A stretch of 42,727 nt of DNA from Candidatus Coproplasma excrementipullorum (GTDB lineage: Bacteria; Bacillota; Clostridia; Christensenellales; Borkfalkiaceae), in NCBI GenBank assembly GCA_018714165.1, contig DVNU01000091.1:1-42727 (forward strand). Direction: 5' to 3'. This document shows positions 1-42,727 of the stretch, in pieces (positions within the stretch are counted from its first letter, which is position 1; every line of letters begins with the position of its first letter). The notes below the pieces were generated by a model. It did not search any database and had not been told where the DNA came from. It worked only from the letters and a program-made list of their open reading frames with translations. The translations under genes and the position numbers were made by a program.

Positions 1-97
1 GATATAGTTTTCATGAGTAACAGTTCTTTTTTTGGGTGTTGTTTTTTTGTGGTGATTAAACTATATCACAAAATCAGAACTTGTTACTCTTTTTTTA
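1..97. repeat. Interleaved inverted repeats (pseudoknot-like), possible terminator
   Basis: Two inverted repeats are interdigitated. Arm a (1-10, GATATAGTTT) matches a' (58-67) perfectly over 10 bp. Arm b (15-27, GAGTAACAGTTCT) matches b' (76-89) with one extra T. The order a-b-a'-b' is that of an H-type pseudoknot. Arm b' is followed by seven T (90-96), so b/b' could act as an intrinsic terminator for a gene left of the window. The spacer holds two T-runs. A smaller competing hairpin pairs 45-51 with 67-73. No coding frame is visible. Confidence 0.45.
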
Positions 98-160
98 TGC
101 TCACTTGTCTCACATCTATTGTAATCATACAGGGTAAATTAATTTATTATCCGACAAATA

Positions 161-190
161 TTGACAATGTGTAAAGTTTATTGCTATAAT
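161..190 (+). promoter_or_regulatory. Sigma-A promoter for the GNAT gene
   Basis: TTGACA at 161-166 and TATAAT at 185-190 are separated by 18 bp. Both hexamers are consensus, and the predicted start lies about 30 nt before the GGAGGG ribosome binding site at 214-219. Confidence 0.75.
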
Positions 191-225
191 ATATGGTATA
201 GTCAGGCCGACCCGGAGGGATAAAT

Positions 226-1365
226 ATGATAGAAGTAGTTCAGATATCAGGCAAGCGCCAGAAGAAAAAGTTTTTTAAATTTTTAATCGATCTGTACAAG
301 GGCAATCCGTATGCCGCGCCCAATCTGTACTCGGACGAGTTCGACGAATTCGACCCCAACGTCAACGACGCCTTCCGCTTTGCCGACTGCAAAATGTTTC
401 TTGCATATAAGGACGGCAAGATTGCCGGCAGAATAGCCGGCATATGGCACCGCGGCTCAAACAACAAAACGGGGCTCAAACAGCTCCGCTTCACCCGCTT
501 CGACGTCATAGACGATTTCGAAGTGACAAAAGCACTTTTTCAGAAACTCTTCGACTGGGCAAGAGAATTGGGCATGAACGAAATTATCGGCCCCATCTCC
601 TTTTCCGACCTCAACGAGGAGGGTATGCTCATTGACGGGTTTGATAAGGACAGCACGTATATAGAGATATATAATTATCCATATTATGTAGAGCATATGA
701 AAAAGCTCGGCGCATATAAGGTGGTGGACTGGAACAGCTACAGGATGGCTGTTCCCGAAGCCGTAGACCCTCGTCTTGCACGCCTTGCCGAATCAATACA
801 AAAGCGTGGCGGCTACGAAATTCTGGACGTCAAAACCCTTATGAAGAAGGACAAAAAGGCGCTCGACAGGTATATCATGGAGTGTCTCGACGTTCTCGAC
901 GAAAGTTTTGCCCATCTCTACGGCACAAGCCCCTTGAATGATAAGCAGAAGCGCAGAGAGATGAATACCATCTACCAGGTGCTCGTTCCCGAATTCGCCG
1001 CCGTTGTGCTCAAGGACGACCACGTTGTATCCTACGGGTTTGTGATGCCCTCGATGCTAAAGGTGCTTCAGAAGGCGCGCGGCAGCATAATCCCCTTCGG
1101 TATTATTCCTTATATAAAGGCAATGGACAAGCCCGCTGTGGCGGATATGATGTCCATAGGTGTCCGTCACGACCACGCCAACAAGGGCACTGTGGCCATA
1201 ATTATGCACCACATACTTTGCGGTCTTATCGAAAAGGGCGTAAAATATCTTGAAACGGGCCCCGAACTCGAAACCAATCTCAACGTCCAGAACCTGTGGA
1301 AGAATTTCGACAGGCAGCTCGTAAAGCGCCGCCGCTGCTGGGGCATAGCTGTCCCTGAAATCTAA
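226..1365 (+). CDS. YghO-like GNAT-fold protein
   Basis: A 379-residue protein that resembles the YghO-type branch of the GNAT acyltransferase superfamily. Visible traits are an early strand-loop segment (FLAYKDGKIAGRIAG, residues about 58-72) and the block GPISFSDLNEEGML near residue 122, followed by an aromatic stretch with YNYPYY. A second GNAT-like half follows, with a VADMMSIGVRHDH segment (about 305-317). No membrane segment or signal peptide is seen, so it should be cytosolic. The substrate is unknown. The ATG follows GGAGGG by 6 nt. It has its own promoter, and a separate consensus promoter separates it from the polysaccharide genes, so a shared role is not implied. Family placement is from remembered motif patterns. 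Confidence 0.7.
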   Translation: MIEVVQISGKRQKKKFFKFLIDLYKGNPYAAPNLYSDEFDEFDPNVNDAFRFADCKMFLAYKDGKIAGRIAGIWHRGSNNKTGLKQLRFTRFDVIDDFEVTKALFQKLFDWARELGMNEIIGPISFSDLNEEGMLIDGFDKDSTYIEIYNYPYYVEHMKKLGAYKVVDWNSYRMAVPEAVDPRLARLAESIQKRGGYEILDVKTLMKKDKKALDRYIMECLDVLDESFAHLYGTSPLNDKQKRREMNTIYQVLVPEFAAVVLKDDHVVSYGFVMPSMLKVLQKARGSIIPFGIIPYIKAMDKPAVADMMSIGVRHDHANKGTVAIIMHHILCGLIEKGVKYLETGPELETNLNVQNLWKNFDRQLVKRRRCWGIAVPEI

Positions 1366-1428
1366 TAGCGAAAGTTGTAAAATTATCGTCGGGATTGTCT
1401 AAAATAAACTTTTTATAAACTTTAAGTG

Positions 1429-1457
1429 TTGACAAAACCCAATCGATTATTTATAAT
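1429..1457 (+). promoter_or_regulatory. Consensus sigma-A promoter of the exopolysaccharide operon
   Basis: TTGACA (1429-1434), a 17-bp spacer and TATAAT (1452-1457) match the ideal consensus at all 12 positions. The leader to the kinase start is about 80 nt and contains no recognised riboswitch. Confidence 0.85.
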
Positions 1458-1544
1458 GAGAGAGAAAGGGTACGTTTTTTACGCGCCCGCTTCAATAAAA
1501 CCGACCTCCGCGCATTTTGAATGGCGGGGTCAAGGAGTGTAAAT

Positions 1545-2969
1545 TTGGAAGCAAATAAAAACGACGATGTCATCAGGCTCGGCGATATATTCCGCGTTCT
1601 GTGGAAGAACATCATTTTAATCGCCATCATCACCGTGGCTGTATTTGTAGTCGGCATAATATACACCTTCGGCATTGCCAGTCCTCAGTATTCTTCTGAG
1701 CAGTCCTTTGTCGTTGCCGTACGTGACAACAGCACGGGCGATATAACTACAGGGACGCCGTCTACAACTGTCATCAATACAGTGTCAGGGCTTGTCACCG
1801 TAACCAACGTGCTTGAACCTGTTGCAACGGCGAATAACCTTTCTTTAAACGCGCTCAGAGATATGGTCACCGTAACGTCTGCGACCAATAACGGCATAAT
1901 CTCTATAACAGTGGAGTGCGGCGACCCCGATCAGGCAGAAAAATTGGCCAACGCAATCTTTGCAAGCCTTGAGGACTACCTTGAAAGAACTTCCATAAGC
2001 GACTATTACGGTTGTGCAGTGGTGGAGGCCTCCCCCGCAAGCCAGGCGGTATATACCTCGCCCAACAAGGTGTTGTATCTTGCCATATTCCTCATCGGCG
2101 GCCTTGTCGTCGGATGTATAGTGGCGTATGTCAAGGAATTCTGCTCCAGCAAGTTCCGCACCAGGGATGACATTGAATCCTACCTCGATGAAAAGGTTAT
2201 CGGATATTTTATCGACGACAAGAGCAAGGACAAGAATGTCAGCAAGGCCGAAAACGAGCGTCGCAGCGTTGAACTCGTCAAGCCCAGCGTTCGCAACTAC
2301 GAGCCGTATAACAAACTCTTTACTAATATAAAATATTCCGATGTGGACAATCCTTACCGCGTCATAATGTTTACCTCCTCGCAGGAGAAGGAGCTCAAGA
2401 GCAGTACGCTCGGCAATCTTGCCTGCTGTCTTGCCTACAACAAGCAGAATGTCGTCGTCATCGATATGGATATGCGCAAGCCAATCCAGCACAAGATGTT
2501 CAAGGTGCCAAAGGATAGCGGCATTATCGAATATATCGACGGCAGCTGCTCTAAGGACGACATCATCAAACACACCGAATACGGCGTTGATGTGATCACC
2601 GCAGGCAAAAAGGTAATCAATCCCATAGTTATCATAGAATCCTCCGGCTTCAAAAAGCTCATAGCCGAACTGGTAAAGGTTTACGACTATGTATTAATCG
2701 ATACGCCGCCCGCGCTCGCCTGCTCGGATGCGGCCGCCATCAGCAAGCTGTGCGACGGCGTTATATTCAACGTTGCCATGCGCGACGTCAAGAAGAAGAA
2801 GGCGGCGATTGCCCTGCAGAGCCTCAAGGATGTAGACGCAAAAATAATAGGCGTAAACGTCACCAAGGCCGAAGCCAGCAGGCACGACGATTCGTATTAC
2901 TATTACAGCGACAAATATTATATTTCCGCAAAGCCGAACGGCGACGGCTCCGACGGCGAATCCGCCTGA
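1545..2969 (+). CDS. Fused Wzz chain-length regulator / BY-kinase-like protein with a degenerate P-loop
   Basis: Polysaccharide co-polymerase fused to a bacterial tyrosine-kinase domain, which controls chain length and export at the membrane. The TTG at 1545 is preferred over the ATG at 1521: AAGGAG (1532-1537) sits 7 nt before the TTG, while nothing suitable precedes the ATG. That gives 474 residues. TM1 is at about 22-43, the extracytoplasmic Wzz part at 44-172 and TM2 at 174-197. The kinase-like domain follows, with Walker A' VVVIDMDMRKP (about 302-312), Walker B YVLIDTPP (about 382-389) and a C-terminal tyrosine cluster SYYYYSDKYY. The Walker A region is abnormal: SSQEKELKSST stands where the family has a GEGKST-type loop, so both glycines are missing while K-S remains. 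Fused forms are less usual in Firmicutes, where CpsC and CpsD are normally separate. Its stop overlaps the next start. Confidence 0.85.
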   Translation: MEANKNDDVIRLGDIFRVLWKNIILIAIITVAVFVVGIIYTFGIASPQYSSEQSFVVAVRDNSTGDITTGTPSTTVINTVSGLVTVTNVLEPVATANNLSLNALRDMVTVTSATNNGIISITVECGDPDQAEKLANAIFASLEDYLERTSISDYYGCAVVEASPASQAVYTSPNKVLYLAIFLIGGLVVGCIVAYVKEFCSSKFRTRDDIESYLDEKVIGYFIDDKSKDKNVSKAENERRSVELVKPSVRNYEPYNKLFTNIKYSDVDNPYRVIMFTSSQEKELKSSTLGNLACCLAYNKQNVVVIDMDMRKPIQHKMFKVPKDSGIIEYIDGSCSKDDIIKHTEYGVDVITAGKKVINPIVIIESSGFKKLIAELVKVYDYVLIDTPPALACSDAAAISKLCDGVIFNVAMRDVKKKKAAIALQSLKDVDAKIIGVNVTKAEASRHDDSYYYYSDKYYISAKPNGDGSDGESA

Positions 2970-3643
2970 TGATCGACATTCACAGCCACATATTGCCGGG
3001 TGTAGACGACGGTTCCCGCTCCCTTGAGATGACTAAAAATATCCTCGCCGAATACGTGAGGGAGGGGATTGAAAAGGTGATGTGTACGCCCCACCAGGGC
3101 AAGGCACTGCGCCGCCCCGAAGTTCTTAAGGCGGCGTTTGCAAAACTCGTCGATGATGTCAAAGACTACCCCGTTCAGTTGTTGCTCGGTTCGGAAATTT
3201 ATTACTATGAAGGAATGCTCCCCGACATAAATAGCGGCGAGCTTCTCACCCTCAACAATACAAAGTATGTGCTTGTCGAATTTTCCACGCGCAACGACGT
3301 CGTGTATATCCCCGATGCGGTGTACGATCTCTCCGTGGCAGGCTACAGACCCATAGTCGCCCATATCGAAAGGTACGATTACCTTAAGGAAAGCGCCTGG
3401 GCTGAGATAAAGGACAATGGTGCGCTCATACAGGTCAATGCGGCGTCATTTGCCAAAAAGGATTATGCAAAGACAATAAAGCGCCTGTTTAAAAGGGGTG
3501 TGGTCGATTTTATTGCATCAGACTGTCACAGCGACGGCCGCCGCAACGTCGATTTTACCGCCGCCCGCGCGTATATAACCAAAAAGGCGCCCAGAGAATA
3601 CTACAAGTTTTTCGGCGACAACGACATCTTCGCCGACATATAA
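2969..3643 (+). CDS. PHP-family protein-tyrosine phosphatase (CpsB/YwqE type)
   Basis: A 224-residue metal-dependent phosphatase expected to dephosphorylate the C-terminal tyrosines of the kinase encoded just upstream. PHP motifs are in order: HSH near the N-terminus (MIDIHSHILPGVDDGS), CTPHQ (about 31-35), a central glutamate in LLGSEIYYYEG, HIERYD (about 133) and ASDCHSD (about 191-197). These supply the His/Asp/Glu metal ligands. The ATG at 2969 overlaps the kinase stop (TGATG), so translation is coupled; a longer upstream reading frame runs inside the kinase gene and is not used. Pairing of Wzz/BY-kinase with a PHP phosphatase is typical of Gram-positive capsule loci. Confidence 0.9.
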   Translation: MIDIHSHILPGVDDGSRSLEMTKNILAEYVREGIEKVMCTPHQGKALRRPEVLKAAFAKLVDDVKDYPVQLLLGSEIYYYEGMLPDINSGELLTLNNTKYVLVEFSTRNDVVYIPDAVYDLSVAGYRPIVAHIERYDYLKESAWAEIKDNGALIQVNAASFAKKDYAKTIKRLFKRGVVDFIASDCHSDGRRNVDFTAARAYITKKAPREYYKFFGDNDIFADI

Positions 3644-3666
3644 TAATCAAACTCAATAAACACGTC

Positions 3667-3695
3667 AGGGCCGCCCGCTCAATGCGGGCGGCCCT
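3667..3695 (+). terminator. GC-rich hairpin after the phosphatase gene
   Basis: A 12-bp perfect stem (AGGGCCGCCCGC, 3667-3678, with 3684-3695) and a TCAAT loop lie 23 nt after the stop. The T-tract is poor (GCATTTATG), so termination may be partial. Confidence 0.65.
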
Positions 3696-4045
3696 GCATT
3701 TATGTGTGCGGCGACTTTTGCCGTGGAATGTTTGGCGTTTTGTCATCCACGCAAAAAATTTTTAAAAAAATTTAAAATTTGTGTCAGGTTTTGCCTCTGC
3801 CCGTGGATTTATTATGTGTTGCGTTGCAACGTGTTTATTAATTATTGAAGTTGCCGTTCAATATGCTGTTTGGCGTCAGGTGGCGGTTATATTTTCAAAT
3901 ATTCCGCAAACTAATTTAAAATTATAAAATGTGTCCCGGCTGCATAATTTGTTCCTAATTTTGGACAACTTTAACAAAAACCGCTGTATTATTATGTGTT
4001 CATCGCACATATCGCCTTAATTTGCCTCCTTGACCCTGCCAGATA
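3696..4045. other. AT-rich intergenic stretch with no gene found
   Basis: About 350 nt between the phosphatase terminator and the next promoter, part of a 503-nt gene-free gap. It is AT-rich with homopolymer runs near 3757-3780. It contains a perfect 10-bp palindrome (CGTTGCAACG, 3822-3831), and the phrase TATTATGTGTT occurs twice (about 3810-3820 and 3990-4000). No reading frame with a ribosome binding site and no tRNA-like fold was seen. It may be decayed sequence, or a spacer that isolates the first two polysaccharide genes. Confidence 0.5.
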
Positions 4046-4074
4046 TTGACAAACTACTCTTTTAGTTGTATTAT
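4046..4074 (+). promoter_or_regulatory. Sigma-A promoter for the second part of the exopolysaccharide locus
   Basis: TTGACA (4046-4051), a 17-bp spacer and TATTAT (4069-4074). Two further TATAAT-like hexamers follow at 4074-4079 and 4082-4087. The gene at 4147 begins about 65 nt downstream. Confidence 0.65.
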
Positions 4075-4146
4075 ATAATTGTATAATAATTGTATCAAAA
4101 CAATGGGTTGCCTGTTGTTTGTGCAATTAAATATGCGGAGGAATAA

Positions 4147-4617
4147 ATGCTCGGTATCATTCCCTTTATTATCGTCTTGGCTGTCGCGGCGCTCTGCGTC
4201 TGCGTAAGCGCGGCGATAAACAAGCTTAAAGTGCGCCAGCGAATAAGGCGCGCTCTTGTAAGGGTGTCGTATTCTGTCGCTTTGGGAATGGTCTGCGCGT
4301 CGTGCCTCAGGGCCAACATGTCCTCCTTTATAGAACTTGCGGAAAAATATTTCTGTTGCGACAGCGCCGGCAACTTCAGATTGTGTGTACAGTGGGCGTT
4401 TGGCTGGGAGTATCTGGCTGCGTTCAGGCTGGTATGCTTAATCGTCTTTGTCGTCATGGACACGATTCCCGTTTTAAGCCGCGGCGTGGAGCTCTGCTCG
4501 CACGGCTCTTCCGTGAGCACGGAGGCAGGCGTAAACTGCCCGTTTGTCCGCCGCGACGTTTTGTCCTATTGCAGGGTGCAACCCGTACACAGGCTGTTTT
4601 TAAAGTTTATTTCATAA
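4147..4617 (+). CDS. Small membrane protein of unknown function in the polysaccharide locus
   Basis: A 156-residue protein not assigned to a family. An N-terminal hydrophobic helix (about 2-23) is followed by a basic stretch (KLKVRQRIRRALVR). A second weakly hydrophobic segment containing two cysteines (about 43-53) and a third strong one (AFRLVCLIVFVVM, about 92-104) come next. The C-terminal 50 residues are polar with three cysteines and read less like a typical protein, so a frameshift near the end is possible. GGAG at 4138-4141 precedes the ATG at normal spacing, and a good promoter lies upstream, which supports expression. Its position between phosphatase and phosphoglycosyl transferase suggests, but does not show, a role in polymer assembly. 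Confidence 0.5.
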   Translation: MLGIIPFIIVLAVAALCVCVSAAINKLKVRQRIRRALVRVSYSVALGMVCASCLRANMSSFIELAEKYFCCDSAGNFRLCVQWAFGWEYLAAFRLVCLIVFVVMDTIPVLSRGVELCSHGSSVSTEAGVNCPFVRRDVLSYCRVQPVHRLFLKFIS

Positions 4618-4629
4618 AAACCTCATGAC

Positions 4630-4679
4630 CTCCGCGACGTCGGTGCGGAGACAGGCGTACAATTTTTGACCTTGTACGC
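4630..4679 (+). other. Two consecutive hairpins in the leader before the phosphoglycosyl transferase
   Basis: Hairpin 1 pairs CTCCGC (4630-4635) with GCGGAG (4645-4650). Hairpin 2 pairs GCGTACAA (4655-4662) with TTGTACGC (4672-4679). Neither is followed by a T-run. They could be mRNA processing or attenuation structures, or chance. Confidence 0.35.
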
Positions 4680-4754
4680 GATTATTGCGTGTGGGGGAGT
4701 GATGTGCGCACGTTTTATTGTGTAGTTCACACCATATAAAAAAGAGGTTTGTAT

Positions 4755-5465
4755 ATGCAGCAAGAAAATTTAGAAAGGGATAACGGCCGGTCAGAGGTTC
4801 AGTCCTCGTCGCAGCCTGCCGCGCGCCCTCAATATAAGGCTGAAAAGCGGTATATCTACCGCTTTGTAAAGCGTACTTTTGATATTATTTCGTCCGGTCT
4901 CGTCCTCATCGTGTTCTCGTGGCTGTTTATAATCATTGCGGTTGTCGTTAAATTCAGCGACGGCGGCAAGATCATCTATAAGCACGAAAGAATGGGCAAG
5001 AACGGCAAACATATTCATATTTCAAAGTTCAGAAGCATGAAGCCGGGTGCGGACAAGCTCGAAAAGATGCTTACGCCCGAACAACTCGAACAGTATAAGC
5101 GCGAATTCAAAGTCGACGGCGACCCCCGCATCACCAAGGTGGGCAAATTTTTGCGCAAGACCTCCCTCGACGAGCTTCCCCAGATCTGGGATATCTTCTG
5201 CGGCAGAATATCTGTCGTCGGGCCACGGCCGCTTATGGAGGATGAGGTTAGGGATAAATACGGCGCCGACGCCGCCAAACTGCTCTCCGTCAAGCCCGGC
5301 ATGATAGGCTGGTGGGCGGCCAACGGCAGGAGTAATGTCACCTACGAGAGCGGCGAAAGGCAGGCCCTCGAACTTTACTATGTTGACCATTGTTCAATTT
5401 GGATGGACATTAAAATTATGTTCAAATCTATAATTTCCGTCTTCCGCGGCGACGGAGCAAAATAA
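4755..5465 (+). CDS. Undecaprenyl-phosphate sugar phosphotransferase (small WcaJ/PglC-type)
   Basis: Transfers the first sugar-1-phosphate from a UDP-sugar to undecaprenyl phosphate, starting the repeat unit at the inner face of the membrane. The 236-residue length is that of the single-domain monotopic class with one membrane-inserted helix (about 38-63). Family hallmarks are FKVKRTFDII-like entry (here FVKRTFDIISS), KFRSMKPGAD, DPRITKVGKFLRKTSLDELPQ with the catalytic Asp-Glu pair, the SVVGPRPL motif, and KPGMIGWW near the C-terminus. The ATG at 4755 lies 7 nt after AAAGAGG; the TTG at 4749 is too close to that site. The first 25 residues are polar and glutamine/serine-rich, a cytosolic extension. 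The specific sugar cannot be read from sequence. Confidence 0.92.
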   Translation: MQQENLERDNGRSEVQSSSQPAARPQYKAEKRYIYRFVKRTFDIISSGLVLIVFSWLFIIIAVVVKFSDGGKIIYKHERMGKNGKHIHISKFRSMKPGADKLEKMLTPEQLEQYKREFKVDGDPRITKVGKFLRKTSLDELPQIWDIFCGRISVVGPRPLMEDEVRDKYGADAAKLLSVKPGMIGWWAANGRSNVTYESGERQALELYYVDHCSIWMDIKIMFKSIISVFRGDGAK

Positions 5466-5476
5466 GCGGAGCCGAT

Positions 5477-6250
5477 ATGAATATTAAAATTATAGTCGCC
5501 ACGCACAAAAAATACCGCATGCCCGATGATGAAATGTATCTTCCCGTGCATGTCGGCGCCGATGGAAAGACGGATGCCGATGGAAATCCTCTCGATTTGG
5601 GTTTCACCAAGGACAATACGGGCGATAACATATCTGCAAAAAACTATTGCTACTGTGAACTCACGGGGCTGTACTGGGAGTGGAAGAACATGGAGGCCGA
5701 ATATCTCGGCCTTGTTCATTACAGAAGGCACTTCAGGGGCCGTTTGTTCGGCAGAAAATTTGATAAAATCCTCACTGGCGCCCAGGCCGAAAAGTTGCTT
5801 GCCGGACACAGTGTGCTGTTGCCCAAAAAGCGCCATTACTATATCGAAACCAACAGAAGCCAGTACATTCACGCCCATCACGCCGAGGGGCTTGACTGTA
5901 CCGAACAGGTCATAAACGAATTCTGGCCCGATTATTCCGCCGCTTTCGCAAATGTTATGGACAGGACTGCGGGGCACAGGTTCAACATGATGATAATGCG
6001 CCGCGATCTGTTCAACGACTATTGCGCATGGTTGTTCGATGTGCTTTTCAAGGTGGAGTCGAGAATTGATATTTCGGAGTGGACGCCCGTCGAACAGCGC
6101 GTGTTCGGCTATCTGTCCGAACGCCTTTTGGATGTCTGGCTGGAAAAAAATTGCATTGAATACAAGGACATTCCCTACGAGTTTATGGAAAACCAGAACT
6201 GGTTTAAAAAAATAGCTAAATTTATCTCAAGGAAGTTCGGCCGCGGTTAG
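5477..6250 (+). CDS. DUF4422 glycosyltransferase-like protein, copy 1
   Basis: A 257-residue cytosolic protein of the DUF4422 family, found in capsule and exopolysaccharide loci and treated as glycosyltransferases. Diagnostic blocks are the start IKIIVATHKKY, NTGDNISAKN followed by YCELTGLYWEWKN (about 52-73), YLGLVHYRR (about 78-86), HRFNMMIMRRDLF (about 165-177) and RVFGYLSERLLDVW (about 208-221). GCGGAG lies 7 nt before the ATG, 11 nt after the previous stop. A paralogue with the same blocks lies four genes downstream at 9456. The two probably add different sugars, or the same sugar at two positions, of the repeat unit. Donor and linkage are unknown. Confidence 0.85.
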   Translation: MNIKIIVATHKKYRMPDDEMYLPVHVGADGKTDADGNPLDLGFTKDNTGDNISAKNYCYCELTGLYWEWKNMEAEYLGLVHYRRHFRGRLFGRKFDKILTGAQAEKLLAGHSVLLPKKRHYYIETNRSQYIHAHHAEGLDCTEQVINEFWPDYSAAFANVMDRTAGHRFNMMIMRRDLFNDYCAWLFDVLFKVESRIDISEWTPVEQRVFGYLSERLLDVWLEKNCIEYKDIPYEFMENQNWFKKIAKFISRKFGRG

Positions 6251-6269
6251 CAGAACAATGGGGGGTATA

Positions 6270-7454
6270 ATGTCAAAAGACAAGAACGGCGCCATATATC
6301 TGTGTGTTTTGTACTGTTTTCTTGAAATAATGGTCAGCACTGAGATTATATACCTTGTTCCCGACTCGTTTTTCTCGTTGCTCAAATATATCGTGGCAGC
6401 AATAATGACAGTGTATCTAATATACGATATCCGTCATTTAAAATACAATTCTGCGCACATCCCTGTCATATTGTGCTTTTTTGTGGCGATTTGCACCGTC
6501 ATTTTTGCCCGCTCTTTGCAAATATACTCATACCTGCTCATTTTGATGCTGTTGCGCAACTACAGTTTTAAAGAAATTTTACGTTCAATGTACATTATGT
6601 TATGGGCGGTATTTCTTTTTACCGTACTGATGTCGTTGATCAATATCTACCCCAATATCGATCATTCCAGAAACGGAACCGACAGAAACGCTCTCGGCTT
6701 CGGAGCGCCCACTCTGGGTCAGAGCGTGTTGCTCTTTTTGTTGCTTTCACACTTTTATTTAAGCAAAAAAAAGATGTCGTACATTGCGATTGCGCTGTAT
6801 TTTGTGCTGTTTTCCGTGATGTATGCTTTCACGGCGGGTCGCACGGGCTTTTATCTTTCCATTCTGGCCGTGGCGGTGATTGTCTTTTATAAATTGTGCA
6901 ACAAGGCAGGCTTTTTCAATAAATTCTTTTCATCGAACGCGCTGTGCCTTGTTCTTGTTGCGGCGCCGTTTATATTTTTGATTTTTTCGCTCATACTCAC
7001 ATATCTCTACGAAATAGGCCTTCCTTTTGCCGTAAAGCTCAATGATCTGCTCTCCACGCGCCTGTTGCTTCAGATGAATGCCTTCAATGAAAGGGAAATA
7101 ACCCTCTTCGGGCAGGATATCGTTTGGATGAACGAACAGGGCGTTTATATCGGTGTGGATAATTCATATCTGTACCATCTGTTCAACTACGGAATCATCG
7201 TTTTTTTAGGAGCGCTTGTTCTGTACAGTTATCTGCTGTATGAGGCGTGGCGGAGGGGCGACATCTGTATGTTGCTTATTCTTTCAATCATTCTTCTGGA
7301 TGGTTTGGTAGAGCCCTATATGCTCGATTTCAAATATAATTATTTCATACTCTGCGCAAGCAGTTATCTGTTTGCAAAAAAGCGATTAAAGCAGGGTTAT
7401 AAAAACAGTCTGGTATTCAAAATAAAACTCAAGCGTAAGGAGCATACGGCATGA
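6270..7454 (+). CDS. O-antigen/exopolysaccharide polymerase (Wzy-like)
   Basis: A polytopic membrane protein of 394 residues with about ten hydrophobic helices, expected to polymerise lipid-linked repeat units outside the membrane. A central hydrophilic loop (about residues 265-300, containing STRLLLQMNAF and GQDIVW) fits the large periplasmic loop of Wzy/WaaL-type proteins, and the phrase FTAGRTGFYL (about 189-198) matches the conserved TGSRTGFL-like motif of that superfamily. The ATG at 6270 is preferred over the ATG at 6258 because the GGGGGG run at 6260-6265 gives it a ribosome binding site. The final codons overlap the next gene by 4 nt (ATGA). Wzy proteins diverge fast, so the call rests on topology, the RTG motif and context. 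Confidence 0.8.
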   Translation: MSKDKNGAIYLCVLYCFLEIMVSTEIIYLVPDSFFSLLKYIVAAIMTVYLIYDIRHLKYNSAHIPVILCFFVAICTVIFARSLQIYSYLLILMLLRNYSFKEILRSMYIMLWAVFLFTVLMSLINIYPNIDHSRNGTDRNALGFGAPTLGQSVLLFLLLSHFYLSKKKMSYIAIALYFVLFSVMYAFTAGRTGFYLSILAVAVIVFYKLCNKAGFFNKFFSSNALCLVLVAAPFIFLIFSLILTYLYEIGLPFAVKLNDLLSTRLLLQMNAFNEREITLFGQDIVWMNEQGVYIGVDNSYLYHLFNYGIIVFLGALVLYSYLLYEAWRRGDICMLLILSIILLDGLVEPYMLDFKYNYFILCASSYLFAKKRLKQGYKNSLVFKIKLKRKEHTA

Positions 7455-8335
7455 ACAGCGTAGCGGCGGTGGTCGTAACGTATAACAGGAGCGCGTTGTT
7501 GCTCGAAAACATAACCTGTCTGCTCGCACAGAGCGTCCCCGTCGATATCCTCATAATCGACAACAACAGCACTGACGACACGCGCGAAAAACTTGAGCCC
7601 CTCATCGGGGATAAAAAAATAACTTACGTCAATACGGGATCCAACCTCGGCGGCGCGGGCGGCTTTCAGTACGGAATAAGGCAGGCCGTTGAGTCGGGGT
7701 ACGAGTATGTCTGGGTCATGGACGACGACTGTATGCCTCAGGCCGACGCACTCTCTCAGCTATTAAAAGCTGATGCGCGTTTGGCGGGCGGCTACGGATT
7801 TTTATGCAGTAAGGTGCTGTGGCGGGACGGGAGCGTATGCACAATGAACGTTCCCCGCGTAACTCTCACAAAACCGCTCAAGGAGTACAGCGGCGGCGAT
7901 ATACCCGTAGCTATGGCCTCGTTCGTGTCGCTGTTTCTAAAGGCGTCCGTCATAAGGGAAGTGGGATTGCCCATAAAAGAATTCTTTATCTGGACGGATG
8001 ACTGGGAATTTACCCGCAGAATCTCCAAAAAACATCCCTGCTTTGCCGTATGTGACAGCGTAGTCGTTCATAAATCCAAATCTAATATCGGTGCCAACAT
8101 TGCAAGCGAAAGCGCGGAGCGGCTGGACAGGTTTTTCTACCTCTACCGCAACGATGTGTACCTGTACAGAAGGGAGGGGCTTAAGGGCTTTTTGTACGAG
8201 TGCGTAAGGCTTACCAACCATTTCTTCCGCATACTCCTAAAGGCGCCCGACAACAAGATAAAGAGAATAAAAATTATGCTTCGCGGGACGCGGGCGGGCT
8301 TGAAGTTCAGGCCGCAGATTGAGTTTGTCAACTAA
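7451..8335 (+). CDS. GT2 family glycosyltransferase, possibly a galactofuranosyltransferase
   Basis: A 294-residue GT-A fold enzyme. VAAVVVTYNRS is at the N-terminus, ILIIDNNSTDDT (about 33-44) is the nucleotide-binding strand, NTGSNLGGAGGFQYG (about 61-75) is typical of the rhamnosyl/galactofuranosyl branch, and VMDDDCMP (about 90-97) carries the metal-binding DXD. A WTDDWEFTRRI block near 182 matches the catalytic acid region. The only sugar-nucleotide enzyme in the locus is UDP-galactopyranose mutase, so one of these transferases must use UDP-galactofuranose; this branch makes it the best candidate. That is inference. It is translationally coupled to the polymerase gene through ATGA. Confidence 0.88.
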   Translation: MNSVAAVVVTYNRSALLLENITCLLAQSVPVDILIIDNNSTDDTREKLEPLIGDKKITYVNTGSNLGGAGGFQYGIRQAVESGYEYVWVMDDDCMPQADALSQLLKADARLAGGYGFLCSKVLWRDGSVCTMNVPRVTLTKPLKEYSGGDIPVAMASFVSLFLKASVIREVGLPIKEFFIWTDDWEFTRRISKKHPCFAVCDSVVVHKSKSNIGANIASESAERLDRFFYLYRNDVYLYRREGLKGFLYECVRLTNHFFRILLKAPDNKIKRIKIMLRGTRAGLKFRPQIEFVN

Positions 8336-8338
8336 GTT

Positions 8339-9451
8339 ATGAAAATTTTAGAGATGTTCGGCGAGCCCGTCTCCAACGGCGGTCAGGAATCATTTGTCAT
8401 AAATATGCTCACGCATATGGAAACAAGCGGCTTAACTGTAGATGTGCTCACGCCATACTATTGCGACAACGCATATTACGAAAATATTATAAAGGAGAGG
8501 GGCGGCAGGCTGTATTGCCTCAACCTTCCCTTTGAGCCGGGCAAGAGCAGGTTCAACCTTCTCAAACCCCTCAAAAAGTTTTTGCGCGAAAACGCATACG
8601 ACGTCGTTCATATCCATTCGGGCAGTACATCTGTTCTTGCGGAGGGCGCCTATGCGGCCAAGAGGGCGGGCGTCAAAAAGATTATAGTCCATTCACACTG
8701 CGCGGCAGAGAAAATAACGCTGAAACATAATATTGTAAAATTTATCGCCGGCTTTGTTCTCAACCGCTGTCCCACGCACTATGTCGCCTGTTCTCTTGTT
8801 GCAGGGCAGTCCAAATTTTCGGATAAAATTGTCCGTGACAAACTGATAATTTTAAAGAACGGCGTCGACCTCAACACATTTGCCTTTAACGGCGGCGTGC
8901 GCCTCGATATGCGCAAAAAACTCGGCTTTGCGGACGACGAGATTGTTTTGGGGCACGTCGGGCGTTTTTCCTACCAGAAAAATCACGCCTTTCTCCTTTC
9001 GGTGCTCAAAGTTCTCATTGAAGGGGATGCAAAGGCAAGGTTGCTTTTGATAGGTTCGGGCGAAACAATGGATGATGTCGTGCGCGAAAGCCGCCTTCAG
9101 GGACTGTACGACTCGATAACATTTGCGGGCAACGTCAATAACGTAAACGACTATCTCCAGGCGATGGATGTGTTTTTGTTGCCTTCGCGCTTCGAAGGAC
9201 TCCCAATCGTCGGGGTAGAGGCCCAGGCGGCGGGGCTGCCCTGCATTTTTTCGGATAAAATAACCGACGAAGTCAACCTCACTAAAAATGTCTGCTATCT
9301 TCCTATAGATGGCGACAGTGCACCCGCGTGGGCACGCCAGGCGCTAAGCTTTTCGGCGCTTGAAAGGGTTGATAACGCCGCCGTGCTCAAGGAGAGCGGC
9401 TTCGACGTAAACGATACCGCCGAAAAGCTCAGGCAAATATATCTAAGTTAG
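8339..9451 (+). CDS. GT4 family glycosyltransferase
   Basis: A 370-residue GT-B fold retaining transferase. The N-terminal half shows the glycine-rich entry GEPVSNGGQESFVINM (8-23) and HIHSGSTS (about 93). The C-terminal half begins GHVGRFSYQKNHAFLL (about 204-219), a canonical GT4 motif, followed by LLIGSGE and the E-x7-E region FLLPSRFEGLPIVGVEAQAAGLP (split here: FLLPSRFEGLP at about 279-289, then VEAQAAGLP). It probably adds a sugar to the lipid-linked repeat unit at the cytosolic face. There is no clear ribosome binding site and only 3 nt to the previous stop, which suggests coupled translation. Confidence 0.92.
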   Translation: MKILEMFGEPVSNGGQESFVINMLTHMETSGLTVDVLTPYYCDNAYYENIIKERGGRLYCLNLPFEPGKSRFNLLKPLKKFLRENAYDVVHIHSGSTSVLAEGAYAAKRAGVKKIIVHSHCAAEKITLKHNIVKFIAGFVLNRCPTHYVACSLVAGQSKFSDKIVRDKLIILKNGVDLNTFAFNGGVRLDMRKKLGFADDEIVLGHVGRFSYQKNHAFLLSVLKVLIEGDAKARLLLIGSGETMDDVVRESRLQGLYDSITFAGNVNNVNDYLQAMDVFLLPSRFEGLPIVGVEAQAAGLPCIFSDKITDEVNLTKNVCYLPIDGDSAPAWARQALSFSALERVDNAAVLKESGFDVNDTAEKLRQIYLS

Positions 9452-9455
9452 TTTT

Positions 9456-10214
9456 ATGAAAACGCAACTCATACTATTTTCCGTCTGTCATAAAAAGGTT
9501 GAAAGTATTCCCGCAGACAGAACAGTCATAGGCGTTGGGCCGAATGGCTCGGCTATAGGCGCCGCCTGTACCGACTGCACGGGCGACAATATAAGTCAAA
9601 AAAATCCCTCCTATTGCGAACTCACCGCGCTGTACTGGATATGGAAAAATGTCTCCTGCGACTATGTGGGGCTTGAACACTACCGCAGATTCTTCTTTAC
9701 AAAGGGCCAGCTTATCGCCCGCCCGATGGGGGCCGAGGAGATAGCCCGCATAGTTGAAAGCGGTAAAGTCATATTGCCAAAGCCTCACAAGTGCGGCTGT
9801 ACAGTCTACGAGGACTATGCCGCCAACCACGACATTGCCGACCTCGAAACCTGCCGCAACATTATCGCCGAAGATTATCCCGAATATCTCGGTGACTTTG
9901 ACGGCGTCATGAGCGGCACGCAGTACAGCCTGGCAAATATGTTTGTAATGCCAAAGACTATGCTGGACGAGTACTGCGCCTGGCTGTTCGATATACTCTT
10001 CAAGGCGGAAAAGCATATCGATATATTAACTAAGGACGCCTATCAGACGCGCGTCTTCGGCTTCCTTGCCGAAAGACTGTTCAATGTATGGCTGCGCCAT
10101 AAAAATCCCGACATCTTTTATGCGCCCGTATACAACATTGGCGACTGTCCTATAGTCGTCCGCATTAAGGGCAAGCTGTCCTCAAACAGCAATAAAGCAA
10201 AAATTAAGAGGTAA
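9456..10214 (+). CDS. DUF4422 glycosyltransferase-like protein, copy 2
   Basis: A 252-residue paralogue of the protein encoded at 5477. Shared blocks are CTGDNISQKN followed by YCELTALYWIWKN, YVGLEHYRRFFF, a central HDIADLE region, FVMPKTMLDEYCAWLFDILFKAEKHIDI and RVFGFLAERLFNVW (each written in pieces of the family pattern). The N-terminus TQLILFSVCHKK replaces IKIIVATHKKY. It starts 4 nt after the GT4 stop with no strong ribosome binding site and ends 2 nt before glf, so it is a tightly packed operon member. The C-terminal 15 residues are lysine/serine-rich. Function as for copy 1; the acceptor sugar should differ. Confidence 0.85.
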   Translation: MKTQLILFSVCHKKVESIPADRTVIGVGPNGSAIGAACTDCTGDNISQKNPSYCELTALYWIWKNVSCDYVGLEHYRRFFFTKGQLIARPMGAEEIARIVESGKVILPKPHKCGCTVYEDYAANHDIADLETCRNIIAEDYPEYLGDFDGVMSGTQYSLANMFVMPKTMLDEYCAWLFDILFKAEKHIDILTKDAYQTRVFGFLAERLFNVWLRHKNPDIFYAPVYNIGDCPIVVRIKGKLSSNSNKAKIKR

Positions 10215-10216
10215 CG

Positions 10217-11335
10217 ATGTACGATTATTTAATAGTAGGCAGCGGTTTATTCGGCGCCGTCTGCGCACACGAACTCAATAAAAGGGGTAAAAAGGTGCTC
10301 GTCATCGACAAGCGCCCCAATATCGCAGGCAATGTCTACACCGAGAAGGTGGAGGGCATAAACGTCCACAAGTACGGCGCCCACATCTTCCACACTTCGG
10401 ATAAAGAGGTGTGGGAGTATGTCAACACCTTCGCCGAGTTCAACAACTTCGTCAACTCCCCCGTTGCATGCTATAAAAACGAGTGCTATAATCTGCCCTT
10501 CAATATGAATACCTTCACCAAACTGTGGCCGGACGTATTTACTCCCGAGGAAGCGGCCGCCAGAATAGCGGAGGAAATCGGCGAAAGCTATAAGGAAAAT
10601 CCCGCCAACCTCGAAGAGCAGGCCATAAATCTCGTCGGCAAGACGATATATCAAAAGCTCGTCAAGGGCTACACCGAAAAGCAGTGGGGAAGGGATTGCA
10701 AAGAGCTCCCGGCCTTCATAATCCGCCGTTTGCCCGTCAGGTATACATTTGATAACAACTATTTCAACGACCGCTATCAGGGTATCCCTATCGGCGGTTA
10801 CACCAAAATGGTGGCTAATATGCTTGAAGGAATTGAGGTGCGCTTGAACTGCGACTTTTTCGAACACAGAGTAGAGCTGACCGCGCAAGCAAAAAAGATA
10901 ATCTACACGGGCGCGATTGATGCATATTTCGACTATTGCTACGGCCCCCTTGAATATCGCTCGGTGCGCTTCGAAACGGAGTTGTTGGACAAACCCAATT
11001 TCCAGGGAAACGCCGCCGTCAACTACACCGACCGCGATGTGCCTTGGACGAGGATAATCGAACATAAATGGTTCGAGTTTGGCAAGGACGAGGAAGGCAA
11101 CGACTTGCCAAAGACGGTCATCTCCCGCGAGTACAGCTCGGAGTGGAAGCCGGGCGACGAGCCGTACTATCCCGTCAACGATAAAAAGAACGGCGAACTT
11201 TACGAAAAGTACAAAACCCTTGCCCAAAAGGAACAGAATGTAATCTTCGGCGGAAGGCTGGGCCAGTATAAATATTACGACATGGACGATGTAATCAGAG
11301 CCGCCCTCGACATGCTTAAACAATTGAATATGTAA
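10217..11335 (+). CDS. glf: UDP-galactopyranose mutase
   Basis: Flavoenzyme that converts UDP-galactopyranose to UDP-galactofuranose in the cytosol. The 372-residue length is normal for bacterial Glf. The FAD-binding Rossmann motif is at the start (YLIVGSGLFGAVCA, 4-17), followed by VLVIDKRPNIAGNVY (about 33-47) and the substrate-loop block KYGAHIFHT (about 56-64). Later family blocks are EKQWG (about 155-159), FNDRYQGIPIGGYT (about 187-200) and the terminal FGGRLGQYKYYDMDD (about 347-361). AAGAGG lies 5 nt before the ATG. As the last gene of the cluster, followed by a strong terminator, it shows that the polymer contains galactofuranose. Confidence 0.96.
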   Translation: MYDYLIVGSGLFGAVCAHELNKRGKKVLVIDKRPNIAGNVYTEKVEGINVHKYGAHIFHTSDKEVWEYVNTFAEFNNFVNSPVACYKNECYNLPFNMNTFTKLWPDVFTPEEAAARIAEEIGESYKENPANLEEQAINLVGKTIYQKLVKGYTEKQWGRDCKELPAFIIRRLPVRYTFDNNYFNDRYQGIPIGGYTKMVANMLEGIEVRLNCDFFEHRVELTAQAKKIIYTGAIDAYFDYCYGPLEYRSVRFETELLDKPNFQGNAAVNYTDRDVPWTRIIEHKWFEFGKDEEGNDLPKTVISREYSSEWKPGDEPYYPVNDKKNGELYEKYKTLAQKEQNVIFGGRLGQYKYYDMDDVIRAALDMLKQLNM

Positions 11336-11340
11336 TAAAA

Positions 11341-11368
11341 AAATGCGCCATAAAGGCGCATTTTTTTT
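11341..11368 (+). terminator. Intrinsic terminator of the exopolysaccharide operon
   Basis: Stem AAATGCGCC / GGCGCATTT (11341-11349 with 11355-11363), loop ATAAA, and an eight-T tail reaching 11368, just after the glf stop. Confidence 0.9.
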
Positions 11369-11408
11369 GTTCTGAGCTGTTTAAGACGCGGACTGGCGAT
11401 ATTTTCCG

Positions 11409-11437
11409 TCATAAACCGACTTCTTTCGGCATAGTCT
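11409..11437 (+). promoter_or_regulatory. Possible sigma-E type sporulation promoter
   Basis: TCATAAA (11409-11415), a 14-bp gap and CATAGTCT (11430-11437) resemble the Bacillus sigma-E pattern (KMATATT, 13-15 bp, CATACAHT): five of seven and six of eight positions fit. It lies 35 nt upstream of spoIIID, whose B. subtilis counterpart is sigma-E dependent. No sigma-A promoter is obvious here. Confidence 0.45.
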
Positions 11438-11471
11438 ATCTTAAGCCCTGCAGGGGCAGAAGGGGAGACTT

Positions 11472-11771
11472 ATGTGGGAATATATAATAAAACGCGTCAT
11501 AACAGAGGGGGAATATATCGTTGAAAAGGGCGCAACCGTGCGCGCCGCGGCTGAATTCTTTGATGTCAGCAAGTCCACCGTTCACAAGGACGTAACCGAG
11601 AGACTGGAGGAGATAGATAAAGATCTGTTCGAGGAGGTTAAAAAAGTACTGTCAAAAAATCTGTCCGAACGCCACATCCGCGGCGGGCTGGCCACAAAGA
11701 GCAAATATGAACGCATAAAAAAGAGCAACTCGACCGTGGCGCGTCAAAACGGGCCTGATGATGTGGAATAA
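11472..11771 (+). CDS. spoIIID: Sporulation transcriptional regulator SpoIIID
   Basis: A small DNA-binding protein that switches mother-cell gene expression during sporulation, between the sigma-E and sigma-K stages. Of the 99 residues, 4-82 follow the family closely: IIKRVITEGEYIVEKGATVR, then the helix-turn-helix AAEFFDVSKSTVHKDVTERL (about 26-45), then NLSERHIRGGLATKSKY (about 64-80). The C-terminal 15 residues (about 85-99) are a serine/asparagine-rich extension beyond the usual 80-95 residue length. AAGGGGAG lies 4 nt upstream of the ATG. The gene stands alone between two terminator-like hairpins. Its presence indicates a spore-former, or a lineage that recently was one. Confidence 0.95.
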   Translation: MWEYIIKRVITEGEYIVEKGATVRAAAEFFDVSKSTVHKDVTERLEEIDKDLFEEVKKVLSKNLSERHIRGGLATKSKYERIKKSNSTVARQNGPDDVE

Positions 11772-11774
11772 TTA

Positions 11775-11801
11775 CATTTTTTGTCAGGGCGACAAAAAAT
11801 G
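11775..11801. terminator. Symmetric hairpin after spoIIID
   Basis: An 11-bp perfect stem (CATTTTTTGTC, 11775-11785, with 11791-11801) and an AGGGC loop, immediately after the spoIIID stop. The U-rich side lies on the 5' arm for the plus strand, so the T-tract of a classical terminator is missing. Confidence 0.45.
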
Positions 11802-11831
11802 CCGTCTGCGCGAAATTTCACGTTAAAACAA

Positions 11832-11960
11832 TTTACTTGCAGGATAATTTATTTATAATAATAAGTGCAAGGGCACGGGATGCCCGTTCGGCAAAGTTCA
11901 TTATTTTTCCCCTTATTATATTTGTAAAAGGAGTGCGCTACGGCGCACTCCTTTTACACT
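11832..11960 (+). ncRNA. Candidate small RNA between spoIIID and ilvE
   Basis: A self-contained transcription unit is visible. TTTACT (11832-11837), a 16-bp spacer and TATAAT (11854-11859) form a promoter whose start would be near 11866. About 60 nt later comes a perfect 15-bp hairpin (11924-11957). The predicted RNA of about 90 nt contains a small hairpin GGGCA/TGCCC (11871-11875 with 11881-11885), an unpaired U/A-rich middle, and the final stem. No reading frame with a start and ribosome binding site lies inside. It may be a small RNA, or simply a promoter plus the ilvE terminator by chance. Confidence 0.3.
11924..11957. terminator. Perfect 15-bp palindromic terminator downstream of ilvE
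   Basis: GTAAAAGGAGTGCGC (11924-11938) pairs with 11943-11957 around a TACG loop. The outer part of the stem is A/T-rich on both sides, as in bidirectional terminators. On the minus strand it lies 30 nt after the ilvE stop. Confidence 0.7.
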
Positions 11961-11987
11961 GTGTTTATAAAAGCTGATTATATTAAA

Positions 11988-13010
11988 TTACTTGATCTCC
12001 CTTATCCAGCCTTCGGGCGCGGGGATTCGGCCCATCTGTATGCCTGTAAGGGTGTCGTAAAGCTTTTTGGTAACGGGGCCCATCTCGGTCATACCCGAAG
12101 GGAAGCAGACCTCCTTTCCGTGGTCGTAAATTTTTCCGACGGGAGAGATGACTGCGGCCGTGCCGCACAGTCCGCACTCGGCAAAATCCTTAACTTCTTC
12201 AAACCTGACGGGCCTGTGCTCAACAGTCATCCCCAGAATGTTTTCGGCTACATAGCACAGCGAGCGCCTGGTTATAGAGGGAAGAATGGAGTCCGACTTG
12301 GGTGTAACGACTTTGCCGTCCTTGGTCACAAAGATAAAGTTGGCGCCGCCCGTCTCCTCAACGTATGTGCGCGTGGCTGCGTCGAGGTACATATTCTCGT
12401 CAAATCCCTTTTCGTGCGCGTCGACAATGGCGTACAGGCTCATGGCATAGTTGAGCCCCGCCTTTATGTGTCCCGTGCCGTGGGGAGCGGCCCTGTCGTA
12501 GTCGCTCACGCGTATGCTTATGGGCTTTATGCCTCCCTTAAAGTAGGGCCCCACGGGCGTGCAGAACATTCTGAATTCATATTCCTGTGCAGGTTTTACG
12601 CCGATTACCGCCGACGAGCCGAAAATAAAGGGGCGTATATACAGCGTCGCGCCGCTGCCGTAGGGGGGTACGTACTCCCTGTTTGCGGCCACAACCTTGT
12701 CCACGGCCTCAAGGAATTTTTCCTTGGGGAATATGGGAATCTCAAGCCTTGCGGCCGACTGTTCCATTCTCTCGGCATTGAGGTCGGGGCGGAATGTAAC
12801 AATCTTCCCGTCCTTTGTGGTATAGGCCTTCAGTCCTTCGAAGGCCGTCTGCGCATACTGCAGAACGCCTGCGCACTCCGTTAAAACTATTTTGTCGTCG
12901 GCAGTAAGTTCGCCTTCGCTCCACTTGCCGTCCTTATAGCGCGCCACATAGCGGTAGGGCGTTTTGATGTATCCGAAACCTAGGTTTCCCCAATCGAGAT
13001 TGACAGCCAT
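11988..13010 (-). CDS. ilvE: Branched-chain amino acid aminotransferase
   Basis: PLP-dependent class IV aminotransferase, the last step of valine, leucine and isoleucine synthesis and the first step of their breakdown. The 340-residue length is that of the eukaryote-like BCAT subgroup. Visible family blocks are YAQTAFEGLKAY (52-63), RPDLNAERM (74-82), LYIRPFIFG (123-131), HIKAGLNYA with the PLP-binding lysine at about 183, EETGGANFIFV (about 218-228) and GTAAVISPVG (about 283-292). AAGGTG lies 6 nt upstream of the ATG. It reads opposite to its neighbours and diverges from recX across a 114-nt gap. A rightward reading frame of 307 codons inside it is a shadow. Confidence 0.95.
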   Translation of the reverse strand: MAVNLDWGNLGFGYIKTPYRYVARYKDGKWSEGELTADDKIVLTECAGVLQYAQTAFEGLKAYTTKDGKIVTFRPDLNAERMEQSAARLEIPIFPKEKFLEAVDKVVAANREYVPPYGSGATLYIRPFIFGSSAVIGVKPAQEYEFRMFCTPVGPYFKGGIKPISIRVSDYDRAAPHGTGHIKAGLNYAMSLYAIVDAHEKGFDENMYLDAATRTYVEETGGANFIFVTKDGKVVTPKSDSILPSITRRSLCYVAENILGMTVEHRPVRFEEVKDFAECGLCGTAAVISPVGKIYDHGKEVCFPSGMTEMGPVTKKLYDTLTGIQMGRIPAPEGWIREIK

Positions 13011-13084
13011 ATTGTCACCTTCTATACTTTAAAAATTAATTACAATAATTATACTCCCGGCAAACTTATATGTCAATTACAGGA

Positions 13085-13114
13085 TTGACAAAATTATCTC
13101 ATCGATGATAAAAT
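13085..13114 (+). promoter_or_regulatory. Promoter of recX, nearly leaderless
   Basis: TTGACA (13085-13090) with TAAAAT (13109-13114, 18-bp spacer) or GATAAA (13107-13112, 16-bp spacer) predicts a start within about 6 nt of the recX ATG at 13125. No ribosome binding site precedes the ATG. Confidence 0.6.
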
Positions 13115-13124
13115 ATATACGTAT

Positions 13125-13739
13125 ATGTCCACAATAACCTCTTTGGAACAACAAAAAAATGATAAGACCCGCTGTTCGGTGTACCTCGACGGCGTATTTT
13201 ACTGCGGGCTCAAGATAGAAGTGGCCGTAAAATACCGTTTGAAACCGGGAATGACCATAGAAAAAAGTGAGCTGGACGCCATTCAGTTCGAAAATGAAAA
13301 GGTACAGGCCACCGAGCGCGCTATGAACCACCTCTCGGCCACAATGAAGACCTGCCGACAGATGCGCGACTTTCTCAACTCCAAGGGCTATACGCAGGCC
13401 GTTGCAGACTACGTAATTGACAAGCTCGAAGGCTACGGCTATATTGACGACTACGCTTACTGCCGCGCATACGTAAACAGCGTCAGCGGCAAGGGCAAAA
13501 CGGCCATCCGCGCCGCCCTTATAAAGAGGGGCGCTCTGCGCGAGGCCATAGACGCCGCGCTCGACGAGGTGGAAGAGGATGAGGACGAAGTGCTGGCCGT
13601 CGCGCAAAAATATATGCGCGGCAAGAGCCACACGCGCGAAAATCTCAACAAGGCTCTGCGCCACCTGATATCGCGCGGCTTTGATTACGACGTGGCAAAG
13701 AGCGCCCTTTCCCGTCTCGGCCGCGAAGAGGACGAATAA
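13125..13739 (+). CDS. recX: Regulatory protein RecX
   Basis: A cytosolic inhibitor/modulator of RecA filaments. It is 204 residues long and all-helical after a short N-terminal beta region. The family blocks are ERAMNHLSATMKTCRQMRDFLNSKGY (read here as LSATMKTCRQMRDFL, about 66-80), the middle IDKLEGYGYIDDYAYCRAYV region (about 97-116), and the C-terminal NKALRHLISRGFDYDVAKSAL segment, split over about 178-198. These match the repeated three-helix RecX units. The ATG has no Shine-Dalgarno sequence and lies 4-6 nt from the predicted transcription start, so it may be translated as a leaderless message. recA is not in the window. Confidence 0.9.
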   Translation: MSTITSLEQQKNDKTRCSVYLDGVFYCGLKIEVAVKYRLKPGMTIEKSELDAIQFENEKVQATERAMNHLSATMKTCRQMRDFLNSKGYTQAVADYVIDKLEGYGYIDDYAYCRAYVNSVSGKGKTAIRAALIKRGALREAIDAALDEVEEDEDEVLAVAQKYMRGKSHTRENLNKALRHLISRGFDYDVAKSALSRLGREEDE

Positions 13740-13789
13740 TAGGACAAATACGTGTTCTGAAATTTTTAATCGATTTTTAAGGTAAGATT

Positions 13790-15220
13790 ATGCAAAGATT
13801 TTTGACCAATTCTCAGATGCGGGCGGCAGACAACTACACAATAAACAAGCTGGGCGTGCCCTCGCGCGAACTCATGGAGCGTGCGGGAAGCGCCATTGCA
13901 GAGCAGGTGAAAAAAGCGGCGGAGGGCGGCAAAAAGATAACCGTCGTCTGCGGCGGGGGCAATAACGGCGGCGACGGCTACGTCTGCGCCCGCCTGCTCG
14001 TGCAGAACAAACTGGATGTCTGCGTGTACGACGCCTCATCGGGCGAATATTCCCCCGACTGCGCCGCGCAGAAGGCCGCCTACAACGGCCCGTTCACGCG
14101 GGAAATTTCAGGCGATATAATAGTTGACTGTATCTTCGGCACGGGTCTTACCCGCGCTGTAGAGGGTGCGTTGGCTCATCTGATTGATGATATAAACAAG
14201 AGCGGTGCGTACATAATTTCCGCCGATATTCCCAGCGGCCTCAACGGCGACAACGGCCAGGTTCTCGGCCGCGCCGTTTGCGCAGACCTCACCGTGGCCA
14301 TTGGCGAATACAAGCTCGGCCATGTACTGGGCGACGGCCCCGACTATTGCGGCGCAGTGGTTAAGGCTGATATAGGCATTGTTGCAAACGGCGACTACGC
14401 GCAGGCTTGCGATGATAGCGATATAGCCGCTTTCTTCCCCAAAAGGCCGCGCAACTCGCACAAGGGTACATACGGCTCGGCCTGCCTAATTGCGGGCAGT
14501 TCAAAGTATCCCGGCGCGGCCGCGCTCTGCCTTTCAACCGCCCTGCGTTCGGGTTGCGGTTACGTAAAGCTGTGCTCTGACGAGCGCGTAAGAAATTCGC
14601 TCGCGGGCACATATCCCCAGGCCATTTATCTCTCCGACCCCGATTTTGCATCCGATTGCCTGGCCATCGGGCCGGGTTGCGGCGACAGTGATTCGCTGTA
14701 CGGTCTGCTCACGGGCGTCCTGCGCAACTACCGCGGCAAACTCATAATCGACGCCGACGGGCTCAACGCCCTGGCGGGCAGGGGAGTCGTCTCGCTCAGC
14801 GGAGCCGACTGTCCCGTGCTTGTCACGCCTCACGTAAGGGAGTTTTCGCGCCTGACGGGCAAGAGTGTGCGTGCAGTTCTCAACGACCCCATCGGCTGTG
14901 CGCGCGCCTTTGCAAATGAATACCGCGCCGTTGTTCTTTTAAAGAGCGCCGTATCCGTCATCACCGACGGCGAAAGGGTGATGCTCAACCTGCGCGGCAG
15001 CACGTCCATGGCAAAGGGCGGCAGCGGCGATATGCTCACGGGCCTCATCTGCGGCACTGCGGCCAGGGGGGAGGATCTGTTCGACGCGGCCGTATGCTCA
15101 AGCTATGTGCTGGGCGCCGCGGCAGAGATAGCCTCTGCGGTCAATACAGATTACTGCGCCACCGCCGAAGATATAATTTCCGGCCTTCCCCAGGCCGTCA
15201 AAAATATTATTCAGGGCTGA
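13790..15220 (+). CDS. nnr: Bifunctional NAD(P)H-hydrate epimerase / ADP-dependent dehydratase
   Basis: Metabolite-repair enzyme that epimerises and dehydrates damaged NAD(P)H hydrates. It is 476 residues in two domains. The N-terminal YjeF epimerase domain (about 1-205) carries GGGNNGGDGYVCARLL (about 55-70) and IFGTGLTRAVEG (about 113-124). The C-terminal ribokinase-like dehydratase domain (about 215-476) carries SHKGTYGSACLIAGS (about 223-237), AIGPGCGDSD, IIDADGLNALAG, VTPHVREFSRL and KGGSGDMLTGLI (about 402-413). The fused order matches E. coli YjeF. AAGGTAAG precedes the ATG. recX lies 50 nt upstream and probably shares a transcript. Confidence 0.95.
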   Translation: MQRFLTNSQMRAADNYTINKLGVPSRELMERAGSAIAEQVKKAAEGGKKITVVCGGGNNGGDGYVCARLLVQNKLDVCVYDASSGEYSPDCAAQKAAYNGPFTREISGDIIVDCIFGTGLTRAVEGALAHLIDDINKSGAYIISADIPSGLNGDNGQVLGRAVCADLTVAIGEYKLGHVLGDGPDYCGAVVKADIGIVANGDYAQACDDSDIAAFFPKRPRNSHKGTYGSACLIAGSSKYPGAAALCLSTALRSGCGYVKLCSDERVRNSLAGTYPQAIYLSDPDFASDCLAIGPGCGDSDSLYGLLTGVLRNYRGKLIIDADGLNALAGRGVVSLSGADCPVLVTPHVREFSRLTGKSVRAVLNDPIGCARAFANEYRAVVLLKSAVSVITDGERVMLNLRGSTSMAKGGSGDMLTGLICGTAARGEDLFDAAVCSSYVLGAAAEIASAVNTDYCATAEDIISGLPQAVKNIIQG

Positions 15221-15258
15221 GAATGCGGTATAAAAACCCGCTTTGCTGTCAACAATAA

Positions 15259-15287
15259 TTGCAAGGCAGCTACATATAATATATTAT
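15259..15287 (+). promoter_or_regulatory. Promoter of ndoA with a hairpin-started leader
   Basis: TTGCAA (15259-15264), a 17-bp spacer and TATTAT (15282-15287). The RNA would begin near 15294, directly in a small GCGG-TGCG-CCGC hairpin (15297-15308), followed at once by the strong AGGAGG (15309-15314). Confidence 0.55.
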
Positions 15288-15322
15288 AACTGCCCCGCGG
15301 TGCGCCGCAGGAGGTAATTTAT

Positions 15323-15667
15323 ATGATAAAGCGAGGAGAACTCTACTATGCCGATCTTTCCCCGGTAGTAGGCAGCGAGCAGGGCGGTGTCAGGCCCGTG
15401 CTGGTGGTGCAGAACGACGTGGGCAATAAATTTTCGCCCACGGTCATAGCCGCGGCGGTTACAAGCAAGATAAACAAGGCCAAATTGCCCACTCATATCG
15501 AGCTTCCGTCCAACGCATACGGTCTGAATAAGGATTCTGTAATCCTTCTTGAACAGATCCGCACGCTCGACAAGCGCCGCCTCAAGGAAAAAATCGGCGA
15601 ACTTTCAACTGAGACCATGTCCCAGGTGGATAAGGCCATACTCATAAGCTTAGGATTCATAAAGTAA
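15323..15667 (+). CDS. ndoA: MazF/EndoA family mRNA interferase toxin
   Basis: A sequence-specific endoribonuclease of the PemK/MazF superfamily. The 114 residues align with the Bacillus EndoA pattern throughout: [20 protein letters not shown] (split as [13 protein letters not shown], 2-14, then [15 protein letters not shown], 18-32), [13 protein letters not shown] (about 38-50), [15 protein letters not shown] and [10 protein letters not shown] (about 77-86). The catalytic Arg and Thr regions are intact, so it should be active. AGGAGG lies 8 nt before the ATG, one of the strongest sites here. No antitoxin gene adjoins it. In Bacillus a CopG-like antitoxin (EndoAI) sits just upstream; here the 102-nt gap upstream is non-coding and nnr precedes it. 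Confidence 0.94.
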
Positions 15668-15703
15668 GCGGGTGCAACGCAAGCGCGTGCACCCGCGTTT
15701 TTT
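15668..15703 (+). terminator. Intrinsic terminator of ndoA
   Basis: GCGGGTGCA (15668-15676) pairs with TGCACCCGC (15688-15696), followed by G and six T. It starts at the base after the stop codon. Confidence 0.85.
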
Positions 15704-15719
15704 ATCAAAGTTTTTGTCG

Positions 15720-15767
15720 GAGGCGCGGCGCGCGGGCAGACTGCCCGCGCGCCGCGCCTCTTTTTTT
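15720..15767 (+). terminator. Second terminator: 20-bp perfect GC-rich palindrome
   Basis: The 20-nt arms 15720-15739 and 15741-15760 are perfectly complementary, nearly all G and C, around a single A, and end in seven T (15761-15767). It lies 17 nt after the ndoA terminator, giving a tandem terminator before lspA. Confidence 0.85.
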
Positions 15768-15809
15768 ACAAATTTTTGCGCTAAAATACTTTTATTCGGG
15801 CAAACGCTG

Positions 15810-15818
15810 TGGTATAAT
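15810..15818 (+). promoter_or_regulatory. Extended -10 promoter of lspA (leaderless)
   Basis: TGGTATAAT (extended -10, TATAAT at 15813-15818) is followed by exactly six bases and then the lspA ATG. Transcription is thus predicted to start on the A of the start codon. The -35 region is weak (TTTTAT, 15790-15795). Confidence 0.65.
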
Positions 15819-15824
15819 CTAATT

Positions 15825-16418
15825 ATGGCGAACAAAAAATTCAAACTGCATTTCGGCAAGGTGAGCATAATCCTCTTGCTCGTCTGCGCCGCCCTTATAG
15901 CGGTCGACCTCATACTCAAATACTTTGAAGAGGCTCAGGGTTGGGATTTTGTAGTAATTCCCGGCTTTATCTGGGTTGAAAGCGGCCACCGCAATCCCGG
16001 CGCGGCATTTTCCTTTCTGGCCGACGCCGCGTGGGGGCAGACCTTTCTCACCGTCTTTTCAATAGTCCTCCTCGCCGCGCTCATAACGGCCTTCGTGTTC
16101 ATACCCGACCGCTTCGTGCTCTTAAAGACGGCTATAGCGATGATAATTGCAGGCGCTGTAGGTAACCTGGTCGACAGAGTGATGTTCGGCGAAGTGCGCG
16201 ACTTCGTGTGGGTAAATATGCTCTTTTCCACGTCCTGTTGCAACTTTGCCGATTTCTTCATCGTATTCGGCGTCATAATTGCCATAATTGATTTTCTCTT
16301 CCTCAACGAATGGGCCCTCATTCCGCTCACAAAGCGCGCCAAGGCCGCCCAGGCAAAGGAGAAGAACTCATCAGGCGATGGCCATACCGACGATCCTTCA
16401 GGGGACGACAACGGCTGA
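15825..16418 (+). CDS. lspA: Lipoprotein signal peptidase (signal peptidase II)
   Basis: Membrane aspartyl protease that removes prolipoprotein signal peptides. It has 197 residues and four membrane helices (about 12-30, 72-90, 98-114, 140-160). Conserved blocks are RNPGAAFSFL (about 56-65), GNLVDRVMFGEVRDFV (about 113-128) and NFADFFIVFG (about 140-149); Asp at about 117 and 143 are the catalytic pair. An acidic, glycine/serine-rich tail of about 25 residues follows the last helix. The ATG at 15825 is chosen because a longer upstream frame runs through the terminator palindrome. There is no ribosome binding site, and the -10 box ends six bases before the ATG. Confidence 0.96.
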   Translation: MANKKFKLHFGKVSIILLLVCAALIAVDLILKYFEEAQGWDFVVIPGFIWVESGHRNPGAAFSFLADAAWGQTFLTVFSIVLLAALITAFVFIPDRFVLLKTAIAMIIAGAVGNLVDRVMFGEVRDFVWVNMLFSTSCCNFADFFIVFGVIIAIIDFLFLNEWALIPLTKRAKAAQAKEKNSSGDGHTDDPSGDDNG

Positions 16419-17347
16419 TGCGGACGCGCACATTCACGGCCCCCAAAGGTTACGTTCGTGCGGACATATGCCTCAGCGAACAGCTTGAAGGCTACACCCG
16501 CTCGGCGGTAAAAAAGCTGTTTGAAGGCGGCCTGGTACAGGTGAACGGCAAGTCGGCCAAGCCCGCGCAGGGCATCGCCGAAGGCGATGAAATTTGTTGC
16601 ACCCTTCCCGACCCCGTCGAAATTTCCGCCCGTCCGGAGGACATTCCGCTCGACATCGTGTACGAGGACGACGACATCGCCGTCATCAACAAACAGCAGG
16701 GCCTCACCGTGCACGCGGGCAACGGCAATATAGACGGCACTCTGGTCAATGCGCTCTTATACCGCCTCAAAAATCTGAGCGGCATAGGCGGCGCGCTCCG
16801 TCCGGGCATCGTCCACAGAATAGATAAAAACACCTCCGGCCTCCTGGTCGTGGCCAAAAATGATATGGCGCACGTCTCTCTGGCAAAGCAGATAGAGGAG
16901 AAGAGCTGCAAGCGCCAATACCTCGCCCTTTTGGAGGGCAATTTAAAGGAGGACAGCGGCAATATAACCACGTACATAGGCCGCAGTCCCGTCGACCGCG
17001 TAAAGATGGCCGTCGTCCCGCCGGACAAGGGCAAGATAGCCATAACCGATTACAAGGTCGAACAGCGCAGCGGGGGATACACCCTGTGTCGCTTTTCGCT
17101 CCACACGGGCAGAACGCACCAGATAAGGGTGCACGCGAAATATCTCGGCCACCCCGTCGTCGGCGACGACGTCTACGGCATAAAAAAACAGCGCTTCAAT
17201 CTCAACGGCCAGCTTTTGCACGCCTGCAGACTGGAGCTCACCCACCCTCGCACGGGCGAGATCATGATCTTCACCGCGCCCCTGCCCGGGTATTTTATCG
17301 ATGTCTTAAAAAAGCTCGCGTTCAATCTTGATGCCATAAGGTACTGA
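16418..17347 (+). CDS. rluD: RluD-type 23S rRNA pseudouridine synthase
   Basis: Isomerises uridines in 23S rRNA. 309 residues. The N-terminal S4-like RNA-binding part (about 14-60) includes YTRSAVKKLFEGGLVQVNGK, written here in pieces as YTRSAVKKLFEGG and VQVNGK. Catalytic motif II HRIDKNTSGLLVVAK contains the nucleophilic Asp at about 136. HTGRTHQIRVH (about 229-239) and the C-terminal LLHACRLELTHP are further family marks. The ATG at 16418 overlaps the lspA stop (TGATG); upstream start codons in this frame lie inside lspA. lspA-rluD adjacency is common in Firmicutes. Assignment to RluD rather than RluA/RluC is approximate. Confidence 0.92.
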   Translation: MRTRTFTAPKGYVRADICLSEQLEGYTRSAVKKLFEGGLVQVNGKSAKPAQGIAEGDEICCTLPDPVEISARPEDIPLDIVYEDDDIAVINKQQGLTVHAGNGNIDGTLVNALLYRLKNLSGIGGALRPGIVHRIDKNTSGLLVVAKNDMAHVSLAKQIEEKSCKRQYLALLEGNLKEDSGNITTYIGRSPVDRVKMAVVPPDKGKIAITDYKVEQRSGGYTLCRFSLHTGRTHQIRVHAKYLGHPVVGDDVYGIKKQRFNLNGQLLHACRLELTHPRTGEIMIFTAPLPGYFIDVLKKLAFNLDAIRY

Positions 17348-17407
17348 TGACGGCGCGTCAAAATAAAAATCAAAATAAAAAATTATTTTAATAGGAGAAA
17401 AAATGTA

Positions 17408-17752
17408 ATGGCAAAGAAAACAAATCAGACAAAGACGACGACCACCAGAAGGACGGTCATCACCAACGGAAGCATTGTAAGAACATGCGCGTTCTGGGGC
17501 ATGGCCGTTGCGGCAGTGCTCTACCTCGTCAGCGGCATCATCGCCCTTATCGACAGGTTCGCGGGCACTTCGCTTTCGCAGATCGTAGGCATATTCAGCC
17601 TGCTCGGCAACATTGCAATAATTGTGGCAATCGCCTTCCCCGCATACTCATATGTCAGCGGCAAGAGCAAGAACTGGAGAATAATCTACTGGATTCTCCT
17701 TGCCGTTTTTGTGCTCGGCGTTGTGTTCGGCGCAATTCCCACAATCGCATAA
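17408..17752 (+). CDS. Small three-helix membrane protein of unknown function
   Basis: A 114-residue protein with a lysine/threonine-rich cytosolic head (about 1-20) and three hydrophobic helices (about 28-48, 56-78 and 87-108). No family recognised. The start is unusual: AGGAG (17393-17397) is followed after 5 nt by ATG TAA (17403-17408), and the real ATG at 17408 overlaps that stop (ATGTAATG). The gene stands 60 nt after rluD and is closed by a strong terminator, so it may be the last gene of the lspA-rluD unit. Confidence 0.7.
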   Translation: MAKKTNQTKTTTTRRTVITNGSIVRTCAFWGMAVAAVLYLVSGIIALIDRFAGTSLSQIVGIFSLLGNIAIIVAIAFPAYSYVSGKSKNWRIIYWILLAVFVLGVVFGAIPTIA

Positions 17753-17775
17753 ATTGATTGCACAAATTGTTCTTT

Positions 17776-17810
17776 GCGCCCGCGCTTTTCAAGCGCGGGC
17801 GCTTTTTTTT
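17776..17810 (+). terminator. Intrinsic terminator
   Basis: GCGCCCGCGCTT (17776-17787) pairs with 17791-17802 around TTC, followed by eight T (17803-17810). Confidence 0.93.
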
Positions 17811-17811
17811 C

Positions 17812-17840
17812 TTTACAAAATGCCGCCTTTGCTCTATAAT
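17812..17840 (+). promoter_or_regulatory. Sigma-A promoter of der
   Basis: TTTACA (17812-17817), a 17-bp spacer and TATAAT (17835-17840), directly abutting the preceding terminator. The leader to der is about 28 nt. Confidence 0.8.
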
Positions 17841-17874
17841 GTAAGTGAATAAACGTAGATATAAAGGTAATTTT

Positions 17875-19188
17875 ATGGCAAATCCCTTAGTCGCTATCGT
17901 CGGCAGGCCCAACGTCGGCAAGAGCACATTTTTCAATAAAGTAGTCGGCCGCAAGGTCTCCATAACCGAGGACAGGCCCGGCGTCACGCGCGACAGGCTG
18001 TATGCCGACGCCGAGTGGCGCGGCAAAAATTTCTCCCTCGTCGATACGGGCGGAATAGAGCTCAAGTCGGACGACACGATGTGGAAGGAGATCAAAAAGC
18101 AGGCCGAAGTCGCCATCGACACGGCCCAGGTCATCCTGTTTTTTGTTGACGGAAGGGAGGGGCTGACCTCCTCCGACTACGATGTGGCCGATATGCTCCG
18201 CCGCTCCAAAAAGCCCGTCATCCTCGTCGTCAACAAGATAGACGAGTACTCCGAGGACAAAATTTTCGAATTTTATTCCCTCGGCCTCGGCGAACCCTTC
18301 CCCGTCTCCAGCGAGCACTCCACAGGCATAGGCGACGTGCTGGACGAGGCCGTCAGCTGGTTTGAAAAGTACGAAAACGAGGAGGACGACTCCATAAAGA
18401 TAGCCGTCGTCGGCAAGCCCAATGCGGGCAAGAGCAGCCTTGTAAACAAGCTCCTCGGCTTCGAGCGCTCGATAGTTACCGACATTGCAGGCACCACCCG
18501 CGACGCCATCGACACCAAGTTTACCTACGATGACAGAAAATACACCATAATCGACACCGCAGGCATACGCAAAAAGTCTAAAGTGGAGGACGATGTGGAG
18601 TATTACTCCGTAATGCGCGCCTTTGACGCCGTCCGCCGCGCCGACGTCTGCCTCCTGGTTGTCGACTCGACCGAAGGTCTGACCGAGCAGGACACCAAAA
18701 TTATCGGCTACGTGCACGAACAGGGCAAGCCCTCGGTAATTGTAATGAACAAGTGGGATTTGATCGAAAAGGACACCCACACCATAAACAAGTTTGAGGA
18801 CAAGCTCAAAGAGGACTTGAAGTTTATGGACTATTTCAAGTCTATATATGTCTCGGCCAAGACGGGCCAGCGCACCGAAAAGATAATGGCGGCGGTGGAC
18901 GAGGTGTACGCCAACGCTCATTTCCGCGTTCCCACGGGCACTTTGAACGATTTAATCTCGGATACCATCCGCGCCAACGAGCCGCCCTCGTACAACGGCA
19001 GGCGCTTAAAGGTTTACTATTCCTCCCAGGTTTCGGTTGCGCCGCCCACATTCGTTCTGTTTGTAAATTCCACCGACCTTCTGCACTTCTCCTACGAACG
19101 CTTCCTCGAAAACACCCTGCGCAAGTGCTTCAATTTCGAGGGCACACCCATAAGGATTGTAACGAGGGAGAGGGGAGACAAGGACTGA
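17875..19188 (+). CDS. der: Ribosome biogenesis GTPase Der (EngA)
   Basis: Essential GTPase with two tandem G domains, needed for 50S subunit maturation. 437 residues. G domain 1: GRPNVGKS (10-17), DTGG (57-60), NKID (120-123). G domain 2: GKPNAGKS (180-187), DTAGIRKKS (227-235), NKWD (292-295). A KH-like domain forms the C-terminal third (about 350-437). The ATG at 17875 is chosen over one 30 nt upstream because AAAGGTAA precedes it and the protein then begins MANPLVAIVGRP, as in the family. plsY follows after 28 nt, the same order as in many Firmicutes, though gpsA is not next. Confidence 0.97.
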   Translation: MANPLVAIVGRPNVGKSTFFNKVVGRKVSITEDRPGVTRDRLYADAEWRGKNFSLVDTGGIELKSDDTMWKEIKKQAEVAIDTAQVILFFVDGREGLTSSDYDVADMLRRSKKPVILVVNKIDEYSEDKIFEFYSLGLGEPFPVSSEHSTGIGDVLDEAVSWFEKYENEEDDSIKIAVVGKPNAGKSSLVNKLLGFERSIVTDIAGTTRDAIDTKFTYDDRKYTIIDTAGIRKKSKVEDDVEYYSVMRAFDAVRRADVCLLVVDSTEGLTEQDTKIIGYVHEQGKPSVIVMNKWDLIEKDTHTINKFEDKLKEDLKFMDYFKSIYVSAKTGQRTEKIMAAVDEVYANAHFRVPTGTLNDLISDTIRANEPPSYNGRRLKVYYSSQVSVAPPTFVLFVNSTDLLHFSYERFLENTLRKCFNFEGTPIRIVTRERGDKD

Positions 19189-19216
19189 TATCAGATATCC
19201 AAGGAGAGTTCCGTCA

Positions 19217-19942
19217 ATGTTTATATCTTTTTCACAAACCTGGTACTGGTTTGTGCTCGGCGCAGTAGTCAGCTATTTTATAGGCTGTTTCAACTTTGCC
19301 GTGCTCATCTCAAAACTCAAGCATAAGGACATCCGAAGCCAGGGCAGCGGCAATCCCGGCACAATGAATATGTCGCGCACTTTCGGCTGGAAGATAGGTC
19401 TTTTAAACTTCCTCTGCGACGCGCTCAAGGGTATAATCCCTGTAATGGTCGGGCATCTCGCCTTTGCGGGAATGTATTTCGAGGGCACAGCCTTCGCCGT
19501 AACCGACTTTTCGCGCTATCTCTTCGGCCTGTGTGCCGTCATCGGCCACGTGTTCCCCGTCACTATGAAGTTCAAGGGCGGCAAGGGCATAGCCACAACG
19601 CTGGGCGTGTTCACCTGCGGCGTCACCTGCGAAGTCGGCTGGTATTTCCCCATCGCCTTCGCACTGCTCGTCGGCGTCGTGCTCTACATATACTTCTTCG
19701 AATGGGGCTCCATGGGCTCGCTTCTGGGCGTTTCGGGATTCACTATCTGGCAGGGCATTATATTTTTCCTGCGCTACCAGGGTATGCTCACAAACGGCTG
19801 GGTGATTGCGGCATTTATGGTACTTCTTATATACAACCTCATCACCTGGATAGCCCACCGCGTAAACCTCTACAAGCTGATGGGCGGCGAGGAGCACCGT
19901 ACCTCTATAAAGAAAATGATTCACAAGAAAAAGGCAAACTGA
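19217..19942 (+). CDS. plsY: Acyl-phosphate:glycerol-3-phosphate acyltransferase
   Basis: Membrane enzyme making lysophosphatidic acid from acyl-phosphate and glycerol-3-phosphate, the first step of phospholipid synthesis in most Firmicutes. 241 residues, with about five to six helices. The three active-site loops are visible: GSGNPGTMNMSR (about 43-54), GHVFPVTMKFKGGKGIATT (split as GHVFPV and FKGGKGIATT, about 111-128), and the C-terminal helix region before HRVNLYKLMGGEEHR. AAGGAG lies upstream at normal distance. The third loop lacks the usual RHxxNIxRL form and reads HRVNLYKLMGGEE, a mild variant. The C-terminus ends in a lysine-rich tail. Confidence 0.95.
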   Translation: MFISFSQTWYWFVLGAVVSYFIGCFNFAVLISKLKHKDIRSQGSGNPGTMNMSRTFGWKIGLLNFLCDALKGIIPVMVGHLAFAGMYFEGTAFAVTDFSRYLFGLCAVIGHVFPVTMKFKGGKGIATTLGVFTCGVTCEVGWYFPIAFALLVGVVLYIYFFEWGSMGSLLGVSGFTIWQGIIFFLRYQGMLTNGWVIAAFMVLLIYNLITWIAHRVNLYKLMGGEEHRTSIKKMIHKKKAN

Positions 19943-19956
19943 TAATTATAAAACTC

Positions 19957-19992
19957 AAGCGGCGGCGCGGAAAATTTTCCGCGCCGCCGCTT
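19957..19992 (+). terminator. Perfect 36-bp palindromic terminator after plsY
   Basis: The sequence 19957-19992 equals its own reverse complement (left half AAGCGGCGGCGCGGAAAA). With four central A/T pairs opening as a loop, it forms a very stable GC stem. Only three T follow, so strength depends on the stem. Confidence 0.75.
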
Positions 19993-20041
19993 TGCCATAT
20001 TGCAGCCTCCACAGGTGTCACCCAAAGGGCGACAGAAGGTT

Positions 20042-20254
20042 TTATTTGTCCAGGCAGAGTATGTAATTAGCATCCAAATCTAACACCTTACACAGATTAG
20101 CCAATGTATCCAGCGCAGGCATAGCCCTACCAGAAAGATACTGACCTATGGTGGGCTGTTTTATTCCAAGTCTTGCGGCAAGCTCTGTCTGTGTCATCCC
20201 GCTTTGCTTAATGCACTCTGCCAGTCTTTTCTGAATTTGCTCAAGCGTAATCAT
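20042..20254 (-). CDS. Cro/C1-type (XRE) transcriptional repressor
   Basis: A 70-residue single-domain helix-turn-helix protein. The five-helix XRE fold is complete: MTQTELAARLGIKQPTIGQYL (split as MTQTELAARLG, 20-30, and KQPTIGQYLSG, 32-42) forms helices 2-3, followed by PALDTLANLCKVLDL. There is no sensory domain. It diverges from two Cys-rich mini-genes across a 104-nt region containing two copies of a palindromic operator, which makes autoregulation plus control of the neighbours likely. GGGGGA precedes the ATG. The ending NYILCLDK contains one cysteine. Confidence 0.88.
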   Translation of the reverse strand: MITLEQIQKRLAECIKQSGMTQTELAARLGIKQPTIGQYLSGRAMPALDTLANLCKVLDLDANYILCLDK

Positions 20255-20283
20255 AAAATCCCCCGCCCTTTTTCTTTAATAAT

Positions 20284-20298
20284 ACAGGCAATGCCTAT
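20284..20298. promoter_or_regulatory. Operator site 1 of the XRE repressor
   Basis: ACAGGCAATGCCTAT is a near-palindrome that matches site 2 (20313-20327) in reverse orientation as ATAGGCATTGCCTGT against ATAGGTATTGCCTAT (13 of 15 identical). It lies just upstream of the repressor gene, overlapping its likely promoter on the minus strand (TATTAT, read from 20283 leftward). Confidence 0.6.
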
Positions 20299-20305
20299 AA
20301 AATGC

Positions 20306-20333
20306 TTGACATATAGGTATTGCCTATGATATT
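20306..20333 (+). promoter_or_regulatory. Promoter of the Cys-rich pair with embedded operator site 2
   Basis: TTGACA (20306-20311) and GATATT (20328-20333) are 16 bp apart. The spacer is almost entirely filled by operator site 2 (ATAGGTATTGCCTAT, 20313-20327), so repressor binding would block polymerase. The centres of the two operators are 29 bp apart. Confidence 0.65.
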
Positions 20334-20358
20334 TTAATGGTGTACAGGAGATAATGAT

Positions 20359-20622
20359 ATGGTAAATAAAGGGAAATGCTACAAGTGCAGAAGTTTTCTG
20401 AGGTATTATACCCGCGGAAGAATACAGTTCAATATTACAAAGTATGGCTGGTGCGGTACAAAACTTTGCACTGTTGAGGGCCAGAGTTGCTGTTGTGAAT
20501 TTAAACAAAGAATTCGCTCTAAGGGCAGCAGGTTAACTTTAAGGCTGTATTTAAGCGGACTTTTAACAGAAATTTCTGCAATAAAATTGTTGCTTGAAGA
20601 GGAAATGGATGAGAACTTGTAA
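20359..20622 (+). CDS. Cys-rich mini-protein A (putative zinc-binding)
   Basis: An 87-residue basic protein of unknown function. Cysteines at 7, 10, 32, 37, 44, 45 and 46 include a CYKC knuckle and a terminal CCCEFK. The pattern C-x2-C-x21-C-x13-C-E-x-K is shared with the next gene, so the two are probably tandem paralogues. The last 25 residues form an amphipathic, leucine-rich, acidic helix (SGLLTEISAIKLLLEEE). AGGAG lies 8 nt before the ATG, a strong site. Small CxxC...C...C proteins of this layout occur in Clostridial prophage and accessory islands, but no phage gene is nearby. Confidence 0.65.
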   Translation: MVNKGKCYKCRSFLRYYTRGRIQFNITKYGWCGTKLCTVEGQSCCCEFKQRIRSKGSRLTLRLYLSGLLTEISAIKLLLEEEMDENL

Positions 20623-20836
20623 GGGCTGTAATTTCTGCAAATCCTTGTATATGCGGCACGCGTGGAAGTACCATAAAATGAGGATGTATTATTGTGAGGT
20701 ACAACAGAAAATTATAACGCAGTTCGCCGCTTGCGAAAAATATAAGTACAAAATAGCCGACTATGATACCTCGGAAGAAAGGCTGACGGGCATACAGGAC
20801 GACATAAAATGCATTATTGCATTGCTGGAAGAATAA
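20609..20836 (+). CDS. Cys-rich mini-protein B (putative zinc-binding)
   Basis: 75 residues. Cysteines at 4, 7, 10, 29, 42 and 68. The layout C7-x2-C10-x18-C29-x12-C42-E-x-Y-K parallels protein A, and both end in a leucine-rich acidic helix (here IQDDIKCIIALLEE). The ATG at 20609 is preferred over a TTG at 20594 because GAAGAGG lies 5 nt upstream of the ATG. The gene overlaps protein A by 14 nt in another frame, so translation is coupled and the products may be made in fixed ratio. Function unknown; a Zn-dependent partner or complex is a guess. Confidence 0.65.
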   Translation: MRTCKGCNFCKSLYMRHAWKYHKMRMYYCEVQQKIITQFAACEKYKYKIADYDTSEERLTGIQDDIKCIIALLEE

Positions 20837-20874
20837 ATGCGGCGGGCGCACAATTTTGTGCGCCCGCCGCATTT
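20835..20874. terminator. Bidirectional terminator, 19-bp perfect stem
   Basis: AAATGCGGCGGGCGCACAA (20835-20853) is perfectly complementary to 20856-20874 around TT. It separates the rightward Cys-rich pair from the leftward membrane gene at 20890. Confidence 0.85.
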
Positions 20875-20889
20875 GTCCTCAACGGGTAA

Positions 20890-21378
20890 TTATTTCTTCT
20901 TTTTGTCGTTCTTGTCGGGTGTGTTTTCAACCGACTGAATGGCGTAACCCACCGCAGGGTTGACGTCCAGCACGGCCTGTACAAAATCCTGGTACTGCGC
21001 GCTCTTTATAACTACCGCAAAGTAGCTCTCGTCCTCCATATACACGAGCAGTTTGTTGGTCTCTCTGTCGAGTACCAGGGTGTCGACTTTCTTTATGTCG
21101 TAGTTGCTTATGATGAACCCGAAAGCCGCCCTTATCTGTTTTTCGTCTATGGCATAGTAGGACGAGCACAGCACGCTTATAAGCAACCCGCCCGCGGCAA
21201 TGGTCACCACGAACATCAGGCAATACATTGTGATGGGAATGACGGGGTTCATCGCCGTCGAAATTCCCTGGGCAATGCACAGATACAAATTTACTATAAA
21301 ACCTGCCAGGCAGATCGCCAGTCCCGCAATTATCAGAATGAGGGTGAGGCGGGGAAATGAGTACTTGAACTTTTTCAT
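20890..21378 (-). CDS. Membrane protein with a PH-like (YyaB/bPH) domain
   Basis: A 162-residue protein with two N-terminal membrane helices (about 12-34 and 44-70) and a cytosolic domain (about 74-150). The cytosolic pattern SSYYAIDEKQIRAAFGFI followed by YDIKKVDTLVLDRE and KLLVYMEDESYFAVVI resembles bacterial PH-like domains of the YyaB type: an alternating strand meander with the self-describing 'ID..IR..FGF' opening. The C-terminus is lysine-rich. Its ATG lies exactly six bases after a TATAAT on the minus strand and lacks a ribosome binding site, so it may be leaderless. Function unknown. Confidence 0.6.
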   Translation of the reverse strand: MKKFKYSFPRLTLILIIAGLAICLAGFIVNLYLCIAQGISTAMNPVIPITMYCLMFVVTIAAGGLLISVLCSSYYAIDEKQIRAAFGFIISNYDIKKVDTLVLDRETNKLLVYMEDESYFAVVIKSAQYQDFVQAVLDVNPAVGYAIQSVENTPDKNDKKKK

Positions 21379-21384
21379 AGGTAC

Positions 21385-21413
21385 ATTATATAATCAAAGT
21401 AAAAAAAAGGCAA
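21385..21413 (-). promoter_or_regulatory. Leaderless promoter of the PH-like membrane gene
   Basis: On the minus strand TTGCCT (21413-21408), a 17-bp spacer and TATAAT (21390-21385). The hexamer is followed by six bases and then the ATG at 21378, so initiation is predicted on the start codon itself. Confidence 0.65.
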
Positions 21414-21452
21414 CTTAAAGCGCGCATAATTTTATTTTGCCCGCCTGTATGG

Positions 21453-21481
21453 TTGAAAATTTTTTGCGGATATAGTAAAAT
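21453..21481 (+). promoter_or_regulatory. Promoter of the hydratase gene
   Basis: TTGAAA (21453-21458), a 17-bp spacer and TAAAAT (21476-21481), about 30 nt before the ATG. A GGGAG ribosome binding site lies between them. Confidence 0.6.
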
Positions 21482-21517
21482 AAATGCAAATTATCAAAGA
21501 CGGGAGTTAAGGCAGAT

Positions 21518-23743
21518 ATGATCAGACTGATTAAAAGCGGAGTTTATTACACGGGCGGAAAACTGGTAAAGGAGAACGTTGCATTTATGCGCGAAGAGCA
21601 GAAGAGGGCGGCTATAAAGGGCACGCTCGCTTACCGCATACTCTCTGCGCACAACTCCGGCGACGACGATCATTTAAAGATAAAGTTCGACGCGCTCGCT
21701 TCGCACGACATAACCTATGTCGGCATAATCCAGACGGCCAAGGCTTCGGGTTTAAAGAAGTTCCCCGTTCCCTACACCCTGACCAACTGCCACAATTCCC
21801 TGTGCGCCGTCGGCGGCACCATAAATGAGGACGACCATCTCTTCGGCCTGTCAGCCGCAAAGAAGTACGGCGGCAACTTTGTGCCTCCCCACCTTGCAGT
21901 CATTCACCAATATATGCGCGAAATGGAGGCGGGATGCGGCAAGATGATACTCGGCTCCGACAGCCACACGCGCTACGGCGCGCTCGGCACCATGGCCGTG
22001 GGCGAGGGCGGGCCTGAGCTCGTAAAACAGCTCCTCGGTCAGACCTACGACGTTGCCCGCCCCAAAGTAATCGCGGTATATCTCAAGGGCAAACTCAAAA
22101 AGGGCGTCGGCCCGCACGACGTGGCAATCGCCCTCGTCGGCGCTACATTCAAGAAGGGTTTTGTCAAAAACTGCGTGCTCGAATTTGTCGGCCCCGGCAT
22201 CAGAAACCTCTCTATGGACTACCGCCTCGGCATAGATGTCATGACCACCGAAACAGCCTGCCTGTCCTCGATATGGGAGACGGACGAGCTGACCGAGCAA
22301 TACTTCAAAATTCACGGCAGGGAGGAGGCCTATAAGCCCCTGCATCCCGCCGACCCTGCATATTACGACGGTGCCGTCGTCATCGACCTGTCGCGCGTCG
22401 AACCTATGATAGCCCTGCCTTTCCACCCCTCAAACTCATATACCATCCGCGAGGTCATCGACAACGCCCGCGACATTCTGGGCGAGGTAGAGGAGGCGGG
22501 CAACAGGTTGAAGGGCGGCAAAAAGCCCTTCCGTCTTCTCGATAAAATCACGCCGCAGGGTATACAGGTCAGCCAGGGCATAATTGCGGGCTGTGCGGGC
22601 GGCACCTACGAGAATGTGGCCGAAGCGGCCGAAATTCTGCGCGGGCACAGCTGCGGCTTCGACGAATTTTCGCTGAGCGTATACCCTCAGAGCCAGCCCG
22701 TATTCAAGTGCCTGGCTGACAACGGCTATGTCTCCTCGCTCATGGAGAGCGGCGCCGTCATAAAGACGGCCTTCTGCGGCCCCTGCTTCGGCGCGGGCGA
22801 CACCCCTGCCGACAACGGCTTCTCCATCCGTCATACCACGCGCAACTTCGAAAACAGGGAGGGCTCCAAGCTCGGCGAGGGCCAGCTTGCGGCAGTTGCC
22901 CTCATGGATGCGCGCTCGATTGCGGCAACGGCGGCAAACGGCGGCATGCTCACGCCCGCCACCGAGGTGCAGTATACCAAAAAAATAAAGAAGTACTACT
23001 TCGATAAGGCAATCTACGACCACCGTGTCTACCGCGGCGCATTAAAGCCCGATAAAAAGGCCGAGCTCATCTACGGCAACAACATTGCCGACTGGCCCGA
23101 ACAGATTCCCATAACCAAAAACGTACTCATCAAGGCCGTTTCGGTAATTAACGATCCCGTCACCACCACGGACGAGCTCATCCCTTCGGGCGAAACTTCG
23201 TCCTATCGCTCCAATCCCTTAAGGCTGGCCGAATTTGCGCTCTCCAGAAAGGATCCCGCATACGTCGGCAGGGCCAAGGAGGTAAAGGCGGCAGAGGAGG
23301 AGAGGCGTGCAAACGGCACACTGCCTGAAGAGGTGTTGAGCGAGGTGGGCATAACCATCGCGCCCGATACGATGTACGGCAGCTGCGTAGTTGCCCGCAA
23401 GCCCGGCGATGGCTCGGCCCGCGAACAGGCGGCCTCCTGCCAGAGGGTGCTCGGCGGCGTGGCCAACATCGCCTTAGAGTACGCCACAAAGCGCTACCGC
23501 TCCAACCTCATAAACTGGGGTATGCTGCCGCTTCTGTCAAAGTCATTTGACTATAAGGTGGGCGACTACATCTATATCGAAAACATAACCGACTATGTAA
23601 AGACGGACAACCCCAACATTCCCGCAAAGCTCATCTCAAACGGCAAGGTAAAAAATATCTATTTGGGCCTGGGCGCCCTCACCGAAGAGGAGAAAAAGAT
23701 AATCCTTTCAGGTTGCCTCATAAACTATAACAAAACAAAATGA
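21518..23743 (+). CDS. Aconitase-family hydratase (YbhJ-like)
   Basis: A 741-residue [4Fe-4S] hydro-lyase of the aconitase superfamily. The N-terminal two thirds show [14 protein letters not shown] (about 85-98), [14 protein letters not shown] (about 144-157), [11 protein letters not shown] (about 200-210), a first cluster-cysteine region [12 protein letters not shown] (about 350-361) and the CxxC pair in FCGPCFGAG (about 418-426). The C-terminal swivel-like domain has [27 protein letters not shown]-type spacing (read in pieces) with SAREQAA. The layout is closer to E. coli YbhJ-type hydratases than to housekeeping aconitase, so the substrate is uncertain. GGGAG precedes the ATG. Its stop overlaps the next start by 4 nt. 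Confidence 0.85.
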
Positions 23744-24489
23744 AAGTACAATTTTTAAACGGCAACGGCATAAAACTGCTCGCTGCCGTTTTAATGGTGG
23801 CAGACCATATAGGGATGTTCTTCTTTCCTCAGACAATGTGGCTCAGGGCTATAGGAAGGATTTCCTTACCGTTGTTTGCATATATGCTGGCAGAGGGGTG
23901 CCGCTACACAAAAAACAAGTTAAACCACGTTCTGCTCCTTGCGCTTGTGGCGCTTGCCTGCCAGATAGTCTACTTTTTTGCCGCTGGCTCCCTGCAGATG
24001 TGCATTCTGGTGACGTTCACCCTCTCAACGCTCATAACCTACGCCCTGCAGTACTTCAAGCGCTGTCTGTTCATCGGTGAAAGGCCGCTTACAACCGTGC
24101 TTGCGGCGGGCGGATTCATAGGTATGGTTTTCCTTACCTTTGTACTCAACAGCATAAATAGTATAAACGGGGTGTACTTTGCAATAGAATACGGTTTTTG
24201 GGGCTGTATGTTGCCCGTCTTTGCCTCGGTGTTCGATTTCAGAGGGTTAGGCGAAAGCGGGCTCGCGGCGCGGCTCGACAACGGCTGGGTCAGATTTTTC
24301 AGCTTTGCCGTCGGCCTGGTAATTCTGTGCGCCTTCCACGTAAGTCATCTTGAGTGGTTTTCGCTCATCGGCCTTGTGCCGCTGGCGCTGTACAACGGTC
24401 AGAGGGGTAAACTTAAGCTCAAGTATTTTTTCTACATCTTTTACCCCGCGCACCTTGCGCTCTTCTATCTCATCGCCGCATTAATTTAA
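23740..24489 (+). CDS. TraX family membrane protein
   Basis: A 249-residue polytopic membrane protein of the TraX family, whose founder is the F-pilin N-acetylase and whose Firmicute members are of unknown function. The family signature is the N-terminal [17 protein letters not shown] followed by [19 protein letters not shown] (residues about 10-26 and 35-53). About seven to eight hydrophobic helices follow. The C-terminus has [17 protein letters not shown], also typical. The ATG overlaps the hydratase stop (ATGA), so the two are translated together, an unexpected pairing. No conjugation genes are nearby. Confidence 0.88.
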
Positions 24490-24499
24490 TTTCAGCACA

Positions 24500-24528
24500 A
24501 AAAAACCGCGCTCAAGGCGCGGTTTTTT
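24500..24528. terminator. Bidirectional terminator between TraX and lipoprotein genes
   Basis: AAAAAACCGCGC (24500-24511) pairs with GCGCGGTTTTTT (24517-24528) around TCAAG. The A/T ends serve both convergent genes. Confidence 0.92.
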
Positions 24529-24531
24529 AAT

Positions 24532-24906
24532 TCAGTTGCCCTCTTCGGGTTGGGGCATAATTTCGGGGCAGCCGTCTTTTTCGCCGTTGCCGCAGTCGGG
24601 GCATCTGCAGTTGTCCCCGTTCCTGTGTCCGAATATGCGCCTTGGCCTGGGGCGTTCGCCCTTTTCGGGAGGAGGAATTCTGTCGTCGCGCCAGTGGTCA
24701 CCGTGCGGTTTTGGGTCATCTGGCGCAGGGACGGGCACGTCGGGAAGAACGTGCTCGCCGTCAGAATCCTTTCCGGGCTCGACGATACGGGTGTCGGGGC
24801 CGTCGTTGAGGTTCTGTCCGCCGCCCGTCTGTCCGTCGTTGCAGCCGCAAAGCATTGTCGCGGCCGCGCTTAAAATGCATATTGCCGTCATCAGTTTAGC
24901 TTTCAT
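24532..24906 (-). CDS. Proline/acid-rich lipoprotein of unknown function
   Basis: 124 residues. The start at 24906 gives a good lipoprotein signal: MKAKLMTAICILSAAATM then the lipobox LCGC with the lipidated Cys at 22. A longer frame upstream adds 16 residues that do not fit a signal peptide. The mature part is low-complexity: glycine/asparagine-rich, then proline- and aspartate-rich (DVPVPAPDDP), then Arg/Pro-rich (GERPRPRR), ending with CRCPDCGNGEKDGCP, four cysteines in a knuckle-like arrangement. It has no recognisable enzyme domain and is probably surface-anchored by lipid. The ribosome binding site is weak. Confidence 0.65.
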   Translation of the reverse strand: MKAKLMTAICILSAAATMLCGCNDGQTGGGQNLNDGPDTRIVEPGKDSDGEHVLPDVPVPAPDDPKPHGDHWRDDRIPPPEKGERPRPRRIFGHRNGDNCRCPDCGNGEKDGCPEIMPQPEEGN

Positions 24907-24947
24907 AACAAAAGTTTGGCATACTTTTACAAATTTATGCAAAATGC

Positions 24948-24976
24948 TTGCCACCAGCCGCGAAATATGCTAAATT
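24948..24976 (+). promoter_or_regulatory. Promoter of the TM1266/ABC transporter unit
   Basis: TTGCCA (24948-24953), a 17-bp spacer and TAAATT (24971-24976). Transcription would begin near 24983, at the 5' edge of the structured leader. Confidence 0.55.
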
Positions 24977-24979
24977 ATC

Positions 24980-25085
24980 TTTGCCTGAATTCAAAGGTTC
25001 GCCTGAAGATTAAGGGAAAACGCCAAATTTAAACAGTGCGCCGTCCGCGCACCGTTTTGCTGTGCTCCCTTTCAGGCAAAGGGGG
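24980..25085 (+). promoter_or_regulatory. Structured leader RNA with two competing helices (candidate riboswitch)
   Basis: One 3' strand, TTCAGGC(AAA) at 25071-25080, can pair with either of two 5' strands. Helix A uses TTTGCCTGAA (24980-24989), 10 bp. Helix B uses GCCTGAA (25001-25007), continued by AGGGA (25013-25017) with TCCCT (25066-25070). An internal hairpin stands between: GTGCGC (25036-25041) with GCGCAC (25047-25052), extended by AAAC/GTTT across one mismatch. The ribosome binding site AAAGGGGG (25078-25085) begins within the last bases of helix A, so the switch could gate translation. It matches no riboswitch class I know. One caution: the predicted start near 24983 would trim the first bases of helix A. 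Confidence 0.5.
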
Positions 25086-25093
25086 TATTTTTT

Positions 25094-25354
25094 ATGTCAG
25101 AAAAACGTCTGGCTGTCATTTCGCTCATCATCGAAAATCGCGACCAGAGCCCTGAAATCAACTCCATTCTCTCCGAATTCGGCGACTACGTCGTCGGCAG
25201 AATGGGCGTGCCGTATAAGGAGAGGGGTGTCTCCGTCATCTGCGTAATAGTCGACGCCCCCGCCGAGGTCATCAACTCAATTACCGGCAAAATCGGAATG
25301 TTAGACGGTGTGTCTGCAAAGACATTAATGAATAAATTTAAAAATAATTTTTGA
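25094..25354 (+). CDS. TM1266-family small regulator (ACT/NikR-C-like)
   Basis: An 86-residue protein of the family named for Thermotoga TM1266 and annotated as a putative iron-only hydrogenase system regulator. It has a ferredoxin-like ACT fold: strand KRLAVISLIIENRDQ (4-18), helix PEINSILSEFGDYVVGRMG (split as PEINSILSEFGDYV and GRMGVPY), strand VSVICVIVDAP (about 45-55) and helix AEVINSITGKIGML. The sequence follows this pattern throughout. AAAGGGGG precedes the ATG. No hydrogenase maturase gene (hydE, hydF, hydG) is in the window; instead an ABC importer follows after 39 nt. It has no DNA-binding domain, so any regulatory role would be through ligand binding or partner proteins. Confidence 0.85.
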   Translation: MSEKRLAVISLIIENRDQSPEINSILSEFGDYVVGRMGVPYKERGVSVICVIVDAPAEVINSITGKIGMLDGVSAKTLMNKFKNNF

Positions 25355-25393
25355 GGTAAAAGGGCATAACCTGATACCGAAAAGGAGTTTTAT

Positions 25394-26410
25394 ATGAAAA
25401 AATTGGCATCAATCCTCACCGCCGCGGCGCTCGCGGCAACAATGGGGCTCGGCCTTTCAGCCTGCACCCCCGAAGAATCTGCCGACGGCGTGTCCCTCCG
25501 CGGCATTTCAGGCGCAACCGACATCACGCCTGCGGCTGAAATTGACTACTTTGTCGCCGCCGAACCCGCCGTAACCACCCGCGCCAATGCAACAGGTCTG
25601 CATATAGTCGGTGACATTCAGGAACTGTATGGCTCGGAAAACGGCTATCCACAGGCCGTAATCGTCGCCAAAAACGAGCTTGTTTCTCTCAATGCTGACT
25701 TTGTGCAGGACTTTCTGGAAGAGGTCATCGCCAATGAGGCCTGGCTTGAAAGCGCCTCCGCTCAGACCGTTCTCGACGCCATAACAGCCAACCTTCCCGC
25801 AGGCTCCACACCGACGTTTACCGCAAACAATCTCAACGCACAGGTCATCGCCAACTGCGGCATACATTTTGTGCCCGCCTATGAGGATAAGGAGAGGGTG
25901 ACGGCCTTCCTCGCCGAAATGGCCGAAGTCGATCCGACATCCGTCGGCACAGTTTCAGATAATTTCTTCAATGGCGGGGATTGGACGACTTCGGGCGGCA
26001 GCGATGAAATTTCTGTGTACGCCCCCGACGGCGCGCCCGCGCTCGCTCTTGCAAAACTTATGTCCGAGAACAATCAGTTTAATCAGACTTCTGTGGACTA
26101 CAACATAGTCGCCTCCAGCACTATACAGAGCTATGTAACGGGCGATGATCCCGCAGCCGACATCTGTATTCTTCCCCTCAACGCGGCAAGCAAGCTTCTC
26201 GGCAGCGGACAAACTTACACAATGCTCGGCACGGTGACCAACGGCAACTTGTATATCCTCTCCGAGAGCGAAGAGGAAATAACTGCCCAAAACATAAAAG
26301 AGTTGCTCACGGGCAAAACCGTGGGCGTAATCCAGCTTGCGCAGGTCCCCGGCCTCACATTCAAGATAATTCTTGATAAGTATGGAATTCCTTACGAAAC
26401 TGTAGGTTGA
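25394..26410 (+). CDS. ABC transporter solute-binding lipoprotein, circularly permuted
   Basis: 338 residues. Signal peptide and lipobox LSAC (Cys 24) are normal. The mature part belongs to the ThiY/SsuA/NMT1-like type II binding proteins, but the lobes are in reverse order. Residues 33-195 correspond to the usual C-terminal part: IDYFVAAEPAVTT, YPQAVIVAKNELV, FVQDFLEEV, and a closing TSVGTVSDNFF. Residues 205-338 correspond to the usual N-terminal part: EISVYAPDGAPALALAKLM, ADICILPLNAASKLL, NLYILS, then GKTVGVIQ. A Gly/Ser/Thr linker (about 194-204) joins them. The new ends fall in the inter-lobe crossover (stop right after GIPYETVG). AAGGAG precedes the ATG, and the permease begins 2 nt after the stop. 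The ligand is unknown; related systems carry thiamine precursors, sulfonates or other small molecules. Confidence 0.85.
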   Translation: MKKLASILTAAALAATMGLGLSACTPEESADGVSLRGISGATDITPAAEIDYFVAAEPAVTTRANATGLHIVGDIQELYGSENGYPQAVIVAKNELVSLNADFVQDFLEEVIANEAWLESASAQTVLDAITANLPAGSTPTFTANNLNAQVIANCGIHFVPAYEDKERVTAFLAEMAEVDPTSVGTVSDNFFNGGDWTTSGGSDEISVYAPDGAPALALAKLMSENNQFNQTSVDYNIVASSTIQSYVTGDDPAADICILPLNAASKLLGSGQTYTMLGTVTNGNLYILSESEEEITAQNIKELLTGKTVGVIQLAQVPGLTFKIILDKYGIPYETVG

Positions 26411-26411
26411 T

Positions 26412-27197
26412 GTGAAAACGTTCAGAAAAATACTCAAAACAAACGCGCTGTGGGCGGTCGTCGCCGTGGCGGTGCTTCTTGCCGCGTGGCAGATAGCATT
26501 CGTCTGTGTGCGCAACGAATACGTTCTGCCGGGAATCGGCCAGACTTTAACGCAGTTCTTTGCGCTCTTTTCGCAGGGCTCGTTCTATGTCGCCCTCGGC
26601 AATACGCTTGCGCGCACTATAATTTCGTTTGCCGTATCATTCGTGCTGGCGGCGGCGCTCGCCGCCCTCTCGGCCGTGTGTGCGCCCTTCAAAACGGCGT
26701 GTTCCTGCATAATCTCGGTCGTGCGCACTCTGCCTACAATGGCTGTTACGCTGATGCTTCTCATATGGTCAACGCCGCGCGTGGCGCCCGCAATAGTCAC
26801 GGCGCTCGTTCTCTTTCCCATGGTCTATTCGCAGTTTGTCGCGGCGATAGAGGGTGTGGATAAAGACCTCCTCGAAATGGCCAAAGTCTACCGCGTAGCG
26901 CCTGCGGACAGACTCACTAAGATAATTCTGCCCGCCGTCGCTCCCGAAGTCATCTCCCAGATCGGCGCGGGGCTGTCGCTGGGGCTCAAGGTAATGGTCT
27001 CGGCCGAAGTGCTCTCATATACCCTGCACAGCATGGGCGGCCTCATGCAACAGGCCAACCTGTACTTCGAAATTCCCCGCTTCGCCGCGCTCACGCTGGT
27101 GTGCATAATCGTGGGGCTGTTGATGGAGCTCATCTCGCTGGGCCTCAGGCGCCTTACGGGCCGTTGGCAGGTAAAGGAGGGGGCAAATGTACATTAA
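26412..27197 (+). CDS. ABC transporter permease (ThiX/SsuC-like)
   Basis: Membrane subunit of the importer, 261 residues with about six helices. The EAA-type coupling loop is visible at about residues 144-170: AIEGVDKDLLEMAKVYRV followed by a proline-containing LPAVAPEV, the signature that docks on the ATPase. The N-terminal helix (about 13-32) and the block GNTLARTIISFAVSF (about 63-77) match the BPD_transp_1 fold of nitrate/sulfonate/taurine-type permeases. The start is GTG at 26412, two bases after the binding-protein stop, with only a weak AGG upstream, so translation is coupled. It overlaps the ATPase gene by 11 nt. Confidence 0.93.
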   Translation: MKTFRKILKTNALWAVVAVAVLLAAWQIAFVCVRNEYVLPGIGQTLTQFFALFSQGSFYVALGNTLARTIISFAVSFVLAAALAALSAVCAPFKTACSCIISVVRTLPTMAVTLMLLIWSTPRVAPAIVTALVLFPMVYSQFVAAIEGVDKDLLEMAKVYRVAPADRLTKIILPAVAPEVISQIGAGLSLGLKVMVSAEVLSYTLHSMGGLMQQANLYFEIPRFAALTLVCIIVGLLMELISLGLRRLTGRWQVKEGANVH

Positions 27198-27837
27198 AAA
27201 TCTTGTAAAGAGCTACTCCGATACCGCCGTGTTCAACGGCTTCTACCTTCAAATTGAGGACGGCTCTGTCACCTGCATACTCGGCGAAAGCGGCGCGGGC
27301 AAAACCACCCTGTTAAACGTCATTGCGGGTCTCACGCAGTACGAAGGGGAAGTTTCGCCCGTCAGGTGCTCGTACATCTTCCAGGAACCGCGCCTCGTGC
27401 CCAACCTTACGGTATATAAAAACCTTCGCCTCATCTGCCATGACGAGGGAGCGATAGCCGATATGCTCGCCCGCGCGGGGCTTACGGAAAAAGCCGCAAG
27501 CTACCCCGTTTCCCTTTCGGGTGGCCAGGCGCAGAGGGTGGCAATTGCCCGCGCCTTTCTTTTTGAAAGCGACGTCGTCCTGATGGATGAGCCATTCTCG
27601 TCCCTCGATTTAAAGCTCAAAATAAATATGATGAACGCATTTTCGGAAGTGCGCGCAAAGGATGGCAGAACGGCCGTCTTTGTCACCCACGACATAGACG
27701 AGGCGCTCTATCTTGCCGACAGAATAATCGTGCTTTCTGGCGGAAAGATTGTCTTTGACTGTAAAAATTCACCGTCCCGCCCGTTCGGCGCCCACTCGGA
27801 CTTGCGCGATGAATTAATAAAAGTACTCACCGCATAA
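27187..27837 (+). CDS. ABC transporter ATP-binding protein (SsuB/ThiZ-like)
   Basis: Cytosolic ATPase of the importer, 216 residues, at the short end for its class. All motifs are intact: Walker A GESGAGKTT (33-41), Q-loop YIFQEPRL (about 62-69), signature LSGGQAQRVAIARA (about 109-122), Walker B VVLMDEPF (about 130-137), D-loop SSLD and H-loop VTHDIDEA (about 160-167). AGGAGGGGG precedes the ATG. The gene overlaps the permease by 11 nt, which fits fixed subunit ratios. A strong terminator follows 46 nt after the stop. Confidence 0.95.
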   Translation: MYIKNLVKSYSDTAVFNGFYLQIEDGSVTCILGESGAGKTTLLNVIAGLTQYEGEVSPVRCSYIFQEPRLVPNLTVYKNLRLICHDEGAIADMLARAGLTEKAASYPVSLSGGQAQRVAIARAFLFESDVVLMDEPFSSLDLKLKINMMNAFSEVRAKDGRTAVFVTHDIDEALYLADRIIVLSGGKIVFDCKNSPSRPFGAHSDLRDELIKVLTA

Positions 27838-27883
27838 AGAGCATAAAAGCGCCGATTATTTTTCAAAGCGCATCATTGCGCAC

Positions 27884-27930
27884 AAAACAGGCCGCCGCGC
27901 CCCTTTTCGGGGCGCGGCGGCCTGTTTTTT
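27884..27930 (+). terminator. Intrinsic terminator of the ABC transporter operon
   Basis: A perfect 20-bp stem (27884-27903 with 27909-27928), loop TTTTC. A-rich at the 5' end and T-rich at the 3' end. Confidence 0.93.
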
Positions 27931-28024
27931 ATAATGTCAACCTTTTGAGTGTGCAATTGTAAAAATTTTGTTGCCATTTTTGCAAAAAACTTGTCTCAAA
28001 CATTTTTATTTTGCGCGCCGTTTG

Positions 28025-28033
28025 TGATATAAT
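28025..28033 (+). promoter_or_regulatory. Extended -10 promoter upstream of and antisense to the DUF1294 gene
   Basis: TGATATAAT (TATAAT at 28028-28033) with a weak TTTATT at 28005-28010. It points rightward, through the leftward DUF1294 gene, toward purE at 28409. No better promoter is seen in the 52 nt directly before purE. Confidence 0.45.
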
Positions 28034-28053
28034 TTTTATAAGGGTTAATTTGT

Positions 28054-28356
28054 TTATACCGCTATGAAACTGAAGCCAGAGCGGTACGCCAGCACTATAA
28101 ACCATATGTTCAGCGCTCCGATTACAGGCATAAGTATCATAAACAGCATATTCTTCAGCTTGAATTTGGTTATGAACATGGCAATGTAAATGCCCACCGC
28201 CCCGCCCAGCAGTGCGGAGAGTATAAGCTTCCCGTCGCCCGAATTGAGTTTGTTCTCGTCGATAAGGTATTCGTTCTTCTGCGAGACGAGCAGCATGACC
28301 GAATAAAAATTTATTGCGAGAATGTACACCGTAAAGATGATATACAACAGCAGCAT
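28054..28356 (-). CDS. DUF1294 family small membrane protein
   Basis: A 100-residue membrane protein with three to four helices. An N-terminal helix (about 2-24) is followed by a polar loop NEYLIDENKLNSGDGKL. The family-like segment ILSALLGGAVGIYIAMFITKFKLKNMLF (about 45-72, quoted here in pieces as LLGGAVGIYIAMF and KFKLKNMLF) matches the DUF1294 pattern of a glycine-rich helix and a following basic loop. A last helix ends the protein. Function unknown. It runs opposite to the purine operon, and its 5' end lies 52 nt from purE. The ribosome binding site is not evident; AAGG lies too close to the ATG. Confidence 0.7.
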   Translation of the reverse strand: MLLLYIIFTVYILAINFYSVMLLVSQKNEYLIDENKLNSGDGKLILSALLGGAVGIYIAMFITKFKLKNMLFMILMPVIGALNIWFIVLAYRSGFSFIAV

Positions 28357-28408
28357 ACCTTAAGTATGCGCAGACTGTCCCAATAATACGCATTTTACAG
28401 GAGATGTT

Positions 28409-28906
28409 ATGCCTAAAGTTGCAATTCTGATGGGTTCAAAATCCGATTTCCCCGTAGTAAAACCCGCCGTCGCCGCCCTCAAAAAGCTGGGTGTGGAGAC
28501 GGAGGTGCGCGTAATAAGCGCGCACAGAACGCCCGAAGAGGCGCACGAGTTTGCCTCGTCCGCAAAGGATAAAGGGACAGAGGTAATAATCTGCGCCGCA
28601 GGCAAGGCTGCGCACCTCGGCGGAGTAATTGCGGCATACACAACGCTGCCCGTCATCGGCTTGCCGGTAAAGACGGACATGATGGGCGGGCTCGACAGTC
28701 TTTTATCCATCGTCCAGATGCCTTCTGGCATACCGGTGGCCACCGTGGGCGTAAACGGCGGCGAAAACGCAGGCCTTCTGGCCGCGCAGATTCTGGGTAT
28801 AAAATATCCGGAAATTTCCGCCGCGCTCGCAGAGTATAAAAGCGCAATGCGCGATAAGATAAACGCGGACGACTGCGCCCTCCAACACGAACTCAAGGAC
28901 TTATAA
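28409..28906 (+). CDS. purE: N5-carboxyaminoimidazole ribonucleotide mutase
   Basis: Class I PurE, converts N5-CAIR to CAIR in purine synthesis. 165 residues. Family blocks: VAILMGSKSDFPVV (4-17), VISAHRTPEEAHEF (about 35-48), CAAGKAAHLGGVIAAYT (about 62-78) and GGLDSLLSIVQMPSGIPVATV (about 92-112, in pieces GGLDSLLSIVQ and PVATVGVNGGENA). The usual HLPG is HLGG here. AGGAG lies 7 nt upstream of the ATG. No purK follows; the next gene is purC. It is first in a long purine operon. Confidence 0.96.
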   Translation: MPKVAILMGSKSDFPVVKPAVAALKKLGVETEVRVISAHRTPEEAHEFASSAKDKGTEVIICAAGKAAHLGGVIAAYTTLPVIGLPVKTDMMGGLDSLLSIVQMPSGIPVATVGVNGGENAGLLAAQILGIKYPEISAALAEYKSAMRDKINADDCALQHELKDL

Positions 28907-28913
28907 TACCTTC

Positions 28914-28938
28914 ATACCCGCAGTGCACCTGCGGGTAT
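28914..28938 (+). terminator. Hairpin between purE and purC (possible attenuator or partial terminator)
   Basis: A perfect 10-bp stem (ATACCCGCAG, 28914-28923, with 28929-28938) around TGCAC, starting 8 nt after the purE stop. It lacks a T-run. The remaining 127 nt to purC hold no gene and no recognised riboswitch. Confidence 0.5.
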
Positions 28939-29065
28939 TGCATTTGTCGCAATTTGACAATCGGCGACAGCTTTCTGTTGCTTCGAGTTTCTAAAGAACG
29001 CGGCACGCAAGTTAAAATTTATCAGAAGTCAAAATTAATTTTCAAAGGAGCTAAATATATTTGCT

Positions 29066-29791
29066 ATGGAAAAGAAAGAACAGCTTTACGAAGGCAAGGC
29101 AAAAAAGGTGTATGCCACCGAAAACCCCGATTATGTAATCGTATCCTACAAGGATGACGCTACGGCGTTCAACGGTCTTAAAAAGGGCACGATCGTCGGC
29201 AAGGGCGTCATCAACAACAAGATGACAAATATGATGATGCAGATGCTCGAAAAGAAGGGCATCCCCACACACTTTGTCGAGCAGATTGACGACAGAAACA
29301 CTGTAGTCAAAAAGGTTGAGATTGTCCCCCTCGAAGTAATCATAAGGAACGTGGCCGCGGGCAGCTTTTCCAAAAAATACGGCGTGCCCGAAGGTACGCC
29401 CTTCAAGGCTCCCACAATAGAGTTCTCCTATAAGAACGACGAGCTCGGCGATCCCCTCATCAACAGCTATCACGCGCTCGCTTTAGGCCTCGCCACGCCC
29501 GAAGAGATCGAAACTATAAAGAAGATGGCCTTCTCCGTCAACGATATAATGAAGGAGTTCTTCAAGCACCTCAACATCGACCTCATCGACTTCAAGCTCG
29601 AGTTCGGCAGATTCCACGGCCAGATCGTGCTCGCGGATGAAATTTCGCCCGACACCTGCCGCTTCTGGGAGGCGGGCACCTGGGATACGACCAAGCACAC
29701 CAGCCTCGATAAGGACAGGTTCCGCCGCGACCTCGGAGGCGTAGAGGACGCCTACAACGAAATCTTCAAGCGTCTCACCACGGGAGAATAA
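29066..29791 (+). CDS. purC: SAICAR synthetase
   Basis: Joins CAIR and aspartate with ATP. 241 residues. The N-terminus [16 protein letters not shown] is the PurC glycine-rich/nucleotide region; later blocks are [11 protein letters not shown] (about 28-38), [15 protein letters not shown]-like (here [15 protein letters not shown], about 87-101), [14 protein letters not shown] (about 116-129), DFKLEFGRF (about 172-180) and [12 protein letters not shown] (about 188-199). AAAGGAG is 15 nt from the ATG, a long spacing, but no other in-frame start lies between. The stop is 6 nt from the next gene. Confidence 0.97.
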
Positions 29792-29797
29792 TCGCAC

Positions 29798-31219
29798 ATG
29801 GGCGGTTTTTTCGGCTCGGTCAAGAGGACGAGCGCCGTATTCGACGTATTCCTCGGTACCGACTATCATTCCCACCTCGGCACAAAGCGCGGCGGCATGG
29901 CGGCCTATGACTCATATATAGGCCTCCAGCGCGAAATTCACAACATCGAAAACGCGCCCTTCCGCACCAAGTTCGAGCGCACTCTGTCCGAAATGCGCGG
30001 CAACGCCGCCATAGGCTGTATCTCCGATACCGACCCCCAGCCCCTTTTAATGGTCTCCAAGCTGGGCAAATACGCCATCTGCACAATAGGCATCATAAAC
30101 AACGTCGATGAGTTGATGTCAAAAATTCTCGCCCGCGGCGGCTATTTTGATGCGATGACGGGCAGCAAGGTCAACGCCAACGAGCTAATCGCCGCCCTCA
30201 TCAATACCAAGGATTCCTATGTCGAGGGCATACGCTACGCGCAGAACTGCATTGACGGCACGGCGTCCATATTGCTTCTTACCGACCGCGGCACTTTGAT
30301 TGCCGCGCGCGACAGGATGGGCAGACTGCCCGTCCAGCTCGGCAGGAGCGACGAGGGCTACTGCGTATCCTTTGAAAATTTTGCCTACCGCAAACTGGGG
30401 TATTCAGATTTCCGCGAACTCGGCCCCGGCGAAATTGTGGAAATTTCCGCCGACGGCGTAACCCAGCTTGCGCCTCCCGGCAAAGAGATGCGCATCTGCG
30501 CCTTCCTTTGGTCGTATTACGGCTATCCCACGTCGTCGTACGAGGGAGTCAACGTTGAAATCATGCGCTGCCGGAACGGCGAAATTTTCGCGCGCGAGGA
30601 CGCCAAGACACACGATATGCACGGCATAGACTATGTCGGCGGCGTACCCGATTCGGGAACGCCCCACGCTATAGGTTATGCCAACGCCAGCAAGGTGCCC
30701 TTTGCGCGGCCCTATATAAAGTACACGCCCACCTGGTCGCGTTCGTTTATGCCCGTAAACCAGTCCGAGCGCAACAAAGTGGCAAAGATGAAACTCATCC
30801 CCGTACACGAGCTCATCGAGGGCAAGCGTCTGCTTCTCGTCGACGACTCGATAGTGCGCGGTACCCAGCTCAAAGAGACGGTGGAGTTCCTATATTCTCA
30901 CGGCGCCAAGGCTGTGCATATGCGCTCAGCCTGCCCGCCAATAATGTACGGTTGCAAATACCTCAACTTTTCGCGCTCGTCGGGCGATATGGATTTAATC
31001 ACCCGTCGCACCATGGCCGAGCTCGAAGGCGACGAGGCCATAAAGCATCTGGAAGAGTACAGCGATTCCAAAACGGAGCGCGGCAAGGCGATGCGCAAGG
31101 CCATCTGCGACAAGTTCAAATTCGAATCTCTCGAATTCCAGTCCCTCGAAGGCCTGACCGAAGCAATAGGCATCGAGCCTTGCAAGCTGTGTACCTATTG
31201 CTGGACCGGAAAAGAGTAA
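29798..31219 (+). CDS. Amidophosphoribosyltransferase-like protein without the catalytic N-terminal cysteine
   Basis: 473 residues, PurF architecture: N-terminal Ntn glutaminase-like domain (about 1-225) and phosphoribosyltransferase domain (about 235-473). The N-terminus is MGGFFGS, with glycine where PurF has its nucleophilic Cys, and no propeptide. The glutamine-binding NGN motif is also gone (GIINNVDEL instead of AHNGNLTN). By contrast the PRPP loop LLLVDDSIVRGTQ (345-357), GGVPDSGTPHAIGYA (281-295) and Fe-S-type cysteines (234, 379 or 386, 462, 465) remain. The flexible loop differs from PurF (YTPTWSRSFMPVNQSERNK). A true PurF follows. It may use free ammonia, act on another substrate, or regulate PurF. 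GGGAG is 11 nt upstream. Confidence 0.85.
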   Translation: MGGFFGSVKRTSAVFDVFLGTDYHSHLGTKRGGMAAYDSYIGLQREIHNIENAPFRTKFERTLSEMRGNAAIGCISDTDPQPLLMVSKLGKYAICTIGIINNVDELMSKILARGGYFDAMTGSKVNANELIAALINTKDSYVEGIRYAQNCIDGTASILLLTDRGTLIAARDRMGRLPVQLGRSDEGYCVSFENFAYRKLGYSDFRELGPGEIVEISADGVTQLAPPGKEMRICAFLWSYYGYPTSSYEGVNVEIMRCRNGEIFAREDAKTHDMHGIDYVGGVPDSGTPHAIGYANASKVPFARPYIKYTPTWSRSFMPVNQSERNKVAKMKLIPVHELIEGKRLLLVDDSIVRGTQLKETVEFLYSHGAKAVHMRSACPPIMYGCKYLNFSRSSGDMDLITRRTMAELEGDEAIKHLEEYSDSKTERGKAMRKAICDKFKFESLEFQSLEGLTEAIGIEPCKLCTYCWTGKE

Positions 31220-31346
31220 CTCTTGAGCAATATTCATCGTCCAAGGCGAGCTTGAACAATTTTAATATAAACAGCTTTAATATAGTATAGAAAGAGAGAG
31301 CAGGCAGACATAAACTTTTCCTTAACAGGAGATTATAGTTTAATAT

Positions 31347-32759
31347 ATGGACGAAATTCAAAACGAAATCCACGAAGAGTGCGGCGTGTTCGGCGTGTAC
31401 TCTCAGGAAAACCGCGATGTGGCGTACACCGTTTACTACGGCCTTTACGCCCTTCAGCACCGCGGCCAGGAGAGCGCCGGAATAGCCGTCTCCTACGCGG
31501 ACAAAATAACCTATTACAAGGGTATGGGGCTCGTCCCCGACGTGTTTTCGGGCGGTAATCTAGAAAGGTTGCCCGAAGGCGACATTGCAATAGGTCATGT
31601 CCGCTATTCCACGACGGGCGCAAGCCAGCTTTTAAATGCCCAGCCCGTGGTGTTCACGGGCAAGTGCGGCAAGATGGCGCTCGCCCACAACGGCAATCTG
31701 ACCAACACCAAACAGCTACGCGATGAGATGATAGCCGAAAACGCCGTCTTTCAGACGACAATCGACTCCGAGGTAATGGCCGTAGCCATCAATTCTATGT
31801 CCGACGGCGACATCTTGGAGGGAGTAAAGAGGGCCTGCCCCAGGTTTAAAGGTTCGTATGCCCTTGTGCTGATGACTACCGATAAACTCATCGCCGTGCG
31901 CGACCCTTACGGCATCCGCCCCCTGTGCATAGGCTCCATAGTCGACGACTATGTCGTCGCCAGCGAAACGTGCGCGCTCGACGCCGTCGGCGCAACATTT
32001 ATCCGCGACGTAAAGCCGGGAGAAATCGTCGTCATCGATTCTCAGGGTATTCACTCATATATGATGGACAATCTGCCCGAAAAGAGCAGAATGTGTATCT
32101 TTGAATATGTATACTTTGCCCGCCACGATTCAGTAATGGACGGTTGCAGCGTATATCAGGCACGCAAGGAGGCGGGCAGACTGCTCGCCAGATACTACCC
32201 CGTAGAGGCCGACCTCGTTTCGGGCGTGCCCGATTCGGGCAATGTTGCCGCGCGCGGATATGCCGAAGAAAGCGGTATACCTTTTGTGGAGGCGCTCGCT
32301 AAGAACAGGTACGTAGGCAGAACGTTTATCCAACCCGACCAGAGGCAGAGGGAGAATTCTTTAAGCGTCAAGATGAACGCCCTGCGCGCCAACATCGACG
32401 GCAAGAGGGTGATAATAATAGACGACTCAATTGTTCGCGGCACCACGATGCGCAGGATAATCAAGATGCTTCGCAACGCGGGCGCAAAGGAAGTGCACAT
32501 ACGCATCTGTTCGCCCATAATCAAGCACCCCTGTCACCTCGGCATAGATATTCAGACCTACGGTCAGCTCATCGGCGCGTATAAAAATGAGGATCTGATT
32601 TGTGAAAGCCTTGGCGCCGACTCGGTGAGGTATCTTTCCATAGATCAGCTCGTGCAGACCTGCTCTTCGGCGAACGTCGGGTTCTGCCTGGGCTGTTTCA
32701 ACGGACAGTATCCCTACCCGCTCGAAGGTTACGAAGCGGACAAACTAAAACTCGAATAA
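31347..32759 (+). CDS. purF: Amidophosphoribosyltransferase
   Basis: Committing enzyme of purine synthesis (PRPP and glutamine to phosphoribosylamine). 470 residues. An 11-residue propeptide precedes the nucleophile Cys 12 (CGVFGVY). Glutaminase residues lie in LQHRGQESAGI (36-46) and AHNGNLTN (113-120). PRPP site: VIIIDDSIVRGTT (355-367). The [4Fe-4S] ligands of the Bacillus-type enzyme are present (C250, C396, C447, C450), so the enzyme should be oxygen-sensitive. The FARHDS block and KNRYVGRTFI loop are canonical. AGGAG lies 15 nt from the ATG and no nearer start is in frame. The 127-nt gap to the previous gene shows no clear promoter. Confidence 0.97.
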   Translation: MDEIQNEIHEECGVFGVYSQENRDVAYTVYYGLYALQHRGQESAGIAVSYADKITYYKGMGLVPDVFSGGNLERLPEGDIAIGHVRYSTTGASQLLNAQPVVFTGKCGKMALAHNGNLTNTKQLRDEMIAENAVFQTTIDSEVMAVAINSMSDGDILEGVKRACPRFKGSYALVLMTTDKLIAVRDPYGIRPLCIGSIVDDYVVASETCALDAVGATFIRDVKPGEIVVIDSQGIHSYMMDNLPEKSRMCIFEYVYFARHDSVMDGCSVYQARKEAGRLLARYYPVEADLVSGVPDSGNVAARGYAEESGIPFVEALAKNRYVGRTFIQPDQRQRENSLSVKMNALRANIDGKRVIIIDDSIVRGTTMRRIIKMLRNAGAKEVHIRICSPIIKHPCHLGIDIQTYGQLIGAYKNEDLICESLGADSVRYLSIDQLVQTCSSANVGFCLGCFNGQYPYPLEGYEADKLKLE

Positions 32760-32778
32760 ACTTCAGGAGAAATATAAA

Positions 32779-33798
32779 ATGGCAATATCGTATAAAGACA
32801 GCGGCGTAGACGTTGAAAGAGGCTACGAGGCCGTAAGGCTCATGCGCGAGCACGTTCAGTCTACATATACCCAGGGCGTCCTCGGCGACATAGGCTCCTT
32901 CGGCGGATTTTTCCAGCTCCCCAAGGGATACAGGGAACCCGTTCTCGTCGCCGGCACCGACGGCGTCGGCACAAAACTCAAATACGCCTTCCTTGCAAAC
33001 AAGCACGATACAATCGGCATCGACGCAGTTGCAATGTGCGTAAACGACATAGTCTGCCAGGGTGCAAAGCCCCTGTTTTTCCTCGACTATTTCGCAACGG
33101 GCAAGCTCTCGCCCGAAGTGGTCGCCACCGTCGTATCGGGCGTGGCCGAAGGTTGCCGCCAGAGCGGCGCGGCGTTGATCGGCGGCGAAACTGCCGAAAT
33201 GCCCGGCTTCTATCCCGACGGTGAATACGATATCGCAGGATTCGCCGTGGGCATCGTCGATAAAAAGAAGGTCATCAACGGCAAAAAAATCAAGTCGGGC
33301 GACGTGCTCATCGGCATAAAATCTAGCGGAATCCACTCCAACGGCTATTCCCTCGTGAGGAAGCTGTGGGGGGAGAACATCGAAGAGCTCGAAAAGTATA
33401 ACGAAGAACTGGGCGCAAGGCCCATAGATGTGCTCCTGACGCCCACAAAGATATATGTAAATTCCATCCTTGCCCTAATCGAAAAGGTAAAGGTCAAGGG
33501 CATCGCCCACATCACGGGTGGCGGATTTATCGAAAATATCCCCCGCATCTTCCCCGAAGGAATTGGTTGCAGAATAGATACAAAGTCCTACGAAGTTCCC
33601 GCAGTCTTCAAAATTATGCAGAAGAAGGCGGGCATAAAGAAGGAGCAGGCCTACAACACCTTCAATATGGGCATTGGCATGGTAGTGTGCGTGGCCAAAA
33701 AGGATGTTGAAGAAACTATCGCCCAGCTCCAATCTACGGGCGAAGAGTGCGTAGTAATAGGTAAAACTTGCAAGGGCAGCGGGGTAAAACTGGTTTGA
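32779..33798 (+). CDS. purM: Phosphoribosylformylglycinamidine cyclo-ligase (AIR synthetase)
   Basis: Closes the imidazole ring of AIR with ATP. 339 residues. Blocks: YKDSGVDVERGYEAV (5-19), VAGTDGVGTKLKYAF (about 57-71), GIDAVAMCVNDIVCQGAKP (about 79-97, in pieces), LIGGETAEMPGFY (about 137-149), GIKSSGIHSNGYSLVR (about 182-197) and HITGGGFIENIPR (about 247-259). AGGAG precedes the ATG by about 9 nt. Its final codons overlap the purN start (TTGA). Confidence 0.97.
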   Translation: MAISYKDSGVDVERGYEAVRLMREHVQSTYTQGVLGDIGSFGGFFQLPKGYREPVLVAGTDGVGTKLKYAFLANKHDTIGIDAVAMCVNDIVCQGAKPLFFLDYFATGKLSPEVVATVVSGVAEGCRQSGAALIGGETAEMPGFYPDGEYDIAGFAVGIVDKKKVINGKKIKSGDVLIGIKSSGIHSNGYSLVRKLWGENIEELEKYNEELGARPIDVLLTPTKIYVNSILALIEKVKVKGIAHITGGGFIENIPRIFPEGIGCRIDTKSYEVPAVFKIMQKKAGIKKEQAYNTFNMGIGMVVCVAKKDVEETIAQLQSTGEECVVIGKTCKGSGVKLV

Positions 33799-34412
33799 AG
33801 CGCATAGCAGTTTTCGCCAGCGGCGGCGGCACGGACTTTCAGTCGGTAATAGACGCAAACGAGAGGGAGCACTTCTGCGAGATAGCCTGCCTCATCGCCT
33901 CAAAGGAGGGTATAGGCGCCATCGGGCGCGCAAAAAAACACGGCATCTCCACCGCCGTGTATGCAAAGAGGGACTACCCCGATCTGGAGGAGCTCTATAA
34001 AGAACTGACCTACCACCTCAATATGCTGGGCGTCGATTACATCGTGCTCGCAGGCTGGCTCAAAATCATACCTCAAAGCTTTATAAAAACTTTTGAGGAC
34101 AGAATTATAAACATTCACCCGTCGCTTATACCCGCATTCTGCGGGGCGGGCTACTACGGCCTGAAGGTTCATCAGGCCGTTTTAGACTACGGCGCAAAGA
34201 TATCGGGCTGCACCGTGCACTTCGTCAACGAAGTACCCGACGGCGGCGCGATAATCGCCCAGCGCGCGGTTGAGGTCAGGGACGGCGATACGGCCGAAAG
34301 CCTTCAGGCGCGCATATTGGAGGTAGAACATCAGCTTCTGCCCTGGTGCGTAAAGCAGCTCTGCCTGGGCAACATCGTCAAAGACGGAAGAAAAGTAACA
34401 ATTAAAAATTGA
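33795..34412 (+). CDS. purN: Phosphoribosylglycinamide formyltransferase
   Basis: Formylates GAR with 10-formyl-THF. 205 residues from the TTG at 33795, which overlaps the purM stop (TTGA) and gives the family-like start KRIAVFASGGGTDFQ; AGCGGGG lies about 10 nt upstream. A TTG 27 nt earlier would add nine non-conserved residues. Catalytic Asn and His are in NIHPSLIPAF (about 106-115) and Asp in VNEVPDGGAIIAQRAV (about 137-152). The loop AFCGAGYYGLKVHQAV replaces the E. coli form and is common in Clostridia. Confidence 0.95.
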   Translation: MKRIAVFASGGGTDFQSVIDANEREHFCEIACLIASKEGIGAIGRAKKHGISTAVYAKRDYPDLEELYKELTYHLNMLGVDYIVLAGWLKIIPQSFIKTFEDRIINIHPSLIPAFCGAGYYGLKVHQAVLDYGAKISGCTVHFVNEVPDGGAIIAQRAVEVRDGDTAESLQARILEVEHQLLPWCVKQLCLGNIVKDGRKVTIKN

Positions 34413-34432
34413 TTTCATCTGTGGGGGGGGAT

Positions 34433-35051
34433 ATGATGAATAAAAAAAAGCGTTTTAAGCGTTATTTACGGCATCGCCGTATTCGTTGCCTTTGTAAGCG
34501 CGGTTGTGCTCCTGTACGGCGCAATAGAACTGTTGTGCAATACAACGTTTTATGATTTTAGCTACGACGGTGTTTAAAGCACATATTATGTTGAAGAACC
34601 TTTTTATGAGGTCCAGGCGCCGCTCGGCTCGTTTCTGCTTGTAACTGCAATCGTCGCTGTTATCGGCAGTGTCTGCTCGCTCTTTGTCGTCTTTGGCAAA
34701 AAGGATTCGGCTAAAAAAGTTTCACTCTGCACCGTTTGTGCGGTCATGCTCGTCGCGCTTGTATTTATAATCGCCGGCGCCTGCGTCTGGAACACATATC
34801 ATCATGGTACATTGAGCGAAAACGGGATATATCCTTCAACCCCGGCTCTTATCAGAGGTGGTGTGGCTGCTTCGGTATTTGCAATATATTCGGCGTTTAT
34901 GTCGTCAATGGTGCAGTTGCTTGCCATATTTGCCGTAATAGTTGCCGTGCTTATATGCCTCGCGGTTATGTCGCGCAAAGAACGCCGCGCCGCCGCTCCC
35001 GATGCGGAAGCCGTGCAGGGCGGACAGCAAACACAGGATATAGTTGAATAA
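34433..35051 (+). pseudogene. Decayed gene for a small polytopic membrane protein inside the purine operon
   Basis: An ATG at 34433 after a G8 run (34423-34430) opens a frame that fails at an A8 tract (34442-34449). With seven A the frame would continue as MMNKKSVLSVIYGIAVF and run on through hydrophobic segments, but it then meets TAA at 34575-34577. After that the same frame stays open to 35051: STYYVEEPFYEVQAPL, helix SFLLVTAIVAVIGSVCSLFVVF, further helices, and a charged tail MSRKERRAAAP. The original protein would have been about 206 residues with four helices. One frameshift plus one nonsense codon argue for a pseudogene. A 101-codon piece from 34746 could still be translated. Family not recognised. 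Confidence 0.75.
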
Positions 35052-35085
35052 CGCAAAATTTAAAATTTATATAGGAGATTATAGT

Positions 35086-36705
35086 ATGGAAATGAAGAAG
35101 AGGGCGCTCGTCAGCGTGTCAGACAAGGCGGGCGTGGTGGATTTTTGCAAAGGTCTCGTCGACTGCGGTTTTGAAATCATCTCCACGGGCGGCACGGCAA
35201 AGGTTTTAAAGGAGGCGGGCCTCAAGGTCATCGGCATATCCGAAATCACGGGCTTCCCCGAATGTCTCGACGGCAGGGTAAAGACCCTTCACCCCAACGT
35301 TCACGCTGGACTTCTTGCCATGCGCTCCAACCCTGAGCATATGAAACAGCTCGAAGAGCTGGGCATAAACACCATCGATGTAGTGTGCGTCAACCTCTAT
35401 CCCTTCAAGGCCACCCTCGCCAAGGGCGCCGACTTTGCCGAGTGCGTCGAAAATATCGACATCGGCGGCCCCACAATGATAAGGGCGGCGGCCAAGAACT
35501 ATCAGGACGTGGCCGTCATCGTCGACCCAAAGGACTACGACAAGGTGCTCTCCGAACTCAGGGCGGGCGGCGTCTCGCTTGAGACTAAAAAATATCTCCA
35601 GTATAAAGTATTCGCACACACAGCCGTATACGATTCGCTCATTTCCAACTATCTCGCCTCACAGCTGGGCATAACCTTCCCCGACAGCGTAACATTCGCC
35701 TACGAAAAGGCCCAGGATCTGCGCTACGGCGAAAACCCCCAGCAGCAGGCCATATTCTACAACGAGGAGTTCATCCGTCCCGGCTCGCTGTCGTCGGCCA
35801 AACAGCTGTGGGGCAAGGAGCTCTCCTACAACAACATCAACGACGCTAACGGCGCGCTGGAACTGTTGAAGGAATTCGGTTCAACTCCCGCGGTCGTCGC
35901 GTGCAAGCACGCCAATCCCTGCGGCGTGGGCACGGGCGACAGCATATATGAGGCATATATGCGCGCCTACCAGTCCGACCCCGTCTCCGTGTTCGGCGGA
36001 ATTCTTGCCATTAACGGCGAGGTCGACGAGGCCACTGCAACCGAAATCAACAAAATTTTCATCGAAATTGTAATGGCTCCCTCGTACTCCGAGGAGGCAT
36101 TAAAGATACTTGAAGGCAAAAAGAACATCCGTCTTCTTCAGATAGACAACATCTCTGCGCCCCGCGCCGCCGATGCATACGATATGAAAAAGGTATACGG
36201 CGGTCTGCTCGTCCAGCAGTACGACAATACGCTTATAAGGGGAGAGGATATGAACCTCTTCTCTGCCAAAGCTACTGTCGAGGACAAAGTTCTCTCGTCC
36301 GGCAAGATAAGAAAGATCTACGGTACGGGCGTAGTCACCGACCGCGCCCCCACGGCCGCCGAAGTAGAAGCTCTGATGTTCGCGTGGAGGGTGGTTAAAC
36401 ACACCAAGTCCAATGCCATCGTCATCGGCAAAAAGGGCAGGACGACGGGTATAGGCATGGGTCAGACCAACCGCATCTGGGCGGCCCAGCAGGCCATAGC
36501 CCATGCGGGCGAAGAGGCCAAGGGGTCGGTTATGGCGTCCGACGCATTCTTTCCCTTCCCCGACTGCGTGGAGGAGTGCGTAAAGGCGGGCATCACCGCC
36601 ATAATCCAGCCGGGCGGCTCCATTCAGGACGAGGCCTCGGTTGAGGCCTGCAACAAGGCCGGCATCGCCATGGTATTTGTGGGCGACAGGCACTTCAAGC
36701 ACTGA
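35086..36705 (+). CDS. purH: AICAR transformylase / IMP cyclohydrolase
   Basis: Catalyses the last two steps to IMP. 539 residues. The N-terminal MGS-like cyclohydrolase domain (about 1-200) has [15 protein letters not shown] (5-19), [10 protein letters not shown] (about 33-42) and [15 protein letters not shown]-type spacing (about 62-76). The C-terminal transformylase domain has [11 protein letters not shown] (about 209-219), [10 protein letters not shown] with catalytic Lys and His (about 272-281), and [15 protein letters not shown] near the end. The ATG at 35086 follows TAGGAGAT at 8 nt; an upstream in-frame start at 35044 overlaps the dead gene and is not used. Confidence 0.97.
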
Positions 36706-36761
36706 TTGCCCCCAACATATGCTTCAACCAATCACATTTTAATTTTTTGCACAGGTGAAAA

Positions 36762-38042
36762 ATGAACGTACTTGTAATAGGCAACGGCGGCAGGGAACAC
36801 GCAATCCTTCTCGCCCTTAAAAAGAGCCCCAAGGTAGACAAGCTGTACTGCATGAAGGGCAACGCGGGCACGGCACAGATAGCCGAAAACGTCAACGTCG
36901 ACTATATGGACGGCGAGGCCGTAAAGGCCTTCGCTCTCGCCCATCCCGAAATAGATTATTATGTCGTCACTCCCGACGACCCCCTGGCCGCAGGCATAGT
37001 CGACGTGCTGGAGGGCATAGGCAAACGCTGTTTCGGCCCCCGCAAAAACGCGGCCATAATCGAAGCCAGCAAGGCCTTTGCCAAGGAGCTGATGAAAAAA
37101 TACAATATTCCCACCGCAAAGAGTGCTACGTTCGACAACTACGGCGACGCGCTTGAGTATGTCCGCGCGCAGGGTGCACCCATAGTTTTAAAGGCCGACG
37201 GTCTCGCCCTCGGCAAGGGCGTGCTTATCTGCAAGACGCTCAAGGAGGCCGAGGAGGGCCTCAAGGAGATAATGCTCGACAAGGCCTTCGGCAAAGCGGG
37301 GGAGAAGATTGTAATAGAGGAATGCATGCGCGGCCTTAAGTACGACCCCGGCGAGGAGGTCTCCGTTCTTGCCTTCACCGACGGCAAGACGATAGTCCCC
37401 ATGATAACCTCGTGCGACCACAAGCGCGCAAACGACGGCGACGATGGCCTCAACACGGGCGGCATGGGCACGTTCTCGCCCTGCCCCTTCTGGAGTAAGG
37501 AGCTTGAGGACGAAGTATTAAACAAAATAATGATCCCTACGATGAGCGCCATGAATGCCGAGGGCAGAACGTTCAAAGGCTGTCTCTATTTCGGCCTCAT
37601 GCGCACGCCCGACGGAATGAAGGTGGTGGAGTACAACTCCCGCTTCGGCGATCCCGAAACGCAGGTTGTTCTTCCCATGCTCAAAACCGACCTTATGGAG
37701 ATATTCGAGGCCGTGACGGACGAAAGATTGTCCGATATGAAAATCGAGTGGGAGGACGGCGCCTGCATCTGCGTTGTGCTCGCAAGCGGCGGCTATCCAG
37801 TGCACTACCGCAAGGGCGAGGAGATAACCATAGGCGATGTGGGCGACTGCACGATAATCCACGCGGGCACGGCCGTTAAGGACGGCAAGCTGATCACCAA
37901 CGGCGGCCGCGTTCTGGGCGTCGTGGCAAAGGGCAAAGATATTGAAGAGGCCCGCCGGAAGGCCTATGCCGCCGTAAAGAACATTCATTGGAAGGGTATG
38001 CACTACCGCACCGACATCGGCGTCAAATACAGAGAGGGTTAA
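36762..38042 (+). CDS. purD: Phosphoribosylamine-glycine ligase (GAR synthetase)
   Basis: ATP-grasp ligase that joins glycine to phosphoribosylamine. 426 residues. N-domain: VLVIGNGGREHAI (3-15) and TPDDPLAAGIVDVL (about 70-83). ATP-grasp part: FAKELMKKYNIPTA (about 106-119), IVLKADGLALGKGV (about 144-157), GEEVSVLAFTDG (about 196-207), NTGGMGTFSPCP (about 235-246) and EYNSRFGDPETQ (about 289-300). AGGTG precedes the ATG. The stop lies just before the purL ATG. Confidence 0.97.
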   Translation: MNVLVIGNGGREHAILLALKKSPKVDKLYCMKGNAGTAQIAENVNVDYMDGEAVKAFALAHPEIDYYVVTPDDPLAAGIVDVLEGIGKRCFGPRKNAAIIEASKAFAKELMKKYNIPTAKSATFDNYGDALEYVRAQGAPIVLKADGLALGKGVLICKTLKEAEEGLKEIMLDKAFGKAGEKIVIEECMRGLKYDPGEEVSVLAFTDGKTIVPMITSCDHKRANDGDDGLNTGGMGTFSPCPFWSKELEDEVLNKIMIPTMSAMNAEGRTFKGCLYFGLMRTPDGMKVVEYNSRFGDPETQVVLPMLKTDLMEIFEAVTDERLSDMKIEWEDGACICVVLASGGYPVHYRKGEEITIGDVGDCTIIHAGTAVKDGKLITNGGRVLGVVAKGKDIEEARRKAYAAVKNIHWKGMHYRTDIGVKYREG

Positions 38043-38043
38043 C

Positions 38044-41000
38044 ATGATATACAGGATATTTGTTGAAAAAAAGGACAACCTGCAGGCAAAAAAGGTTAAG
38101 GAGGAGATAAAAAATCTCCTTAAAATCGAGGTGGAGGATGTGCGTAAGCTCATCCGCTACGACGTCGAGGGAATGACCGAGGAGGAGTTCAACGCTGCAA
38201 TACCCACGGTTTTCTCCGAGCCTCCCGTAGACGACATCTACCTTGAGGAAGTTGAGTTCGGCGAGGACTACAAAGTCTTTGCCGTGGCCTACCTCACGGG
38301 CCAGTACGACCAGCGCGCCGACAGCGCCGCCCAGTGTGTTCAGCTCCTCACCCAGAAGGAGCGCCCCCTCATCAAGTGCGCCAATATCTATGCTATAAAA
38401 GGTATAAGCGAGGAGGATCTGCCCCGCGTCAAAAAGCACCTCATCAACCCCGTTGAGAGCGAGGAAGTCGGCCTTGAAAAGCCTCAGTCCCTTGCGCATG
38501 TCACCGTTGAGGCCGAGGATGTAAAGAGCGTTGAGGGCTTCATCAAAATGACCGATGAACAGATTGCCGACTACCATGCAAAGATGGGGCTTGCAATGTC
38601 TGTTGCCGACCTCGTATTTGTGCGCGACTACTTCATATCCGAAAAGCGCGACCCCACCGAGACGGAAATAAAGGTCATCGACACCTACTGGTCAGACCAC
38701 TGCCGTCACACTACCTTTGCAACGCGCATCGAGGACATTCAGGTACGCTCTGACAACCCCAGGATAAACGAGGCTCTCCAGCTCTACCGCGACCTCTTCA
38801 AGGAGATGTATGCAGGCAGAACGGATAAGTACGCCTGCCTTATGGACATCGCCACAATTGCGGCCAAAAAGCTCAAAAAGGATGGGCTCATTCCCAATCT
38901 CGACGAATCGGACGAGATAAACGCCTGCTCCATCAATATAGACGTAACTCTTGACGGTCAGCCTACAAAGTACACCGTCATGTTCAAAAACGAAACTCAC
39001 AATCACCCCACCGAAATCGAACCCTTCGGCGGTGCGGCTACCTGCCTCGGCGGCGCCATCCGCGATCCCCTTTCTGGCAGAACGTATGTGCTCCAGTCCA
39101 TGCGCGTAACGGGCAGTGCCGACCCCACCGAACCCATAGAGAATACAATGCACGGCAAGCTCCCCCAGCGCGTCATCACGACTACTGCGGCGGCGGGATT
39201 TTCGTCCTACGGCAACCAGATAGGCCTTGCCACGGGTCAGGTAGATGAAGTTTACCACCCCGGTTACAAGGCCAAGAGGCTGGAGACGGGCTTCGTCGTC
39301 GGCGGAGCTCCGTCGGATATGATCTACCGTGCAAAGCCCCAGGCGGGCGACGTCGTCATACTTCTCGGCGGCGAAACTGGCCGCGACGGTTGCGGCGGCG
39401 CCACGGGTTCATCCAAGGCGCACGATGAGAAGTCCGTTCAGACCTGCGGCGCCGAGGTTCAGAAGGGCAACGCCCTCACCGAAAGAAAGCTTCAGCGCCT
39501 ATTCCTCAACAAGGAGGCCACCCGCCTCATAAAGAAGTGCAACGACTTCGGCGCCGGCGGCGTATCCGTAGCCATCGGCGAGCTTGCCGACGGGCTTGTA
39601 ATCGAGCTCGACAAAGTCCCCAAAAAGTACGAGGGTCTTTCGGGCACGGAGCTCGCCATTTCCGAATCGCAGGAGAGGATGGCCGTCGTAGTATCTTCGG
39701 CCGATATAGATAAATTTGTCGCTCTCGCGGCGGAGGAAAATCTCTCCGCAACGCCCGTCGCCACCGTAACCGACGACAGGCGCATGAAGATGTATCACCG
39801 CGGCAGAGCAATAGTCGATATTTCGCGCGACTTCCTCGACACCAACGGCGTAAAACAGGTCACGGGCGCCATAATAGAGGACAATAAAGCTACCTTCTTC
39901 AAGCCCCTCGGCGGACAGATAGACTTTGCCAGGGCGATGAAGAACACCTTATCCCAGCTCAATGTCTGCTCCAAGAAGGGCCTGGCAGAGATGTTCGACT
40001 CTACAATCGGCGCCCGCTCGGTATATATGCCCTTCGGTGGCAAGTACCAGATGACACCCGTCACGGCTATGGCCGCAAAGGTCGTAGGAGGCGAGACGGA
40101 CGACTGCACTGTCTCTGCCTACGGTTACTGCCCCAACCTTATGGCCGATTCTCCCTTCACGGGCGCGATTTATTCCATTGTAGCCTCTGTTGCAAAAGTT
40201 GTTGCGGCGGGTGCAGACTATAAAGACATTCGCCTTACTTTACAGGAATTCTTTATGCGCCTGCGCGAAGATAAAAAGCGCTGGGGTGTTCCCCTTTCGG
40301 CACTCCTCGGCGCACTGTACGCGCAGATGAATCTCGGCCTCGGCGCCATCGGCGGCAAGGATTCGATGAGCGGCACATTCGAGGACATCGACGTTCCTCC
40401 CACGCTCATTTCCTTTGCAATTGCGCCCGCCAAGGCTTCGCAACTCATCACAAATGTCGTGGAAAACGACTATACCGGCCTGTATCTCCTTCCCATGAAG
40501 AAGGACGGGGCAAGCATTCCCGACTTTGAATACCTCAAAAAGCTCTATGCGTCCGTGCATAAAAATATTGCAAACGGCAACATAACAATGGCAACCGTCG
40601 TCGAAAAGGGCGGCCCCGCCGCGGCGGTCGCCAAGAGCTGTTTCGGCAACGGCTTCGGCTTTGAGTTTGATTGTAAGGAAAGTAAGGCGTTCAGCGAAAG
40701 CTACGGCGACATCATAGTCGCCTGCAAAAATGTGTATGCGCTAAAGGGTCTTGATGTGGTATATCTCGGCAAGCCCACAACGCAGAACTTCTTCTCTATG
40801 GGCGGCAAGTCCGTATCGATAAGGGAGGCGCTGGGAAGCTATACCTCAAGGCTGAACGATGTGTTCCCCGCCACGGCCAAGGCAGTCGGCCCCGCGCCCG
40901 ACTGTGACTATTCCGACGGTGTAAAGTACTATAACGTCTCAACAAAGCTGGCAAAGCCCAGAGTATTCATACCCGCCTTCCCCGGCACCAACTGCGAGCT

Positions 41001-41751
41001 GGATACTGCCCGCGCCTTCCGCCTGGCCGGAGCCGAGCCCGAAATTCTCGTCATAAAGAACCGCACTCCCCGGGACATCGAGGAGAGCGTTCAGGCTATA
41101 ATCAAGGCCATTGATAACGCCAACATCATCGCCTTCCCCGGCGGTTTTTCAGGCGGCGACGAGCCCGACGGTTCGGGCAAGTTCATAGCCACAACATTCC
41201 GCAACCCCGCCGTTGCCGAAAGCGTTATGAACCTTTTAAGCAAGCGCGACGGCCTGATTTTGGGCATTTGCAACGGCTTCCAGGCGCTCATAAAGCTCGG
41301 CCTTGTGCCCTACGGCGAAGTGCGCCCCCTGACGGAGGGTTCGCCCACGCTCACGTACAATAACATCTCGCGCCACGTTTCAACCATGGTCAATATCAGG
41401 GTTGCCTCCAACTTGAGCCCCTGGCTGTCGGCCTGCAATGTCGGCGATGTCTACACCGTTCCCGTATCCCACGGCGAGGGTAAAATCGTCGCTCCCCTTG
41501 AAGAGCTCGAAAAGATGCGCGCAAACGGCCAGATAGCCACCCAGTACGTCGATCTCGGCGGCAGCCCCACGATGGTCAGCCCCTACAACCCCAACGGCAG
41601 CCGCTGGGCTATAGAGGGCATCACCTCGCCCGACGGCCGCATCTTCGGCAAGATGGGTCATGCCGAGCGCATAGGCGAAAATCTCTACAAAAACGTTCAC
41701 GGCAATTATGATATGAAGATTTTCGAAAGCGGCGTTAAATACTTCAAGTAA
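38044..41751 (+). CDS. purL: Phosphoribosylformylglycinamidine synthase, large single-chain clade-II form
   Basis: Converts FGAR to FGAM with glutamine and ATP. 1235 residues in one chain, the Clostridial single-polypeptide type rather than the separate PurS/PurL/PurQ set of Bacillus. The PurS-like N-domain spans about 1-170. Then come TYWSDHCRHTTF (about 217-228), FKNETHNHPTEIEPFGGAAT in pieces (FKNETHNHPTEIEPF at about 315-329), the second half-site LGAIGGKDSMSGT (about 766-778), and the glutaminase domain from about 975: FPGTNCELD, FPGGFSGGDE, nucleophile Cys in LGICNGFQAL (about 1073-1082), and HGEGKI. GAGAGGG precedes the ATG, which begins 1 nt after the purD stop. It is the last gene of the operon, closed by a strong hairpin. 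Confidence 0.97.
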   Translation: MIYRIFVEKKDNLQAKKVKEEIKNLLKIEVEDVRKLIRYDVEGMTEEEFNAAIPTVFSEPPVDDIYLEEVEFGEDYKVFAVAYLTGQYDQRADSAAQCVQLLTQKERPLIKCANIYAIKGISEEDLPRVKKHLINPVESEEVGLEKPQSLAHVTVEAEDVKSVEGFIKMTDEQIADYHAKMGLAMSVADLVFVRDYFISEKRDPTETEIKVIDTYWSDHCRHTTFATRIEDIQVRSDNPRINEALQLYRDLFKEMYAGRTDKYACLMDIATIAAKKLKKDGLIPNLDESDEINACSINIDVTLDGQPTKYTVMFKNETHNHPTEIEPFGGAATCLGGAIRDPLSGRTYVLQSMRVTGSADPTEPIENTMHGKLPQRVITTTAAAGFSSYGNQIGLATGQVDEVYHPGYKAKRLETGFVVGGAPSDMIYRAKPQAGDVVILLGGETGRDGCGGATGSSKAHDEKSVQTCGAEVQKGNALTERKLQRLFLNKEATRLIKKCNDFGAGGVSVAIGELADGLVIELDKVPKKYEGLSGTELAISESQERMAVVVSSADIDKFVALAAEENLSATPVATVTDDRRMKMYHRGRAIVDISRDFLDTNGVKQVTGAIIEDNKATFFKPLGGQIDFARAMKNTLSQLNVCSKKGLAEMFDSTIGARSVYMPFGGKYQMTPVTAMAAKVVGGETDDCTVSAYGYCPNLMADSPFTGAIYSIVASVAKVVAAGADYKDIRLTLQEFFMRLREDKKRWGVPLSALLGALYAQMNLGLGAIGGKDSMSGTFEDIDVPPTLISFAIAPAKASQLITNVVENDYTGLYLLPMKKDGASIPDFEYLKKLYASVHKNIANGNITMATVVEKGGPAAAVAKSCFGNGFGFEFDCKESKAFSESYGDIIVACKNVYALKGLDVVYLGKPTTQNFFSMGGKSVSIREALGSYTSRLNDVFPATAKAVGPAPDCDYSDGVKYYNVSTKLAKPRVFIPAFPGTNCELDTARAFRLAGAEPEILVIKNRTPRDIEESVQAIIKAIDNANIIAFPGGFSGGDEPDGSGKFIATTFRNPAVAESVMNLLSKRDGLILGICNGFQALIKLGLVPYGEVRPLTEGSPTLTYNNISRHVSTMVNIRVASNLSPWLSACNVGDVYTVPVSHGEGKIVAPLEELEKMRANGQIATQYVDLGGSPTMVSPYNPNGSRWAIEGITSPDGRIFGKMGHAERIGENLYKNVHGNYDMKIFESGVKYFK

Positions 41752-41773
41752 AAATTGATATATTCTGTTAAAA

Positions 41774-41810
41774 ACAACCGCGGGTTGCGAAAAACGCAAC
41801 CCGCGGTTGT
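41774..41810 (+). terminator. Terminator of the purine operon
   Basis: A perfect 16-bp stem (ACAACCGCGGGTTGCG, 41774-41789, with 41795-41810), loop AAAAA. No T-run follows, but stem stability is high. Confidence 0.75.
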
Positions 41811-41831
41811 GCCGTTTCAACCTTCTGTATG

Positions 41832-41859
41832 TTGTTTTCAGACAAAAGCGGTGTATAAT
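41832..41859 (+). promoter_or_regulatory. Sigma-A promoter of the HTH gene
   Basis: TTGTTT (41832-41837), a 16-bp spacer and TATAAT (41854-41859), about 28 nt before the ATG. AAAGGAGG follows. Confidence 0.65.
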
Positions 41860-41886
41860 TTAATTAAGACCGAAAGGAGGTTTTTT

Positions 41887-42111
41887 ATGAATACATTGGG
41901 TCAAAGAATTGCATATTACCGCAAAAAGGGAGGACTCACCCAGGAGGAACTGGCCGAAAAGTGTTCTGTCACGCCCCAGGCCGTGTCTAAGTGGGAGAAC
42001 GACATCAGCGCGCCCGATATCACGCTTATTCCCGTTCTTGCGCGCATTTTTAATATATCGTGCGACGAACTCCTAGGCGCAACCCGCGAGGCGGCAAGCT
42101 TATTGAAGTAA
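41887..42111 (+). CDS. XRE helix-turn-helix regulator, C-terminally truncated by frameshift
   Basis: 74 residues, nearly all a Cro/C1 domain: LGQRIAYYRKKGGLTQEELA (split as LGQRIAYYRKK, 4-14, and LTQEELAEKCSV), VTPQAVSKWENDISAPDI (about 27-44), then FNISCDELLGATRE. AAAGGAGG is optimally placed. In the Clostridial family I recall, the protein continues about 80 residues past ATRE and ends with a 'GKL-EV-S-DGDTVEIWVE' tail. Here the frame runs out as AASLLK, while that tail exists in another frame at 42093-42152. A frameshifting internal deletion is therefore likely. DNA binding could survive; the ligand or partner domain is lost. Confidence 0.75.
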   Translation: MNTLGQRIAYYRKKGGLTQEELAEKCSVTPQAVSKWENDISAPDITLIPVLARIFNISCDELLGATREAASLLK

Positions 42112-42152
42112 AATCGTCCGACGGTGACACGGTGGAGATCTGGGTGGAGTGA
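42093..42152 (+). pseudogene. Out-of-frame C-terminal remnant of the HTH protein
   Basis: In the frame starting at 42093 the sequence reads GKLIEVKSSDGDTVEIWVE and then TGA (42150-42152). It resembles the end of the next protein (LVSVSSADGDRVVITL) and the usual end of this HTH family. The TGA overlaps the GTG of the next gene (GTGA), so in the intact version the two genes were coupled. Confidence 0.6.
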
Positions 42153-42418
42153 AAATTTATATTGAAGAGGGTGGCAAAATGGTGTTAAGTTTGCGCCTTC
42201 CTGCGGGTATCTGTTTAAGAATCCTGTTGCTCTTTATGCGCATAAAAACTGCAAAAAATCAGACAAGCGACAGTAAAAACGTGGCTAAACCGAAAAGGAA
42301 CGGGGTCTCTGCGCACGCGGCTATCAAGGCGCTCAAGGGCGCAAAAAGGCAGTGGGGCAACCTCGAACTTGTCTCTGTCAGCTCCGCAGATGGCGATCGC
42401 GTAGTTATAACACTATAA
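42149..42418 (+). CDS. Small partner protein of the HTH regulator (unknown function)
   Basis: 89 residues from GTG: KIYIEEGGKMVLSLRLPAG is followed by a hydrophobic helix (ICLRILLLFM), a basic Lys/Asn/Ser stretch and a C-terminal LELVSVSSADGDRVVITL strand motif. This layout is that of small proteins encoded right after HTH proteins with a DGD-type tail in Clostridia, which I recall without a named function. The GTG overlaps the old stop of the HTH gene. Because that gene now ends 38 nt earlier, coupling is lost; an internal ATG at 42179, preceded by AGAGGGTGG, may serve as start (79 residues). Confidence 0.55.
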   Translation: MKIYIEEGGKMVLSLRLPAGICLRILLLFMRIKTAKNQTSDSKNVAKPKRNGVSAHAAIKALKGAKRQWGNLELVSVSSADGDRVVITL

Positions 42419-42433
42419 TTTTGTCTTTTTCTC

Positions 42434-42462
42434 TTTACAAACACAATATTTTGTGGTATAAT
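42434..42462 (+). promoter_or_regulatory. Sigma-A promoter of nrdR
   Basis: TTTACA (42434-42439), a 17-bp spacer and an extended -10 TGGTATAAT (TATAAT at 42457-42462). The leader is about 24 nt with AGGGA before the ATG. No NrdR box pair was seen in it. Confidence 0.8.
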
Positions 42463-42492
42463 CTTTAAAAAGCTTTAAAGGGACGGCAAAAT

Positions 42493-42727
42493 ATGAAATG
42501 TTTGTACTGCGGATGCGAAGACAGCAAGGTAATTGACAGCCGCTCTGCCGACGAAGGCAGAACAATACGCAGAAGAAGGGAGTGCGTGCGCTGCGGCAAG
42601 CGCTTCACCACTTACGAGACCATTGAGGACACTCCCGTCCTTGTAGTCAAGGCCAACGGCACGCGCCAGGCTTTCGATGCGGGCAAAATCAAAAACGGCA
42701 TAGTCAAGGCGTGCGAAAAGCGCCCCG
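42493..42727 (+). CDS. nrdR: Transcriptional repressor NrdR (cut by the window end)
   Basis: ATP/dATP-sensing repressor of ribonucleotide reductase genes. 78 complete codons are present of a normal length near 150. The zinc ribbon has [17 protein letters not shown]-type spacing (C3, C6) and [15 protein letters not shown] (C31, C34), and the DSR and RFTTYE motifs are exact. The ATP-cone begins with [16 protein letters not shown] (about 51-66). The gene runs off the right edge in frame, with no defect visible. AGGGA precedes the ATG. Confidence 0.95.

Follow-up and report, generated by a model that had tools for sequence, protein, structure and literature searches.

How does the solute-binding lipoprotein of an ABC importer come to be encoded with the parts of its mature chain in another order than in its homologues, and is such an order the accident of one genome or a lasting alternative? 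The window, i.e., the whole stretch of 42,727 nucleotides of Candidatus Coproplasma excrementipullorum analysed here, raises this question with the open reading frame at 25394-26410 (forward strand, as for all features below). It encodes 338 amino acids in a single open frame, with a signal peptide and the lipobox LSA before the cysteine C24, and AGGAG at 25383-25387 lies 6 nt before its ATG. An earlier reading, made from the sequence alone, had noted the normal lipobox, the single frame and the ribosome binding site, all of which hold; it had also given the spacing to the permease gene as 2 nt, which must be corrected to 1 nt, the permease starting with a GTG at 26412. Upstream, at 25094-25354, is a TM1266-family gene (iron-only hydrogenase system putative regulator; NCBIfam TIGR03959, 105.9 bits for a cut-off of 60.8), a conserved neighbour that flanks the exchange cassette discussed below. 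Downstream are an ABC permease (26412-27197; best NCBIfam match SaoP, 68.1 bits, below the cut-off of 295) and, in the same operon, an ABC ATPase (27187-27837). The signal peptide, the lipobox cysteine and the operon with permease and ATPase identify the protein as an ABC solute-binding lipoprotein (hereafter SBP).

The mature chain of this protein reads B-C-A, and that of its homologues A-B-C. The signal peptide up to the lipobox (25394-25462) is common to permuted and canonical genes and forms the left edge of the exchanged cassette. It is followed by the codon of C24 (25463-25465), a residue invariant in the 31 permuted and 21 canonical proteins aligned. Block B (residues 33-68, 25490-25597; VSLRGI...DYFVAAEPAVTTRANAT, ending in EPAVTTRANAT) is mid-chain in the canonical order. 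Block C (residues 69-195, 25598-25978; LHIVGDIQELYG...YPQAV...NFFNG, with GDIQELYG inside it) is C-terminal in that order. A new linker (residues 196-205, 25979-26008), variable in length and sequence in the alignment, joins the old C and N termini and leads to block A (residues 206-338, 26009-26407; ISVYAPDGAPAL...LTFKIILDKYGIPYETVG, from VYAPDGAPAL to IPYETVG), which is N-terminal in the canonical order.

If the chain is a circular permutant, writing it twice should restore one full-length match to a canonical profile, and it does. A profile of 21 canonical relatives scored 200.5 bits on the single mature chain of the window protein and 395.6 bits on the doubled chain; canonical chains gained nothing on doubling (e.g., from 457.1 to 454.7 bits for L057 with the same profile). 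The swapped order proposed from the sequence alone is thereby confirmed far beyond chance. Both parts are homologous to the canonical protein, they are swapped, and they are linked at the old ends, as had been proposed for the position of the join. These comparisons support a natural circular permutation of a solute-binding lipoprotein.

Two block orders coexist in one genus

A search of 61 genomes (its own and 60 relatives) gave one collinear match in 11 genomes of the same genus, and most of the remaining congeneric genomes had two, with their order swapped. Among 93 genomes of Candidatus Coproplasma, mostly metagenome-assembled for the named records, 37 carry the permuted form, 53 the canonical one and 3 gave no match. 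The canonical homologues have about the same length and occupy the same locus as the permuted genes; 51 of the 53 were typed within one open reading frame and two by eye at contig ends (G089 and G107, the order of the latter spanning two contigs). The sequence-only reading had proposed to look for the same order in orthologues, and it is found in 36 further genomes. The order is hence no oddity of the window genome, nor is it the standard of the whole family, because both orders coexist within the genus. No genome was found to carry both forms among the 93, many of which are incomplete drafts, and a search for a second SBP copy in the window genome found none.

We fetched 91 loci, of which 88 could be typed by block order in one open reading frame: 36 permuted and 52 canonical, the latter including L020, which belongs to another family. 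The script left untyped two loci at contig ends (L089 and L091) and the permuted L053 of genome G113. The SBP gene of L053 (positions ~1501-2493) has a TAG inside block A and is either a decayed gene or the product of an assembly base error. The three genomes without any match to the SBP (G020, G023 and G074; 97%, 67% and 83% complete) reflect either loss or an assembly gap.

A misjoin in a metagenomic contig can be set aside with near certainty as the source of the swapped order, for the window genome is indeed a draft (91 contigs, 81% complete), but 37 of 93 genomes share the order, the other 36 in independent assemblies whose proteins are 42-74% identical to that of the window, TM1266, permease and ATPase all adjoin 32 of the 36 typed permuted loci, and G113 is the sole one of the 37 with an in-frame stop; the earlier argument against an assembly error is in practice borne out.

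Both types share one slot and are scattered over the species

Permuted and canonical genes share one slot, in the order TM1266-SBP-permease-ATPase. The three neighbours all adjoin 40 of the 52 canonical genes as well, and the loci lacking one of them are short, cut by contig ends, or have neighbours below threshold. TM1266 is found at 84 of the 91 SBP loci. In 20 wider loci it is always upstream, and purE lies downstream in 17.

We compared the distribution of the two types on trees of the species and of each gene, all of them quick reconstructions. On the ribosomal-protein tree, which holds 76 of the 93 genomes (the 17 without an rplB match being left out), the type changes 18 times among 73 typed genomes; supported branches force 17 of these changes, counted with the three no-match genomes included. 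On the SBP tree there are 2 changes in 88 rows (of the 91 loci, L053 was left out for its in-frame TAG, and L089 and L091 for their contig ends). The 5' and 3' halves of the permease give 8 and 6 changes, respectively, in 84 rows each, so the 3' half is tied to the SBP type no less closely than the 5' half. The ATPase tree has 17 changes in 64 rows, for a shuffled mean of ~21 (16-17 of 500 shuffles were as low), and the TM1266 tree 26 in 82 rows. L020 was excluded from the permease, ATPase and TM1266 trees, and L057 also from the first two. A single permuted clade is rejected on the permease and ATPase (p 0.009). Since type changes are few on the SBP and permease trees and many on those of the neighbours, the type goes along with the SBP and the permease and is scarcely tied to the neighbours.

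The types are scattered over the species tree of the genus, and in 20 of 71 genomes the nearest relative carries the other type. G100 and G104 are the opposite-type pair closest to each other, their ribosomal proteins differing by 0.3% and their ribosomal DNA by 2.5%. Among permuted genes and among canonical genes, more distant species have more distant SBPs (Mantel rho 0.55 and 0.54, p 0.001, 71 genomes); between types, the medians of SBP distance are 0.53-0.56 however close the species are (rho 0.11). With one genome per species, alleles at this one locus cluster by type and not by species, as they would under trans-species polymorphism. Such a pattern would arise if the types are old, persist for longer than species do and are exchanged by homologous recombination. 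The flat distance between types, its rise within types and the shared edges described below are what is expected of long-lived types exchanged in this way.

The exchanged segment has one sharp edge and one variable edge

The DNA of closely related genomes of opposite type places the limits of the exchange. Canonical G104 and permuted G100 align over 4283 bp at 96.0% identity, a stretch that ends 70 nt inside the SBP gene, where the signal-peptide codons end. Homology is then lost across the mature SBP, save for a weak match of block A at a shifted position, and regained at 84.6% identity from 0.60 of the permease. Homology stops within the gene in 6 of 7 opposite-type pairs (20-71 nt from its start, three of them at 70-71 nt) and 57 nt before it in the seventh (G083/G086). 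The right edge lies at 0.01, 0.39, 0.41, 0.60, 0.90 and 0.97 of the permease in six pairs, the contig of the seventh ending earlier. A fixed right edge near the EAA motif of the permease, suggested by G104/G100, was dropped, as the edge differs between pairs. In two same-type pairs homology is unbroken through the locus. Sliding identity across the SBP is ~42-66% in 8 opposite-type pairs, against mostly 60-92% in 5 same-type pairs.

These alignments show that species exchange the mature SBP together with a stretch of the permease that varies in extent, the edge lying in the signal-peptide codons; the shared signal peptide would offer one edge for homologous recombination. Between types, homology resumes anywhere from 0.01 to 0.97 of the permease length. 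Because these points vary, the permeases of the exchanging species are mosaics.

Could one genome instead encode both forms, with a recombinase shuffling the segments and each assembly capturing one state? Sister genomes that differ in state and a sharp left edge would fit such a switch, which is nevertheless very improbable: a second copy is absent from all 93 genomes (many of them incomplete drafts), and the forms differ at ~54% of residues, so that neither is a shuffled version of the other. A history of two paralogues already present in the ancestor, with one kept per species by differential loss and no exchange of alleles, is also improbable, if less so. It would account for each type forming its own clades, roughly along species groups. 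Against it, both types sit in the same slot, none of the 93 genomes has both, and sister genomes share their flanks and signal-peptide DNA (96% for G104/G100), with edges inside genes.

Further rotations and repeated origins

Beyond the genus, a first contig scan with the single window protein as query gave no matches. With an alignment as query, the best 80 of 348 relatives provided 79 loci. Among these 79 loci, 17 have the order C-A-B, with block B at the chain end (hereafter P2; L278 is counted as such). Doubling raised the score of 10 of the 17 chains; the other 7 do not gain as one domain, and their order rests on separate block hits and on reading the sequence. In the genus of G155, P2 was found in 18 of 103 genomes among the matches listed, and 12 further loci were all canonical on inspection; genome-wide typing reads the order of matched segments, and inspection concerns the fetched loci. 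One P2 locus, L234 of Christensenella sp. UBA7597, takes a different place relative to the other P2 proteins in different trees and possibly has its own origin; there is a run of X in its translation.

A profile of six distant permuted proteins uncovered further cases across the order. On inspection, the order B-C-A was seen in G219, G277, G169 and G471 (all in f3), in G334 (f24) and in G422 (f1, another genus), and C-A-B in G123 and G243 (f32). A third rotation, A2-B-C-A1, with the cut after GSLYLIG (P3), was seen in G265 and G400 (f32), in whose genus it occurs in 4 of 7 genomes. Of 391 genomes searched across the class, 40 gave a match. All 15 genomes from beyond the order for which two parts were listed were canonical, and a search of viral contigs confirmed no relative.

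Identities computed with chains rotated into one order link several of these proteins to canonical neighbours. The B-C-A proteins of f3 share 60-70% identity with canonical congeners and no more than 34% with B-C-A proteins elsewhere. For that of G334, identity is 60% with one canonical congener, 29% with another and no higher than 32% with B-C-A proteins elsewhere, and the P3 proteins share 57-60% identity with canonical congeners. For G422 the values are 44% for the canonical congener and 45% for B-C-A elsewhere, and the P2 proteins of G123 and G243 have no canonical congener in this comparison of 148 chains.

The 148-chain tree requires 12 changes among four states, of which starred branches force 7 for B-C-A and 3 for P2; the tree is unrooted, and these counts do not distinguish gains from reversions. 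A tree of 81 chains likewise needs 12. (The SBP tree with the P2 loci left out L050, L090, L214 and identical chains, and the 148-chain tree also L020.) A single origin of B-C-A was rejected: one clade of the 34 B-C-A proteins has a p-AU of 2e-8 (81 of the 148 chains). The loci L209 and L223 nest in a canonical clade of Coproplasma-like sequences, and joining them to the main permuted clade gives p 0.042. For L202 (p 0.143, 91 of 129 rows) and L054-L056 (AU p 0.375) the trees favour neither placement. Within Candidatus Coproplasma alone, constraining the permuted SBPs to one clade gives a slightly better fit than leaving the tree free, so a single origin there is not rejected. Five further B-C-A lineages (L247, L216, L220, L222 and L224) are on long branches of the SBP tree and may be additional origins.

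A relic gene and the possible route of rotation

One gene bears on how the rotation may arise. In G347 (f3) the order is canonical, with the difference that the mature N-terminus reads SEFDSVFYDASAASEKGGGSG before block A. This piece resembles the end of block C and the linker of permuted congeners (VPDSVYYDEAQATEQGNGSG in G471), and the C-terminus of G347 does not have it. The DNA alignment of L333 with L324 is unbroken through the relic and block A (433 bp, 74%). The simplest reading of these sequences is that the gene went from canonical to B-C-A and then to a near-canonical order through an in-frame tandem duplication followed by loss of the outer parts. L331 and L333 (G244 and G347) are 90% identical over 1979 bp from about the start of block A and 75% upstream, a possible exchange with its edge just after the lipobox, in another family.

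The route of rotation would be as follows. Downstream of the signal-peptide codons, the mature-coding part would be copied in tandem; loss of the outer pieces would then give a chain in which a short linker connects the old termini and the new ends lie in the loop from a helix to a strand. The mature chains tested included no tandem-duplicated intermediate, so we infer this duplication from one relic, that of G347. The fold and the ligand pocket would survive, with the lipid tether moved to another face, so that ligand binding and docking in the importer would go on as before. The rotated gene would then persist beside the canonical one as two long-lived types, swapped by recombination between related species.

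Cut sites, fold and family

Type II solute-binding proteins have a usual layout of two lobes joined by crossovers, which we used to place the cuts. The sequence-only reading had put the B-C-A cut in the inter-lobe crossover. This is probably not so, as the alignment with the solved chain 3hn0 and this layout put it inside lobe II, probably between the helix LTFKIILDKYGI and the strand VSLRGI. A crossover cut would fit another permutant, P3 (first crossover), and by the same alignment and layout the cut of P2 would be near the return crossover. Eight positions are at least 99.5% identical over the 148 chains, in columns of the rotated alignment (P4, G6, P67, G92, E230, P231, Q281 and P295); they include the P and G of PDGA, the E and P of the EP motif, the Q of LQ and the P of YPQA. 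Because they are conserved regardless of rotation, they argue that the fold and the ligand pocket are kept across rotations.

The window protein belongs to no named family at cut-off in Pfam or NCBIfam. Pfam has no family for it, and NCBIfam gives a weak piece of SsuA_fam (TIGR01728). Membership in the aliphatic sulfonate family SsuA is not indicated, with 17.7 bits for the window protein and 35.8 for the canonical L057 at a cut-off of 163.5. The canonical members have weak profile similarity to SsuA, NMT1 and NMT1_2: SsuA_fam matches 14 of 21 canonical relatives (best E 5e-9) and the Pfam family NMT1 13 of 21 (best E 4e-6). The sole solved chain clearly matched by the canonical profile is 3hn0, a 'nitrate transport protein' chain in the PDB (E 5e-12). 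It has the canonical order and is distant from the window protein, which it matches weakly and in swapped order (E 0.26). No riboswitch that could name a ligand reached its gathering score in 8 related loci, and positions 20000-32000 of the window gave only matches below gathering scores.

Discussion

Taken together, the window protein is very probably a permuted, lipid-anchored SBP of an ABC importer, with a bilobed fold like that of type II proteins (NMT1/SsuA-like), whose rotation is recurrent, whose types are exchanged and whose route of origin would be that given above. At the level of sequences, the comparisons show the block order, its recurrence, two further cut sites, one gene with a relic and exchange between species. 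The case thereby reaches further than the sequence-only reading of one gene had it, with recurrent permutation, three cut sites and cassettes exchanged among species.

There is about an even chance that the locus is a natural generator of permutations, opened in at least three loops, several times and in several families, with re-rotation in at least one genus, and that its types are long-kept exchangeable alleles, probably because the anchored terminus alters the exposed surface or docking. It is also quite conceivable, if something short of even, that the permutation has no effect and that old divergent alleles spread by neutral recombination, the rotation merely marking them. The conservation of motif positions in all rotations fits such neutrality, as does the fact that what travels together follows gene neighbourhood. 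It would nevertheless be hard to see how the permutation arose repeatedly in one family and persisted over the genus unless it brings some advantage or this protein tolerates it in a way that others do not.

As a rule, a family shows one natural circular permutation, which goes back to a single old event. Within a limited search of open-licence literature, the one natural permuted SBP was TpMglB-2 of Treponema pallidum; neither a type II case nor a family permuted repeatedly at different cuts came up. TpMglB-2 (Tp0684) is a circularly permuted glucose-binding lipoprotein, whose topology is also described in other treponemes and in Gram-positive, often gut, bacteria; the authors of that work propose horizontal sharing and a connection with membrane tethering (PMC4990184). 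Like the window protein, it is a natural circular permutant of a lipid-anchored SBP of an ABC system. Unlike it, TpMglB-2 has a type I/cluster B sugar-binding fold with one cut, whereas the weak family matches of the window protein are NMT1/SsuA-like. TpMglB-1 (tp0545), which has the canonical residue order (Table 2 of PMC4990184), is encoded by a separate gene from TpMglB-2, whereas the Coproplasma types are alternatives at one locus. The available passages of that description mention neither a second or third cut nor cassette exchange (PMC4990184). The present case stands out by how many events and how many cuts it comprises, and in that its types co-exist at one locus.

For annotation, the locus is a warning: a collinear profile loses half its score on the permuted chain, and Pfam misses the window protein. 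For the study of permutation, one gene offers repeated events, different cuts, canonical partners up to 70% identical, a relic, and sister genomes that differ in rotation at one locus. Together these make questions on permutation directly testable: how it arises in DNA, and whether via a tandem duplicate; how far a fold limits the places at which its chain can begin; and whether it makes a difference to the importer, or to recognition by phages or antibodies, where the lipid anchor sits.
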